Assembly (NCBI GenBank): GCA_028284285.1
Contig: JANQSA010000064.1
Coordinates: 1 to 64,000 of the forward strand
From: Croceivirga sp.
GTDB taxonomy: Bacteria > Bacteroidota > Bacteroidia > Flavobacteriales > Flavobacteriaceae
Reading direction: 5' to 3'
DNA length: 64,000 nucleotides
Positions within the stretch are counted from its first letter, which is position 1. Each line of letters begins with the position of its first letter. The notes below the pieces were generated by a model. That model ran no database searches. It was not told the DNA's origin and saw nothing but the letters and a program-made list of their open reading frames with translations. Below are positions 1 to 64,000 of the stretch, piece after piece. A program made the translations under genes and the position numbers.

Positions 1-142
1 CATTTTCGATTTTAATTGATTTGTTTTCATAATTTTCAAATTATTAGGTTGTACTTTATTTTAAATTTTGATACAATGTTATTGATGTGAATTCCGCCCC
101 GCCATCACCATTTCCCGAATGGGGCGTTTTGTCTTCCCAACG

Positions 143-949
143 TTACTCTGTGTTACTTTTCTTTTGGAATATGGCTTTGGGAATCAGGGCAGTAAAGGAG
201 ACTCTAAATGTCCAGTCACCTCCAGTGGGTTCTGGGCTTTCAATTAGGTAATCGGCTCCAATCTGCACATTAAATGGAAGAAACCCTTTTGGTTTTACAA
301 GTTTTCCAAAACCGATCCCTATTGGAACCGTCCACCGATTATCTGAATCCGCTTCCCAGTTGGCCACAACTTTGGGAGAGCTGGATAAATAGTATCCGTT
401 GGGCAAATTGTAGTTAATAAAGGGCTGAATCGTAAATGCCGAATTATCGCTTTCTAGCGACCAAACATTATTGACCAGCATGCCAATCACCCAATTGCTT
501 GGTTTAAGTACACCAACTATGGATGGTCCTGCTCCCCATTCTTTAAGGCCTAAATTGTCACCTGCGGTCGGCAAGTTGAATACTGGCCCTATCCCCCAAC
601 TTACTTTACCCTTTTTTGTGTAGAAAACAGAAAGGTTTACATCACCTATGCCGTTAAAATTTCCTGACTCGGCAAGAACATTTGGCTGGTTGACAATAGG
701 TAGAATTACTCTGGTTATAATTTTGCCATCTGCAAAGGGTATTACCGGCTGAATGTTGGTAATGTTCATTGTCCGGTCAAACTGCCCCACACCAAATGTG
801 GTATTGTTCTGGAACGGTACACTAATAATGTTCGCAATGGGATCTTGGGCGATTTTGGCCAAATCCTCTTCTGTAAGCTGACCATACATTTTCAGGTTTC
901 CCAAGTACAAGCATAGCAGTATAAATACTATCGGTTTAAGAGTTTTCAT
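143..949 (-). CDS. outer-membrane/transporter-like protein of unknown function
   Basis: ORF with N-terminal signal peptide and beta-strand-rich sequence ending in a barrel-like C terminus. Confidence 0.6.
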   Translation of the reverse strand: MKTLKPIVFILLCLYLGNLKMYGQLTEEDLAKIAQDPIANIISVPFQNNTTFGVGQFDRTMNITNIQPVIPFADGKIITRVILPIVNQPNVLAESGNFNGIGDVNLSVFYTKKGKVSWGIGPVFNLPTAGDNLGLKEWGAGPSIVGVLKPSNWVIGMLVNNVWSLESDNSAFTIQPFINYNLPNGYYLSSSPKVVANWEADSDNRWTVPIGIGFGKLVKPKGFLPFNVQIGADYLIESPEPTGGDWTFRVSFTALIPKAIFQKKSNTE

Positions 950-1085
950 GACTTCTGGATGTATTGATTATGGCCCAAAACTAGAAGTGCTGTATGCCAC
1001 AAACACCCTTTAATTACCCATCGTAATTGTATGGCTTCCTAACGTTTTACTTAGGAAGGGAATAATTATTCCTTTGTTGACCCTT

Positions 1086-1781
1086 TTATTTTTGAGACTC
1101 TTGAATCAGATATTTTCCCACCAACATGGCAACTAAAATGGTAAGATAGAGTTGCCCTGTTATGCCTATTAAAAGGGCCATTGATTGTGCGGGAGGTGTA
1201 AGGGGGAGCACATCTCCAAATCCGAGGGATGTAAGGGTTGTAAAAGAAAAGTAGGTAAGTTGATACAAATCACTTCCGTTCTCCAGATTATATGACTCGG
1301 GTACCAATAGGTTTATGAATTGACATAATTGTCCCCCAAACAGCCCAATCAGGAAGTAGCCGGAAACAGCAGCAGCGATGATATTCAACGTAATTCTTGG
1401 ACTATTCCAAATAATGCTAAACAGGCGGTAACCCAAAAAGGTTAAAAACGTGCTTGTAAAAAAAGCTCTGGAAAACTTTACCAAAGGCAGCTGTCCAGTT
1501 GCTACGCCCAGCCAAATAAAAATTATGGCCGCGATACCTATCACAAACCCAATCAAGAAATGCCGAATGGAATTGGATATTAACTGTATTCCTGCAAAAA
1601 CGACAAACGACAAAACTATTTGAAAAATCAGCACTCTTAAGTGTGGCATTAAATAAACAGGAATAGGCAACAAGAGCAAAAGCACTAGGCTTAATAAAAG
1701 CCATGTGGAGTTGTTTTTACCACGGAAAAGAAACCGTTGCAATTTCAAGTGATAACGATATGCTCTTCGTATTCTTTTCAA
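1086..1781 (-). CDS. two-TM-pore potassium channel-like membrane protein
   Basis: multiple TM segments and selectivity-filter-like motif TLTSLGFGDVLPLT. Confidence 0.8.
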   Translation of the reverse strand: MKRIRRAYRYHLKLQRFLFRGKNNSTWLLLSLVLLLLLPIPVYLMPHLRVLIFQIVLSFVVFAGIQLISNSIRHFLIGFVIGIAAIIFIWLGVATGQLPLVKFSRAFFTSTFLTFLGYRLFSIIWNSPRITLNIIAAAVSGYFLIGLFGGQLCQFINLLVPESYNLENGSDLYQLTYFSFTTLTSLGFGDVLPLTPPAQSMALLIGITGQLYLTILVAMLVGKYLIQESQK

Positions 1782-1787
1782 GGCCCT

Positions 1788-2117
1788 TTACTTAATGTTA
1801 TATCGAAGCTTTAGCAGTGTAAGTTCTTCCTCCAGTTCATGTCGAAGATCCGACAAACGATCGCTGCCACTTCTTCCTTTTTGACCAGCTATCAACCCAT
1901 TAATACATTTTTTTAAAAAGGGGACATCTACGTTCTCAGAGTTATTTATAAATGCCATTGTTCCTTTGAGTGCAAATAAAAAATATTGGGTTTCTGCTGT
2001 GTCCTGATAAAGGGTCATTACACTCTCTGTCTTGTCCAAATAATACTGCAGGACCCTTTGACATTCGTTCAAAAGTGTTTGTTTATCGTAAATGGTCATG
2101 ACAAGAATTTTGTTCAA
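1788..2117 (-). CDS. small hypothetical protein
   Basis: 109-aa ORF directly upstream of the K+ channel on the same strand. Confidence 0.45.
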   Translation of the reverse strand: MNKILVMTIYDKQTLLNECQRVLQYYLDKTESVMTLYQDTAETQYFLFALKGTMAFINNSENVDVPFLKKCINGLIAGQKGRSGSDRLSDLRHELEEELTLLKLRYNIK

Positions 2118-2224
2118 AGGTATCTGGTCATCTCAGGGGTGTTTATCCGTAATTTCCCAACGTCCTCACCTGACTTCCGAACGTATTACGTTATTGCCCT
2201 TTTATTAATTATCTTGAGGTTGTC

Positions 2225-5200
2225 ATGATCCTAAGACCAATGTCCTTCTCTGCTAAGTTTTCCGATGTGGAAATCAATGTTCAAGACATTGATGGAAAGC
2301 TCATGTTGACAGAGCAAATAGTTTCGGACCGAGAGGCAAAAACCATTGAAGTTGATGTTCCCAATTTTTTAAGACCCTTAAGTATGTCCGGGTCTAATTA
2401 TTTTGTATATGCTTTCGAGTATTTAAAGCTTGAACAATTTGACCCAAAGACTCCACGAAGCAAAGAGGAAATCACCGAATTATTAGCAAAGAGCATTACT
2501 TTGGTTAAAACGATCAAATCCTTGCATCAAAACAATTTGTCAATAGGTTTACTTTCTTCAAACAGATTCTATTCAAATGACAAGAATGAACTAATAATAC
2601 TCGGTAACTCTTTAATAAATGATACCCCTGCCGAATTTGGGTTTGAATATTATGCATTGGAAGATTTCTATTATTTGGCTCCGGAATGCTACAGGAATAT
2701 TCACCTGACCCCAGGTTTTTGTGCCGACTTTTATTCTCTTGGGGTCAATTTATATGTCTGGTATACAGGAAGCCTTCCGTTTAAGGGAGATGACAAAATG
2801 CAATTAATGCATCATCACCTAACAAGAATACCCATTGCCCCTAGAGAAATCAATCCAGCAATTCCTCAAGGTCTCAATGATATGATATTGACCTTATTGG
2901 CCAAACAGCCAGAAAACCGATATGCTTCGGCATTTGGAATTCTGCAGGATCTGGAGACTATTCTCAAGGCATTTAAAAAAGGCGGTGATTCGCCTATTCA
3001 ATTGTACATAGACTATAACCCGGGAAAAATTGATTTTGGAAAGACTTTGTTCGGTCGGGATCGAATGCTGAAAGAGCTGGAAGATTGTTACAGCAAAGCA
3101 GAACACTTTTATTCGCAAATCGTCTTTGTAGAAGGGTTTTCCGGTGTGGGAAAAACCAGCTTGCTCCAAAGGTTCATCAATGGGATATCATCAAAAAAAA
3201 CAATTGCCCTGGAAGGTAAGTTTGACCAATACAAACAAGCCCCTTATGCAGCCGTTAAAATGGCCTTTAGCGACCTGGAAAGGCAATTATTGTTAAAATC
3301 CGGTATTGAGAAAAACCGGTTTAGGAAGATTTTGGTCGATGAATTGGGAAAAAATGTTGGTGTGCTTCAGGAAATAGTCCCAAATATTGGTTTTTTAGTC
3401 GGGGATTTTGAGCCTGTGGAAGTCTTGAATCCAATTGAGACAAGAAACCGTTTCAATTATGTATTCCAAAAATTTTGCAAAGCAATTACCGCTCTGGGAC
3501 TACACCTTGTTTTGTTCATAGATGATTGGCAATGGTGCGACCCTCCTTCTTTAGAATTGATGAAATCATTAGTACAACAAGAAGGAAAAGGGGCTTTGTT
3601 TTTATTCTCCTTTAGAGGCAATGAAGTAGATGGTAACCATCCATTTCATTTGTTTAAGACTGAAAATGCCAAGTTGCCACATTCCCATCATTTTTTTGTC
3701 GACCCACTGGAAAGAGGGTTGGCAAATCGAATGATTGCCACTGCATTGGGAATGGATGAATCCGAAACTACAGAGCTTTCAAAATTGATTTTCGATAAAA
3801 CAGGAGGTAATCCATTTTTTATCAAGCAGTTTGTCAATTCATTATATCAAAAGGGACTTCTTAAGTATGATTTCGACCAGCATATGTGGAGCTCGGACAA
3901 ATCCGGTATCAAAAAGGAGGGGCTCGCTCAAAATGTGATTGACCTGATTACCCAAAAAATTGATACACTTTCATATGAAGTACAGATTATTTTCAAAATC
4001 GCATCATGCATAGCCGGAAAATTTGACCTGGATTTGATTTCTGAAATCAGCGGGATTGAAAAAACACTTATTCCAATACTACTTGATGTTTCCATGGGCA
4101 GCGGATATATCTCAAAATCAATACAAAACGATGTACGGCAATACCACTTCACCCATGACCGTGTACAACAGGTATCATATCAATTAAAAATTCCGGCATT
4201 TCCATTGACCAATGAACAGTTGCACCTTCAAATTGGGGAATATTTTTTGAAAAAAGGAGCGAATGAAAGCTATTCTGTTGGGGAAATTCTTCTGCACTTT
4301 TTGGCAGCCAAAGAATTGATTTCCAAAAAAGATGCGACGACAATAATCAATCTTATACTTGGGCTAAATGGCGATTTGGCCTTATCGGTAACACCGGAAG
4401 CCAGCAAACAGCACTTTGAACTGGCACTTCATTTGAGTAAAAAGTTCAAGATCAGACAGTACCTATTCGATTGTTATTTAGGCTTATCAGAAGCTTGTTG
4501 CTTATTAAATGATTTAGAGTCTGCAGAGGTATATGCCGATAAAGCATATGATTCCACGGAAAACATATTGGAAAAAGTAAGGCTGCTACGTATGAAGATG
4601 CTTTTCTATGAAAGCTATGCCATGTTCGAGAAAAACATAGAAACCGGTCTTAAGGCACTCACCCTTTTTAAAATTGACGGAGAACAACATTTTGTAAAAA
4701 ACACTTTAGAGCCTCTTATAGAAAAGGAATATCAGCTTTTTAACTCACTCACAGAGACAGGAGACTTGTTCAACGAGCTTTCAAAAAAGAAAATGACATC
4801 TCCCGAAGAACTTGCCATTATGGATGTTCTGGTCAACATGAATGCGTCTGCCTACTTTGTCAATCTATACTTGTTTGCTTGGGGCACATTGAAAATGGCC
4901 AACCAAACCTTGCGTCATGGCCTAACCAATTCCACTCCCTTTGCTTTGGTTTTTATGGGCTCCCTGTTGGTTGCGTTTTACAAAGAGTTTGACCGCGGCT
5001 ACAATTTTGGAAAATTGGGAGTAGAGCTCTTGAAGAAGGTGGAAAACGATCAATACAAAAGCAGAACACTTTCCGTGTTTCCGATTTTCATCCAACACTT
5101 CAAAGAACCCATTCTTGCAGGTACAGCAAATCTTGATGAGTCCATTTACAGCGGTCTTGAAACGGGTGATCTTCCTTATGCTGGCTATTCGTTTTACGCC

Positions 5201-7306
5201 AAGGTCAGGGATGTTTTTTTAGCTGGGAATGACTTAAGCGAGACCTTGAATCTTTGCGATGAAAGCATTGCATTCATGCAAAATGTCAACAATCAAGGTC
5301 TGTTGGCATTAATGCGCTTGTTAAAGGGCAGTATCCTAAAGCTTTTAAACAGGTATGATTCCGACTATGAACTTGTTGAAGAGGAGGCTCTGAAGTTACT
5401 TCTTGATGTTAAATTCTTTACCGCCATATCACATCATTATATTTTTAGGAGTTGGACGCACTGCATCTTAAAGGAATTCAAGCTAGCCACCGACTTGTTA
5501 AAACAAAATGAGGAAATAGTGGTGTACGCTGCGTCCCAACCCCATGTGCCAAAACACTATTTTCTTGATTCCCTCTGCTTGTTTTACCAAAATCAAAAGT
5601 TATCGAAGCCACTGGAAAAAAGAATTCAGGATAATCAAAGCATTTTGAAACTCTGGAGTGAAAGCATGCCTGAAAATTTCAGTGCAGAGTATCATTTGAT
5701 AGAAACGCTACTGAAAAGTAGGAAAGGAAATATGGAAGATGCGTGGACGTCTTTTAATTTAACCCTGAAATGGGCAGAAAAAGGGGAGCTTATGGGTGTA
5801 AAGGCTCTTTCTTACGAAGTAGCCTTCGACATGTTGAAATCCAGCGAGTACTCAGTACTTGCCACGGGTTTTAAAGAGAATGCCAAAAGTGTCTATAACC
5901 AATGGGGGGCTTTGGCGAAAACAAAAATAGAAGAAAAAGATTTTTATAGTAAAAGCAAAGGTACTGACCTTGATACCACAAGCCTTATAAAATCAATGCA
6001 GGCCATTTCCTCGGAAGTTAATAAGGGAAATGTGATTGGAAAACTTCTCAGCATAATTATGGAGAATGCAGGAGCGGATCGAAGTCTATTGATTTTAATT
6101 GAAAAGGGCACGCCCTATGTTGAGGCTGAGATTACCTCAGAAAAGGAAATGAAATCCCTTGGAAAAAAACCCTTGGCTGAAAGCAAAATCCCGACCAATA
6201 TTATCGAATATGTAGTTGATTCAAAAAAGGAATTTGTACTTGAAAACCAAAAGACTATTGCCGATGTCGACAATAAATACATAGACAAAAATAACATTTT
6301 GTCCTTACTGGCTTTGCCTCTCATTAGACAGCAACAGCTTATAGGGGTACTCTATTTGGAGAACCATCAATTTTCAGGCTTATTTAAGGGTAGCGACCTC
6401 GAAATCCTAAAGGTTATTGCATCGCAAGCTGCCATATCAATATACAATACCGTATTGTTTGAAGAGACCTCGGGGCTCAATATAGCGCTTCAGAAATCCA
6501 AAGATGAGCTGAGCAAGATGAACCTCTTATTGGAGGAGAAAATAAAGGACAGAACCAAGGTGCTTCGTCAGGAAATTGAAATAAGGAAAAGAGTCGAGGT
6601 TGAATTGAAAAAAGCGCAGCGGGAAGCCGAAAAATTCCACCAGCAACAAATTAAGGAGGAGCGTCAAGAGGCATTACAATCTAAGATGATGATGTTGTCT
6701 TCACAAATGAACCCACATTTTATCTTTAACTCACTTGGATCCGTGCAATCGTACATCTTGAGTAACGAAACGAATAGAGCAGTAGATTTTATTTCCGAGT
6801 TTGCCGGATTGATGCGTAAGAATTTGATTAATTCGACCACAAAATATATTTCCATCTCAGAAGAACTAGAATTTTTGGAGAAATACTTATTACTGGAAAA
6901 AATTCGCTTCAACAATAGTTTTGATTACTATATTACCGAAACCATTGATAACCCTCATGATACGCTGATTCCCCCAATGCTTTTGCAGCCCTTTATAGAA
7001 AACGCAGTAATTCATGGGCTAAGTAAACTCAAAGAACGAAAAGGGAAATTAAAAGTCAATCTGGCTGAAGTGGAGGAAAAAATAATTTGCACTATTGAAG
7101 ACAATGGTATAGGAAGAGAAAATGCTTTGAAGCATCGAAGCCCCGGACATAAATCTGTAGCCATTAGCAATTTGGAAACCCGTTTGGAGTTGCTGAATAA
7201 CTCTGAGGAAGCCAATGAATACACCTTTGAAATTGTAGACCTGAAAGACGGGAAGGGTCCAATTGGAACTAAGGTTACCGTTTGTTTTCCAAATGACCTA
7301 CATTAA
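2225..7306 (+). CDS. multidomain sensor: degenerate Ser/Thr kinase-like domain + AAA/STAND ATPase + helical repeat region + GAF + LytS-type histidine kinase
   Basis: 1693 aa; Walker A GFSGVGKTS, Walker B-like LVLFIDDW, GAF-like region, LytS H-box MNPHFIFNSL, N/G-box EDNGIGRENA. Confidence 0.85.
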   Translation: MILRPMSFSAKFSDVEINVQDIDGKLMLTEQIVSDREAKTIEVDVPNFLRPLSMSGSNYFVYAFEYLKLEQFDPKTPRSKEEITELLAKSITLVKTIKSLHQNNLSIGLLSSNRFYSNDKNELIILGNSLINDTPAEFGFEYYALEDFYYLAPECYRNIHLTPGFCADFYSLGVNLYVWYTGSLPFKGDDKMQLMHHHLTRIPIAPREINPAIPQGLNDMILTLLAKQPENRYASAFGILQDLETILKAFKKGGDSPIQLYIDYNPGKIDFGKTLFGRDRMLKELEDCYSKAEHFYSQIVFVEGFSGVGKTSLLQRFINGISSKKTIALEGKFDQYKQAPYAAVKMAFSDLERQLLLKSGIEKNRFRKILVDELGKNVGVLQEIVPNIGFLVGDFEPVEVLNPIETRNRFNYVFQKFCKAITALGLHLVLFIDDWQWCDPPSLELMKSLVQQEGKGALFLFSFRGNEVDGNHPFHLFKTENAKLPHSHHFFVDPLERGLANRMIATALGMDESETTELSKLIFDKTGGNPFFIKQFVNSLYQKGLLKYDFDQHMWSSDKSGIKKEGLAQNVIDLITQKIDTLSYEVQIIFKIASCIAGKFDLDLISEISGIEKTLIPILLDVSMGSGYISKSIQNDVRQYHFTHDRVQQVSYQLKIPAFPLTNEQLHLQIGEYFLKKGANESYSVGEILLHFLAAKELISKKDATTIINLILGLNGDLALSVTPEASKQHFELALHLSKKFKIRQYLFDCYLGLSEACCLLNDLESAEVYADKAYDSTENILEKVRLLRMKMLFYESYAMFEKNIETGLKALTLFKIDGEQHFVKNTLEPLIEKEYQLFNSLTETGDLFNELSKKKMTSPEELAIMDVLVNMNASAYFVNLYLFAWGTLKMANQTLRHGLTNSTPFALVFMGSLLVAFYKEFDRGYNFGKLGVELLKKVENDQYKSRTLSVFPIFIQHFKEPILAGTANLDESIYSGLETGDLPYAGYSFYAKVRDVFLAGNDLSETLNLCDESIAFMQNVNNQGLLALMRLLKGSILKLLNRYDSDYELVEEEALKLLLDVKFFTAISHHYIFRSWTHCILKEFKLATDLLKQNEEIVVYAASQPHVPKHYFLDSLCLFYQNQKLSKPLEKRIQDNQSILKLWSESMPENFSAEYHLIETLLKSRKGNMEDAWTSFNLTLKWAEKGELMGVKALSYEVAFDMLKSSEYSVLATGFKENAKSVYNQWGALAKTKIEEKDFYSKSKGTDLDTTSLIKSMQAISSEVNKGNVIGKLLSIIMENAGADRSLLILIEKGTPYVEAEITSEKEMKSLGKKPLAESKIPTNIIEYVVDSKKEFVLENQKTIADVDNKYIDKNNILSLLALPLIRQQQLIGVLYLENHQFSGLFKGSDLEILKVIASQAAISIYNTVLFEETSGLNIALQKSKDELSKMNLLLEEKIKDRTKVLRQEIEIRKRVEVELKKAQREAEKFHQQQIKEERQEALQSKMMMLSSQMNPHFIFNSLGSVQSYILSNETNRAVDFISEFAGLMRKNLINSTTKYISISEELEFLEKYLLLEKIRFNNSFDYYITETIDNPHDTLIPPMLLQPFIENAVIHGLSKLKERKGKLKVNLAEVEEKIICTIEDNGIGRENALKHRSPGHKSVAISNLETRLELLNNSEEANEYTFEIVDLKDGKGPIGTKVTVCFPNDLH

Positions 7307-8071
7307 TCGATTCAACAAATCATCTTTTTTTCTTACTGAAACATCCACATGTGAACCATCATTCATGATTACGTACCCCCCTTTTCCCTTTACGTATTTT
7401 TCCAAATGCGTCAGGTTTATCATGTGCGATTTATGGACCCTAAAGAAATTACATTGTTCCAATAATGCTTCGTATTCCTTCAATGGTTTCGAAACTAAAA
7501 TCTTTTTGCCACTTTGCAAATAAAAATTTGAATATGAGCGCTCAGCTTCTGCTCTTATGATGGCTTCTGCTTCAATGAAATCAATACCATCGGAAGACGG
7601 AAGGGCTATTTTGGTGAAGCGTTGGTCTTCTAGCCTCAAATTCGATTTTAGGACATTGATTTTTTCAGTACTCGTTTTATCCTCCTTTTTGTTGATAACC
7701 TTGACTGCTCTGGTAACCGCATCTTGCAATTCCCTAATGTTAATTGGTTTCATTAAGTAATCAAGGGCAGCATATTTAATCGCATTGATGGCATAGAGGT
7801 CGTGGGCGGTTGTAAAAATCACCTCAAAAGGCGGTTCCTCAAAATGGTCAAATAGTGTGAAACCATTGCCCCCTGGCATCTCAATATCCAAAAAAATGAT
7901 TTCCGGATTCTTCTCTTTAATAAGATTTACCGCCTCCTTTACGTTATATGCGTTTCCCAATGTTTCAATGTTCGGACAAAAATTACTGAGCATCTTGCCC
8001 AATGTTTCATGATGTCTTTCTTCATCATCTACGAGAATGGCTGTTATTTTATTCTTGTCCTCCATTTTCAT
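7298..8071 (-). CDS. LytTR-family response regulator
   Basis: REC domain (VDDEERHHE, IIFLDIEMPGGNG, KPI) and C-terminal LytTR (FFRVHKSHMINLTHLEKYVKGKGGYVIMNDG). Confidence 0.92.
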   Translation of the reverse strand: MKMEDKNKITAILVDDEERHHETLGKMLSNFCPNIETLGNAYNVKEAVNLIKEKNPEIIFLDIEMPGGNGFTLFDHFEEPPFEVIFTTAHDLYAINAIKYAALDYLMKPINIRELQDAVTRAVKVINKKEDKTSTEKINVLKSNLRLEDQRFTKIALPSSDGIDFIEAEAIIRAEAERSYSNFYLQSGKKILVSKPLKEYEALLEQCNFFRVHKSHMINLTHLEKYVKGKGGYVIMNDGSHVDVSVRKKDDLLNRLM

Positions 8072-8142
8072 TTAGCTACTAAGTAAATATAAGGTTATTC
8101 GCTCTTTTGAAATTCAAGGTTATTTGATAATTTAGTTAGCAC

Positions 8143-8772
8143 ATGATAACTTTAGGAGCCACAGCACCAGATTTTTATGCCAAAACAACAATGGGTGATT
8201 TGCAATTCCATACGTGGTTGGGTTCCAAGTGGGGTCTGTTGTTTTCGCATCCCGAGGACTATACCCCAGTTTGCACAACCGAATTAGGGATAGTGGCAAA
8301 GCTACAGGACGAATTTGAAAAACGGGATGTAAAAGCCATTGCTTTAAGTGTTGATAGCCTTGAATCCCATAAGGGTTGGATTAAGGATATCGAGCAATCC
8401 ATGAACGCCAAAGTCAACTTTCCCATCATCGCCGATGAGCATGCCGATGTAGCCAGACTTTATGGCATGATCCATAAGAATAGCTCTGAAAAGCATACAA
8501 TTCGTTCCGTCTTTGTAATTGGTCCCGAAAAAGACATTAAGTTGATGCTTACTTACCCTATGGCCGTTGGGCGAAATTTTGATGAGATTCTTCGCGTTGT
8601 GGATGCGTTGCAGCTTAGTGCCAAGCACCCTATTGTGACCCCAGCTAATTGGAAGCAACAGGAGGATGTAATTATTGATCCTTCACTTTCTGAAAAGGAA
8701 GCCCATACTAATTTTCCTAAGGGGCATGAGAAAGTGACTCCTTATTTGAGATATACGGAGCAACCTGGTTAA
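8143..8772 (+). CDS. 1-Cys peroxiredoxin (Prx6 type)
   Basis: FSHPEDYTPVCTTELG active site and Prx6-like C-terminal domain. Confidence 0.93.
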   Translation: MITLGATAPDFYAKTTMGDLQFHTWLGSKWGLLFSHPEDYTPVCTTELGIVAKLQDEFEKRDVKAIALSVDSLESHKGWIKDIEQSMNAKVNFPIIADEHADVARLYGMIHKNSSEKHTIRSVFVIGPEKDIKLMLTYPMAVGRNFDEILRVVDALQLSAKHPIVTPANWKQQEDVIIDPSLSEKEAHTNFPKGHEKVTPYLRYTEQPG

Positions 8773-8800
8773 AGTAACACCTACTCTCTTAGGTTATCCA

Positions 8801-8853
8801 GACTTAGGATCAAGTGCCGGGAGGCGTGGGGGTTCGACTCCCTTCAGCCGCAC
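8801..8853 (+). pseudogene. 3' half of tRNA-Leu (anticodon UAG), 5' half missing
   Basis: gaCTTAGGAtcaag anticodon loop/3' stem, variable arm tgccgggaggcgt, T-arm gggggttcgactccc, 3' acceptor strand cagccgc; no gcggctg 5' acceptor strand immediately upstream. Confidence 0.75.
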
Positions 8854-8863
8854 TAAAAAATAG

Positions 8864-8890
8864 AAGCCCTCAAGATTGAGGGCTTTTTGT
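8864..8890 (+). terminator. intrinsic terminator after the tRNA fragment
   Basis: aagccctcaa-ga-ttgagggctt inverted repeat followed by ttt. Confidence 0.75.
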
Positions 8891-9131
8891 TTGGATATTG
8901 ATTATTCTGTAAACCGTCAAATAGGCCCGCTGTGCGAAATTCCCGCCAAAGGCGGGCAAGTGAAACTTCGCACCGTATCGCTTTCTTTACAGTTGCGAAG
9001 TGACACACTTCGCAGATCTGGATGCTTCAATGGAACAATCAAGGTGGTACCCGTTGAAACCGTAGCTGTTTTTAGGGGGCACTTACCCTTTTTGCACCCT
9101 TTGACGGATCGGATTTTTTGAATTTCCCATT

Positions 9132-10523
9132 TTATCTATTCCCCTGAATTGTTTGTATTTGATTTTTGTAGAATTGCATTAGTGTTTTGACCACCTCCGG
9201 ATGTTGAGCGGCAACATTATGCTGTTCCCCGGGATCTTTTTCCAAATTAAATAACATCATATTCTCGGGCCCTTCACCAGAAAGCAATCCCGGATATTCA
9301 GAAGGCCTTGGTTGCTCATAAGGCCCTAAAATGGTTACCCCGTCCGGGCCTCTTGGGTCTTCCCAGTCCGTTAACATATAGTCCGGTGTATCGGTACGGG
9401 CTTTTATATGCAACTTCCACGGGCCACTGCGTACCGTATAGATCTCCCTTCCGAACATACCTAATAATGCTTCATGCGGTGTTTCCGACGATGAAGTCAA
9501 TACCGGTGTAATGTCCTTTCCGTCCAGTTTGTTCTTTTCGGGTAACGCAATACCTGCCATATTGAGCAATGTCGGGAAAATATCCATAGAAGCTACCGGA
9601 TTATGCAGCACCTGATTTTGGGGTATATTCCCAGGCCATCTGATAATAAATGGGACCTTTAGACCTCCTTCCCAGGTAAGCGCTTTCATTCCCCTTAATC
9701 CCCCGGTACTCCCTCCAAACCAGGGACCGTTATCGGACATAAAGATTACAATGGTATTTTCATTCAGTGAAAGTTCGTTCAACTTGTCCAAAATCATTCC
9801 AACCGAATCATCCAATTCCCGTATCACATCGGCATACAGGTCATTTTTGGTTTCAGGGGTGTAAAAATCAATAGATGGTGCCAATGGCTTATGGGGCATG
9901 GCATGTGGTAAATACAGAAAGAACGGGACATCCTTATTTTTTTCTATAAATTCCATAGCTCTCATGGTATATCTCGAGGTAAGGGTAGATTGCACCACGG
10001 GATATTCAACTACGGTTTTGTTTTCCAACAGATGGACCGGTCGCATATCATTTGAATACGGAATGCCATAATAGCTGTCAAAACCCCGCTGCGTAGGTAG
10101 ATATTTTGCCTGATGTCCAAGGTGCCATTTTCCGATGCAGGTGGTGGCATACCCCTGTTCTTTTAATACATCGCTCAGTAAGGTTTCTTTTAGTGGCAAC
10201 CCCACGGTATCAAAATAAGCCGTTGCATCCGGTGCCGGATTGTCCATCAATCCATGATTGAAAGGATATTTCCCCGTCAATAGTGTTGCCCGTGAGGGAG
10301 CACAATAAGGGGTAGGAACGTAAAAATCGGTCAAACGGACACCTTGTGAGGCCAGATTATCGATTCTTGGCGTTTTCCATTTCTTTTGACCATAACATGA
10401 AAGATCTCCATAACCAAGATCATCAGCTACTATTAAAACAATATTGGGTAATTCATTCTTCGTCTGAGCCGGGCTTTTTAAACCGAGTACTAAAAGTGTA
10501 CCAACAAGGACCAATGTTCTCAT
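9132..10523 (-). CDS. sulfatase (S1 family, Cys type)
   Basis: NIVLIVADDLGYGDLSCYG and FGly signature YCAPSRATLLTGK. Confidence 0.93.
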   Translation of the reverse strand: MRTLVLVGTLLVLGLKSPAQTKNELPNIVLIVADDLGYGDLSCYGQKKWKTPRIDNLASQGVRLTDFYVPTPYCAPSRATLLTGKYPFNHGLMDNPAPDATAYFDTVGLPLKETLLSDVLKEQGYATTCIGKWHLGHQAKYLPTQRGFDSYYGIPYSNDMRPVHLLENKTVVEYPVVQSTLTSRYTMRAMEFIEKNKDVPFFLYLPHAMPHKPLAPSIDFYTPETKNDLYADVIRELDDSVGMILDKLNELSLNENTIVIFMSDNGPWFGGSTGGLRGMKALTWEGGLKVPFIIRWPGNIPQNQVLHNPVASMDIFPTLLNMAGIALPEKNKLDGKDITPVLTSSSETPHEALLGMFGREIYTVRSGPWKLHIKARTDTPDYMLTDWEDPRGPDGVTILGPYEQPRPSEYPGLLSGEGPENMMLFNLEKDPGEQHNVAAQHPEVVKTLMQFYKNQIQTIQGNR

Positions 10524-10654
10524 TCTTTATTTTTTAAACTGTTTTTTCGTAGTGATTCCATACATCAAATTAATCAACACGGTCACAAGCAACACCAAAA
10601 GGGACTGCCTTGAAATAAGTCAGTTATTTTTCATTCCCATGGGTTTCTTTATTC

Positions 10655-11629
10655 TCATGTAACCTGAATTCCGCACGCATGCATTAACCCTTTTATGTAG
10701 CCTACCCCAAACAAGCTACCGTTCATTGCGTAACCCGTATTTTTATTGTCCTCTCCTGCCATAGTGGGAACATGATCTGAACGCACAGGGACATTGCGTC
10801 CAAGCTCTTTGTATAGTTGCATCATCCTGAACATATCCGTTGGACCATTATCATGAAAAGTTTCCCGGAAATTAAAAGGAGTGCCTATTACATCCCGAAT
10901 ATGAACGAAGAAAATTCTATCGTTCTTCTTATACTTTAAAATCATTTCCTCCAGGTTTTCGTTCATTGTCGTGAACGTGCCCTGGCAAAACGTAAGTCCA
11001 TGAGAAGGACTATCTGAAAAAGAAAGTGCCTTTTCCATTGCTTTTGCCGATGTTAGAATACGGGCAATTCCATGAACGGGACTAATGGGTGGATCATCCG
11101 GATGCAAGGCCATTTTTACATTATTGGCCTCTGCGGTCGGCATTACTTGCTCAATAAACCATTGGTAGTTGTCCCAAATCTGATTTTCACTAAACTCCCC
11201 ATAGGTCGAAACAGGTTCATTTTTGGCCGTGTCATAATTGAATCCGCTCACCAATGCACCTCCGCGTTCCGGCAGGGCATGATGGGTGCGGTACCATCCT
11301 GTAGCCATAAAATTATAGCACAGCAGGGAAACCTTCAATCGCCCCATATTTTCGAGCATTTTTTGATATACTTCAATATCCCTTTCTTTTCCTGGTAGCC
11401 CAAGTTTAATGCGATGCATGTCGAACTGATCGCCCTCCAATCCGCAAAGTTGAAAGCCGTGTTCCTCAAAAATCATTTTCGATCGGGCGAAAGATTCGTA
11501 ATGGTCTATGGATAGGTCTCCTGTTAAATTGGGGGCCAGTTTTGCAATGGCATGGTCTATTCCCATCTGACGGCACAGCTGCCATTTTTCATCAGGTTTA
11601 TTTCCAAAAAAAAGAAAACTGAGTCTCAT
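10655..11629 (-). CDS. uxuA: mannonate dehydratase
   Basis: UxuA-like sequence (VKMALHPDDPP, FCQGTF, FVHIRDV, HDNGPTDM); uronate-gene context. Confidence 0.88.
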   Translation of the reverse strand: MRLSFLFFGNKPDEKWQLCRQMGIDHAIAKLAPNLTGDLSIDHYESFARSKMIFEEHGFQLCGLEGDQFDMHRIKLGLPGKERDIEVYQKMLENMGRLKVSLLCYNFMATGWYRTHHALPERGGALVSGFNYDTAKNEPVSTYGEFSENQIWDNYQWFIEQVMPTAEANNVKMALHPDDPPISPVHGIARILTSAKAMEKALSFSDSPSHGLTFCQGTFTTMNENLEEMILKYKKNDRIFFVHIRDVIGTPFNFRETFHDNGPTDMFRMMQLYKELGRNVPVRSDHVPTMAGEDNKNTGYAMNGSLFGVGYIKGLMHACGIQVT

Positions 11630-11710
11630 TCAATGGTAATTTTCTATCCTTTCTATTGCGATAGCGTTTTAACGCTTTTAGAACACCTGGTTTGTTCAAG
11701 ACGTGGAATA

Positions 11711-12454
11711 TTAAAAATATCCCCCCTTATCCGATATCTCTTTCGCCGTTTGACCCTCCTCTACCCAACCGAAAATTTTCTTTTCGTTTTTACGGATATC
11801 TTCTGCTCTTAACAGCACTTCATAAGCAATATCCCTGGGCACTGAAAGGACACCATCAACATCCCCTACAATAACATCTCCCGGTTTTATAAAGCATGTA
11901 TCTATTTGTATTGGAATTTGGTAATCCGTAATCAGGCATCGGCCTAAGCTACCATTGGAGGAGCGGTACTTGTAAAATACAGGGAAATTGGCCCTCAATA
12001 TCTGGTGTGTATCCCTAATACCACCATCCACACATACGGCCCTTACGCCTTTACTTTTTGCCGTTGCGGTCATGACCCCGCCCCAGGAAGTAGATGCTTC
12101 ATCACCACTGGTGTCATATACTACAAAAGCATTTTCATGCATTGCATCAAGCATTTTGGTACGGTATTCCATCTCGCCACTGATCCTTGTGCTGGAAGAG
12201 CTCTTTACTGTAAAAGCTATGCCTGCAACCGTCTTGTAACGTTCTAAAGGTTGTATCCGTATTGGCAATGCCTGGTCCAACAAAGTAAACTCCCGTAATA
12301 CATCATTTATCGCCCCGGTATATATGTTTTCGAAACGATCCAAAAGTTCCTTTTCCGGAATGGGGAACTTTTGGGTAGGGATACCTTCACGCACCTGAAT
12401 CAATTTTTCAAGATTCATCATGCCAACCTCTTTTTTATAATCATCTGTACTCAT
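11711..12454 (-). CDS. RraA-family protein (dimethylmenaquinone methyltransferase-like / class II pyruvate aldolase-like)
   Basis: GGVMTATAKSKGVRAVCVDGGIRDT signature of the RraA/HMG aldolase fold. Confidence 0.85.
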   Translation of the reverse strand: MSTDDYKKEVGMMNLEKLIQVREGIPTQKFPIPEKELLDRFENIYTGAINDVLREFTLLDQALPIRIQPLERYKTVAGIAFTVKSSSSTRISGEMEYRTKMLDAMHENAFVVYDTSGDEASTSWGGVMTATAKSKGVRAVCVDGGIRDTHQILRANFPVFYKYRSSNGSLGRCLITDYQIPIQIDTCFIKPGDVIVGDVDGVLSVPRDIAYEVLLRAEDIRKNEKKIFGWVEEGQTAKEISDKGGYF

Positions 12455-12469
12455 CCTTCCTGGTTTTAT

Positions 12470-13936
12470 CTATTCTTTGTACGCTATCTGAACAAGACTT
12501 TTATCTGCAATCAAAATGGGGGAATCATAAACAGGAATATTTAAAAACTCATAATATGTCCCGTTTTTATTCCAGTGGGTTTTCAGTATTTCGTGTATCT
12601 CACCGGTTCGCATATCCACATAAACAGGCTCACCGAAATTTGCTTTGGGGAACTCGAATTTTACACTGCTTTTTTCTGTGAAGTCATTGGGGATATCACT
12701 ATCCTTCCAAATAACAACGATCTGATAATCGAAATTTTTCGATTGGAAGCCATATACGGAAAGGGAATCCGGGGAATCGGTCCTGTATGGATAATTGGAA
12801 ATTCGCGTCAATGAATGGTCAAAAATCGACGTTAGGTTTTGAAATGCGGTATAGGAAGGTTTTAAATACGCTACAGTATTATCCTTATTAGCTTTTATCA
12901 ATCCTTTCGTATTTACAGTGTATACGGGTTCCTTGAGTGGTATTACTCTTCCATTTTCATATCCTAAGACCTTGACATAATTCATATCGATTATGGAAAA
13001 ATATAAGGAAGGAATGTCACGGCCCAGATCTCCCAGCATTTTCCTCAAAAGCCATTTTGATTGCGAAACTTCTGTCCAGGGGTGATTTCTAAGCGCATAA
13101 TGCGGCTGATTTTCCGAAGGACAACCCAACTCGCCCTGACCGATTATGATATCCTTGGAATACCTTGCCACCAACTGTCTTATTTTTTGATATTTTTCAT
13201 AACAATCCTCGGGGCGGTACGTATATCCGTGGAGTGTGACTACATCAACAAGGTGAAGCTTATCCCGTTCTTTTAAATAGTGTAAAAAAGGTGCTACATA
13301 CTCGGTTTCAATTTCGGCCAAAGACAAGGCATAAATTTGCGCATTTTGTATTTCGGAGCGTATGATTTCTGCAGTACGGATGAAAAGCTGGGCATAGGCC
13401 TCCGGTGTATTTTTAGGATTACCATCACTCTCGTTCCAAATTTCCCAAATCCTAACTTTTCCTTTATATCGTTTGGCCAATTCAGTGACCCATTTGTCCC
13501 ATGCGGCCAATGCTTCCGCGGATACCGGAAAGCCTCCGGATAAATTAGGCATACCCCCGCCTTCATAAATTGGATTTCCGTAAGAGGTTTGCAACCAAGG
13601 TTCTACGCCCTGAGCAATGACCTCATCAATGATAGTATCGAGCCATTCAAAATGGTACTCCCCTTTTTGGGGTTCACATTTGGCCCAACCAGCCTGTAAA
13701 CGGATTTTTTTTGTTCCCGTTGGGCCCAAATATTGTTTCCATTCATTGAAATCGGTAAAATCCCGATCCATGGTTTCACCTCCAAGTGACCAATTGGAGG
13801 AAGCTATTTCATGAGCGTTTCTTGGTCGCACGTCTCCTATTGGCTCGGATGCAATACCCACGCCCTGTTGTGCTGTAATGGATGCATATAGCAGCAAAGC
13901 AAAAAATAGACATTCGATCTTATAATCCATTATCAT
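12470..13936 (-). CDS. secreted clan GH-A glycoside hydrolase (GH39-like)
   Basis: signal peptide after likely start at 13936 or 13930; acid/base motif IWEIWNESD and candidate nucleophile IIIGQGELG. Confidence 0.7.
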   Translation of the reverse strand: MIMDYKIECLFFALLLYASITAQQGVGIASEPIGDVRPRNAHEIASSNWSLGGETMDRDFTDFNEWKQYLGPTGTKKIRLQAGWAKCEPQKGEYHFEWLDTIIDEVIAQGVEPWLQTSYGNPIYEGGGMPNLSGGFPVSAEALAAWDKWVTELAKRYKGKVRIWEIWNESDGNPKNTPEAYAQLFIRTAEIIRSEIQNAQIYALSLAEIETEYVAPFLHYLKERDKLHLVDVVTLHGYTYRPEDCYEKYQKIRQLVARYSKDIIIGQGELGCPSENQPHYALRNHPWTEVSQSKWLLRKMLGDLGRDIPSLYFSIIDMNYVKVLGYENGRVIPLKEPVYTVNTKGLIKANKDNTVAYLKPSYTAFQNLTSIFDHSLTRISNYPYRTDSPDSLSVYGFQSKNFDYQIVVIWKDSDIPNDFTEKSSVKFEFPKANFGEPVYVDMRTGEIHEILKTHWNKNGTYYEFLNIPVYDSPILIADKSLVQIAYKE

Positions 13937-13955
13937 TTCATCCTCTCTAAACCTT

Positions 13956-14786
13956 TTAAACTCCGGGACACGACAAGAACCCCCCATCTACCGGAACAGT
14001 TATTCCTGTTACAAATCCAGCATTTTTTTCATCAATCAACCAATTCATACAGCCAATAAGTTCTTTTGCTTCGCCAAAACGGCCCATGGGGGTGTGTGAC
14101 AGTATATTTTGTGCACGTTCCGTAGGCAAACCCACTTCATTGAACATCATCGTACGGCTGCGATCGTTTAAAAAGAATCCCGGCGCAATGGCATTGACAC
14201 GTATATTGGCAGGGGCCAAATAGGCGGCCAACCACTGTGTGAAACTTACAATGCCGCTTTTGGCCATAGCATAGGCCGCCACTTTGGTAATAGGTCGATA
14301 GCTCGTCATAGAAGCAAAATTGATGATGCTTCCTTTTTTGTTTTTTGCCATACTTTTCCCAAAAACAAAACACGGAATGACCGTACCCATGGTATTGATA
14401 TGGAGCACGCTTTGAAAAACGTCCATGCTCAAATTAAAAAAACCCTTCACCTCTTCGGTGTCATTAAGTTCACGTTCGTCAAATTCTGCAATATTGGGCA
14501 AGGCATCATTCTGGTTTCCTCCGGCACCATTTATTAATAAGGTGCAGGTTCCCAGTTGATTTTCAATGACGTCTTTTGCTTTTTTTACGGATACCTCATC
14601 CGAAACATCAGCGGAAACACACAGGGCAATACCGTTATTTGCTTTTATTTCATCACCGACCTTTTTTAGTTTTGACAAGGTTCTTCCCAACAAGGCCACT
14701 TTATACCCCTGTTTTGCCAGGTCTATCGCCATTGACGAGCAGAGCGTACCACCAGCTCCTGTTACTACTGCAATCTTGTCGTTCAT
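13956..14786 (-). CDS. SDR-family oxidoreductase, probable fructuronate reductase/D-mannonate oxidoreductase
   Basis: TGAGGTLCSSMA Rossmann motif, NGAGG, YAMAK; start MNDKIAVVTG overlaps the uxaC stop as ATGA; pathway context. Confidence 0.8.
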   Translation of the reverse strand: MNDKIAVVTGAGGTLCSSMAIDLAKQGYKVALLGRTLSKLKKVGDEIKANNGIALCVSADVSDEVSVKKAKDVIENQLGTCTLLINGAGGNQNDALPNIAEFDERELNDTEEVKGFFNLSMDVFQSVLHINTMGTVIPCFVFGKSMAKNKKGSIINFASMTSYRPITKVAAYAMAKSGIVSFTQWLAAYLAPANIRVNAIAPGFFLNDRSRTMMFNEVGLPTERAQNILSHTPMGRFGEAKELIGCMNWLIDEKNAGFVTGITVPVDGGFLSCPGV

Positions 14787-16198
14787 AATTTGATAGTTGA
14801 TTTCAATATCCAATTTTTTGCATTTCGGTAACATACATCTTCGACAAGTCCTTTTAAAACAGCATTGTCATTAGGCAATAATCCTTTCTTGACCCAGCCC
14901 GATATGAATTGACAAAATACCCTTCTAAAATACTCATGTCGGGACATGGAAAGAAAGCTTCTGGAATCTGTGGTCATACCTATGGAATTATGCAACAGGC
15001 CATGACTCGCCAACGCCTTTAATTGATTTATGATGCCCTCGTAATGATCATTGTACCACCATGCCGGACCAAATTGAATTTTCGCTACAACAGCATCCTC
15101 AGAAAAGGAACCTGTCAAAGAGGCAAAAGCAACATTATCGACCGGATTTAGATTGTAAAGAATCGTTTTGGGCAACTGCCCGTTTTTATCCATTGTATCC
15201 AGAATAGCGACCAGGGTGGCCACATTACTGGGAGCTCCTATGGCAGCAAAGCCTCCTGTATTTCCCAGCAGCTGTCTTAGGCGTGAACTGGTCTTGCGCT
15301 GTGCCCCGATATGCAGCTGTAAAATTAGACCACGTTGGGCGCAGGCTCTTCCTATCCAGACCAAAAGATAGGACTGTAAGGAAACTGACTCCAAATCGTT
15401 CAATCGCTCTCCTGCCAAAAAATGTTTGAAAATAGTGTCGGCCTTGGATTTATCAACCCAATTGAATTCAAAACCAGCGTCCAGGGCCTGGTCAACCAGT
15501 TTGCATCCTGCATCTGAAAAAACATCGAATCTTTTTTCCAAAGCGGCTTCAAAGCTATCCAGATCTTTAATTTTGGTTTGAAGCAAACCTTCCAAAACAG
15601 TACACCATGAATGGAATGTATCTGATTGATCCAAGATACTATCGGTACGTAAAGAAGGTAAAACCTTTACACCTTTTTCAGAAGCCTTTTTATGTGCTGA
15701 AATATCATCCAGTAAATCATCGGAAGTACATAATACTTCAACATTGAATTTTTTTAGGAGCATAGTGGTTGATAGCTTGCCCGAATTAATCTGGTCCTGA
15801 CATTCTTCCCATATCTCCCTGGCTGAACTTTCATCTAATTCCAAATGGATGTCAAAAACGCGTTGAAGTTCAAGATAGCTCCATTGATAAAGTGGATTGC
15901 CCAGCGTCCTTGGTAAGGTCTTGGCCCAGTTAAAATACTTCTCGTAATCGCTGGCATTTCCGGTTATGCCATCTTCCGGAATACCATTCATGCGCATGGC
16001 CCGATGTTTATATTGATCTACCATGACCCATAATGTGAACAAGTTTTCCGGCTGATTGTCATTCGCAATCATAGAGGGATTCAAATGATTGTGAAAATCG
16101 ATTATGGGCAATGTTTTGGCAAAATCATGGTATAGCGATTTCGACAGCTTATCCGTTAGTAAAAAATCATCATGTACTAGAGAATTCGTTTTTATCAT
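14783..16198 (-). CDS. uxaC: glucuronate isomerase
   Basis: IIDFHNHLNPSMIA and GMTTDSRSFLSMSRHEYFRR characteristic of UxaC; start MIKTNSL overlaps the symporter stop (ATGA). Confidence 0.93.
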   Translation of the reverse strand: MIKTNSLVHDDFLLTDKLSKSLYHDFAKTLPIIDFHNHLNPSMIANDNQPENLFTLWVMVDQYKHRAMRMNGIPEDGITGNASDYEKYFNWAKTLPRTLGNPLYQWSYLELQRVFDIHLELDESSAREIWEECQDQINSGKLSTTMLLKKFNVEVLCTSDDLLDDISAHKKASEKGVKVLPSLRTDSILDQSDTFHSWCTVLEGLLQTKIKDLDSFEAALEKRFDVFSDAGCKLVDQALDAGFEFNWVDKSKADTIFKHFLAGERLNDLESVSLQSYLLVWIGRACAQRGLILQLHIGAQRKTSSRLRQLLGNTGGFAAIGAPSNVATLVAILDTMDKNGQLPKTILYNLNPVDNVAFASLTGSFSEDAVVAKIQFGPAWWYNDHYEGIINQLKALASHGLLHNSIGMTTDSRSFLSMSRHEYFRRVFCQFISGWVKKGLLPNDNAVLKGLVEDVCYRNAKNWILKSTIKL

Positions 16199-17871
16199 CT
16201 CAAGGATTTTTTTGAAAATTTGAATGTTCCCGTAGTGAACCATTTTAAAAAGACAGATAATACCATACAGAAAGCTCCCATACCCAACGCAATTTTTCCA
16301 CTGGCCTGTTCAATGGAAACAACACTGACAGCACAAAACAATAAACCTGATACTGCTATGGCAATTGAAAAAAGGTTGGCCAGTGCAAAACGAAATTCTG
16401 GGCTTGACTTGCCAATTTCATCTGGTGCTAAAGGGGTTCGTATTTTCATGAAAAACGTATTCACTTTTTCCCGATAGGCTTGTTCTGAGTCTAAAATGAA
16501 TCCGCTGGCCAAGAATACAACAATGCAACTTGCCATCTGTATCAATGTTGCCATTTCCCAAGTGATACCGCCATATATAGTAAGAGACAGGCCGGTAAAA
16601 ATACCTGTCAGGACCGTAAAGAAGGCTCCGGCCGAGTTTGTTCTTTTGAACAGCAGCCCTAAAACAAGTGGAATAGCCAGAGGAATGGCAAAAAGTCCTG
16701 TCAGTATTTTGTTTGCCTCAAAAGCACCGCCCAATTTTCCTATGAACAATGAACCAATGATCACCACAGTACCGACAAGGATGATATTTAAACGCGCAAC
16801 AAAAATCAATTGTTTGTCGGTAGCATGAGGATTAATCAAACGTTTGTAGATATCGTTGGTCAAAACCGCAGACATTATATTGAATTCTGAATTCAGGGAG
16901 GACATGGTCGCCGAGAACATAGCAGCAATCATAAGGCCCAGCAAGCCTGCCGGAAGTAAATGCACAGCTACGGCCACATACGCCTGTTCGGGATCTTCCA
17001 GGCCCGGAAGGATATCTGCAGCGGCAATAGCCGGAAGCAAAAAAACAATGGGAAACACAAACAACAATGTAGCTGAAAGGAAGCCAAGTTTTCTAGTGGC
17101 CCGCTCATCTTTTACACTATAAAATCTTTGGATAAAGACCCAATTGCCGTTATACTTAAAAAGTATCATGATAAAGTAGACCGTTAACCATAAAGGCTGT
17201 CCTTTTGGACCTGAGAAAAACGTAAAGTGTTCGGGCAATTTGTCCATGAGTACACCAAGTCCTCCAGTTGCTTCCAGGGAAAGGGGTACTAACAGAAAAG
17301 AAACAAAGATCAGGATAACGAATTGTAAGGTATCCATCACCACCACGGCCCAAACCCCACCAACGATAGTAAAAAGTGTTGTGATCATCCCCGAAAAGAT
17401 AATGGCTTGAACAAATGTTAAATCAGTGGCCGTTACCAAAAAAATGCCCATAGCGTATTGCCTGACCATATTATCAAGAAAGCGCATACCCAGACCTGTC
17501 CATCCAAACAGTTGCCGAATATTGGCATTGAACCGTTTTTCCAGATATTCAACTGGCGTGAGAATCCTTGAACGCATCCATAGTTTTCCGAGAATCAATG
17601 CGGCAAAGAAAAAGGGTACCACGGCACTCCAGAGTACGGTAACCCCAATGAGGCCGTCTTTGTAGGCAATTCCCGCATAAGCAATAAACACGAAAGTGCT
17701 CAAAGAGCCCATAAAGTTACTAATGCCGGAAATGCCCCAGGGAATAGTATTGCCGCCTTTGAAATACCCTTTGATATCCTTTACAAACCACCCAAAAAAC
17801 AAACCTACGCTTGCCATCAGAATTAGATAGATGCCCAAAGAAACATAGTCCAATGTTGCCAGTTTATCCAA
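16195..17871 (-). CDS. sodium:solute symporter (SSS family)
   Basis: multi-TM SSS sequence adjacent to uronate genes. Confidence 0.9.
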   Translation of the reverse strand: MDKLATLDYVSLGIYLILMASVGLFFGWFVKDIKGYFKGGNTIPWGISGISNFMGSLSTFVFIAYAGIAYKDGLIGVTVLWSAVVPFFFAALILGKLWMRSRILTPVEYLEKRFNANIRQLFGWTGLGMRFLDNMVRQYAMGIFLVTATDLTFVQAIIFSGMITTLFTIVGGVWAVVVMDTLQFVILIFVSFLLVPLSLEATGGLGVLMDKLPEHFTFFSGPKGQPLWLTVYFIMILFKYNGNWVFIQRFYSVKDERATRKLGFLSATLLFVFPIVFLLPAIAAADILPGLEDPEQAYVAVAVHLLPAGLLGLMIAAMFSATMSSLNSEFNIMSAVLTNDIYKRLINPHATDKQLIFVARLNIILVGTVVIIGSLFIGKLGGAFEANKILTGLFAIPLAIPLVLGLLFKRTNSAGAFFTVLTGIFTGLSLTIYGGITWEMATLIQMASCIVVFLASGFILDSEQAYREKVNTFFMKIRTPLAPDEIGKSSPEFRFALANLFSIAIAVSGLLFCAVSVVSIEQASGKIALGMGAFCMVLSVFLKWFTTGTFKFSKKSLR

Positions 17872-17945
17872 ATTTTTCTTTTAATAGGTTATATACCTTT
17901 GCTGTAGCGATTTTAAAATTAAGGCCATCATTAAAAAAACAATCA

Positions 17946-17973
17946 AAGTCCCAAGAATTACTCCCTGGGACCT
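17946..17973 (-). terminator. possible attenuator/terminator between susD and the symporter
   Basis: inverted repeat agtccca...tgggacc, T-rich tract following on the minus strand. Confidence 0.5.
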
Positions 17974-18009
17974 TTTTAAAAAAACTAAACTAACTCAAAC
18001 TACTTGGTA

Positions 18010-19680
18010 TCAATATCCTGGGTTTTGTTCAAGGTTACCATTGATATTTGCTTCTATTTCCCTTGCCGGAATTGGCCAGAGCCCATGAAAATCTGCTATG
18101 TCGTCGCTGTTCAGATCATTGTACAGCCGTACCCTTTCCACCAACTTGCCGGTACGGTGCAAGGTTATTCTTCGCATCTCCTCCAAGCTTAATTCCCGCG
18201 CACGTTCATCTAAAATATAATCGATATCCACTTCCCCTGCAGAAACCAGGTTAGCATTGGAGCGTTGGCGCACTACATTGATATCGGCTGCTGCATTTCC
18301 TGCATCCCCTCTTCCTAAATAGGCCTCTGCGCGGAGCAAATAAGTCTCGGCCAATCGTATGTAATACCGATCTCTATAAGTGGTCCCGGCAGAGGATTTT
18401 AACAACAGTCGATCCGGATCTTCATAGAGTTCAGGTGGATGGTTGCCGGGTGTAGTGGCCTTGGTCAACCAGGGATACCACCTCCAACTTTGGGATAGTA
18501 GCAATGGCCCGGGATTATCCCTGGCACTTTGGCCGAAGAAGGGGGAGTCCGGATTATCATAAAAAATATCCCGGACGTAATTTGCCTCTGAATTTCGAAT
18601 GTCATTGTCAAAATCGCTTTCCCATAGGGTGTTTTCGAAAAAGGCCGTAGGTCTCATGAACGAAACCCCGCGGCCACCAATGTTAGTGTCACCGACCCAA
18701 CCGAGCATCCCGGAATTGCCATCGGGGTCATTAAGGGTCCAACTGGCAGGGACAAGAAAACGTTCCAGATTGTTGGTTGCGGTGTTGGCGGTGGTAATAA
18801 AACCTCCCGGAAGGTCCACTTCCATTTGGGAGACCCAAATGGCTTCGCTATTTCCGGACGACCTGTTTTGGTTTCCCCTGCGGAAAAGATCCCAATACAC
18901 ATCTCCGGGCTCAGTGGCACGCGAACCAAACCGATTCATCATCAAAGCTGTTGCAGGATCGTTAATGACAACGGATGCCGCTGTTATCGCGCCATCAAAA
19001 TTACCCAGGGAGATGTAAGTTTCCGCTAAGAGGTGCGAGGCTACCAAATTGGATAATTTACCATCTACCACCTCTGAGATTCCCGGGAGATGCTCCGTTG
19101 CAAAAACGGCATCCTCCACAATTTGATCGAGCACTTCTTCCCTGGAGGCTCTTACAAAATCAGTTTGGGGTGATGATATTTCGGCTATAATCAAGGGAAC
19201 ACCACCATACAAATACACCAGATGTCTGTATGCCAGAGCTCTAAAAAGTCGTGCTTCGGCTTCTAAGGGGAGCTGTTGGTCAGGGTCAATTTCCGAATCC
19301 GGTAATCTATCAATGATTGTATTGGCATTGGCGATAATCTTGTACCAACGGTCCCAATGATATTCCGGAATAAAAGAGGTGGCATCCAAAGCGGCGACAT
19401 AATTTCCAAACCTGTTGCCGTCCTCCGTACCTCGAGCGTTGAACATGATATCCGTGCCCAGAAAATGATTGTAATTCTCAAAGGCACCATTATAGTATAT
19501 AAACCTGTATTTGGCATAAAGGTCCGTTAATGAACTTTGGAAGTTCTCCATGGTAACAAATGAGTTGCTCGGGCTAAAAAAGTCCAAAGGATCTTCCCTT
19601 AAAAAATCTTCTTCGTCACAAGAGACAAAAACAAACAATACGGTAAATAGGGCTATTAAATTATGGTTGAACGTTTTCAT
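18010..19680 (-). CDS. susD: RagB/SusD-family glycan-binding lipoprotein
   Basis: lipoprotein signal FVSCDEEDF, SusD-like LRAEAYLGRGD and C-terminal LWPIPAREIEANINGNLEQNPGY. Confidence 0.95.
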   Translation of the reverse strand: MKTFNHNLIALFTVLFVFVSCDEEDFLREDPLDFFSPSNSFVTMENFQSSLTDLYAKYRFIYYNGAFENYNHFLGTDIMFNARGTEDGNRFGNYVAALDATSFIPEYHWDRWYKIIANANTIIDRLPDSEIDPDQQLPLEAEARLFRALAYRHLVYLYGGVPLIIAEISSPQTDFVRASREEVLDQIVEDAVFATEHLPGISEVVDGKLSNLVASHLLAETYISLGNFDGAITAASVVINDPATALMMNRFGSRATEPGDVYWDLFRRGNQNRSSGNSEAIWVSQMEVDLPGGFITTANTATNNLERFLVPASWTLNDPDGNSGMLGWVGDTNIGGRGVSFMRPTAFFENTLWESDFDNDIRNSEANYVRDIFYDNPDSPFFGQSARDNPGPLLLSQSWRWYPWLTKATTPGNHPPELYEDPDRLLLKSSAGTTYRDRYYIRLAETYLLRAEAYLGRGDAGNAAADINVVRQRSNANLVSAGEVDIDYILDERARELSLEEMRRITLHRTGKLVERVRLYNDLNSDDIADFHGLWPIPAREIEANINGNLEQNPGY

Positions 19681-19690
19681 AGTTTTTTAT

Positions 19691-22600
19691 TTAAAATGAG
19701 AGGTCTAGACCAAAGGTTATACTCTGCATTACAGGCAAAAATTCTATTGTTTGATTATTTCGTGTTGCAGAAAAATCAAGCCCCTGTCCAGTCTCGGGAT
19801 CCCAACCTTCCCAATCCGTCAGGGTAATGAGGTTCTTGCCACTTAAGAATAGTTTCAAGCTTTGAAAGCCTATTCTTTCCAAAACTTTATCCGGTAGGTT
19901 ATAGGCCAATGAAATGTCCTGCAATCGGATAAAACTACGGTCAAAAAAGCGTCTTGCCGTAACCGGACCAACTAAGTCCGGCCTTCTATATCTGGCGTTG
20001 GGGTTGCTGGGGGTCCAAAAGTCAACGTCCGCAAACTTGTTGTTGTTCTGAGCGTTGCCTGGCGTTTGAAATCCGCGTGTCCAGGGATCATTCCTTCCCA
20101 GGTAACCATCCCTTCCTCCCTGTATGGAGTTGATAAAGAATTTAAAGGAGAAGTTTTTATATGTCAGGGAATTGGTGATACCAAATTGATAGGCAGGCTC
20201 TTCCCTTCCCAGTATGCGCCGGTCACCTTCGGGGGAGATACCCTCTTCCCCGTCCAGGTCCACCAGTCGCTGAAACCCAGGCTGCCAGCCATCGGGAATA
20301 TCCGTATCGCCTATTTGGTAAAGGCCGTCTACCTCATAATCAAAAACAGTACCTATGGATTCCCCAATAAATAGTCCATTGGCGATAAGGTCGTCCTCCC
20401 TGCCGTCGCCATCCCTATCCTCTCCCAATAAGCTCTTGATCTGGTTCTGGTTGGTGGCAAAATTTATCCCAAAATCCCAATTGAAATCGGTTGAACGAAC
20501 GGGGCTGAAATTCAGGACAAACTCCAGACCGGTATTCTCTATTTCCCCGATATTAGCCCGGATGGAATTAAATCCGCTTAATTCCGGAAGTATAAAATCC
20601 CATAGCAGGTCGTTGGTGGTTGACTGGTAATAGTCAATGGTGCCCGAGATACGGTTCTGAAACAGGCCAAAATCGACACCGATGTTTATTCCATCGGTAC
20701 GTTCCCATCTTAAATCGTCGTTGGCGAGGGAAGCCACGGTCTGCCCGTTTATCGTAGAACCTCCGTCGCCAAAAACATACCTGGAACCTGTAGGAGCCGT
20801 AATCCGCGCCAGGGAACTATACCTGTCGGTCAGGTTGCCATTACTACCATAACTTCCGCGAAGTTTCAGCAAATTAATAGCTTTAGAGGTGCTTAAAAAA
20901 CCCTCATTGGACATTACCCAGCCTAACCCTACCGAGGGAAACAGGGCAGATTTGTTGTTTTCCGAAAAGCCACTGAAGGCATCGCGTCTAAGGCTTGCAT
21001 TGATGAGGTACTTTCCCTGGTAATCGTAATTGATCCTTCCGGTTTGGGCTGTAAAACGTTCCTCCCAGGCTCCAGAAAAGTTTTCCTGAATTACGGCTTG
21101 TTCCAAACTGTTGTAGGATAAGGCTAAATTGGAGAAGTTCGTACCTTGAGCCCGGGTCTCTTCAAAATCAATAGTATTAAACCCGGCGACCAGAGTCACT
21201 TTTAATTTATGATCCCGGTTCTTCCCAAACCGTTTGTCATAGGTTAGAATATTATCCACCAACACATCATGGGTAGAATTGGTTTGCTTAAAGGCGGTGC
21301 CCGTTAAGCCGGCCCCATAGATGTCCGAGTTGCCCCGGAAATTCCAGCGATAGTTATTACTGTAGTTGATCCTGAAATTTAACCCGGGTATCTGTGGAAC
21401 ATCTATAGAGGCATAAAAAATGGCCGAGATATTGTTCAGGTTATCACGATCATCCTGTTGGCTTTGTAAGAAGGGGTTTACCCTAAGGTCGGCCATGGGA
21501 TTTATCACAAATTCCCCTTCTGCGTCCCTTGGGGTTACCAATGGGCTCATTAATGCAAGACTTACTATATCGGGGCTAACCCCGGAAAAGTCGGAGAACG
21601 AACCAAAGGTATTGGCGCCAATGGTTAACCAATCTGTAAGTTTGGTATCAATGTTTACTCTCACCGTTTGGCGGTCAAAATTGTCGTTCAACATCCAACC
21701 TACCTGTTTGGTAAGACCACCCGAAATATAGTAGGAGGTTTTTTCAGAACTTCCCCGGACGCTCAGTTGATGGTCCATAGTATATCCGGGATTGGTCACC
21801 TCGCCAAACCAATCAAAATCAGTCCCGTTTGCCAGACCTTCCAACTGAGGCGGAAGGAAAAAAGTATCGTTCTCAAGCGTCCAATCCGGATTTTCCTGTA
21901 TAAAATCGGGGGCCAAAAAACTGTTCTCCCAATCCAAATCCCTGGCAGCTCGCAAATATTGCTCACGGTTCATGGTTCTCCTGTTGTTTGTAGGACTCTG
22001 TACCGCATAAAAGGTAGAATAGTTAAATACGGGTTTTTGTGCAGTCCTTCCTTTTTTTGTACTTACAATAATGATACCGTTGGCGGCTTGGGCTCCATAG
22101 ATGGCTTTGCTACTAGGGTCTTTAAGCACATCCACGGATTCAATATCCTTTGGATTCAAGTCCGTCAATCTACCACGATAAATTATTCCGTCCAAAACGA
22201 TCAATGGGCTTTGATTACCGTTTAAAGTGGATTGTCCACGTATCTGAATATCCGGTTCTGCACCTGCTGTGGAAGTCTGCCCAATAGTGATACCGGGAAG
22301 GGAACCCTGCAAGGCCTGTAATACACTGGTATTGGGCGCTTCTTGGAACTGTTCCAGATCTGCGGAGGAGATAGCACCGGTTAAATCCTGTTTGCGTTGG
22401 GTACCGTAGCCTACAAGTACAACTTCACCCAGGCTTTGTATGTCTTCTTCCATTACCAGATTGATGGTTGTTCTTCCACTTACCGTAATTTCTTGATTTA
22501 CAAATCCTATGGAACTGAATATAAGAACTGCATCTGCATCGGCAATGGTTATCGTATAATTTCCATCAAAATCCGTTACCACACCGTTTGTGGTTCCCTT

Positions 22601-22735
22601 TTCTATAATGTTGACCCCCGGCAACGCTTCATCGTCCGTTGTGGTAATCGTACCACTAACCTGTTGGGATTGAGCGCTCATTATTTGCAACGAAAGCAGC
22701 AATCCAACGAGATATGAAATTGACTTTTTTTCCAT
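19691..22735 (-). CDS. susC: SusC/RagA-family TonB-dependent receptor
   Basis: carboxypeptidase-like repeat (ALPGVNIIEKGTTNGVVTDFDGNYTI), plug VVLVGYGTQRKQDLTGAIS, barrel C terminus. Confidence 0.97.
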   Translation of the reverse strand: MEKKSISYLVGLLLSLQIMSAQSQQVSGTITTTDDEALPGVNIIEKGTTNGVVTDFDGNYTITIADADAVLIFSSIGFVNQEITVSGRTTINLVMEEDIQSLGEVVLVGYGTQRKQDLTGAISSADLEQFQEAPNTSVLQALQGSLPGITIGQTSTAGAEPDIQIRGQSTLNGNQSPLIVLDGIIYRGRLTDLNPKDIESVDVLKDPSSKAIYGAQAANGIIIVSTKKGRTAQKPVFNYSTFYAVQSPTNNRRTMNREQYLRAARDLDWENSFLAPDFIQENPDWTLENDTFFLPPQLEGLANGTDFDWFGEVTNPGYTMDHQLSVRGSSEKTSYYISGGLTKQVGWMLNDNFDRQTVRVNIDTKLTDWLTIGANTFGSFSDFSGVSPDIVSLALMSPLVTPRDAEGEFVINPMADLRVNPFLQSQQDDRDNLNNISAIFYASIDVPQIPGLNFRINYSNNYRWNFRGNSDIYGAGLTGTAFKQTNSTHDVLVDNILTYDKRFGKNRDHKLKVTLVAGFNTIDFEETRAQGTNFSNLALSYNSLEQAVIQENFSGAWEERFTAQTGRINYDYQGKYLINASLRRDAFSGFSENNKSALFPSVGLGWVMSNEGFLSTSKAINLLKLRGSYGSNGNLTDRYSSLARITAPTGSRYVFGDGGSTINGQTVASLANDDLRWERTDGINIGVDFGLFQNRISGTIDYYQSTTNDLLWDFILPELSGFNSIRANIGEIENTGLEFVLNFSPVRSTDFNWDFGINFATNQNQIKSLLGEDRDGDGREDDLIANGLFIGESIGTVFDYEVDGLYQIGDTDIPDGWQPGFQRLVDLDGEEGISPEGDRRILGREEPAYQFGITNSLTYKNFSFKFFINSIQGGRDGYLGRNDPWTRGFQTPGNAQNNNKFADVDFWTPSNPNARYRRPDLVGPVTARRFFDRSFIRLQDISLAYNLPDKVLERIGFQSLKLFLSGKNLITLTDWEGWDPETGQGLDFSATRNNQTIEFLPVMQSITFGLDLSF

Positions 22736-22779
22736 GCTAGCTAGTATTAGTTGGTTAAAACAGTTATCAAGTTGTGTTT

Positions 22780-22795
22780 CCGTGTGCGTTAACGG
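22780..22795. promoter_or_regulatory. candidate LacI-family operator, left copy
   Basis: CCGTGTGCGTTAACGG, exact inverse of 22890-22905. Confidence 0.65.
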
Positions 22796-22870
22796 TTTTA
22801 GGGTAAAAAAAAATCCTAACTAAAATTGACTTTTATTTTTTTAAAAATCTTTTTGAACCTATTTAATATT

Positions 22871-22878
22871 TACATTTG
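22871..22878 (+). promoter_or_regulatory. candidate Bacteroidetes -7 element for the lacI-family gene
   Basis: TACATTTG matches TAnnTTTG. Confidence 0.45.
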
Positions 22879-22889
22879 ATTAGAAAGCT

Positions 22890-22905
22890 CCGTTAACGCA
22901 CACGG
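22890..22905. promoter_or_regulatory. candidate LacI-family operator, right copy
   Basis: CCGTTAACGCACACGG, exact inverse of 22780-22795. Confidence 0.65.
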
Positions 22906-23003
22906 GACGAAACAAATGTTTAAATTAAATTTGAAATATCAAAATAAAAAAGCGTATTTTTTGAATTTTATTTAAAAAATCGAGCAATAATTGCCAAATA
23001 TTC

Positions 23004-24041
23004 ATGGGAGAAAAACCAACGATAAAGGAAATTGCCAAACTTGCAAATGTTTCTGTAGGAACGGTAGACCGTGTCTTGCACAACAGAGGGGATGTTTCAA
23101 AGAAAACCACCCAACTGATCAAAGACATTATGGAAAATCTCGATTATGTGCCCAACACATTTGCCCGTAACCTTGCCCTGAACAAAAGTTTCAAAATTGC
23201 CGTTCTGCTTCCAAAACATCAGGAGGGTGAGTATTGGTCCGATCCCGTTCGGGGAGCTAAGAAAGCAACGAAGGATTTTAAGGCTCTTGGGGTCATCGTA
23301 AAAATATATCTCTATGACCAAAATAAAAAGGAGTCATTTTCAAAAGTCGGAGAACAAATAATCAAAGACAAAAATGAAGCAGTACTGCTGGCTCAAGTTC
23401 TTTTTGACGAAACCAACGTATTTATACGCAAATGTAAAGCCAATAAGATCCCATTTGTGCTCATTGGGTCCAGTCATTACGATTCCGGGGCGATCAGTTA
23501 TATTGGACAAAACTCGCATCAAGGGGGTCGTCTTGCAGGAGAGTTGCTCAGTTTTGGCCATAAAGTTGGCTCCAGCTATTTAGTGTTCAATATAACTAAA
23601 GCAGAGAACCCTAATTTTAATGTGAAAGAACGTATTGAAGGGTTCCAGGAATATTTTGAAAATAATGGAATTAAAAAAGCCACTATAGAGATTTTTTCCA
23701 TTCCCCAGGAGGATCACAAGTTAGTTGAAAAGGCCAAAGCGAAGCTAAACTCAATTCCTGACCTAAAGGGGATTTTTGTGCCCAATTCAAAATCATACGT
23801 CTTGTCCAAAGCACTTTCAAAGGATTCTGATATTCGTATTGTAGGTTACGATCTTTTAGAGAAAAACAAAAGACTATTGCAGGATGGAACGGTACACTTT
23901 TTAATTAACCAAAAGCCTTATGAACAAGCCTATCACGGTATTGAATATTTGTATAAATACTTAGGTATGAACCAACAACCACCTGAAATTGTAAGCCTCC
24001 CATTGGATATTGTCACACGGGAAAAATTAATGTATTATTAA
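23004..24041 (+). CDS. LacI-family transcriptional regulator
   Basis: N-terminal HTH TIKEIAKLANVSVGTVDRVLHNRGDVS plus periplasmic-binding-like domain. Confidence 0.94.
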   Translation: MGEKPTIKEIAKLANVSVGTVDRVLHNRGDVSKKTTQLIKDIMENLDYVPNTFARNLALNKSFKIAVLLPKHQEGEYWSDPVRGAKKATKDFKALGVIVKIYLYDQNKKESFSKVGEQIIKDKNEAVLLAQVLFDETNVFIRKCKANKIPFVLIGSSHYDSGAISYIGQNSHQGGRLAGELLSFGHKVGSSYLVFNITKAENPNFNVKERIEGFQEYFENNGIKKATIEIFSIPQEDHKLVEKAKAKLNSIPDLKGIFVPNSKSYVLSKALSKDSDIRIVGYDLLEKNKRLLQDGTVHFLINQKPYEQAYHGIEYLYKYLGMNQQPPEIVSLPLDIVTREKLMYY

Positions 24042-24227
24042 GTGTACATCCTTCTTGTTCAATGCTGTAAAGGAATAGTGACACCTCTAGTTTTAAAAGA
24101 TCAAATAGCTCGGATGCTCTACCTATGACCGGTATCTAAATTGGGGAGGAGGTCAAAAACACCAATTTGTTTTTTAAGCTCCCAAAAAGACGATTGGACA
24201 AGGTGTTTTCATACAACCTATACCCAA

Positions 24228-25337
24228 TTAGTCTTCCAATCGTGCTATAAATCCCCAATTCGTATGTTGGTCCCGCCCCAGGTAGCGAAAGCCTTTTCCG
24301 AAAAAGGAAGCATCCCCTTCTGCAATTACGGTTAGCTCGTTGTCTCCTTTTTCTAAGGGTAACCCAACAGTAAAGGTGCCATCAAACATCCGTTCGAACC
24401 TGATCTTATGATAGTCAAATAGTGGAATTCCATTCAATAGTAGTTGCACACGGCCCACAAAATCGAAATGTAGTTTTTCGTAAACAGCCTTTTTACTTGC
24501 AATAGTGGTTTTGGCCACCACCACTCCCTTGGGATAGTCAAAATAGCGGGCAAAGTTGACATAATTGTCTTCAGGGACATCAATAGGTTTCCATTGTTTA
24601 GCGGTATTCGCTTGCTTCAGGATCTTTTCAAAATCACTGGCGGGGGTGGCTCTGGAAAATTCCCCGGAGATCTCCCATTTCGTAAGAAACTTGCTTTTTG
24701 ATTTGTTTTTGGCAGCGACCTTTTCTTCAGGTAAGAGGCGGTAGGTAACGTTAGCAAAATAGGAAGGACCAAATAAGCTCCGGAGCAAAAGTTTTCCTCC
24801 TTTAACCGGGTTTTCAAAGAGGATGATATCCATTTTGGGTTCTTTTTCATCATTCACAAAAACCTTTAGGTTATTCCCCCTCACCTCAAAAACGGCATGA
24901 AACCACTCCAGTGATTTTACATCCGCGGTAGTCTCGTAGGTAGGATAGTTATAAAACACCCAACTAAGTGCTCCATTATATATGGGAATATATTGAATGG
25001 CTTCCTGGGTACCCCCCATACCGGGTCTGAAGTAGATAAATTGATAATTGAAGCCGTCTTTTGCATGGAAACCTAAACCGGACATAACCGCTCCCGCAAT
25101 GTCCATTTCCACGCTAAAATTCGTTGCCTCAATACCCTCTAAAAAAGCTATGGCTCTACTTTGTCCGTCGAGTTTTAAGGCGCGTTTTCCCTGGAATATC
25201 GTATCCGTATAAGCCACCCTTTCATTATCTTCCGAATAGATAGTGCACTGATCCTTTTTAAATATAGGCTGTTGGGCGCTAAGGGTGACCACCGCAAATA
25301 GGGCAATAAGCTGTAAATTAGTGTAACTGATTTTCAT
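24228..25337 (-). CDS. secreted protein with ConA/LamG-like domain, unknown function
   Basis: signal peptide; beta-sandwich-like region (FSVEMDIAGAVMSGLGFHAKDGFNYQFIYFRPG ... WFHAVFEVRGNNLKVFVNDEKEP). Confidence 0.6.
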   Translation of the reverse strand: MKISYTNLQLIALFAVVTLSAQQPIFKKDQCTIYSEDNERVAYTDTIFQGKRALKLDGQSRAIAFLEGIEATNFSVEMDIAGAVMSGLGFHAKDGFNYQFIYFRPGMGGTQEAIQYIPIYNGALSWVFYNYPTYETTADVKSLEWFHAVFEVRGNNLKVFVNDEKEPKMDIILFENPVKGGKLLLRSLFGPSYFANVTYRLLPEEKVAAKNKSKSKFLTKWEISGEFSRATPASDFEKILKQANTAKQWKPIDVPEDNYVNFARYFDYPKGVVVAKTTIASKKAVYEKLHFDFVGRVQLLLNGIPLFDYHKIRFERMFDGTFTVGLPLEKGDNELTVIAEGDASFFGKGFRYLGRDQHTNWGFIARLED

Positions 25338-25467
25338 TTTGATTGTCTTTTTTTTGAATTGATGAACCTAAATGTAGTCTGGTCCGGATAGGGGAGGACA
25401 GCATTTTCAGTTCATTTTCGATTCACTTTTGGTTCACAAGTGTAATACGCTGCTAACAAAGGAGATA

Positions 25468-26757
25468 ATGAGTTCTGACTGGGAACTTTTAGAAGAAATA
25501 AAGCATCAGGTTGAGCTGAAATCCGGTTTAACCAACGGACAGGACTGGACACAAAAAGACTATGATTTTCTTTCGTTTTACATTCAGGAACAAACCGGAT
25601 GCAGATTAAGCGTATCCACCTTAAAAAGGATATGGACCAATCAGTACCATCGCTTACCGCATATCTCCACTTTGGATGCACTAACCCAGGTAGCCTTTAC
25701 TACCAACTGGAAGCACCTTAAAGCAGAACGATTGTCGGGGAATGGCAGCACCGGGAGAACTCCAAAAAGCCGAAGGAAATACAAACTAAAACCTAACATT
25801 AAAAAGATTGTAGTAGCGGGGCTACTGCTGCTCCCTTTGATTTTAATCTTCTATAGCATGCAAGAGGTACTGACAAAGGCACAGAATGACCCTGCGGAGG
25901 TGGACTTCTCTTACCAAAAAACAGTGGAAAACGAGCTTCCCAATACGGTAGTCTTCACTTACGATATTGAAGGGTTGAAAGCGGAACATTTCTTTTTACA
26001 GCAAAGCTGGGATAGGTCGCGACGGGTGGAAATTTTCAAAGGGACCTCTGAACGCACCGATATTTACTACATCCCCGGTTATTTTACCGCAAAGCTCATT
26101 GCGGATGAGCAGATTATCAAGGAAACCCCTGTACATGTTACCTATGAGGACTGGTTTATAGCGATACGCCAACCCATGTCCAACATTATCACCTTTGGAA
26201 AGGAACACTGGTTAGCGGAAGACTATTTGGCCCTGGACAAAGAAAAGATAGGGGCAAAGGGGATCGATATCAATCAAAAATTCCAACAAGCCTTTTACCA
26301 GGTTCGGGATTTTGAATTGGATGGAGACAATTTAAGTCATACAACTACCTTCAGGATGGCCCCGCTGGAAGCAGTGGACTGTCCTATGATCAGCATACAT
26401 ATTCAGGGGGTAACAGGATATTATTGGGTTATGCTGGGGAGTAAGGGTTGTGCCAGCGAATTGTCTGTAATTGTGGGAGACCGGCAACACAACGGAAAGA
26501 CGGAAGATCTCACCATGTTGGGGACCAATATGTACGCCTGGAACGATGTGGAAATTCGTACTCAGGACAAAAATGTGGTGGTACAATTGAATGGTGAGAC
26601 GGTTTTCACTACCTCCTATGTGGAATCCGTAGGACCGGTCATGGAAATCAGTTATTTCTTTGATGGGATAGGAATGCTGGACAATGTGGAACTTCAGGAC
26701 CAAAATGGGGATGTGGTTTTTAGTGATGATTTTACCGTAGCGCCGGAACAAGAATAA
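25468..26757 (+). CDS. membrane-anchored putative one-component regulator: N-terminal HTH-like domain, single TM, C-terminal ConA/LamG-like domain
   Basis: aaggagataATG start; SVSTLKRIWTNQYHRLPHISTLDALTQVAFTTNWKHLK; TM KIVVAGLLLLPLILIFYSM; C-terminal QLNGETVFTTSYVESVGPVMEISYFFDGIGMLDNVEL. Confidence 0.6.
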   Translation: MSSDWELLEEIKHQVELKSGLTNGQDWTQKDYDFLSFYIQEQTGCRLSVSTLKRIWTNQYHRLPHISTLDALTQVAFTTNWKHLKAERLSGNGSTGRTPKSRRKYKLKPNIKKIVVAGLLLLPLILIFYSMQEVLTKAQNDPAEVDFSYQKTVENELPNTVVFTYDIEGLKAEHFFLQQSWDRSRRVEIFKGTSERTDIYYIPGYFTAKLIADEQIIKETPVHVTYEDWFIAIRQPMSNIITFGKEHWLAEDYLALDKEKIGAKGIDINQKFQQAFYQVRDFELDGDNLSHTTTFRMAPLEAVDCPMISIHIQGVTGYYWVMLGSKGCASELSVIVGDRQHNGKTEDLTMLGTNMYAWNDVEIRTQDKNVVVQLNGETVFTTSYVESVGPVMEISYFFDGIGMLDNVELQDQNGDVVFSDDFTVAPEQE

Positions 26758-27020
26758 AACGTTTGTTTTCTCTTTCCAATCCTAAGCAGATGCTTTGAAA
26801 AAGAGCGTCTTTCAAGTCAAAACAGTTCTGGAATTGGAGACATATCAAAAAAAGAGACTCATCCTCACTAAAAGATATCACTTAAGTACAATAATAATGC
26901 CTCGATGCAGGTCAAGCTCAATTGTTTTCATTTGAACTTAAGGAGTATTAATTCGCTCAAAGATTTGTTTTAAGGAGCCCTATCCATTTGCACGATTTTA
27001 AACATTTAAACATCCCGGCA

Positions 27021-27039
27021 ATTCTAATATCATTCTAAT
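27021..27039. promoter_or_regulatory. direct repeat upstream of an OmpR-type regulator
   Basis: ATTCTAAT-atc-ATTCTAAT, 11-bp periodicity. Confidence 0.4.
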
Positions 27040-27116
27040 CACTTTAAAAGAGGGTGTTGTACCCCATTTTTTATCTTTAAGATCATAAATCCCAATATCA
27101 CTTGACACCTCAGTAG

Positions 27117-27818
27117 ATGTCCAAAAGAATACTAGTCATAGAAGACGAACGAAACGTAGCTGCCTTTATAGAAAAGGGACTTCGCGAGGCGGGCCATGAG
27201 ATTTTTTTGGCTTATGATGGGCCACGGGGTCTGGAACTGTTGGAGCAGAAGGAAATCGATCTTTTGATCCTTGATATCGTACTCCCGATGATGGACGGAC
27301 GTCTGGTGGCAAAAAAGGTCAGGGAACTCGGTCACGAAAACCTGCCCATTATCATGCTCACCGCTCTAGGGACAACTGAGAACGTGGTGGAGGGGCTGGA
27401 CTCTGGGGCAGACGACTACCTGGTGAAACCCTTCAAGTTCAAGGAGCTTTTGGCAAGGATCCGTGCATTGTCAAGAAGGCACGTTCCCATGGGGATAGTG
27501 GGCCGAAGACTGACTGCGTCCGACTTGGAACTTGACCGCGATGCTAAAACGGTAAAAAGGGCGGGGGACGACATCAAATTGACTTCCACGGAGTTTCGGC
27601 TGTTGGAGTTTTTTCTAAGGAATAAGAACAGGGTATTGAGCCGTATCGATATTCTCGAAAGCGTATGGGACATTAACTTCAACCTTGGAACTAACGTTGT
27701 GGACGTCTATGTTAATTATCTGAGGAATAAGATCGACCGACCGTATGGGCCAAAACTTATCCATACCGTGATTGGTATGGGCTACACTTTGCGGGAATCC
27801 GAAGAGCATGAAGATTAG
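27117..27818 (+). CDS. OmpR-family response regulator
   Basis: REC (IEDERNV, LLILDIVLPMMDGR, VKPF) and winged-helix Trans_reg_C. Confidence 0.95.
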   Translation: MSKRILVIEDERNVAAFIEKGLREAGHEIFLAYDGPRGLELLEQKEIDLLILDIVLPMMDGRLVAKKVRELGHENLPIIMLTALGTTENVVEGLDSGADDYLVKPFKFKELLARIRALSRRHVPMGIVGRRLTASDLELDRDAKTVKRAGDDIKLTSTEFRLLEFFLRNKNRVLSRIDILESVWDINFNLGTNVVDVYVNYLRNKIDRPYGPKLIHTVIGMGYTLRESEEHED

Positions 27819-29193
27819 GGACAAAATAGCGTTGATCTTTGTACTCCTCACCGCCCTGCTGTTGCTGTCGGTTCTTCTGTTCATCTACTTTTCCGTAGAA
27901 AACCATATGCATAACGAATTCTATCTCCGTTTGAGGCAAAGGGCATCGATCGCGGCACAGGCCTATCTGGAAAAAGACGAACTAAGCTCCAGTATATACG
28001 AGGAAATCCGCAAAAAGCACGTACGAACCCTGCCCAATGAAAAAGAGGAGATCTTTAAGATCAATATGGCCAAAGGAACCCTGGTTCCCCCTAATACACT
28101 TCCGTTGGAAAAAGAATTCTTTGAAGAGGTTCTTGCTGCCGGCCATGCCAGGACCAAAGTTGGAAAAGACTATTTTACAGCCATCCTATACAGGGACAAT
28201 CAAGGGGATTTCATAGTAGTGCTGTCCGCGGAGGACCTTTATGGATCGGCTAAAATGGGAAATCTTTCAAGAACCTTGCTAATAGCCTATGTCCTAAGCT
28301 TAATCATACTTTTTGTATTGGGGCGGTACTATGCCAAAAGGGTCCTAAAGCCTATTTCGGATATTACCCGCCAGGTCAACGGGATTCGGGCGAAAAAGCT
28401 TCATTTGCGATTGCCTGATGGGAACAAGAACGATGAACTGGGAGAGCTGTCCCGTACCTTCAACAACATGCTGGACAGGCTGGAGACCTCTTTCGAGATG
28501 AAGAACAGTTTTGTGCGCAATGCCTCCCATGAGCTTAAGAACCCCTTGACGGCCATCATCGGTCAGACCGAGGTCGCCCTTGGCAATGCGCGAAGCGAAC
28601 AGGAATATGTTGCCACCCTCCGGACCATTGAAAGAGAGGCCTCACGGCTCAACGGGCTCGTCAATGCCCTGCTGGAACTGGCCCACACCGAAAACGATCC
28701 CGAGGCACTGTTGGGGGAACACATAAGGGCCGATGAGCTGCTAATGGAACTTCAAACGGAATTCAATGTACCCGCTTCCGGCAAGTTAAGTTGTGACCTT
28801 CGGTTCTTACCAAAAGATCCCAGCAGACTCATTTTCAAGGGGAACCACAGGCTTATTCAGGCGGCCCTGTCCAATGTCCTGGATAATGCATTGAAGTATT
28901 CCAAGGATGGGAAAGTTGACCTTGGTCTCCTGGTTAGCGAGCATACCATTCTGATCTCCATAAAGGACAAGGGCATCGGCATTCCTACTGAGGACCTTAA
29001 AGATGTATTGGAACCGTTTTCCAGGGGCTCGAATGCCAGGGGTTTCAAAGGCTTTGGCCTTGGCCTTCCGCTATCCCGAAAAATAGTGCTTCTGCACGGG
29101 GGTGAACTGCGGATCGATTCGGTGATTGGGGAGGGGACGCGGGTCATCGTACAGTTGCCTAATATCCTTTCAGGGACCAAGACGGGTCGCTGA
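27808..29193 (+). CDS. sensor histidine kinase
   Basis: TM segments, HAMP, H-box SHELKNPLTAIIGQTEVAL, N-box LDNALKYS, G-box; start MKIRDKIAL overlaps the upstream stop. Confidence 0.94.
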   Translation: MKIRDKIALIFVLLTALLLLSVLLFIYFSVENHMHNEFYLRLRQRASIAAQAYLEKDELSSSIYEEIRKKHVRTLPNEKEEIFKINMAKGTLVPPNTLPLEKEFFEEVLAAGHARTKVGKDYFTAILYRDNQGDFIVVLSAEDLYGSAKMGNLSRTLLIAYVLSLIILFVLGRYYAKRVLKPISDITRQVNGIRAKKLHLRLPDGNKNDELGELSRTFNNMLDRLETSFEMKNSFVRNASHELKNPLTAIIGQTEVALGNARSEQEYVATLRTIEREASRLNGLVNALLELAHTENDPEALLGEHIRADELLMELQTEFNVPASGKLSCDLRFLPKDPSRLIFKGNHRLIQAALSNVLDNALKYSKDGKVDLGLLVSEHTILISIKDKGIGIPTEDLKDVLEPFSRGSNARGFKGFGLGLPLSRKIVLLHGGELRIDSVIGEGTRVIVQLPNILSGTKTGR

Positions 29194-29276
29194 AAATCTA
29201 ATGTCTTTCCAATCTCTTTCTTATCCGGTTTTAATGTCCTGCACATAGTATTGTTCCCATATAAAACCATAGTGTC

Positions 29277-29786
29277 ATGAAAAAAATATTAGTCCCCACA
29301 GATTTCAGCGTCAAGTCGTTAAAACTGGCAGAGTATGCGTTTAAGCTGTACTATCAGCAGATTATCCATCTTATCCTGGTCCATCCCTATAGAATGCCCT
29401 TATCGGATTCGGAGCTATATGATTTCTCGCCGCGCAAGATAGTATCGGAACTCGAAAGCGATGAATTCCAGAGGGCAAGAAACGAGCTCGTCCAGAGGTT
29501 CTATGTGAACATCGGTTCCATCCAGATGGAACTTTTCACCGGCCTGAACGCGCTCGCCTTTCAAAACTTCACCGAGAGCCTCAAGGTCCGGACGGCAGTG
29601 GTGCCGCAAAAAGGCTTTCTGGACTTTTCGCATACTACTACGTTTGACCTCTTGCCCCTTATCCAAAAGAACATCCCTGAGGTACATAGTGTCTGCTTTG
29701 GAGAAGGGGATGCCGGCGAACCGTTTACCGGGCAACAGAATAAGAGTTTTTTTTCCTCATTGAAAAAGGTCTTTCAAGGTTCTTGA
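29277..29786 (+). CDS. universal stress protein-like
   Basis: MKKILVPTDFSVKSLKLAEYAFKL Usp N terminus. Confidence 0.65.
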   Translation: MKKILVPTDFSVKSLKLAEYAFKLYYQQIIHLILVHPYRMPLSDSELYDFSPRKIVSELESDEFQRARNELVQRFYVNIGSIQMELFTGLNALAFQNFTESLKVRTAVVPQKGFLDFSHTTTFDLLPLIQKNIPEVHSVCFGEGDAGEPFTGQQNKSFFSSLKKVFQGS

Positions 29787-29945
29787 AGAGGGGCATGACC
29801 CATGTTCCAGGGGAACGGCTGAACCTTGTCCGAATATGGGAAAAATAGTCCCTCATAAGGTCTCTTCCCGAAAAACGGTGCTGTACAGACCGGGAAACGC
29901 GTATAAAATTGATCTAAGGAACCTATTGACCAACATTATAATACC

Positions 29946-30782
29946 ATGAGATTGACCATTGTTCTAATGCTGTTTGCCCTCTCCAAGATCAGGGCGCAGG
30001 AAACGGAAAAACAAGATAGGGATAGTATTTATATACATCACATCGAAAAAAAAAGGGACCCTGTGAAAATCCTGCATGCGGAGCCCCTGTATATTGACCT
30101 GATCAGGGACCTGGGGGCAAGAAAGGGGGAAAGGGAGTGGAACATCGGGTTTGGCATTACCGATAGAAACCGATACGATCAGTACGAGGCATTGATTGAA
30201 TACGAATGGGCCCCGGTAGACAGGCTGGGCCTTGAGGTAGAACTTCCCTTTTCCATTTATCCCCCGTCCCAAAACGGTGCCGCGCCGGATAGCAGGCTAA
30301 ACAGCCTTAAGTTCGCAGGGCAATACTCCTTTCTCGTTGCCGAAAAGATCAACACCTCCATGGCCATTGGCTATATCCACGAGTTGGAGATGACGGAGTT
30401 CACCAACTACGGAAAAGGAGACCTGTTCACGGGAAATGTTTACAACCCGTTCTATATTGTTGCCAAGCGATGGGGACGCAACCTCCATACGCTATTGTAT
30501 ACCGGTCCCCAGTTTGTCCACCATTTTTCGGAGGGGGCCATAGACACCAATTGGCAGATTAACACCAATTTCCACTATATGATCAGCGGAACGCGGAACT
30601 TTATCGGTATCGAGTTCAACAAGAACACCGGGAGATCTTACTTTGATATGACGATAAGGCCTCAGATGAGAGTGGGGATAGCCGACAACCTGTTAATAGG
30701 AATCGTGACGGGGATTCCTGTAAGCCGTGAGAATGAAAGGTTGAGCACCTTTCTACGATTGATCTACGAACCCGGACATTGA
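29946..30782 (+). CDS. outer-membrane beta-barrel-like protein, unknown function
   Basis: signal peptide, HAEPLYIDLIRDLGARKGEREWNIGFG, alternating beta-strand pattern. Confidence 0.65.
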   Translation: MRLTIVLMLFALSKIRAQETEKQDRDSIYIHHIEKKRDPVKILHAEPLYIDLIRDLGARKGEREWNIGFGITDRNRYDQYEALIEYEWAPVDRLGLEVELPFSIYPPSQNGAAPDSRLNSLKFAGQYSFLVAEKINTSMAIGYIHELEMTEFTNYGKGDLFTGNVYNPFYIVAKRWGRNLHTLLYTGPQFVHHFSEGAIDTNWQINTNFHYMISGTRNFIGIEFNKNTGRSYFDMTIRPQMRVGIADNLLIGIVTGIPVSRENERLSTFLRLIYEPGH

Positions 30783-31360
30783 AAAACCTGAGGTATGGGT
30801 ACAGGAACCAAATTACTTTTCACAAGGGAAATTACCCCACTGATCATTGCCGTATGAAAGGGATGTCCGGAATGCAAGGGAGACACAAGGGAGAAAGGCC
30901 AGGATGTTATCCGCTTCTGAGGATGTTCAAAGCCACAGCACTTGTGTTCACCCTGGTAATCACTACCCATTGGCTTGACCAAAAACACCTTTCAACGGTA
31001 CAGCAGACTTCCGGGACCGGGCATACCCTTAGCGGATCTAGGGGATCCCTGCTTCTGGATAACCTTAAAAGAAAGCACCTGGACCTGTTGGAACTGGAAA
31101 CATCCCTGATGCAGGGTAAAGATGCAGCCTTTGAACGGGCATGGTTCCAAATGCATGCCAGCCTGGATTCTATCCTGTCTACCCTGGACAGTTTAGCGGC
31201 CGCCAGGCCAGGGGAGTACGCACCGCTTTTGGCGGCGAAAAAGGAACCATCGCACACAAGCCATTTGCTGCTAAAAGTTGAGATGGCTTTTTTAATAGTT
31301 ATCGGTATCATCATTCAAGTAGTCATTCTCCATCCCCGGAGGCCCTGGTTGGAGTCCTGA
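30779..31360 (+). CDS. hypothetical membrane protein
   Basis: 193-aa ORF overlapping the upstream stop, C-terminal TM segment; exact start uncertain. Confidence 0.35.
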   Translation: MKNLRYGYRNQITFHKGNYPTDHCRMKGMSGMQGRHKGERPGCYPLLRMFKATALVFTLVITTHWLDQKHLSTVQQTSGTGHTLSGSRGSLLLDNLKRKHLDLLELETSLMQGKDAAFERAWFQMHASLDSILSTLDSLAAARPGEYAPLLAAKKEPSHTSHLLLKVEMAFLIVIGIIIQVVILHPRRPWLES

Positions 31361-31728
31361 CGATACCTTAGGCAAGGAGGTAAGGAGCGGCATTGAACCG
31401 TTCTGTCCCGACCAAGTCTAAAGTGAGTTGAACGGATGGAGCTTAAGGCAAAATGAGAGGTTGTCGTTATGCAGGGGTTAAGCCTATGCAATAAGTGGGT
31501 AAACTTGAGATCAGTTTGATCAGATTATGGTGATCTTAGTTATTCGGGTATTTTGCCAAAGGACCTTTGTCGCGTAAAACGCCAGATAAGAAGGAAAGGA
31601 ATCTTTGATTCCTAAAGAATATATCGTTTATAGGTTGGAATGTAAGGAATTCCTGCCGGCAGGTAGGCAGGGCGGCTATAAAAATCCAATGCTTCTAAGA
31701 CTACTTCTCTATAGTTATTGTTCTTCAA

Positions 31729-32757
31729 TTAATGTAGTATTTCTATCGCTCTTTCCAGAATTCGATCAATGTTATTATCCTCTTCGTCTTGAGAGATCAT
31801 AATTTTTTCATCAGGCACTATTCCCCCTATGAATGGTTCTTTATCAAGATTGTAGCTAACGGCTCTTGATACTCTATAGGTCCAGCCATTTGAAAGGGTT
31901 TTCCTGTCCGGACCTGTAGCAAATCCGCCCCAGGTGTTATCACCAATGTGCGTTACATTGGGCAGGGCTGTCATCATTAAGGTAAAATCTTCGCCAGCAC
32001 TAAAGGTCTTTTTATTAGTCAAAAGCACAACATCCCCTAAAAATCTTTCTGCTCCAACAGGGGGATAACGCAATTCTATAAAATCGGTTAGTTGGTTGGG
32101 TTCACAACCGTCTTTAAGCCTTCCATAGCGATATTTCACTTCGGTATTGGTGAGTCGTCCTGCAATTTCATAACCATTAACTTCTTCACCACCGTCATTA
32201 TTTCGTATATCAACGACAATTCCTTCAAGGTTTTCAAATTCACTCAAAAGTCTGTCAACAAGGTTAAAATCGGATGCTTTGCCTGAGAAGGTTTCAACTC
32301 TTAAATAGCCAATACTTGTTCCTTTTATGCTTCCATAGGCCAACTTACTATTAACTTCAGTGGTGTTTTCGAGATAATTGAGCTTTAGATCGTTCCAGCC
32401 AATGTAGTTGTTAGGTGCAGCATTGGCAACCTCGTAATAATATTGAATATTTCCTAAACTGGAATTTGTTTGCAAATCAGCGTGAGCATCCTCCAAAGCA
32501 AAAAGCATTGATTTAAACACTTCAAATAAAACCACGGAAGAACTTGCTCTGGTTACTTGCGGTCTATAAATGTCCCTTATTTCATCCCAGTCCTGGTTTA
32601 GAATTTCAAAAGCGGCATATTCCTGGTCAAATGTCATCCATAATTCATCAAACATATCTAAGCCTTCCGGAAGTGAACAACTCACAGGCCCATATTCGTC
32701 CTCGGAACAATTGATAAGAAAACCACTAAATACCAATACAATTATAATTCGTTTCAT
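31729..32757 (-). CDS. S41-family (C-terminal processing-like) lipoprotein peptidase
   Basis: lipoprotein signal FLINCSED; GIVVDIRNNDGG and catalytic TFSAGED motifs. Confidence 0.88.
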   Translation of the reverse strand: MKRIIIVLVFSGFLINCSEDEYGPVSCSLPEGLDMFDELWMTFDQEYAAFEILNQDWDEIRDIYRPQVTRASSSVVLFEVFKSMLFALEDAHADLQTNSSLGNIQYYYEVANAAPNNYIGWNDLKLNYLENTTEVNSKLAYGSIKGTSIGYLRVETFSGKASDFNLVDRLLSEFENLEGIVVDIRNNDGGEEVNGYEIAGRLTNTEVKYRYGRLKDGCEPNQLTDFIELRYPPVGAERFLGDVVLLTNKKTFSAGEDFTLMMTALPNVTHIGDNTWGGFATGPDRKTLSNGWTYRVSRAVSYNLDKEPFIGGIVPDEKIMISQDEEDNNIDRILERAIEILH

Positions 32758-33365
32758 ATATTATTTTGTTGGTATGCTTAAAGCCGTTAAACACTTTTTT
32801 CATTCCTGAGCCTAACCATTGGATGTAAGTATTGACTGATACATAGATACAGGGTCATTGATCATATTTAACACAAATGAATTATCGAAGGGGAGTTTCA
32901 AAGTCCTATTAGAAAGCCGAATGGTATGAACAGGCAAAATTTCAAAAACCCCTTGTTTAAAAGACTTCATCTGAAATGGTATGTATTGAATTTTCCGGAA
33001 CTTGGAAATCCAAAATCCATATTTAGTTCGCTATACACTCATATTGTATTAACTTATAGCGTATCCTCTCTAAAGTAGTAGGGTTCCCATAACGAAGCAA
33101 TGATTTTTGTCAGATTTGAATATTTGAATATTTGATATTTGTCATTATTTCTTTTCGCCTATTCCACGTATTGCTGCACTTTTTAAAAAGGAACGTATTT
33201 AGGCGGATCAGCACTACCGGAATTGTTAAGGTCCAGGACACCATATATCTAAACAGGGGCTATGGTCAAACAAATTTTATGATTTTAAGTGCCTCTTCCT
33301 GATGCGGGTCATTTTGCAGGTTAACAGGCTGAAATATCTTTAAGTAAACCATAAAAATAGATGCC

Positions 33366-34097
33366 ATGACACCTAAAAAGTATCCTAAAGCAGACATTAA
33401 CAGAAACATAGGGTTATACTTTTTGATAGGTCTCAATTTAGCGTTGTTTACAACATGGAGGCTTCTCGAAATGAAAACCTATGAAAAACCGCAACAATTT
33501 GCCGAACTAATACATGTGGTGGAAGATTTCAGTGAAGAGGTTCCTAAAACCGAACAGATTAAGGCAGAAGCACCACCACCTCCGCCTAACGCACCGGATG
33601 TCATAGAAATTGTTGATGATGTAGTTGACATTGAAGAAACCATTATTGAAAGCACTGAAAGTAGCCAGGAAACATATATTGAAGATGCCATTGTGCGTAT
33701 TGAAGATGTGGTGGTTGAGGAAGTTGAAGAAGAGATATCAGTGCCATTCGCTATTATAGAAAAGGCGCCGATATTCCCGGGTTGTGAAGGCTTGGAAAGT
33801 GAACAGGAAAAAAGAGAATGCTTCAATCAAAAAGTACAGGAACATATTCGGGAAAATTTGGTTTACCCCGCTGTTGCCCTGGAGATGGGGATTAAAGGAA
33901 GAGTATTTGTCATCTTTGAAATAGATGCCAATGGGAAGGTAGCGAATATCAAGAAACGGGGGCCTGACCGTCTTTTGGAAGAGGAAGCCGTAAGAATAAT
34001 TGCCGGTTTGCCGGAAATGACACCTGGTCAACAACGGGGAAGAAAGGTCAAAGTAAGGTACAGCGTGCCCATTAACTTTGTTTTTAAAACCCAATGA
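33366..34097 (+). CDS. energy transducer TonB
   Basis: N-terminal TM, acidic/Pro linker, TonB_C GRVFVIFEIDANGKVANIKKRGPDRLLEEEAVRIIAGLPEMTPG. Confidence 0.92.
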   Translation: MTPKKYPKADINRNIGLYFLIGLNLALFTTWRLLEMKTYEKPQQFAELIHVVEDFSEEVPKTEQIKAEAPPPPPNAPDVIEIVDDVVDIEETIIESTESSQETYIEDAIVRIEDVVVEEVEEEISVPFAIIEKAPIFPGCEGLESEQEKRECFNQKVQEHIRENLVYPAVALEMGIKGRVFVIFEIDANGKVANIKKRGPDRLLEEEAVRIIAGLPEMTPGQQRGRKVKVRYSVPINFVFKTQ

Positions 34098-34159
34098 TCC
34101 CTATTTTGATTCGATACAATAGGCACCTGAAGGGTCCCCTTTTGTACCTGACAAAAATC

Positions 34160-34942
34160 TCAAAAGTCTTTACGAATGGATTTGTATCTCAGTCTCAGAA
34201 TTGGCAAACCAGCCCAAAGGATAAGAACAAAGATGGATATCCAAAAACCCCAGTGGGTTCCGAAGAATTTTTTGAATATGGCCCCCGTATAGCCCATAAG
34301 TGCGGAAATATCCAATTTCAAAAGAATAAGGGTCCTGGAAAGGTCTATGGGATTCAATGCCGTTGCGATAATGGAAAAAGTGTCCAAGGGATATTCTTCA
34401 AAGAGGATAAGTGACAACAGAAAAATACCGTCATATATCACGGCCATAAAAAGCCAAAGCAATACGGCATAACCAAATCCTTTGATCTTGTTTTCGTTGC
34501 TTATGGCAATATTAAAGGCCAAAGCGGTGAAAATTAGGGTTAGGAAGACACCGATGCCCAGCAGTAAAGAAAAATTGAATACGGCGCCACTCCTCAGAAG
34601 ACCGTAGGCCATGAAGGGTATCCCCAGACCTAATACCAAACTCAAAGACAAAGATCCGGCCACACCAAAGTATTGGCCCAGAAAAATATCGGAACGTTTT
34701 ATGGGTTGTGCGAGTAAGAGTTCGGTGAATTCTTTGGAATTGTAGAAGTACATGGTGCCAAAGATGGTAGCGATCAAGGGCACCAAAACTATAATAATAT
34801 TCATCAACGTAATGACCGCTTTGGATAAATCACTGTTTAAGAACAGTAACACAAAACCAAGCGCCAGATAAAACAGCAAATAAATGTAACTCCAGCGACT
34901 TCTGATCAAATCGTAAAAACTATACTTAAGTACTTTCCCCAT
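34160..34942 (-). CDS. nosY: ABC-2 type permease of nitrous oxide reductase maturation
   Basis: multi-TM ABC-2 permease next to NosF/NosD. Confidence 0.85.
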   Translation of the reverse strand: MGKVLKYSFYDLIRSRWSYIYLLFYLALGFVLLFLNSDLSKAVITLMNIIIVLVPLIATIFGTMYFYNSKEFTELLLAQPIKRSDIFLGQYFGVAGSLSLSLVLGLGIPFMAYGLLRSGAVFNFSLLLGIGVFLTLIFTALAFNIAISNENKIKGFGYAVLLWLFMAVIYDGIFLLSLILFEEYPLDTFSIIATALNPIDLSRTLILLKLDISALMGYTGAIFKKFFGTHWGFWISIFVLILWAGLPILRLRYKSIRKDF

Positions 34943-35645
34943 GTATTTCGGATTTCATAAGTTCCGCCACAGCATGCTCCATATCTATCTGTCCTGTTTC
35001 CTTTTTTAGTTCGGATGTAGTACCCTTGAAATATATTTTTCCTTCTAATATATAGATTACTTCATCGGCTACTTCTTCCACAAACTGCATCACATGAGAA
35101 GTGATCAACAAGGTTTTTCCCTTTCCTCTATGTTTATTTAGAAGTTTTTTGAGTTTAATTAACGCTCTGGGGTCTAGCCCTGTATTGGGCTCATCCAATA
35201 TCAGCAACTGGCTGTTGAACATAAAGGCCAATATCAGATTGACCTTTTGTTTGGTTCCCCCGGAAAGATTAGCCATCTTCTTTTCGAGGTGCGGTTCTAA
35301 ATCAAAAATCCTGATAAGCTCATCTTCCTGTCCAGGGGCATTCCGCAGGTCTTTGATCATTTCGATTAACTCGTTGACCTTCAAATTACCGGGAAAATTA
35401 GCTATTTGCGGAAGATAATCTATTTCTTTCCGATACCTCCATCCGTTTTTTATGGGTTTGCCTAAGACCTCTATAGTGCCCTTACTGGGAATGACCATAC
35501 CCAGGATGCATTTTATCAGAGTGGTTTTCCCGGAACCGTTTGGACCTAAAATGGCATAGATCTTTCCCGGATCTATGTCAAGATCTATACCTTTTAAAAC
35601 CTGATTTTTTCCAAAGGTTTTATGTAAATCGGTAATATGGATCAT
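34926..35645 (-). CDS. nosF: ABC transporter ATPase of nitrous oxide reductase maturation
   Basis: Walker A LGPNGSGKTT, signature LSGGTKQK, LILDEPNTGLD; nos context. Confidence 0.9.
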   Translation of the reverse strand: MIHITDLHKTFGKNQVLKGIDLDIDPGKIYAILGPNGSGKTTLIKCILGMVIPSKGTIEVLGKPIKNGWRYRKEIDYLPQIANFPGNLKVNELIEMIKDLRNAPGQEDELIRIFDLEPHLEKKMANLSGGTKQKVNLILAFMFNSQLLILDEPNTGLDPRALIKLKKLLNKHRGKGKTLLITSHVMQFVEEVADEVIYILEGKIYFKGTTSELKKETGQIDMEHAVAELMKSEIHGEST

Positions 35646-36883
35646 TGCCGCTTTTTCATTAAAGGTTCAGCATCCATTAAGTTGTCCGGAGTAAATATTG
35701 GAGAGACCTTTTCGGAAAAATCAATGATATCCATGAATAGACTCCTTAATAAGATGATGGTTTCCGGGGTTTTGTTTGCAATATAGGAAAAGAGTTTAAC
35801 GGGTCGGTAAGGTACGTCGCCAATACCATTCCGGTCCAAATCGTATCCTGTGTAGTTGTCCCAATAATTGGATTTGAACTGATTATCATTCAGCTTACCG
35901 TTATACGAAACGTCAAAAGAGTTGTTCATAAAATTGTTGCCTGAAAACGTATTGGTGTAACATGCTCCAATAACGCGTATGGCCCAGCCATTTTTGATGA
36001 AATCGTTGTCCTTGTAGCGAATACGATTGGACCCCTCTATATTTATGGCTATGGTATTTTCTTCGAAGGTATTGTTCACTATTTCCGCATCATTGATCTC
36101 TTTTAATAACATCCCATAAGCAGACGGCCCCCAATTCTTTTTAAAGGTATTATCGTACATTTTAATGTTTCTTGAGAACATGACCGCTACTCCTGCTCCA
36201 TTCTCCTCAAAGGTGTTTTGAGTATATACATCATTATCCGAAAACATAAAATGCAGGCCATATCTCAAGTTTTTAGTACTGGTGTTTCTCTGGATCGTAA
36301 TATGGTCTGAAAACTCAAGATAAATCCCATCACGGGTTCCCTGTACGTGATTGTGGCTTACTTCTACATAATGTGAATACCAAAGTTGAATACCGTTACC
36401 GGAGTTATACTCATCTTTGGCTTCTCCGATGATCTTATTGTGATACACTTTGCCATGCGATGATTTTTCGAGATAAATCCCAAAAAACAGTCTTTCCAAA
36501 ACATTGTTTTGAATGGTGAACTGCTCACTTTTGATGACCCTGATTGCCGCATGATCTGTAGTGTAGCTCACCCCTACATTTATTATAAACAGGCCATCTA
36601 CAGTAACATGATCCGAAGTTATTTTGATGATCTCTCCTTTTTCCTGACCGTCAATAACAGGATAGTTTTCTCCTTTCAGCGTCAAGGGCTTATCAATGTA
36701 AATATCATATTCAGGATATGTCCCCTTTTGTATTAAAACGGTATCGGACGCCTGGGCAATGGCAATTCCTTTCTTTACGGAATCCACAGGACATGTTTTA
36801 CATACCACAACAGTATGGGCTGAGATCTGCCAGGAGCACGCCCATAAGAAGAATACGATGGATGCAACCCCTTTTTTTATCAT
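35642..36883 (-). CDS. nosD: periplasmic copper-binding-type right-handed beta-helix protein NosD
   Basis: parallel beta-helix repeats; ATG at 36883 overlaps the upstream stop; nosFY downstream. Confidence 0.9.
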   Translation of the reverse strand: MIKKGVASIVFFLWACSWQISAHTVVVCKTCPVDSVKKGIAIAQASDTVLIQKGTYPEYDIYIDKPLTLKGENYPVIDGQEKGEIIKITSDHVTVDGLFIINVGVSYTTDHAAIRVIKSEQFTIQNNVLERLFFGIYLEKSSHGKVYHNKIIGEAKDEYNSGNGIQLWYSHYVEVSHNHVQGTRDGIYLEFSDHITIQRNTSTKNLRYGLHFMFSDNDVYTQNTFEENGAGVAVMFSRNIKMYDNTFKKNWGPSAYGMLLKEINDAEIVNNTFEENTIAINIEGSNRIRYKDNDFIKNGWAIRVIGACYTNTFSGNNFMNNSFDVSYNGKLNDNQFKSNYWDNYTGYDLDRNGIGDVPYRPVKLFSYIANKTPETIILLRSLFMDIIDFSEKVSPIFTPDNLMDAEPLMKKRQ

Positions 36884-37179
36884 CGTATGATGAGAAATTT
36901 TGAGTCCTCTAAAGCCTCTACCCAATGTTCGGTGTGCTTGGGAAAACGTAGCTCTTGATATTTTGCGATATGAATCGGGTTATCTGCGATGTAGAAGATA
37001 ATATGTCCTTCCAGTAGGATCAAATGGGCATCTTCGTTGGATTCATGAGGGGGAAAAACAGCATTTTTAGCTAAGCTGATACTCAATACTTCAAACCGGC
37101 TGTTTTTTTCCAGTTGTTTGATCTCTAACCCCTCAAAAGACTGATTAGCAATGGTATTGTTTATGTTTATTGTATACAT
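36880..37179 (-). CDS. cupin-like small protein in nos operon
   Basis: FEVLSISLAKNAVFPPHESNEDAHLILLEGHIIFYI cupin-like pattern. Confidence 0.6.
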   Translation of the reverse strand: MYTININNTIANQSFEGLEIKQLEKNSRFEVLSISLAKNAVFPPHESNEDAHLILLEGHIIFYIADNPIHIAKYQELRFPKHTEHWVEALEDSKFLIIR

Positions 37180-37196
37180 ATATCTGATTTCTGCTA

Positions 37197-37622
37197 TTAC
37201 TTTTTAAATCGTTCCCGCAGTTCTTCCCAATCAAATAGCGTTCCGCCATGCTCTGCTTGTGCTTTTACAGCTTCCTCATACGTCTTAAAGGCGGTTAAGA
37301 ATTCTCCCATCGGGCTGGGGATCCCTTCACTTATTAAAAAGGTGGCCTGGTCCACCTCAACCAGTTCTTCCGGATAATGATAGGTATTGGTTAAAAGGAC
37401 GCCTATTTTTTCCTCTTCCAGCTCATTTAGATGGTTTAGCATACACTCCAAAGCATCAAAATTGAAAACTTTACCTTTATTCGTTACCAACTGGGAAGCA
37501 TGCTGTTTATCCACGATGGTCATGCTACAAAAGTGGCAGGACACCTCACCATATGCTATGGGTTTTGGCCCAACAGAACACCCAAAAAGTAAGAGCAAAA
37601 AATAAGCGATCCCTTTTTTCAT
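37197..37622 (-). CDS. nosL: NosL copper chaperone lipoprotein
   Basis: lipobox LLLFGCS; CHFCSMTIVDKQHASQLVTNKGKVFNFDALECML typical of NosL. Confidence 0.9.
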   Translation of the reverse strand: MKKGIAYFLLLLFGCSVGPKPIAYGEVSCHFCSMTIVDKQHASQLVTNKGKVFNFDALECMLNHLNELEEEKIGVLLTNTYHYPEELVEVDQATFLISEGIPSPMGEFLTAFKTYEEAVKAQAEHGGTLFDWEELRERFKK

Positions 37623-37664
37623 GTGTTTAAAATTTTTAATTACTTATAAATAAGCTACTTAAAA

Positions 37665-37741
37665 GCCCGCCTGCGACGGGCAGGTTTAAGAACTCATGCG
37701 GCCCTGCCTGCGGCAGGCAGGCACTCGTAGCACTCGTTCTT
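37665..37741. repeat. GC-rich palindromic repeat cluster inside the nos operon
   Basis: GCCCG-cctgcga-CGGGC (37665-37681) and CCTGCCTG-cgg-CAGGCAGG (37703-37721). Confidence 0.7.
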
Positions 37742-37804
37742 ATATGAATTTATTTTAATCATTATCACTGTATGAATTTTTGATCAAAAAAATTCATCTT
37801 CGTT

Positions 37805-38464
37805 TCATCTTGTTGCCAATTGTTTTTTAGCTATTGGTTTTGTTTTCCTTCGCATTCCATTACATCCAAGCCATGCGGCTAAAAGGGTGAAGCACATTCC
37901 TATGAACATCAGGTAACCTCCCATATGGGGGTAGGAATAGGCATCAAAGTTCAACATCTTTTTATGTCCTAACAATGGCGGTTTGTAACTCATTGGGGTC
38001 CCATCGGGATTTTGAAGTTTCATAATGGCATTTGGATCTAAATTCGTCCCGTAATCTACCATCCAGGCATTAAAGTCATACATGCCCAGGATTCCCAAAA
38101 TGGTCATTACTATAAACCAACCCAAAAACCACATATAGCTCAATTTACCCAGGTATCCCAGAAGCCCAATGAGAATGCCTATAGCGGCCATACCCCCTAC
38201 AACAATAGGGAAGACGGTAAACTCCCACATGTCTTCCGGTTTGGGAAGGGTTTTCATACCAATGTAATGATTCAAACCATCTATGTTCTGAATGTCAAAT
38301 TCGTTTTGACCCTGTAGTCCGTTGATATGGATATTAAGACCCAAAGGTTCGGGATATTGTGGTGCTCCCAGTTCTATGTTCCACAAAGGAAAGAAGAACA
38401 GGCCCAGTAATAATGCTGAACCCACTATCATTAATACACTTGCTCTTTTCATTTTCTTTTCCAC
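37805..38464 (-). CDS. membrane protein conserved-looking in nos operon
   Basis: four-TM ORF between nosZ and nosL. Confidence 0.65.
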   Translation of the reverse strand: MEKKMKRASVLMIVGSALLLGLFFFPLWNIELGAPQYPEPLGLNIHINGLQGQNEFDIQNIDGLNHYIGMKTLPKPEDMWEFTVFPIVVGGMAAIGILIGLLGYLGKLSYMWFLGWFIVMTILGILGMYDFNAWMVDYGTNLDPNAIMKLQNPDGTPMSYKPPLLGHKKMLNFDAYSYPHMGGYLMFIGMCFTLLAAWLGCNGMRRKTKPIAKKQLATR

Positions 38465-38520
38465 TAAAAAAGGGGCCAGAACAAAAACTCTGGCCCGTTT
38501 GGTAATTAAAGATTTGATGG

Positions 38521-40476
38521 TTATTCACCCAAAGACCAGGACAATTCAATATTGGAATTTGCCGGAGAAACCCTTACATAACCTTGCATCTCCTGATGTA
38601 AGGCAGAACAGAAATCTGTGCAATAGAAAGGCCATACGCCTACCTGCTTGGGTTCCCAAACCGAAGTTTTGGTCTGTCCGGGCATAATCAACAGTTCCGA
38701 GGTATTCTGACCCAGTATGGCAAATCCGTGAGGAACATCAAAGTCCTGTTCGTGATTTGTGATATGGAAATATACCTTGTCCCCAACTTTTATCCCTTCA
38801 ATATTATCCGGGGTAAAGTGGCTACGAATGGTGCCCATATAAACGTGGACCTCTTTTCCGTTTCGTTCTACCCGTGCATCTGCCGGACTATTTATACCGT
38901 AAGGATGTTTGTTCTCATCCAAACGATATATTTTTTTGGATTTTGGCGCCAGTAATTCGGCGGGACATCCTGCTGCATAATGGGGTTCCCCATGTGTTGG
39001 GAAATCGTAGATCAGTTCCATCTTCTCTCCGGAGATATCATAGATCTGGGCTGAGTGCTCTAACTCAGGACCCGTAGGCAAATACCTGTCCTTAGTGATT
39101 TTGTTCATGGCCACGACATATTTTCCAAAGGGTTTTCTTGAGTTCCCTCCAGGGATCATCAGGTGTCCTACCGAATAAAAAGTGGGCTTTCTGTCTATGA
39201 CTTCCCAGGATCCTAAAGCCCATTTTACGACTTCGGAGGATATAAAGAAGGTGGTATAGGCGTTGCCTTTATCGTCAAATTCGGTGTGTAATGGCCCTAA
39301 ACCACCACTTTTGACCTGTCCTGTCATTACATCCTCAAATTTTAAAATGGGGATACCATAGGCTTCACCGTCAAACTTTTTAGCTTCAATGGCTTCCAAC
39401 ATTTTTGTAAAGGAATGTACGGTAAGATCTGCAGACAGTTTTCCGGAACCAATAATATATTCACCGGAAGGATCTACATCACAACCGTGAGGGGATTTAG
39501 GTGTGGGTAAGAAGAACACCGCATCCGGTACCTCGGTAGGATCTACGGTTAGCACCTCTTTCTTCATGGTAGAAGTACCCATATGGGTTTCATGGCTATA
39601 TACATTATGGGCATAATTGGTAGCCATTTTTTCACCGCCACCATTGTTGACATATTCCTCTATTTTTTTCCAGTTAATAGCGGCTATAAAGTCTTTGTCA
39701 TTTTGAGAGGAGTTTACTTCCATCAGGGAGTTGGCCTCTTCGGTGTTATAGGTGCTGAAGAAATGCCATCCGTGTGATTTGCCCCTGCCCGGATGGGAAA
39801 GGTCATAGTTGAAGCCCGGCATCATTACCTGAAATTTCAGGTCAAGTCGACCAGATTCCGGGTCAACACTGATAAAACTTAAAGCTCCTTTAAAATTTCC
39901 TTTGTATTCGCTGATCGGCATATCGCGTTGTGGAACCGGAACAGCAAAACGAGTACCTGCAATTACATACTCCGTGTTTTCGGTTATGAATGCAGAACTG
40001 TGATTTCCGGCGCTATTGGGAATCTCAATAATTTCCTCGGTCTCAAAGGTTTCCAGGCTTACCCGTGCTATCCTCGGGGTATTATTCCCATTCACAAAGA
40101 CCCATCGTCCATCCAACTCACCATTGGTTTGCGAAATGTCCGGGTGGTGCAGGTCATCCCAGGGGATAAAACCATGAGAGGTATTCAGCATAGGTTTTGT
40201 TTCTTCGGAATATCCATATCCGGAGGTTGGGAATTGGGAAAACACAGGGATCTCCTTGAACATACGCCCGGAGGGCAAACCATAAACGGTCAGGTTCCCA
40301 CTATAACCACCGGAGAGAAACGCATAATATTCGTCTTGTTCTCCAGGGGCTACATACACTTTTTCTGCGGCGGAAGATGCTAAAGCACCATTGGCATTTG
40401 AGCCCGCCTGATTACAGCCCATGTAAACCAGGATTACGGCTAACAGGCCGCCAATTACGTAATAGATTTTTTTCAT
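38521..40476 (-). CDS. nosZ: nitrous oxide reductase (clade II-like)
   Basis: CuA motif YCTDFCSALHQEMQGYV; CuZ-type DDLHHPDISQTNGELDGRW; Sec-like rather than Tat N terminus. Confidence 0.96.
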   Translation of the reverse strand: MKKIYYVIGGLLAVILVYMGCNQAGSNANGALASSAAEKVYVAPGEQDEYYAFLSGGYSGNLTVYGLPSGRMFKEIPVFSQFPTSGYGYSEETKPMLNTSHGFIPWDDLHHPDISQTNGELDGRWVFVNGNNTPRIARVSLETFETEEIIEIPNSAGNHSSAFITENTEYVIAGTRFAVPVPQRDMPISEYKGNFKGALSFISVDPESGRLDLKFQVMMPGFNYDLSHPGRGKSHGWHFFSTYNTEEANSLMEVNSSQNDKDFIAAINWKKIEEYVNNGGGEKMATNYAHNVYSHETHMGTSTMKKEVLTVDPTEVPDAVFFLPTPKSPHGCDVDPSGEYIIGSGKLSADLTVHSFTKMLEAIEAKKFDGEAYGIPILKFEDVMTGQVKSGGLGPLHTEFDDKGNAYTTFFISSEVVKWALGSWEVIDRKPTFYSVGHLMIPGGNSRKPFGKYVVAMNKITKDRYLPTGPELEHSAQIYDISGEKMELIYDFPTHGEPHYAAGCPAELLAPKSKKIYRLDENKHPYGINSPADARVERNGKEVHVYMGTIRSHFTPDNIEGIKVGDKVYFHITNHEQDFDVPHGFAILGQNTSELLIMPGQTKTSVWEPKQVGVWPFYCTDFCSALHQEMQGYVRVSPANSNIELSWSLGE

Positions 40477-40508
40477 TTTGTCGTTTTATTTATGGGTATT
40501 TAGCATTT

Positions 40509-41093
40509 TTATTCTTCCGGGGGTAGGATTACTTTATCCACTACGTGTACAATACCGTTGCCGGCATTGACACTACCAATGATTTTGGCACCGCCAACGT
40601 ATACATCATCGCCCTTGACTTCAATAGTGGTATTCTGGTCATTGGCTTGTCCGAGCTTTTTAAACTTTTTTAAAAATTCCTTGTCGTATTTACCTGGAGT
40701 CACATGATGTTTTAAAATATTCTGTAACGTAGCTTTATTCTCCGGCTTTAACAAGTTCTCTACCGTACCTTCCGGTAGCGCGGCAAATGCCTCGTTTGTT
40801 GGCGCAAAAACCATTAAAGGCCCTGCATTAACCAAAGCATTTTCCAGATCTGCTGCCTGAACCGCCGTAACCAGTGTGCTGTGGTCAGGTGAATTGATGG
40901 CTATACTTAAAACAGTAGGGGTCGATTCATCATTCTCTATAAAGGCCTGGCCTTGCTCCTTATTGGCCTCGGTATCATTAGTGAATTCGGAGGCGGATGT
41001 TTTTTCCGCCTTATTCGCAGAATTACAGGCCGCCACTAAAAACAAGATTAGCAGCGGATAAGCGAACAGTTTATGTTTGACAATTGTTTTCAT
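40509..41093 (-). CDS. fasciclin-domain lipoprotein
   Basis: LVAACNS lipobox; VFAPTNEAFAALPEGTVENLL and NGIVHVVDKVILP. Confidence 0.93.
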   Translation of the reverse strand: MKTIVKHKLFAYPLLILFLVAACNSANKAEKTSASEFTNDTEANKEQGQAFIENDESTPTVLSIAINSPDHSTLVTAVQAADLENALVNAGPLMVFAPTNEAFAALPEGTVENLLKPENKATLQNILKHHVTPGKYDKEFLKKFKKLGQANDQNTTIEVKGDDVYVGGAKIIGSVNAGNGIVHVVDKVILPPEE

Positions 41094-41103
41094 ATAAATA
41101 GGT

Positions 41104-41616
41104 TTAGAGTGTTCTGAAATATTCGAGGAGCGAACGGGTCTGTTCTACAGTTAAGTTTTGATTGGCCATAGCCGCTCCGTTGAACTCCACCAAAAGGTCT
41201 TTGGCACAGCGGTCTTCTTCCACCATGAGTTGGGGGTCTAAGATCATATTCATTACCCATTCCGGGCTCCGTCTTTCCAAAATACCTTGCATCTTTGGGC
41301 CAATGAAGCGTTTGTCCGTTTTATGGCAGGCCGTGCAATTGGTTTTGAAAAGCGCTGCCCCGGCATCGGCCATTTCCGTGTTGATCTCAGGATCAAGGGT
41401 AATCTCTTTTATTTGCCCCACACCTTTGTTATCTAAGGTGATTCTTTGCGAGGCGGGCACCTCATTGTTCTCAGGAGCAGACTGTTCCACTTTTTCGGGA
41501 GATTTAGTCCTGGTGACGCTGAATCCTTCCTCTTTCTTTTCAGTCTTTCCACCGCAACCCACGCAGGTAAACAAAAAGGTGAGAAGAAGTGTTGGAATTG
41601 CAATATTGGCTTTCAT
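41104..41616 (-). CDS. cytochrome c lipoprotein
   Basis: CVGCGG lipobox-like; heme motif CTACH. Confidence 0.92.
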   Translation of the reverse strand: MKANIAIPTLLLTFLFTCVGCGGKTEKKEEGFSVTRTKSPEKVEQSAPENNEVPASQRITLDNKGVGQIKEITLDPEINTEMADAGAALFKTNCTACHKTDKRFIGPKMQGILERRSPEWVMNMILDPQLMVEEDRCAKDLLVEFNGAAMANQNLTVEQTRSLLEYFRTL

Positions 41617-41639
41617 TTGCTGATTGATTAAGAATTGCC

Positions 41640-41647
41640 CAAAAATA
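41640..41647 (-). promoter_or_regulatory. -7 element for the cytochrome c/nos operon
   Basis: minus strand TATTTTTG (TAnnTTTG). Confidence 0.55.
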
Positions 41648-41670
41648 ATAGGGGTCTAATGCGAAAAAAA

Positions 41671-41682
41671 TGATTTTCGTCA
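41671..41682. promoter_or_regulatory. CRP/FNR-type site upstream of nos operon
   Basis: TGATTTTCGTCA (TGA-N6-TCA). Confidence 0.6.
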
Positions 41683-41685
41683 TAA

Positions 41686-41705
41686 AAAAGATAAAAAAGT
41701 CTTTT
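41686..41705. promoter_or_regulatory. dyad, candidate Rrf2 site
   Basis: AAAAGA-N8-TCTTTT between nos operon and rrf2. Confidence 0.4.
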
Positions 41706-41711
41706 AATATT

Positions 41712-41719
41712 TAACTTTG
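41712..41719 (+). promoter_or_regulatory. -7 element for the Rrf2 gene
   Basis: TAACTTTG 19 bp before ATG at 41738. Confidence 0.5.
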
Positions 41720-41737
41720 TAAAGAAAAGGCTACACC

Positions 41738-42169
41738 ATGTTTTCAAACTCTTCCAAGTATGCGATCAAAGGGGTATTGTATCTCGCGGTAAACGCCAGT
41801 GAAACCAAAAAGATTTTGGCGAAGGATATCGCCAAACCCATTAATGTGCCGGCCTCCTACATTGCTAAACTGTTACAGGAATTGGGTAGGCATGGGATCG
41901 TTTCTTCTGTTAAAGGTCCTTACGGCGGATTTTACCTGGACGAGGAGAATTTGCAGACTACACTAATTAAGATTGTGGACATCATTGATGGAGAACAACG
42001 GTTGCGTTCATGCATGTTGAGCTTACATGAGTGTCATGACGAGAATCCCTGCCCCTTACATCACCTGGTGGGCGACGCCAAAAATAGTCTTATTAAGAAT
42101 TTGGAGGAAACCACTATTTCACAGCTGGTAGCCAACCTGGCGGAAGGGAAATCAGTATTACCACTTTAA
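41738..42169 (+). CDS. Rrf2-family regulator with three-Cys cluster motif
   Basis: Rrf2 wHTH (KYAIKGVLYLA, PASYIAKLLQELGRHGIVSSVKGPYGGF) and C-X6-C-X5-C motif. Confidence 0.93.
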   Translation: MFSNSSKYAIKGVLYLAVNASETKKILAKDIAKPINVPASYIAKLLQELGRHGIVSSVKGPYGGFYLDEENLQTTLIKIVDIIDGEQRLRSCMLSLHECHDENPCPLHHLVGDAKNSLIKNLEETTISQLVANLAEGKSVLPL

Positions 42170-42235
42170 TATCCTGAGTTATCGTGGTTTTTTGGAGTTG
42201 ATACGAATCCCTGTTCCAATTCCGGGGAATATGCT

Positions 42236-42447
42236 TAACTAGCGTGAATAATGAATAAGACATTTGTGGCCGAAAATCTTATTTCCCTAGCCCTAAAGGG
42301 CAAAGATTTTCTTGAAATTCGGTGGTTCCACGGAATTTTTACTCCCCTGTCTGCCGATTTATCTGCCGTAGGTAGACAAGGCAGGCTTTTAGGGCCGGGG
42401 AAAAGAAAAATTCAATCTGAAAGCTTATCCATTATTCACGTTAGTTA
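42236..42447. repeat. 212-bp element with 24-bp terminal inverted repeats
   Basis: TAACTAGCGTGAATAATGAATAAG vs CTTATCCATTATTCACGTTAGTTA, 22/24 complementary. Confidence 0.7.
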
Positions 42448-42472
42448 ATGAGCTACTTAACCAAAAACAAAA

Positions 42473-42503
42473 GACCTTCTAAAACACGTTCTCTTAGAAG
42501 GTC
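42473..42503 (-). terminator. terminator of the TonB receptor gene
   Basis: gaccttctaa-N11-ttagaaggtc, TTTTGTTTTT following on minus strand. Confidence 0.7.
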
Positions 42504-42527
42504 CTGTATTTAACAAATTGCCTTTTG

Positions 42528-44795
42528 TCAGAAAACAAAATTTATGGAGGCAAAAGCGTTACGTCCCGGGGCAAAAATGGGGGTGTTGTTCCCTCTTACG
42601 GAACGGTTTAAATGCTCAAAGTAATTTTCGTCAAAAAGGTTGTTCACACCCGCTGTAATTCTAGCTTCTTTTGTCAATTGACAGGCTAATTGAATATTCA
42701 ACAGCGAGAAAGAAGGGGTTTCCGTCTCTCCAAATTCAGGGGAAATTCGGGATTGCTGTAAAACATGCCTAAAAGTCAGTTCAGGTTGTAGCTTGCCCTT
42801 CATATAATCCCCAACCAGGACATACCTAAAGTCCAGGGGAGCAATTTCAGGTAGCGGCTCATCCCGCTCCAAATCTTGCGCATACGTATACGCTATACCT
42901 ACCTGATGCTGAAGCCCAACCAATAATTGTTGCTTCCAATTTACTTCAAAACCGGCTTTGTACGCATCCTCAATGTTTACAAATTGTCTAACTCCGGGAC
43001 TACTGGGCAATCTTGGCGTCAAGTCTTCATCAATAAAGGAGGAGATAAAGTCTTGCAAATATCCTGCAAACAGGTCCACATTTATACTGGTTTGCTTACT
43101 ATTCCATTGGAAAGAAAGATCCAACTGGTTGTTGACCTCGGGATCCAATTCAGGATTTCCCACTAATTCAAAAGGATCTTGTCCTACGGGAAAAAAGTTG
43201 ATAAAACGTTCCGTAAGTCCTGCACTGCGTTGCGCACGTCCCAGCCAAAGTCCAAGGGTTATCTTTTCACCAACAGTTTTGGTAGCTCCCAAACTAAAAC
43301 TTGGATTAAATTGGGTCACCCGTGCCTCTCCATTGGCTTCGGTAAATTTCTCAGCGGGATCATTGATATCCGCCGCGTTAACCTCCAGTCTTGTAGAGAA
43401 AACGAATTGGATATTTTTTGGTTTGAAATGATATTCGGCAAAAACACTGCTTTTGGTAATAAAACCATCTTGCCAGGCATTGTCCTCAAAAGTACGGCCC
43501 GCATTGGGCCCCGTTAAGAATTCACGTACGCGGGTACCCTCTGCCCCTTCACGCCTGAAATCCGCCCCTGCAAAAAGATTGGACTTTTCGAAATTCCAGA
43601 TACCTTCCGTCCTTCCCCCATAGTTGTAGGTGGTAGCATTGGTTCGGGCATTTAGCATTCTGGGATCAAGGGGTTTTAGCAGATTGTCCATTAAATGGTC
43701 TACAAATGAAGCAAAAACTGTGGTATTCCATGAACTCAGGTTCTTGTTGTCAAAAGTAATGTCATGCCTTGCATTAAACAGCCAGGTATCGTCATCCCTA
43801 AGATCCATGGGCAAAGCCGGAAAATCAGCATCCCTGGCCACATTATAAATAACCGATAATCGCAATTGGTGGTCATCGGAAATGGTGAACCCCAAATTGG
43901 TGCCAAAACTACCACGGCTAAAATCGGCGGGGATGGTCTGGTCATTACCGGAGGTATAGTCGTTACCCTGGGACCAGGACCCGAATACGGCCATGTCCGT
44001 GTTTTTTGTGCTAAACCCAAGTTTACCTTCATTTCTAAATACGGTGCCATTGCCTTCATATCCGCTGGATACTCTGCCATATAGGGCATCCTTTTCGGTG
44101 AAGCGGAGTTTGTTGGGAACAAAATTGATAGTGGCTCCGAATCCTGTTCCAAAACGAAGGGCATGTGGCCCTTTGAGTACTTCGATCCGATCCAACATAT
44201 TTGGTGCCATTTGGCTGGTGGGGGGATCCATTCGATTGGGGCAGGCGGCAGTGGCTCCTTGCGCCCCATTCAGTACAATATTTAATTGATCGTACTTAAA
44301 ACCCCTGAAAACCGGGTCAAAACCATAATTACCTCCCTTGCGGATACTGTTCAGGGCAGGGTTTTGGTTAAGGACAGCGGCACCATCGTGTGCCAATTGC
44401 TCCTGATAGTCCAGTTTTACCTTTTCCGAAGGTTTTTCATCAGGCCGTAGCGCAATGACGGTTACGGGATACAAGTTGACAATTGTTTTTTGGCGGTAGA
44501 GTATTTTTTCACTTTTTAGTTGTTGTACCTCCCCATCGTCAAGTGTCCATTTTCCATAGTTAATATGCGAAAAATGCATGGAAAGGCCCTCTTTGTAGGC
44601 GAATTGAAAATTGCCTTTATCATTAGTGGCACCATTTTGTTGTCCATATTCAAATGTTGCCCCCACGATGGGAAAAGAATTCGTTTTATCCAATAGTTTA
44701 ACGGTGTTGGTTTCCTGTGCCCATATCGGAAAAAATGTTAGTAAATGGACAACGACAACCAACCACCCTTTTTGTGCAGTCTGTAGTAAAGTCAT
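42528..44795 (-). CDS. TonB-dependent receptor, OprC/NosA-like copper receptor
   Basis: TBDR plug/barrel; ACPNRMDPPTSQMAP containing CxxxM; likely start MTLLQTAQ at 44795. Confidence 0.88.
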   Translation of the reverse strand: MTLLQTAQKGWLVVVVHLLTFFPIWAQETNTVKLLDKTNSFPIVGATFEYGQQNGATNDKGNFQFAYKEGLSMHFSHINYGKWTLDDGEVQQLKSEKILYRQKTIVNLYPVTVIALRPDEKPSEKVKLDYQEQLAHDGAAVLNQNPALNSIRKGGNYGFDPVFRGFKYDQLNIVLNGAQGATAACPNRMDPPTSQMAPNMLDRIEVLKGPHALRFGTGFGATINFVPNKLRFTEKDALYGRVSSGYEGNGTVFRNEGKLGFSTKNTDMAVFGSWSQGNDYTSGNDQTIPADFSRGSFGTNLGFTISDDHQLRLSVIYNVARDADFPALPMDLRDDDTWLFNARHDITFDNKNLSSWNTTVFASFVDHLMDNLLKPLDPRMLNARTNATTYNYGGRTEGIWNFEKSNLFAGADFRREGAEGTRVREFLTGPNAGRTFEDNAWQDGFITKSSVFAEYHFKPKNIQFVFSTRLEVNAADINDPAEKFTEANGEARVTQFNPSFSLGATKTVGEKITLGLWLGRAQRSAGLTERFINFFPVGQDPFELVGNPELDPEVNNQLDLSFQWNSKQTSINVDLFAGYLQDFISSFIDEDLTPRLPSSPGVRQFVNIEDAYKAGFEVNWKQQLLVGLQHQVGIAYTYAQDLERDEPLPEIAPLDFRYVLVGDYMKGKLQPELTFRHVLQQSRISPEFGETETPSFSLLNIQLACQLTKEARITAGVNNLFDENYFEHLNRSVRGNNTPIFAPGRNAFASINFVF

Positions 44796-44863
44796 GATGT
44801 TATGTTGATAATTCAAGTATTCTGAAAACGTAGACGCATGCTGCGTCACTAGCGGTCATGTTA

Positions 44864-45120
44864 TGAACTCATTTGGACTTTTTCAATTGGCTAAAAGAAT
44901 CGCCCTTTTTCACACAGCGTACCAGTTGGCTCCTCATCCAAAAGCCAAATAATTGGCTTTTTCCTTCGGCCCTGACTTTTTTTCTTCCGTAGCCCTGCTA
45001 CCTGCCCGCTCAGCAGGCGGGTGCAACTCAAAAAAGCCTGCCCGTTCCATTCAGGCGGGCCTTCAACCAGGCAAAAAATGACTGATTTTCGCTTTAATTC
45101 AAAAAGTCTAAATGAGTTCA
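44864..45120. mobile_element. MITE-like element with 20-bp terminal inverted repeats
   Basis: TGAACTCATTTGGACTTTTT at 44864-44883 and its inverse with one mismatch at 45101-45120; GC-rich palindromes inside. Confidence 0.65.
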
Positions 45121-45135
45121 ATTTCAAAATCCGGA

Positions 45136-45510
45136 TCAGAAGCGCTCCGGCGGTTGAATTATCTTGGAAATGAAAAGAAAAGTGTGAAGGTTTTGTATGT
45201 ACCCGATGGGGACATTTTTATTGCTGAGCAGAAATTGTACGCCTTTTAAGTGAGAGGTAGTTTCGGTCTCTAATATCAGTGGCAGTTCAAAGATCAATAA
45301 TCGGGTAAAAGGATTTTCTTGATTTTGGTCGGATTCCTTGGTCAATAATTCCGTCAAGTAACACTTACCATCACATTGCAACTGGGGCCGGTCTTTATTT
45401 ACGCAAAGGTGGGTCACAATGTAGTCGTAATTGATTACATACGCTGCTATGGGCCATAAAGGTTTGATTAGTAGCATTATAAGTATGGGTATGACCAATA
45501 GCTTTTTCAC
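45136..45510 (-). CDS. small membrane/secreted protein with Cys motif, copper-module candidate
   Basis: N-terminal TM; CVNKDRPQLQCDGKCYLTELL motif; upstream of TonB receptor. Confidence 0.6.
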   Translation of the reverse strand: MKKLLVIPILIMLLIKPLWPIAAYVINYDYIVTHLCVNKDRPQLQCDGKCYLTELLTKESDQNQENPFTRLLIFELPLILETETTSHLKGVQFLLSNKNVPIGYIQNLHTFLFISKIIQPPERF

Positions 45511-45514
45511 AATT

Positions 45515-45522
45515 CAAAAGTA
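45515..45522 (-). promoter_or_regulatory. -7 element for the 45136-45510 gene
   Basis: minus strand TACTTTTG (TAnnTTTG). Confidence 0.5.
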
Positions 45523-45545
45523 GAGCGTGAGGGGGATGAAAAAAC

Positions 45546-45557
45546 TGATTTTTATCA
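45546..45557. promoter_or_regulatory. CRP/FNR-type site upstream of copper-module gene
   Basis: TGATTTTTATCA, same spacing to -7 element as the nos promoter. Confidence 0.6.
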
Positions 45558-45558
45558 T

Positions 45559-45580
45559 AAAAAGACAAAAATATCTTTTT
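45559..45580. promoter_or_regulatory. dyad matching the nos-promoter dyad
   Basis: AAAAAGA-N8-TCTTTTT. Confidence 0.4.
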
Positions 45581-45670
45581 TGTTTAAAACTTTCTTTTGT
45601 AAGCTTTCGGGCTGGATTTTCGAAATGGGTAACTTTAACCTGCCTAATCTATTTTTAAACAAAAGCATCC

Positions 45671-46174
45671 GTGGTACATACGATCGATAACGCCATTCGA
45701 TTAGTTCCCATAGAGGAAGACCATGCACCAGCTATTTTTAAAGCTTTTGACCGGGATGTGATCAAACATTTACCTATTGATGCTCCACCGGGAAAAATTG
45801 AGGAAACCGTCGCATTTGTGAAATATTCCAGGGAACAAATGAAAAGGGGGGTTGACCTTGTGTGGGTTATTCTCTTCGAAAATCAGTTTGCCGGCTGTCG
45901 TGGCATTCATGATATTCCTTCAAAACAACCGCATTTTGGACTTTGGATAAAAACCGAGCTTCAAGGTAAAGGTATTGGTAAAAAAGTGGTGCATTATGTC
46001 CTGGACTGGGGAATCTCAAATTTGGATGTTGAATACATTAAATATCCCGTAGACCGAAAAAATGTAAGAAGTATTAAGCTACTCCATGGGCTGGGGTTAA
46101 CACTGTCTGATAACTACGAAATGGGAAATACCAAAAAGTTAGATGTTATTGAATACCGGTTATATAAATCCTGA
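45671..46174 (+). CDS. GNAT-family N-acetyltransferase
   Basis: GNAT pattern (GLWIKTELQGKGIGKKVVHYVLDWG). Confidence 0.85.
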   Translation: MVHTIDNAIRLVPIEEDHAPAIFKAFDRDVIKHLPIDAPPGKIEETVAFVKYSREQMKRGVDLVWVILFENQFAGCRGIHDIPSKQPHFGLWIKTELQGKGIGKKVVHYVLDWGISNLDVEYIKYPVDRKNVRSIKLLHGLGLTLSDNYEMGNTKKLDVIEYRLYKS

Positions 46175-46302
46175 TCTGATTTATTACAATTTGTTCGGTG
46201 CTCCTTTCTAAAATGCCAATCTATAAATGTCATACAGAGTATTCCTTTGACAGGATTCATAGTACTTTTTGGAAAAAAGGGGTTCTATGTGGCATAACTT
46301 TC

Positions 46303-46746
46303 TTACCCATTCCCCCGTATTGCAATTTTAAACATTTCGGAACTTTTGGTTTTACGCTCTATAAAGCCATAGGTTTTATACAATTCCTTTGTTCCCTTCC
46401 CGGCGATTACGCCTACATAAAAGTGCCGCGATGCTACGGTTTCAAAATAGGCCTCAATTTGGTCCATAATCAATCTACTCACACTTTTGTTACTGTAGTT
46501 GGGGTGGACGGTAATGTCCTGGATACAGAAATAGATGGCCCCGTCACCAATAACCCTTCCCATCCCAATCAAATTGGGGCCATCTAAAACCACCACACGA
46601 AACACCTCTTTTCCGAAGGCAGTTTTTGTAAATTGATTCTCCACCGTATACCCGTCGGATTGATTTGTTAAAGACCGATACTCTTCCCGGGTAGGGGAGC
46701 GCTTTTCAATTCGCAACTTTGCAACTTTTTCTGTTACTGTTTCCAT
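46303..46746 (-). CDS. GNAT-family N-acetyltransferase
   Basis: IQDITVHPNYSNKSVSRLIMDQI and TKELYKTYGF. Confidence 0.85.
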   Translation of the reverse strand: METVTEKVAKLRIEKRSPTREEYRSLTNQSDGYTVENQFTKTAFGKEVFRVVVLDGPNLIGMGRVIGDGAIYFCIQDITVHPNYSNKSVSRLIMDQIEAYFETVASRHFYVGVIAGKGTKELYKTYGFIERKTKSSEMFKIAIRGNG

Positions 46747-46954
46747 ACGTATTTGTTTAATTTCTTATTACCTATATTCTATTTCCACCTGTCCCTAATG
46801 ACCAGGGGGATTTTGAATCTTACCCCTGGCCATTGCTCAACCCAACACAAATTCATTTTTATGGAACAGTACTATTTGCGGAGTTGAAGGACGGGTTTTA
46901 CTATTATTTCAATTAGAGTCTTTCCATTTTTCATTGTAACGTTCCGGCTGAAAA

Positions 46955-47587
46955 CTACAGTTGTGGGGTTAAACGCAAATACGGTTTCACCTCTACAAAA
47001 CCCTTTGGGAAAAGCCTTTCCGCTTCTTCGTTGCTAACGGAAGGAAGAATGACAAGGTCATCGCCATTTTTCCAATTCGCCGGCGTAGCCAGATATTCGT
47101 AATACGTTAATTGAAGGGAATCTACAACTCTCAACAATTCATCGAAGTTTCTACCGGTAGATGCGGGATAGGTCAAGATAAGTTTCACCCTTTTGTCCGG
47201 GGCAATGATGAATACCGAGCGAACCGTCATTGTTGCATCATTATTGGGATGGATCATCCCATACAGCTTTGCTACCTCACCTTTCTCGTCCGCGACAATG
47301 GGAAAATCCACCCGGGCGTTCTGGGTTTCCTCAATATCTTTTATCCAATTAAAATGGGATTTCAAAGGGTCAATACTGATCGCAGCAATCCTTACGTTCC
47401 TCGCTTCAAATTCCTCTTCATAATTGGCCATTGCCCCCAGTTCCGTGGTACATACAGGTGTGAAATCTGCAGGATGGGACACCAACATACCCCAGCGGTC
47501 CCCTAGCCATTCATGAAAATCCAAACTTCCTTCAGTGCTTTCTGCACTGAAATCGGGGGCTATATCACCTAATCTGATCATGTTCAT
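46955..47587 (-). CDS. 1-Cys peroxiredoxin (Prx6 type), second copy
   Basis: VSHPADFTPVCTTELG; paralogous to 8143-8772. Confidence 0.94.
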   Translation of the reverse strand: MNMIRLGDIAPDFSAESTEGSLDFHEWLGDRWGMLVSHPADFTPVCTTELGAMANYEEEFEARNVRIAAISIDPLKSHFNWIKDIEETQNARVDFPIVADEKGEVAKLYGMIHPNNDATMTVRSVFIIAPDKRVKLILTYPASTGRNFDELLRVVDSLQLTYYEYLATPANWKNGDDLVILPSVSNEEAERLFPKGFVEVKPYLRLTPQL

Positions 47588-47618
47588 AGTTGTTGTATTT
47601 AGGATTTAATTTTTTTTT

Positions 47619-48794
47619 TTAAAAGCTGTATCGAAATCTTAGGAATATGCTGTTTCCCAGATTTTTGAATTTGTTTTCTTGTTTCCCATAGAAAATTTGA
47701 CCGGTTACATCAAAGTCCCAGTTTTGGGAAATGTTATAGGTAAATTGTGGTGTTAGGAACACCGAGTTCAAGTCCACGGCATAGATGGAAGCCATTGATC
47801 CTGTAATTGCAGGCGTAAAGGTTTTTGAAAACTGACCAAACAGGGACCACTTGTTCGGCATTAGATTTTTGGCATCAATTGTCGCATTATTCGTCAGTGA
47901 ACCGCCAAAAAAGTCAACATCCCCAAGCCCGTTACTATTATAAAGCGTGGATACATTGACAGACATGTCGTTAGCAAAGTAGTAATCAAAGGAAACAGAT
48001 CCTACAAAGGAATTATTCCCTTCCGAACGGTCATCTGGCATAAAATAACTTAACTCGCCCTTAAAACCTACATCTTTGATAACACCTTCCCAACCCACTC
48101 CCAGTGTAAAGTCATTCAGAAACTTGGCTGCTATAAGTTGAAAATCGTATTGATGTTTATTGAAATTATACTTAAGGGCCACCGTGTTGTCCTCCCATAC
48201 ATCCGCATAACTGATGGCAAATTCCAAACTGGAATCTCCTGAGGTAAAATACTTTGCTCGTAAAGCATCTGCTCCCGGACGTTCTTCATAATCAAAGTCC
48301 AAAAAATTGTAGGCGTTAAAAAGATCGTTGGGATTCCAAACCAGGTTTTTCCCCCAATTTATGCGCTGACGACCCAGGATCAACTGCCATTTTCCTTTAT
48401 GGTAATCCACATACAGACGGTCTATGGTGGAAAGCATTAGAATGGCCGGTTCATTGAGCAAAAAAGCATCCAGGTTGATATCCTGATTGGGATTCTCCAC
48501 GGTTGAGGCAAAGTCCGGTATAGCCCTAACAGAGGTACCCCAAAACAACCTGTTCCGCAATTCGAGCGCCAATGTTAGATTATCGCTGGCGTACATTCTA
48601 AAATTTGTCCGGTTATGGATCAAGTTATCATTGGCAATACTATCCAACGAAATGAAACTGGATGTGTTTAAAAATTTCACATAACCTGATACATCCAGAT
48701 GTTCGGAAGCCCAGCTTTGTTTTTCTTGTGCCACTGAGTTGACCATGAATGCAAAAACCAACGTACAGGATACTATGTGCTCTTTTGGTATCAA
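47619..48794 (-). CDS. outer-membrane beta-barrel protein
   Basis: signal peptide, GRQRINWGKNLVWNPNDLF, C-terminal aromatic barrel strand FLRFRYSF. Confidence 0.75.
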   Translation of the reverse strand: MIPKEHIVSCTLVFAFMVNSVAQEKQSWASEHLDVSGYVKFLNTSSFISLDSIANDNLIHNRTNFRMYASDNLTLALELRNRLFWGTSVRAIPDFASTVENPNQDINLDAFLLNEPAILMLSTIDRLYVDYHKGKWQLILGRQRINWGKNLVWNPNDLFNAYNFLDFDYEERPGADALRAKYFTSGDSSLEFAISYADVWEDNTVALKYNFNKHQYDFQLIAAKFLNDFTLGVGWEGVIKDVGFKGELSYFMPDDRSEGNNSFVGSVSFDYYFANDMSVNVSTLYNSNGLGDVDFFGGSLTNNATIDAKNLMPNKWSLFGQFSKTFTPAITGSMASIYAVDLNSVFLTPQFTYNISQNWDFDVTGQIFYGKQENKFKNLGNSIFLRFRYSF

Positions 48795-49483
48795 TTGGAT
48801 TGTAAAATGTCCGCTATTATTTTGCCGTCTTCCATGGTGACCACACGACGGGCCCGGTCTATTACCCTTTGGTCATGGGTGGAAAAAACAAAGGTGATCC
48901 CTTCTTTTTCGTTGAGTTGCTCCATGATGTCCAGAAGATCCGATGTGGATTTTGAATCCAAATTGGCCGTGGGTTCATCGGCTAAAACGAATTTGGGTCG
49001 GGAGGCCAATGCCCTTGCCACGGCAATACGCTGTTGCTGGCCCCCGCTCATTTCATTAGGACGTTTTAAGGCCTGGTTTTCCAAGCCAACCGATTTCAGC
49101 AATTCTTCCACCCGCGCATCGATGGTTTCTTTCGATTCGTGTTGTAAAAGCATGATGAAACCTATGTTCTCTTTCGCGTTCAGTACAGGGATCAAATTGT
49201 AGGCCTGAAATACAAAGCCTATATTCTGTAATCTGAAATTGATCCGTTCATTTTCTTCCAGCTCAAGAATGTCAATTTCATTCACAAATACGTTGCCTGA
49301 ATGGGGTTTGTCCAAACCTCCGATAATATTGAGCAAAGTACTTTTTCCAGATCCGGAAGGGCCAACAATGGCGGTAAATTCGCCCTTTTCTATAGCCAGG
49401 GACAAACCGTTTAAGGCCCGCACTTCATTTCCCTTTCCCTCGTTATAGACCTTCTTTAGATTCTCAGTTTTTATAACATTCAT
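48791..49483 (-). CDS. ABC transporter ATP-binding protein (LolD/MacB type)
   Basis: GPSGSGKSTLLNIIGGLD, MSGGQQQRIAVARAL, LADEPTANLD. Confidence 0.96.
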   Translation of the reverse strand: MNVIKTENLKKVYNEGKGNEVRALNGLSLAIEKGEFTAIVGPSGSGKSTLLNIIGGLDKPHSGNVFVNEIDILELEENERINFRLQNIGFVFQAYNLIPVLNAKENIGFIMLLQHESKETIDARVEELLKSVGLENQALKRPNEMSGGQQQRIAVARALASRPKFVLADEPTANLDSKSTSDLLDIMEQLNEKEGITFVFSTHDQRVIDRARRVVTMEDGKIIADILQSN

Positions 49484-49522
49484 GTTGTTTGTCTTTAAAT
49501 GATAATTCAGGTGTAGATCTTT

Positions 49523-50743
49523 TTAAATGGCCTTCACGGCTTCAGCCGGATTTAGTTGTAAAGCTCTTCTTGCCGGTACCAATGCAGCGATCAATGCCAC
49601 AATGAGTGTCATCAAAGTAATATTCAAGTACAGGACAGCGGGTAATGTTGTATATACTCTGGAATCCATTCCAAAGCTTTGCAGTCCCTTACCAACAGAT
49701 GAGAGATCTATTCCTTGCAAGCCAAAATATTCTATCGTCCAGATTGATAACAGGACCCCAAGAGGCGCTGCGATCATGGCCAAGAAGAGTGTCTCCAACA
49801 TAATCATGGCGAATACTTTTCGTCTGTCCATACCAACGGAAAGTAACATGCCTATTTCCCTTTTTCGTTCCAAAACTGCCATGAGCATGGTGTTGACAAT
49901 TCCGAATGTCAATGCCAGTAAAATGATACCCATGAAAATGTAGAGAAAGTTGTTCATGGTTTTTTGTGTATAGCCCAGTTCTGGTGCGAGTTCATCCCAG
50001 GTTTCCACTAAATTATCCGTAGAAATTTGATTTTTAACCGGTAGGGTCTCTTCAACATTGGTACAGAGAATGGCTATTTCGTGGTATTTGCCACTCAAGT
50101 CAACTATGGGAGCTAAATCGTCATATTTTACAAATACATTTGCTTCATCAAATGAACTGTTCACTGTTTTAAAGATGCCTTCTACTCTGAAGCTTGTGGC
50201 GATGGTATTATTACCGGAATCCTGAAAGTTGAGCACAACTTTGGAGTTGATCTTTACGTCTAATTTATGTGCCAGTTTTTCGCCAATGACAATGGGGTTT
50301 CTTTTCAGTTTGTGCAAATAGGTGCCTTGCACTAATTTTTTAGAAATAGCTGTTACTTTTTCTTCTTCTTTAGGATAAATGCCCAAAATCTTCACACCAT
50401 AATTGCCATGGGCAGTAGATGCCATTCCTTGCAAAACCAAACGTTTTGAATACGCCTTTACGTGACTCATGGTATCTATATCATTTAAAATGGTTTTGCT
50501 ACCCGTGATGGTATCTTTTTTGTCAAAGTCTTCTAAAAATCCTGGATTGTGTATTTGAATATGGGACAAATAGGTATCAATGGAACTTTTTAAACGCTGG
50601 TCGTTCAGCCCTGCGGTCATGGCCATGATAAACAGGCCGGCCCATATCCCTACGACTATGGAAGCTATAACAATACTGCTTCGTAGCTTGTTTCTCCAAA
50701 CGTTTCTCCATGCTATTGTTAGTAGTGTTTTCATTCGCATCAT
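49523..50743 (-). CDS. ABC transporter permease (FtsX/MacB type)
   Basis: TIAWRNVWRNKLRSS and C-terminal PARRALQLNPAEAVKAI. Confidence 0.93.
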   Translation of the reverse strand: MMRMKTLLTIAWRNVWRNKLRSSIVIASIVVGIWAGLFIMAMTAGLNDQRLKSSIDTYLSHIQIHNPGFLEDFDKKDTITGSKTILNDIDTMSHVKAYSKRLVLQGMASTAHGNYGVKILGIYPKEEEKVTAISKKLVQGTYLHKLKRNPIVIGEKLAHKLDVKINSKVVLNFQDSGNNTIATSFRVEGIFKTVNSSFDEANVFVKYDDLAPIVDLSGKYHEIAILCTNVEETLPVKNQISTDNLVETWDELAPELGYTQKTMNNFLYIFMGIILLALTFGIVNTMLMAVLERKREIGMLLSVGMDRRKVFAMIMLETLFLAMIAAPLGVLLSIWTIEYFGLQGIDLSSVGKGLQSFGMDSRVYTTLPAVLYLNITLMTLIVALIAALVPARRALQLNPAEAVKAI

Positions 50744-50746
50744 GAT

Positions 50747-51958
50747 TTAGCCCCTCATGGCTCTTAGAGGGTTGAGTTTTTTGATGATTACAATAGGGTA
50801 AAGCGCTACGAGCAGAGCTATGGAAAAAATAAGTGATGCGTGAACCAATGGAAGGTCGGGTTGTATGTAAAAAGGGATCTCTGCACTGAAACCAAAAGTT
50901 TCCATCATTTCGGCTTCCGTACCTGGCAATACCAAAGGATCATAATGTTTCCAGAGCATAATAGGGTAGGCCAAAAGGACTCCTGCCAATACGCCCAGTA
51001 GGGATAAAATGACGGTTTCCATAAATACCATGAGCATTAATTTGCCTTTTTTCATACCGATCGAGACCAACACACCAAATTCATATTTTCGTTCCTGGGT
51101 CATCATGAGTACGGTACCAAAAATGCCGAAGATGAGAATCATATAAAGTATGGCCACCATCAACAATCCGCCCACGTTGTCGGCCAAAATGGTTTGTTGC
51201 AGTTCAGGCATCATTTCTTGCCAGTTCATGACTTCATAACTGTCGTCCAATTTATCTGAAATAGCCTCTTGCAATGATTTTAAACGGGCATTGTTCTTTT
51301 TGTCTATTACCAGACTCGTGGCAATACCGTCAGCACTGAAAAGATCCTGGGCACCTTCTAAGGACATCAGTGCAGTAGCCTTGTTTAATGTTGGGTTTTT
51401 TAGGTCTATGATACCTGAAACGTTAAACTTATCGGCGGCCATCATGCCGTGATACCCTTGTCCCAGAAACACTACCGTATCATTTATATCTGCTTTGAAA
51501 TAGGACGCTACTCCTTTTCCTATGATGATGTCTTTTGGATTTTTGGGGAGGGTTCCGTTCACCAGTTTTGCATCAATATTTTGGAGCTTTTGTTCCTTGC
51601 TAAAATCCAGTCCATTCAGCCCGATTACTTTGGTGAGATCCCCCACAGATAGTAATCCGTAGTTTTCCAACCGGGGCAACAATGCCTCAACACCTTCCGT
51701 GTTTGATACTTTACTGATCAAACCGTCGGTCATGGCAATGGATTTATCTATGGAACGTTTGTCCCAGTAACCATTTTCATGTATCTGGATGTATCCCGTG
51801 TAAGAACCCACAACATTGTCTATCATGCTTTTGTAAGTTCCCAATTGTACAGAACGCATGATGAGTGAAAGGAACACCGCAATCAAGATGGAAGCTGCCG
51901 TAATGAGACTTCTTTTTTTGTTTCGCCAAATATTTCGCCAGGCAATCTTTAAAATCAC
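50747..51958 (-). CDS. ABC transporter permease (FtsX/MacB type)
   Basis: IAWRNIWRNKKRSLITAASI and KKLNPLRAMRG. Confidence 0.93.
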   Translation of the reverse strand: MILKIAWRNIWRNKKRSLITAASILIAVFLSLIMRSVQLGTYKSMIDNVVGSYTGYIQIHENGYWDKRSIDKSIAMTDGLISKVSNTEGVEALLPRLENYGLLSVGDLTKVIGLNGLDFSKEQKLQNIDAKLVNGTLPKNPKDIIIGKGVASYFKADINDTVVFLGQGYHGMMAADKFNVSGIIDLKNPTLNKATALMSLEGAQDLFSADGIATSLVIDKKNNARLKSLQEAISDKLDDSYEVMNWQEMMPELQQTILADNVGGLLMVAILYMILIFGIFGTVLMMTQERKYEFGVLVSIGMKKGKLMLMVFMETVILSLLGVLAGVLLAYPIMLWKHYDPLVLPGTEAEMMETFGFSAEIPFYIQPDLPLVHASLIFSIALLVALYPIVIIKKLNPLRAMRG

Positions 51959-51976
51959 TGCTTTACCATTTGAGGG

Positions 51977-52717
51977 TTAGTGGATACGCTTCATGTAATT
52001 TGTGGTAAAGTATTCATCCGGGATATCCATATCAAACTTCCACTGGTTGTAAGTAATCACGGTGGATTGCCCTGGTTTATCAACAGGGGTAACCGTCAGT
52101 TTTGAAGGGAGTAGCTTCCCGTCAAATGTCTTGACCATGGATCCAATCATGCGGTTGACCAAAAACATATCTTCATCATAGTAGTCCGTTTGCATCTGCA
52201 TGTACTCCTCTTTGTCAATCCAGATGATAATTTTTCCCCAAACAACGGCAGCATCGGGTTTGGGAGTCAGTTCAATCTTCCAGCAGGGGTAACCTTCCTT
52301 CTCTTCTTCACCTATGATTTCTTTGGTATAATCGGTTACCAAAGAAGATTGTTTGATCAAATCATCATTGGTCAGGTCCGTTCCCATCCAATTTTGCAGC
52401 ATCATAGAGGGTGGGAACTTTATAGTTCTTTCCAGGGTAAGAAGGTAATTCCAAACCTCTTTTTCCCGCATTAGGAACACTGTGCCTTTTTCTTTTGCAG
52501 GACTTGTTATCACCGAGACAGAATGGTCTGAGCCCCTGGTCCATCCTCTCATTTTCATTTCTTTGGACCATTTTGGCCGAATGATATCAATGGTCAGTTC
52601 CGTATACGAGGACGTTCCCCTTAATTTGGCATCGGATTTTTTGACAATTTCATCAGCATTTTGACCGAGTAGGTAGCAGGGTAGTGCTAATACCAGGATC
52701 CATACGTTTAGTTTCAT
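51977..52717 (-). CDS. LolA-like outer-membrane lipoprotein-sorting protein
   Basis: signal peptide; ADEIVKKSDAKLRGTSSYTELTIDIIRPKWSKEMKMRGWTRGSDHSVSVITSPAKEKGTVFL. Confidence 0.82.
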   Translation of the reverse strand: MKLNVWILVLALPCYLLGQNADEIVKKSDAKLRGTSSYTELTIDIIRPKWSKEMKMRGWTRGSDHSVSVITSPAKEKGTVFLMREKEVWNYLLTLERTIKFPPSMMLQNWMGTDLTNDDLIKQSSLVTDYTKEIIGEEEKEGYPCWKIELTPKPDAAVVWGKIIIWIDKEEYMQMQTDYYDEDMFLVNRMIGSMVKTFDGKLLPSKLTVTPVDKPGQSTVITYNQWKFDMDIPDEYFTTNYMKRIH

Positions 52718-52721
52718 TGTT

Positions 52722-53315
52722 TTAATTTTTCTGGTTCATATAACCGTTTATAATGTTTTCCTTGATTTTGTTCAGGGGATAACTTTTACCAAAAACCATA
52801 TATTGAATGCCTATGCCATCAATCAAGGCTCCAAGTTTAAAGGCTTCGTTTTCGGGATCATGATGACCCATACTGGTAAAAAGTTCCTGTAGTTGCAAGG
52901 TTAGATCTGTGTATACTGCAGAAATTGTTTGATGTACCGATGGAATGGATGCCACATGTACGGCCAGGGAAACTATAAGACTCCACAACTCTTTCTTTTC
53001 TTCTAACACCCTGAAAAAGCCCTCAATGATTTCCCGGATGATTTCTTTGGGACCTAGCTCTTTTAATTGGTCTTCGGATAAGTTAAGTTCGGTGGCCTCT
53101 TTCAATGCGAAGTCAATAGCCGCATTCAGTAATTCCTCTTTGTTTTCAAAATAGCTGTAAAGAAGCCCTTTTGACATTTTTACCTCTTTGGCAATATCAC
53201 TTATTGAGGTGTTGAAATAGCCTCTTGTGGCAAATAAATGCAGGGCTTCGGAAACAATTTGTTCTCTCTTGGCCCTTCTGTGTGCAGCGAGTTGTTCTTC
53301 TGTTCTGGGACTCAT
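52722..53315 (-). CDS. TetR/AcrR-family regulator
   Basis: REQIVSEALHLFATRGYFNTSISDIAKEVKMSKGLLYSYFENKEEL. Confidence 0.95.
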   Translation of the reverse strand: MSPRTEEQLAAHRRAKREQIVSEALHLFATRGYFNTSISDIAKEVKMSKGLLYSYFENKEELLNAAIDFALKEATELNLSEDQLKELGPKEIIREIIEGFFRVLEEKKELWSLIVSLAVHVASIPSVHQTISAVYTDLTLQLQELFTSMGHHDPENEAFKLGALIDGIGIQYMVFGKSYPLNKIKENIINGYMNQKN

Positions 53316-53324
53316 ATTTTAAAA

Positions 53325-53340
53325 TTGAACGATTGGTCAA
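53325..53340. promoter_or_regulatory. candidate TetR operator
   Basis: TTGAACGATTGGTCAA imperfect dyad just upstream of the tetR ATG. Confidence 0.5.
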
Positions 53341-53611
53341 AATTAAAAAATATTTGAGTAAGAAAACAGCTTTGTGAATTATTTAACAAAAATCAAAAGT
53401 GACCAATGAATGCTATGGTCAGTCCTGGGAATGCGTATTCGCAAATGAGAAATCCGGAATGCAATGCGTTGCTCAAAGGATAAACTATTTGAATATGAGT
53501 TATTTATGGCAGAACAGAATGATTGTAAATAGGGAGGGATTACCGTAAATTCTCTTTTTTTCGTGATCTCTCGGCACTTATTCAAAACCCAATCATACGT
53601 CTTCGGTTTTT

Positions 53612-54796
53612 TTAAAATGCCTCTGATAGATTAAAGGAGAAAGTGGTCTGCCTGCCGTTGACACCATTGCTGCCTTCCCGAAGACCATAGGCAAAATCAA
53701 TTCTGAGGTTCATACGATTCTTTTTGTTGAAAAGAACTCTTAAGCCCCCTCCCAATGCCAAGTTGGTATTGGATATTTTGTAAGAACCCGTTTCTCCATA
53801 GGCCTGCTGACCATTAACGAACATCACCATACCCAAGCCTTTCCAAAAATGGGATCCGGGATATTCCAGATTTTCATCACGCCAAAAAGGTAAGCGGTAT
53901 TCAATATCAATTTGTTGTGAATGCCGGTCCTGGAAAGTTCCTCGAAAATAACCCCTGCTGTTTGGGCGGGAAAGCCCGTATAATGGGATATTACCCGTGC
54001 TGCCAAAAGGATGTTTCCAGTCTTGGATCAGGCGAAAGGCCAAGGTATGGTTTTTAAAAGGGTTAACGTATTTGATAAGTTCAACTCGCGACGCATGGTA
54101 CTCAAAATCACTTCCAAAGATTTTGGAATTGGCCAGAAACGATAACTGAAGAAAATGTCCCCTTCTCGAATTAATGATCTTATCCCGGGTATCTGAGGTC
54201 AATAAAAGTCCCAGGCCAACTCGTTTTCCCACTATCCGACTTTGGAGACGATTTAGTTTTTCCGCACCCTGAAGTATTTGAAAAGAATTGGGAATGGGGT
54301 CGTAGTCCAGGACATTTTCGATATTGACCGTAGGACCAAAGAACAGTTTTTCCCCTACTTTTTTTTGATAACTTCCCTGAAAACCAACTCGCGCTACCGT
54401 TACATTCAGGTAGTTCAGGACGTCATCTGAATCATTTTCGGTGAGCAGAAGGCTTGGATCATTACCAAGGCCATAATTTCTATCCGGGGCATCAAAATAA
54501 TACAGCCAGCCATTGATGCGGTCATTATTGGATAAAAAGAATTGATTGCCGGACTCCAAAAACAATTGGTTGCGTGTAGTGTAAATTGCCGACATGTTTA
54601 CGAAAGAAACAGGGATGTCCTCTTTTCCCTTGCTCAGATCAAAGTACCGGAACCCAATTGCTCCCAGGTTAAGTGCAGATTCAGCAGAATAGGTGATAAC
54701 AGGAAGCCAGTCGTACTTCCTTGCCGAGGCAGAATCCTGTGCGGTTGTAGCTTGCCAAAAAAGTGCTGAAGTTAGAATTACAAGTATACGTTTCAT
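53612..54796 (-). CDS. Omp85/surface-antigen-like beta-barrel protein
   Basis: signal peptide; LTSDTRDKIINSRRGHFLQLSF; RGYFRGTFQDRHSQQIDIEYR. Confidence 0.82.
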   Translation of the reverse strand: MKRILVILTSALFWQATTAQDSASARKYDWLPVITYSAESALNLGAIGFRYFDLSKGKEDIPVSFVNMSAIYTTRNQLFLESGNQFFLSNNDRINGWLYYFDAPDRNYGLGNDPSLLLTENDSDDVLNYLNVTVARVGFQGSYQKKVGEKLFFGPTVNIENVLDYDPIPNSFQILQGAEKLNRLQSRIVGKRVGLGLLLTSDTRDKIINSRRGHFLQLSFLANSKIFGSDFEYHASRVELIKYVNPFKNHTLAFRLIQDWKHPFGSTGNIPLYGLSRPNSRGYFRGTFQDRHSQQIDIEYRLPFWRDENLEYPGSHFWKGLGMVMFVNGQQAYGETGSYKISNTNLALGGGLRVLFNKKNRMNLRIDFAYGLREGSNGVNGRQTTFSFNLSEAF

Positions 54797-54847
54797 GATT
54801 ACATATGGATTTTGATTGATGATGTAAAGCGATAGGGGCTATCCTAC

Positions 54848-55678
54848 CTAATTATCCGGCTTTTTGGGTTTCCTGGTTTTTAATGTTAGTTTCATGATTT
54901 TCAATACGGGAAGACCAATAAGACCTACAGCAATAGCCCCCAGAAATACTAAACTGAAGTAAAACGGGCTATAATGTGAGCCCATCGTTGGGAAAACAAA
55001 AACAGATAGATTGATTTGCATATGGAACAAAATGGTGATAAACACATTTCTCCCGTAGTTCAGGAATAACCCTACCATTACAATCCTTTTTAGGACAGAG
55101 GCAATACCTTGCCAGAAGATCCAATGGAGTTCTTTCCCCATTTGGATATAGGGTATTAAATGCCAAATAGCCCAAACAACACCCACGATTAACCCCGTAT
55201 ATAAGATGCCATTTCTTTTTAAAAGGGCATTGGTGGCGTATCCTGTCCATCCAATTTCCTCCAATGCCGCACCTATGAAAAAGAATACTGCTAAAAACAT
55301 TATGTCATGGAGGGAGGTTTGGATGGGCGGTAAATCAATTCCCGCGCTACGCATAACGAAAAATGTCAAGGTCAAAACGAAGGGCATGATCAGAATGGCC
55401 AGTACGTATCCGACCATAGGGGTAGATTTCAAATCAAAGGATTTCCAAATAAGTTCCTTCAATTCCCTAAAAGAATGGTGAATCCCCAGTGCAAGTGCCG
55501 GGCATACCACCATTAGAGCGCTAACGGGTAATCCAACGGGCAACAAGCCATCACCGAAATTCCCTATCAAATAGAAGGGAACGGAAAGGATAACTATCCA
55601 AAGGAAATAGCTAAAAGTCTTTAAGGATATTCGCATTGTTTTTGATGTTTGATGGGAAAATGAAATGCCTACATCCAC
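54848..55678 (-). CDS. CPBP-family intramembrane metalloprotease-like protein
   Basis: multi-TM; FFIGAALEEIGWTGYAT and VVWAIWHLIPY motifs. Confidence 0.85.
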   Translation of the reverse strand: MDVGISFSHQTSKTMRISLKTFSYFLWIVILSVPFYLIGNFGDGLLPVGLPVSALMVVCPALALGIHHSFRELKELIWKSFDLKSTPMVGYVLAILIMPFVLTLTFFVMRSAGIDLPPIQTSLHDIMFLAVFFFIGAALEEIGWTGYATNALLKRNGILYTGLIVGVVWAIWHLIPYIQMGKELHWIFWQGIASVLKRIVMVGLFLNYGRNVFITILFHMQINLSVFVFPTMGSHYSPFYFSLVFLGAIAVGLIGLPVLKIMKLTLKTRKPKKPDN

Positions 55679-55988
55679 CCAAATACCAATACTGTCGTTT
55701 ATACAGCCGTTTGTCTATGAGTCAAAAAAGGATGGGTTTCACACTTTTCATCTTCCATCCTTAGATAGTTGTGAACAAAGCTCTTTGGTTAAAATGAGAA
55801 GAAAAAGGAAAGGGTGTTCCGGAAACCGTATTCAGGACAAATTCTTAGGTTACCGAAATTTGATTTCGAAATTGTTTGCCTGTCTACTTGCTGGCGAACC
55901 ATTGCCGCTACAGTACTACCTGGGGCAATTTATAAGTCATACTTTTCCTAACAACAGTATCATGGATTCGGCCGGATGGAATTGCTGC

Positions 55989-56834
55989 TCAGGCATTTTT
56001 TTCAATAAACTCAAGGGTAAGCGGTATGGAATCTTCCGAGTCCTTTCCTATCCAAAAGAGATGCCCCCACGTATTACGGAGGATTTCAAATTTTGAATGG
56101 GGAATCATTTCATGTGCATGTCGGGCATGCGCTATGGAGACAGAAGTGTCATTTTCACTATGGATGATCAGCGTAGGACATTTTACTTTCGCAACCACAT
56201 CCTTAGGGACATCTTGATCGATATCATTCAAAAAACCGTATCCGGAATTATAATATCTCAGGGCGGATATCAATTCCCGGATAGCTTCCCTGGTCAATTG
56301 GTGAGCAGGATGCATGGAAAACTGGGAATAAAAACTTCCGGCCATCATTTTGGGAAAAATCCTGGAAAAGAACCTTACCATTCCCCAGGTGAATTTTTCA
56401 ATTTTCGGGTGAAATAGCAGTTGTGCCGTTTTATAGATTTTTCCATTCTCATCCAGCCATTTTTTAGAAATTGCGGAAGCCAGGATTAGTGCATTCACCT
56501 TATTGGGATAATTTGCAGCCAGTTCAATCGCTGTTAGGCCCCCTGCCGAAATACCGTATACCGTCACCTTGCTCAAAGACAATACACTTAATAATTCCGC
56601 AATTAGATCGGCAGACTTCCGTGGCGTCCGATTATCGTTCAAGGGGGTTTTACCGTAGCCCGGGCGAGATGGGGTGATCAATTGAAATTTTTTCAGGTCA
56701 AATCCCTTATGGCAAAGCGTCTCCCGGCAATTTGAGTGTCCTCCATGTATAAACACTATGGGAATTCCGTTTCCTATGGCACTATACTCGATATCCCCCA
56801 GTGGGGTATGTATTACTTTACTGTTCATTTGCAT
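55989..56834 (-). CDS. alpha/beta hydrolase
   Basis: VFIHGGHSNC, VYGISAGGLTAIELA, LIIHSENDTSVS, WGHLFW. Confidence 0.93.
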   Translation of the reverse strand: MQMNSKVIHTPLGDIEYSAIGNGIPIVFIHGGHSNCRETLCHKGFDLKKFQLITPSRPGYGKTPLNDNRTPRKSADLIAELLSVLSLSKVTVYGISAGGLTAIELAANYPNKVNALILASAISKKWLDENGKIYKTAQLLFHPKIEKFTWGMVRFFSRIFPKMMAGSFYSQFSMHPAHQLTREAIRELISALRYYNSGYGFLNDIDQDVPKDVVAKVKCPTLIIHSENDTSVSIAHARHAHEMIPHSKFEILRNTWGHLFWIGKDSEDSIPLTLEFIEKNA

Positions 56835-57027
56835 TTACCCTGCATGTGTAACAAATAAGTAAGTCTATTTATTGTTTTTCCTTTGGGCGTAATAAAATTA
56901 AGGTTCTACTCTTTTCAAGCGCACCGGAATACTGGCGGTATCTCATGATTGAGGTTTTTGTTCGTAAACAACATACTTGACCGCATTCCGTTGCTTTCTA
57001 TACTTCATTTTCTTCCGTCCAATTTGT

Positions 57028-57189
57028 CTAAATTCCTCGACGGTAAAAATCTTCGTCGTAATTGGTACTAAAGTAGATGTCATCACCAGTAAAGTATCCT
57101 ATGGTTTGGTCTTCTACCTTAACAGTAAAACCCGTATGGGTTGGGACTACTTCGAATTTATTGGTTGCTAAACTTTCATGGGAGCAGGA
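57028..57189 (-). pseudogene. short coding-like remnant without in-frame start
   Basis: open frame SCSHESLATNKFEVVPTHTGFTVKVEDQTIGYFTGDDIYFSTNYDEDFYRRGI* preceded by an in-frame stop. Confidence 0.25.
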
Positions 57190-57225
57190 TCAAAAACATA
57201 CGATTTTTTAGTTTTTCACGTTTTA

Positions 57226-57241
57226 GTAAGATATATCTTAC
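57226..57241. promoter_or_regulatory. perfect palindrome upstream of FIST gene
   Basis: GTAAGATATATCTTAC ending 3 bp before ATG 57245. Confidence 0.5.
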
Positions 57242-57244
57242 ATT

Positions 57245-58369
57245 ATGCGAATATTCCAACACTCCATCCTGTCATCAGAAATGTTAGCAGAAATGAATAT
57301 AGGTTTTGACCCGGATGTCATTTTTCTTTTTGTATCACCTCAGTTTCGGAAAACGGAAAAAATTGTAGGCGCTTTGAAGGTGCAGTATCCGGAAACTGTT
57401 ATCGTAGGATGCTCCACAGCCGGAGAGATCATGGGGGATCAGGTATTGGACGGGAGCATTGCATTGACTGCCGTAAAATTTCGAGCCACGAGGGTGAGTT
57501 TGGCCGAGACTTTTGTAAGCCATCACAAAGACAGTCTATCCACGGGTCACCACCTGTACGAACAACTTCGTGCTGAGGATCTGAAGCATATCCTTGTTTT
57601 TAGCGATGGACTTCTGGTGAATGGGGCGAACCTGGTTAAGGGACTTAATCAAGGGGCTGATACTACCGTTAGCATTACCGGTGGTCTCGCAGGTGATGGT
57701 GTGGATTTTGGGAGCACCTTTGTCATATCCAATGAGGGGATTGCTTCCGGAAAAATTGTGGCTTTGGGGCTTTACGGTGATGCGTTAAAAGTAGGCTACG
57801 GTTCAAAAGGGGGATGGGATAGCTTTGGTGTGGAACGCCTGGTGACCAGGTCAAAGGACAATGTACTATATGAGTTGGATGGCTTTCCTGCCCTTGAGCT
57901 GTATAAATCATTTTTAGGAGATAAAGCCGAGGAATTGCCAAGCTCAGGTTTGTTGTTTCCCTTGAGTTTACGGGACGAAGAGCATCAGATTCCAGTGGTG
58001 CGTACCATTCTCTCTATAGATGAAAAAGCCCAAAGCCTGACTTTTGCAGGTAATATACCGGAAGGGGCCTATGTTCGGTTGATGAAGGCCAATGTGGATC
58101 ACCTTATCAATGGCGCAGAGCAATCTGCCAGAATTGGCGCTCTTCAAGAAGCGCAAGGAGATCAGTTGGCCTTTCTGATCAGTTGTGTGGGCAGACGCTT
58201 GGTGCTCAAACAGTTGGTGGAGGAAGAAGTAGAAGCCGTAAACGGTATTCTGGGTAAAAATACCTTCACCACCGGGTTCTATTCGTATGGGGAGATTGCA
58301 CCTTTTGATCAGTTCTCGCCATGCACCTTACACAACCAAACCATGACCATAACCACATTTACCGAATGA
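57245..58369 (+). CDS. FIST-domain sensor protein (NosP-like)
   Basis: FIST N: VIVGCSTAGEIMGDQVLDGSIALTAVKF; FIST C: ALLISCVGR-like LAFLISCVGRRLVL, TGFYSYGEIAPF. Confidence 0.88.
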   Translation: MRIFQHSILSSEMLAEMNIGFDPDVIFLFVSPQFRKTEKIVGALKVQYPETVIVGCSTAGEIMGDQVLDGSIALTAVKFRATRVSLAETFVSHHKDSLSTGHHLYEQLRAEDLKHILVFSDGLLVNGANLVKGLNQGADTTVSITGGLAGDGVDFGSTFVISNEGIASGKIVALGLYGDALKVGYGSKGGWDSFGVERLVTRSKDNVLYELDGFPALELYKSFLGDKAEELPSSGLLFPLSLRDEEHQIPVVRTILSIDEKAQSLTFAGNIPEGAYVRLMKANVDHLINGAEQSARIGALQEAQGDQLAFLISCVGRRLVLKQLVEEEVEAVNGILGKNTFTTGFYSYGEIAPFDQFSPCTLHNQTMTITTFTE

Positions 58370-60144
58370 GGACCTACCATAGACTCCTTAAACGCCAGCT
58401 CAAAAAGTTGAATATGAGCGAAAAGGACCGGAAGCCCATTGCTGACTTTTTAGAGATGGTGGACACGGCCTATCACTCTTTTGATCGGGATGTGGGTCAT
58501 TTGGAAACCATTTTGGAAAAGAGTTCCCAGGAACTTTATGAGGCTAATAGACGGCTTAGGGACGATGTAATGACAGTGTCCCAGCAGCTCACCAATGTTG
58601 CGGCGAACATAAAGGATGTCATCTTTGAAATGGATACCTCCGGGAAATGGACCTATTTGAATCCTGCATGGGAAGTGGTAATGGGTTGTTCTGTTTCACA
58701 AAGCCTGGGAACACCCTATCACCTTTGTTTTACAAATAGCGACGGCGTTCCCATGGGAGATTTTCTTGAGGTGAACACTATTGGTCTTGGTGAATGCAGC
58801 CGGAGAGTTGAAATTACCTCAGCACAAGGGAAACGGAAATGGATAGCCTTATCTCTAAAACCCTTACTATCTGAGGAAGGAAATGTTTTGGGGTATATCG
58901 GAACACTTTCGGACATCACGCAGCTAAAAAAAACAGAATTGGCGATGATGCGTGCCCATAGAACAGCAACCAAAGCAAACAAGGCAAAGGACGATTTTTT
59001 GTCAATGATGTCCCATGAGATTCGTACGCCACTTAATGCAGTGATCGGAATAAGTAACTTGCTGCTTTTGGAGAACCCAAAAGCGGATCAGATGGAAAAT
59101 CTGGATGCCTTACGGTACTCATCAGAGCATCTGTTATCCCTGGTGAATGATATTCTTGACTTCAATAAGATTGCCTCGGGCTCCATGAAACTGGATGCAC
59201 ATGTCTTTGATCTGCGAGGATTGCTGGAGAAATTAGAAAGGATTTTTCAGCCCAATGCCAAAGAGAAACAAATTGCCTTAAGGGTAACCATAGATCCGGA
59301 ATTGCCGCACCTGATAGTAGGGGATAGTTCCGGAATATCGCAGGTATTAACCAATCTACTTGGCAATGCGCTTAAGTTTACGGAAGTAGGAGAAGTTTCT
59401 TTACGCGTAAAGGTACTTAAGGTGACGGCTTCCAACTGTAGGCTTTCCTTTGCCGTTGAGGATACGGGAATTGGAATCCCCAAAAAGCGCCTGGAAACTA
59501 TTTTTAATCCTTTTGAACAAGCAGATTCCAGCATTGGCAGGGAGTACGGTGGTTCAGGATTGGGCTTGGCGATTTGTCAACAACTTCTGCAATTGATGGA
59601 CAGTTATCTGGAAGTAGTCAGTACAGAAGGTCGGGGAACCACCTTCAGTTTTGTTTTAAATCTGGGAACTACCAGGGAAACTGCTCCGGTAAACGTAATT
59701 CCAAAAGTATCCGCTTTTACAGAGGAGGAGGATTTCCCCCTCAAAGGCGTACGTATCCTTGTGGCCGAGGACAACAGGGTAAATACGATGGTCATTGAAA
59801 AATTTCTGAAGAAATGGCAAGCGGACTATGATTTAGTTGAAAATGGGAAAATAGCCACCGAAAAAGCAGCTTCTCAACGGTATGATTTGATTTTAATGGA
59901 TCTTCATATGCCGGTGATGGACGGTTTTGAAGCCGCCAAGACCATTAGGGAATCGGAACTTTCCAAAAATAAGTCGGTTCCGATTTATGCGCTATCAGCT
60001 TCAACAGGAGTATACACGGACAAGAACATTAAAGATTTTGGTATGGGAGGGCTGATTCCAAAACCTTTTGATCCTGGAAGACTGTTGCAGCAATTGGTTC
60101 AAATTGTGAAAGAAAGTCTTGCAGACCACTACCTTAAATTATAA
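58366..60144 (+). CDS. hybrid PAS sensor histidine kinase with receiver domain
   Basis: ATGA overlap with FIST gene; PAS; H-box MMSHEIRTPLNAVIGI; HATPase; REC ILVAEDNRVN, LILMDLHMPVMDGFEA. Confidence 0.95.
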   Translation: MRTYHRLLKRQLKKLNMSEKDRKPIADFLEMVDTAYHSFDRDVGHLETILEKSSQELYEANRRLRDDVMTVSQQLTNVAANIKDVIFEMDTSGKWTYLNPAWEVVMGCSVSQSLGTPYHLCFTNSDGVPMGDFLEVNTIGLGECSRRVEITSAQGKRKWIALSLKPLLSEEGNVLGYIGTLSDITQLKKTELAMMRAHRTATKANKAKDDFLSMMSHEIRTPLNAVIGISNLLLLENPKADQMENLDALRYSSEHLLSLVNDILDFNKIASGSMKLDAHVFDLRGLLEKLERIFQPNAKEKQIALRVTIDPELPHLIVGDSSGISQVLTNLLGNALKFTEVGEVSLRVKVLKVTASNCRLSFAVEDTGIGIPKKRLETIFNPFEQADSSIGREYGGSGLGLAICQQLLQLMDSYLEVVSTEGRGTTFSFVLNLGTTRETAPVNVIPKVSAFTEEEDFPLKGVRILVAEDNRVNTMVIEKFLKKWQADYDLVENGKIATEKAASQRYDLILMDLHMPVMDGFEAAKTIRESELSKNKSVPIYALSASTGVYTDKNIKDFGMGGLIPKPFDPGRLLQQLVQIVKESLADHYLKL

Positions 60145-60201
60145 AGGTTCAATTTGATTCTTAGGTAAAAGCTCAAAAAGCAAAGACCGTATCGGGCTTG
60201 A

Positions 60202-61050
60202 CTAAGCTTTACGTAAATTAATTTGTAAATCCGTTTTTAGGATTGAAGTAGCTTTTCCTCTGACACTTCCGGTTACAGGCATCGTATTTTGGTAGTTGGC
60301 GCTTGCGCAAAGTGGAAAATATCTATCTGTGGTTTTAATGCCGTTAGAGGGATCATATCCTATCCACCCGGCCCCCGGAAGAAATATCTCTGTCCAGGCA
60401 TGTAGTTCGTAAATTGGGTTTTCCGTTTGAATAAAATAATATCCACTCACAAACCGGGAGGCTATCCCAATGTGCCGCAGCAATTGAATTTGCATCCAGG
60501 CAAGATCCCTGCAAGACCCCTTTTTCGAATTAAAAGTCTTGTTTGCTGAGTTAGGTTCACCAACTTCTCGTGTTTCCAAGGTAAAATCCGTCTGAATCCG
60601 CATAGTCAATTCACTCATAAACGGAAGGGTCTCTGAATTTACGGTTCTCAGGATCTGGTTTACATACTCTTGCAGGGATGTATTGATCAATGATATTTCC
60701 AAATACGGACGCAAAATTTTTTTTAGGGCCTCGGAATAGAAATACGGGATTTTCCTGTATTCTGAAGGCCACAAAAGAAAATTAAAAGGATTATACTCTT
60801 TTTTAGATACCATCGATATTGCCTTTATATGTAAACGGTGGTGCTTGCCCTCAAACCAACTGAAATGAACAATGTTGTTTTCAACATCGGTCTGTTCGGA
60901 GATTTCCACCGGTTTCGGGGATATCATCAACCTGAAACTTTTTAGATGTACATAAGGCACATCCTGGGGTCTGAACCGAAAATAATGGGGTTCAAAAAAG
61001 ACGTTGTCCCCATAGATGTATTCCGTTTCATGTATTATTTCAAGTTCCAT
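60202..61050 (-). CDS. transglutaminase-like protein
   Basis: Cys-His-Asp motifs KKGSCRDLAWMQIQLLRHIGIASRFVSGYY, HAWTEIFLPGAGWIGYDPSNG. Confidence 0.93.
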   Translation of the reverse strand: MELEIIHETEYIYGDNVFFEPHYFRFRPQDVPYVHLKSFRLMISPKPVEISEQTDVENNIVHFSWFEGKHHRLHIKAISMVSKKEYNPFNFLLWPSEYRKIPYFYSEALKKILRPYLEISLINTSLQEYVNQILRTVNSETLPFMSELTMRIQTDFTLETREVGEPNSANKTFNSKKGSCRDLAWMQIQLLRHIGIASRFVSGYYFIQTENPIYELHAWTEIFLPGAGWIGYDPSNGIKTTDRYFPLCASANYQNTMPVTGSVRGKATSILKTDLQINLRKA

Positions 61051-61052
61051 AA

Positions 61053-61817
61053 TTACTGCTGGTTAGCAGCTTGGGCATTTCTCAAAACATCTATTGATTC
61101 GGCACTCTTTAGATTATTTATCCAATCGTCGGGAAGGGTTTTGATGGCGTCACTCAATATACCGTTCCATAGTCTTGAAATGTTCTGAAGCTCCTCCTCC
61201 TGGTATCTTTTTTCAATAATATGGAAGGAGTCTTTTTCATAATAAATGATGTCCAAAGGAAAATCCACATCATTTGCACTGATCCGCGTAGCATCAAACG
61301 AAAGAAAGCCGGCCTTAAGAGCAAATTGCATTGACGAATCGTAGTTGATCGCACGATCCAAAATGGGCTTTCCATAACCATTATTGCCTATGATAACAAA
61401 GGGAGAACCTTCGGAGACCTCTATCCAATTTCCTTCCGGATAGAGTAAATAAATCTTATGTTCTTCGTCATCCTCCAATTGTCCACCGATGATAGAAAAC
61501 AAATTGAAACTCAATCCCGCCTCCTTTAAAGACTTTTTGTCCTCATTTGCAGCGCGTTTGACTTGAGCGGAAAACGCATTGACCGCCTTATAGAGTTTGT
61601 TGAACGAATCGTCGTTCTCCTCAATGATCTCTTTAAAGTAGGTTATTGATTTATCCCGAACCGACCGCAGGCCGGAAGTCATTATAAAGAAAGAGTGCTT
61701 TTTCCTGTTTACGGTAAATACTTTCTTTGCTTGAGTAGTTTGATGTCCTGAAGTAATTCTGGTATCGGCTATGCCAACAATTCCCGATTTCAATTTAATT
61801 CCCAAACAGTAGGTCAT
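61053..61817 (-). CDS. proteasome-type protease (Anbu family)
   Basis: MTYCLGIKLKSGIVGIADTRITSG with Thr at position 2; neighbours diagnostic of the Anbu operon. Confidence 0.9.
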   Translation of the reverse strand: MTYCLGIKLKSGIVGIADTRITSGHQTTQAKKVFTVNRKKHSFFIMTSGLRSVRDKSITYFKEIIEENDDSFNKLYKAVNAFSAQVKRAANEDKKSLKEAGLSFNLFSIIGGQLEDDEEHKIYLLYPEGNWIEVSEGSPFVIIGNNGYGKPILDRAINYDSSMQFALKAGFLSFDATRISANDVDFPLDIIYYEKDSFHIIEKRYQEEELQNISRLWNGILSDAIKTLPDDWINNLKSAESIDVLRNAQAANQQ

Positions 61818-62791
61818 AGGTTTTGTGTTTTAAGATTTGGTGTCGCATATTTATTGGCAAAGAACGATTCGTAAATCGCCATGGAAATGGTATTGAGTTT
61901 TTTTTGGAGTTCGTCAATGTACTCATGAAGTCCCCCTGAGAAAATATCGTGAATATCCGCAAATTCCAATTGTGCCTTTAGTTTGCCCAATTGTTTTTCA
62001 GCATTATTTGAAAACCCGGCATGGTATCCGGTAATTGTATTTAATGATTTTCCAGCCTGGATTAAACAAAAGTTGACGGAACGAGGGAAAATCTTATCTA
62101 AAATCAGGAATTCGCAAATGTTTAAGGTAGTAAGCTTACCATATTTTTTTCGATACATATCATAGGCCGATACTGATTTGAGCAATGCCGCCCACTGGGC
62201 AAGGTCCAAAGGAGTGCCCACGTCTTTGGGTGTGGAGAGCAAGATATGATATTTAACGTCAAGGACTCTTGAGGTTTTGTCAGCACGCTCCACCAGTTGT
62301 CCTATTCTTCCAAAATGCCATCCGTCATTTCGTGAAATGGTAGTAGTAAAAATTCCGAATAATAATTGACAACCTTCCTTAATCGTATTGAAGAAGATAC
62401 GTGGGTCTTTGTTTTTCCAACGCTTTTTTTCGAACCCTTCCTTCATTAGGAAATAAATATGGTTTATTTGCTCCCAGACCTCTTTTGTTAATTCAGGCCG
62501 AATTGCCCGCGCGTTTTCCCTTGCCTTGATGATAGAACTGTAGACCGAGTTGGGATTTTGTAAATCGAAACCCAGAAAATAAATGACCTTTTCTTTCTCC
62601 ACAGTTTCGTAGGATGATTGGTACAAAGGCCAATCTCCGGTGATAATTACCAGAGGCTTCCACTGTTGTATGCTATCAGGAGCGGATTCCAGGGAAAGAT
62701 TAAAATTTACATCCATGAACCGGGCATAGTTTTCGGCACGTTCTACGTACCGGTTCATCCAATACATGCTATCCGCTATTCTACTCAGCAT
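61814..62791 (-). CDS. alpha-E domain protein
   Basis: MLSRIADSMYWMNRYVERAENYARFMDVNF alpha-E signature. Confidence 0.93.
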   Translation of the reverse strand: MLSRIADSMYWMNRYVERAENYARFMDVNFNLSLESAPDSIQQWKPLVIITGDWPLYQSSYETVEKEKVIYFLGFDLQNPNSVYSSIIKARENARAIRPELTKEVWEQINHIYFLMKEGFEKKRWKNKDPRIFFNTIKEGCQLLFGIFTTTISRNDGWHFGRIGQLVERADKTSRVLDVKYHILLSTPKDVGTPLDLAQWAALLKSVSAYDMYRKKYGKLTTLNICEFLILDKIFPRSVNFCLIQAGKSLNTITGYHAGFSNNAEKQLGKLKAQLEFADIHDIFSGGLHEYIDELQKKLNTISMAIYESFFANKYATPNLKTQNL

Positions 62792-62803
62792 ATTCTTTCT
62801 CTG

Positions 62804-64000
62804 TCAGTTATCCAATACCCAGGTGTCTTTACTCCCTCCGCCTTGAGAGGAATTCACCACTAAGGATCCTTTTTTAAGGGCCACCCTGGTCAGGGCTCCC
62901 GGGATGACCTTGATTTCTTTCCCAAAAAGGATATAAGGCCTTAGGTCTACATGCCTGCCTTCTATTTCATTTTCGCATAAAGTGGGAACCCTTGAAAGAT
63001 TGATCATGGGTTGCGCTATGTAGTTTCTGGGGCTGTTTTTAACCTTAGTTCTAAACTCTTTTATTTCTGCCTGGGTGGCATGAGGCCCAATAAGCATACC
63101 GTAACCCCCTGAACCATCGGTTTGCTTCACCACCAGATTTTCCAAATTTTCAATAACATATTTATAATCCTGCTCTTCTGAACAGATATACGTTTTAATG
63201 TTTGGAATAATAGCCTCTTCCCCCAGATAATATTTTATCAATCGGGGAATATAAGCATAAACCGCTTTATCGTCCGCCACCCCTGCCCCGGGTGCGTTAA
63301 CGAGTACCACATTTCCTTTTAAATAGGCTTCAAAAAGTCCGGGAGTACCTAACAAAGATTTCTCGTTAAATACCAAAGGATCGATAAAAGCATCGTCCAC
63401 CCTGCGATAAATGACATCCACCTTTTGTAGCCCTTTAGTGGTGATCTTATATACATAATCATTTCGCACCACCAGATCTCTGCCCTCCACTAATTCAGCC
63501 CCCATTTGCTGGGCAAGGTAAGCATGTTCAAAATAGGCGGAGTTAAAGATTCCCGGTGTAAGTACTACAATGGATGCGGGATCAACATTGGTAAGTGATT
63601 CTAACATATCCCTTAAATAATGGGAGTAGTCATGTACTGGTCTTACTTTTAACTGTTCGAACATTTCAGGAAACGTACGCTTTAAAATTTCTCGGTTCTC
63701 CAACATGTAGGACACTCCCGAGGGGCATCTTAAATTATCCTCCAATACATAGAAGTTCCCATCATTCCCCCTAATAAGATCCGTTCCCGAAATATGGCTC
63801 CATACATTTTCAGGGGGTTTAAGACCGACGCATTGTTTAAGATAACAGGCACTGGAAAGCACCAGCTCCTTTGGTATAATTTTATCTTTTAAAACCCTTT
63901 GCTCATTGTAGATATCATTAATGAACAGATTTAAAGCCACAATCCTTTGCTTAAGCCCATTGGTCAAATAATCCCAGTTCTTGCCACTTATTATTCTCGG
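62804..64000 (-). CDS. circularly permuted ATP-grasp protein (5' end cut by window edge)
   Basis: GNDGNFYVLEDNLRCPSGVSYMLENR; frame stays open past the ORF-track TTG at 63967 to 64000 (PRIISGKNWDYLTNGLKQRI). Confidence 0.93.
   Translation of the reverse strand, partial: PRIISGKNWDYLTNGLKQRIVALNLFINDIYNEQRVLKDKIIPKELVLSSACYLKQCVGLKPPENVWSHISGTDLIRGNDGNFYVLEDNLRCPSGVSYMLENREILKRTFPEMFEQLKVRPVHDYSHYLRDMLESLTNVDPASIVVLTPGIFNSAYFEHAYLAQQMGAELVEGRDLVVRNDYVYKITTKGLQKVDVIYRRVDDAFIDPLVFNEKSLLGTPGLFEAYLKGNVVLVNAPGAGVADDKAVYAYIPRLIKYYLGEEAIIPNIKTYICSEEQDYKYVIENLENLVVKQTDGSGGYGMLIGPHATQAEIKEFRTKVKNSPRNYIAQPMINLSRVPTLCENEIEGRHVDLRPYILFGKEIKVIPGALTRVALKKGSLVVNSSQGGGSKDTWVLDN

Follow-up and report, generated by a model that had tools for sequence, protein, structure and literature searches.

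Carriers of clade II nosZ, many Bacteroidota among them, are considered a major sink of nitrous oxide (N2O). The locus analysed here, in a 64,000-nucleotide stretch of a Croceivirga genome (the window), encodes such an N2O reductase next to a divergent Rrf2-family regulator and a TonB-receptor module, and raises the question of what determines when these bacteria consume N2O. No literature on the control of clade II nos promoters was found; the papers identified mention only the presence of rrf2 next to nosZ (PMC6264515). The comparisons described below suggest that lack of oxygen and a second iron-sulphur sensor, the Rrf2 protein, probably jointly set the timing of N2O removal.

Architecture of the nos and copper-module promoters

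The original prediction held that the promoters of the nos operon and of the copper module share a two-part regulatory architecture, and all the motifs on which it relied are present in both (Table 1). The start positions were inferred from the -12…-5 location of the σA box in flavobacteria (PMC9723704), which puts the centre of the TGA-N6-TCA site at exactly -41.5, the class II position; thus, with these predicted starts, both promoters have the class II CRP/FNR geometry, as had been proposed. In each of the two promoters, 23 bp separate the -7 box from the TGA site (TGA-N6-TCA to TAnnTTTG, 35 bp start-to-start), and the GTG start codon of the copper module coincides with the predicted +1, i.e., the module would be leaderless. 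The dyad spacing differs slightly, with the centre of the dyad 19 bp away from that of the FNR-type site in the nos promoter vs 18 bp in the copper-module promoter. The nos dyad also overlaps the divergent rrf2 promoter, the -7 box of which is located beside it.

Table 1. Genes and predicted promoter elements of the nos and copper-module loci in the window
Feature	Position	Strand	Remarks
Downstream genes of the nos cluster: nosL, cupin, nosD	35642..37622	-	PF05573, PF05048
nosZ, Sec-dependent clade II nitrous-oxide reductase	38521..40476	-	TIGR04246, 936.6 bits (cut-off 625)
Fasciclin-domain protein, nos operon	40509..41093	-	PF02469
c-type cytochrome lipoprotein, first nos operon gene	41104..41616	-	PF00034
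nos operon -7 box, TATTTTTG	41640..41647	-	predicted -12 to -5; TAnnTTTG at fixed distance in 90/101 nos promoters
nos CRP/FNR-type site, TGATTTTCGTCA / TGACGAAAATCA	41671..41682	-	centre -41.5, predicted
nos Rrf2-type dyad, AAAAGACTTTTTTATCTTTT, AAAAGA-N8-TCTTTT	41686..41705	.	centre ~-60.5 for nos; overlaps rrf2 promoter
Divergent rrf2 -7 box, TAACTTTG	41711..41718	+	string located in sequence; for CAAANNTA at related loci, see text
rrf2, Rrf2-family regulator, 143 aa, C92-x6-C99-x5-C105-x2-H108	41738..42169	+	PF02082, TIGR00738 above cut-off
TonB-dependent receptor, nearest to copper-receptor family	42528..44795	-	TIGR01778, 233 bits (cut-off 472.45)
Copper-module 124-aa protein, conserved C and CxGKC motif	45136..45510	-	no family match
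Copper-module -7 box, TACTTTTG	45515..45522	-	string located in sequence
Copper-module CRP/FNR-type site, TGATTTTTATCA / TGATAAAAATCA	45546..45557	-	centre -41.5, predicted
Copper-module Rrf2-type dyad, AAAAGATATTTTTGTCTTTT	core 45560..45579	.	centre ~-59.5

The TonB-receptor module is likely to be a copper importer, with the receptor itself scoring below the copper-receptor equivalog cut-off of TIGR01778; homologs of its 124-aa protein are present in 161 of the 301 Flavobacteriaceae genomes. The regulator encoded divergently from the nos operon belongs to the Rrf2 superfamily (PF02082, 95.5 vs a cut-off of 30; TIGR00738, 97.5 vs 73.3), and its putative Fe-S ligands, C92, C99, C105 and H108, are invariant in 52/52 orthologs. 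It scores below the cut-offs of the NsrR and IscR equivalogs (NF008240, 40.4 bits vs a cut-off of 182; TIGR02010, 65.9 bits vs 207.55).

Genome-wide controls and conservation in Flavobacteriaceae

The signal is separable from the background only by the fixed geometry and a refined dyad. In the 4.82 Mb source genome, with reversed patterns as the control, TGA-N6-TCA-N23-TAnnTTTG (the box as TANNTTTG) yields 15 matches vs 1, and the exact AAAAGA-N8-TCTTTT alone is not enriched (4 matches vs 4). The stringent form AAARGAY-N6-RTCYTTT, with zero mismatches, is found three times in the genome, twice in the nos and copper-module promoters; with one mismatch allowed, there are 54 matches vs 32 in the control, mostly noise that was set aside. 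Within the window, TGATTTTNNTCA alone is only mildly over-represented (24 vs 14 expected, one mismatch allowed), so that the signal lies in the geometry rather than in the loose motif. Exact dyads are also present on contigs C3 and C22.

Among 101 nos promoters, from the window and 100 other Flavobacteriaceae genomes, 90 show exactly the same spacing between the FNR-type site and the -7 box, and no other offset in the range of 33-37 was detected among the first 81. A second conserved element, a dyad of the form ARGAYA-N4-TRTCYT, is located upstream of the FNR-type site, at ~-60.5. Its spacing is the same in most promoters, the two centres being 19 bp apart in 63 of the 79 spaced cases. The two-site layout of the nos promoter is conserved across Flavobacteriaceae. 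In the 301 genomes of this family, the composite of the dyad and TGAN6TCA has 104 matches by hand count vs 15 for the reversed control. A phylum-wide scan of 396 genomes recovered the strict composite in 6, each of them from Flavobacteriaceae, with one exact spacing required and nosZ status checked in only 80 genomes from outside the family, so that absence elsewhere is not proven. Apart from nos, the composite precedes the copper small-protein gene in 7 genomes, all encoding NosZ, and nirK-like genes in 4 genomes, 2 of these without nosZ; it is also found upstream of a NosL gene. Some matches in nosZ-less genomes have no recognisable gene downstream or no -7 box and occur at background frequency.

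Proposed mechanism and alternatives

From the geometry, its conservation, the co-occurrence of the dyad with Rrf2 and the additional targets, we infer binding, the sign of Rrf2 action, the signal and the copper cargo as follows. The system is, with good probability, a two-input regulon for N2O respiration in which anaerobic activation by an FNR-type protein is gated by an iron-sulphur Rrf2 protein that most likely acts as a repressor and yields to NO or a related signal. At low oxygen, the FNR-type protein would bind TGA-N6-TCA at -41.5 and activate sigma-A RNA polymerase at TAnnTTTG in the class II mode. Rrf2 would occupy the adjoining dyad at ~-60.5, the expected seat of the polymerase alpha-CTD, and, bound to the same dyad, would also cover its own promoter. 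Holo-Rrf2 most likely represses, blocking FNR or the alpha-CTD and limiting its own synthesis, and damage to or loss of the cluster, probably by NO or a related signal, would lift the repression; NO is not an obvious signal in this particular genome because no NirK was found there. The TonB receptor and the small protein would be switched together with NosZ, plausibly to meet its need for copper. Joint control by a class II CRP/FNR activator and Rrf2, as originally suggested, is supported by the promoter geometry, the co-variation of the dyad with Rrf2 (see below) and the presence of the composite at copper-module and nirK genes elsewhere. If correct, this scheme names two regulators (FNR-type and Rrf2), ties in copper import and amounts to a readable promoter code from which the timing of N2O consumption can be predicted.

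One set of alternatives concerns the sign of Rrf2 action. Repression is favoured because, in some loci, the dyad covers the predicted +1 region with the FNR-type site still at -41.5 (L283 and L296, from another family) or the -33 region of rrf2, which is there followed by a ScdA/RIC gene (L286/L313), and in one genome (G077), it is located between the FNR-type site and the -7 box. As a counterpoint, class I activators, too, usually bind close to -60.5. Tentatively, and with somewhat less than even probability, a dedicated N2O-respiration regulon of Flavobacteriaceae (nosZ, copper import and nirK) could be viewed as controlled by an uncharacterised Fe-S branch of Rrf2 whose site moved from a promoter-blocking position at +1, the location seen in a different family of Bacteroidota, to a constant position at -60.5, 19 bp behind FNR, so that Rrf2 would be an anti-activator or a co-activator rather than a classical repressor. 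The natural series of dyad locations (+1, spacer, -60.5, absent) offers material for studying such movement of a regulator site. Co-activation, whereby Rrf2 at -60.5 and FNR at -41.5 form an AND gate for anoxia and the Rrf2 signal, appears rather unlikely. The fixed 19 bp spacing next to a class I-like site fits this reading, and activating Rrf2 proteins are known: the Thermus NsrR raises PnorC and PnirJ and represses PnirS (PMC5748679). However, the dyad positions listed above speak against it, as do genomes that lack Rrf2 and nevertheless retain an otherwise intact FNR promoter, which implies that Rrf2 is not needed for expression.

A comparably doubtful alternative concerns the activator, namely, that TGA-N6-TCA is read by an NO-sensing DNR/NnrR-type protein or by a CRP protein fused to a response regulator rather than by an oxygen-sensing FNR. 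In line with such a reader, three CRP/FNR proteins encoded in the genome possess an E-x3-R recognition helix, and two of the three also have a preceding receiver domain. However, the same site with the same spacing also precedes genes for universal stress-type proteins, a hibernation-type factor and FNR proteins themselves, as expected of a general anaerobic regulator, and given that 13 other promoters in the genome combine the site and the box without the dyad, the activator is better described as a general FNR-type anaerobic regulator. The best candidate is the FNR-type protein encoded at G000:C80:81662. Its best match among solved structures is an FNR, with three of the four cysteines that bind the [4Fe-4S] cluster of FNR aligned: the CxxC and the distal cysteine match, whereas the third N-terminal cysteine is unaligned and another cysteine is found elsewhere. 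Other CRP/FNR proteins, including the two response-regulator fusions, could also read the TGA site.

The dyad, in turn, is likely read by Rrf2. It is found in 86 of the 93 promoters from genomes encoding Rrf2 vs none of the 8 from genomes lacking it (Fisher p=3e-8), and Rrf2 and the dyad were lost approximately 7 independent times on the NosZ tree. In one of the 7 Rrf2-encoding genomes without a good nos dyad, the dyad occupies the spacer; two others retain degenerate remains at the right place and four are unexplained. CAAANNTA adjoins the dyad at about 30 of the 50 divergent loci compared with 1 of the 36 non-divergent ones; in G203, rrf2 adjoins the copper module instead of nos. That another factor, e.g., a copper or N-oxide sensor merely distributed like Rrf2, reads the dyad is improbable: the association is correlative and the exceptions leave some room for such a factor, but the parallel losses argue against it, as does the location of the dyad inside the rrf2 promoter at divergent loci and its flanking of rrf2 in other families. 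Chance matches in AT-rich intergenic DNA, to which the near-background counts of the loose motifs might point, can be dismissed with near certainty given the invariant spacing and the excess of both composite patterns over the reversed controls.

Relationship to known systems

The proposed joint control by FNR and Rrf2 resembles FNR plus NsrR-style regulation. In Neisseria, aniA/norB and dnrN are controlled by FNR and NsrR, an oxygen-sensing activator and an Rrf2-family repressor at denitrification genes (PMC3032703), comparable to the arrangement proposed here. Unlike in Neisseria, where NarQP also takes part, the predicted targets here are nosZ and copper import rather than nitrite and NO reductases. 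The Rrf2 protein does not reach the cut-off of the NsrR equivalog, and both its putative site and the spacing differ. The nic cluster of Thermus thermophilus, activated by DnrS/DnrT and subject to NsrR-Th, likewise combines an anoxic activator with an Rrf2 protein, the gene of which is linked to ScdA and cupin genes (PMC5748679). The rrf2-ScdA linkage is also seen in Bacteroidota loci. The Thermus NsrR differs in its dual action on nir and nor genes, and the promoters are different as well. We know of no fixed spacing between FNR-type site and dyad in Thermus.

The linkage of a TonB receptor to N2O reductase genes resembles NosA/OprC; in P. stutzeri, N2O reductase requires NosA, according to a title cited in PMC12914433. 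Unlike NosA/OprC, the receptor in the window is preceded by an uncharacterised small protein and does not reach the cut-off of the family (233 vs 472 bits). The ligand set of IscR is C-C-C-H. The Rrf2 protein shares this set and a similar winged-helix sequence, but has C-x6-C in place of C-x5-C, and its predicted targets are respiration and copper genes.

Promoter geometry and a probable FNR-type regulon

All motif positions proposed for the two promoters proved exact in the window sequence; in both, the TGA half-site starts 24 positions past the -7 box, that is, after a 23 bp gap. With the TAnnTTTG box at -12 to -5, as in the Flavobacterium psychrophilum transcriptome (PMC9723704), both TGA-N6-TCA sites are predicted to be centred at -41.5, the class II activator position. 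The dyad centres would then fall near -60.5 for nos and near -59.5 for the copper module.

Loose motifs taken singly occur at unremarkable frequency. The arrangement TGA-N6-TCA-N23-TAnnTTTG is found 15 times in the 4.82 Mb genome versus once for the reversed pattern. The remaining 13 sites front, among others, universal stress protein-like, ribosome-hibernation-type factor, NadA-like and two tandem CRP/FNR genes (names read by eye from the sequences); given these kinds of genes, the 15 sites would constitute an anaerobic FNR-type regulon. Among the 15, the dyad is seen only at the nos and copper-module sites; its refined form, AAARGAY-N6-RTCYTTT, has three exact matches genome-wide, two of them at these promoters. 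Elsewhere in the window, two intergenic TGA-N6-TCA-like sites lie 32 bp apart, with no -7 box seen at the usual distance.

Features in the window and in the same genome (G000)
Feature	Position	Context
Rrf2-type dyad, nos side	41686-41705	Over the divergent rrf2 promoter, as in the divergent-locus pattern
rrf2 -7 box	41711-41718	Fits the family pattern of a box beside the dyad
nos operon, downstream of the first promoter		Cytochrome c, fasciclin protein, clade II NosZ; further on NosL, cupin, NosD
Copper-module small protein	45136-45510	124 aa
Small protein start near +1	45510-45522	Also L166-L168, L170, L172, L173, L176, L177, L185, L187
Paired TGA-N6-TCA-like sites	33101-33144	Intergenic
Tandem CRP/FNR genes	C80:81662-83135	L207
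Receiver/CRP fusion genes	C67:63155, C67:76674	L132, L133, L212

Target genes and conservation

NosZ belongs to clade II (TIGR04246, 936.6 bits in a profile search). The copper-module promoter precedes the small protein, which has no Pfam or NCBIfam match, and a TonB-dependent receptor whose nearest family is copper receptors, with a score under that family's cut-off. Of 301 family genomes, 161 encode a homologue of the small protein, which is possibly a component of the copper module; a conserved LC...CxGKC motif is often present. A conserved leaderless mRNA is suggested by the start codon of the small protein, which falls at predicted transcript position +1 or +2 in 10 of the 14 homologous promoters examined. 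The Rrf2 regulator, encoded between the two promoters and divergently from nos, scores under the NsrR and IscR cut-offs. A search of the genome for NirK found none.

Of the 301 Flavobacteriaceae genomes, 141 have a NosZ above cut-off; 100 of them, together with the window, provided 101 nos promoters. Site and box are exactly 35 bp apart, start to start, in 90 of them, and several others keep the site with an altered box. The dyad (leave-one-out scores) has the consensus ARGAYA-N4-TRTCYT, centred 19 bp from the TGA site in 63 cases, 20 in 9 and 18 in 3. The composite of dyad and site has 104 matches over the 301 genomes versus 15 for the reversed pattern. It lies upstream of the copper small protein in seven genomes, all with nosZ (G000, G081, G219, G105, G203, G231, G075), of a copper nitrite reductase-like gene with multicopper oxidase and cytochrome c domains in four (G013, G246, and G116 and G247, which are without nosZ), and of a NosL gene in G083. 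Going by these targets, the dyad tags a denitrification and copper subset of a wider FNR regulon. At L095 (G115), L102 (G077) and L038 (8520), a dyad is located between FNR site and -7 box. At L038 the gene behind it encodes an alginate-export-type porin, and porin-like genes of a similar kind are found close to composite matches at L202-L204.

Co-occurrence of the dyad with Rrf2

Rrf2 homologues were searched in the same genomes, the weakest match counted as present being near 1e-20. In eight nosZ-bearing genomes, two of them incomplete assemblies, the homologue is absent or only distant (5e-15 in G281, 1e-13 in G259). The dyad is found in none of these eight versus 86 of 93 other promoters (Fisher p=3e-8; a stricter score cut gives 4e-7). 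Rrf2 absence requires about seven changes on the NosZ tree, where, the G031/G259 group excepted, these genomes neighbour dyad-bearing, Rrf2-bearing relatives. In divergent loci, the dyad is located over the rrf2 promoter, and a CAAANNTA box beside it occurs about 30 times among 50 such loci (13 at equal distance) and once among 36 non-divergent ones. Non-divergent rrf2 genes are often within about 10 kb of nosZ; in G203, rrf2 adjoins the copper module. C92, C99, C105 and H108, kept in all 52 Rrf2 proteins examined, resemble the IscR ligand set.

Among nos loci of other Bacteroidota families, two from family f4 (L283, L296) again have the FNR site at -41.5, with the dyad over the first predicted transcribed bases. 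L286 and L313, both of family f8, carry one dyad over the predicted rrf2 -33 region and another between rrf2 and a ScdA/RIC gene; in L287 and L288, of family f3, a dyad precedes a ScdA-type gene followed by rrf2. In all four, nos-linked rrf2 is grouped with ScdA/RIC hemerythrin and cytochrome-type membrane proteins. The role of ScdA/RIC proteins is to repair iron centres that NO has damaged, which ties Rrf2 to NO biology, by neighbourhood only.

Proposed mechanism

Geometry, conservation, joint loss of dyad and Rrf2, and target genes are read directly from sequence. In the proposed mechanism, an FNR-type protein would activate from -41.5 in anoxia, modulated by Rrf2 at -60.5. Rrf2 is most likely a repressor that would also limit its own gene, because dyads elsewhere occupy blocking positions, the dyad lies where it would allow autoregulation and the FNR promoter survives where Rrf2 is lost. 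The -60.5 position and fixed spacing to the FNR site would also suit a co-activator, which is the less likely reading. A reaction of its cluster, probably with NO, would lift repression by Rrf2.

The protein at C80:81662 likely reads the site as FNR: it has an E-x3-R helix, its best solved match is FNR and three of four cysteines align. Two receiver-fused CRP proteins are alternatives; both genes share a contig with FNR-site-bearing universal stress protein-like genes. The tandem CRP/FNR genes, which have an FNR site of their own upstream, run divergently from a metal-ATPase-like gene; in the second of the pair, the arginine of the recognition helix has been lost.

Relation to known systems

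FNR and an Rrf2-family repressor act at denitrification genes of Neisseria (PMC3032703), a comparable pairing with a dually acting Rrf2 is known in Thermus (PMC5748679), and Rrf2 genes are enriched on clade II nos scaffolds (PMC6264515), the only related remark found in a search that covered few subscription papers. Within the same scope, the dyad site, its fixed spacing, copper uptake as a target and family-wide conservation appear to be undescribed.
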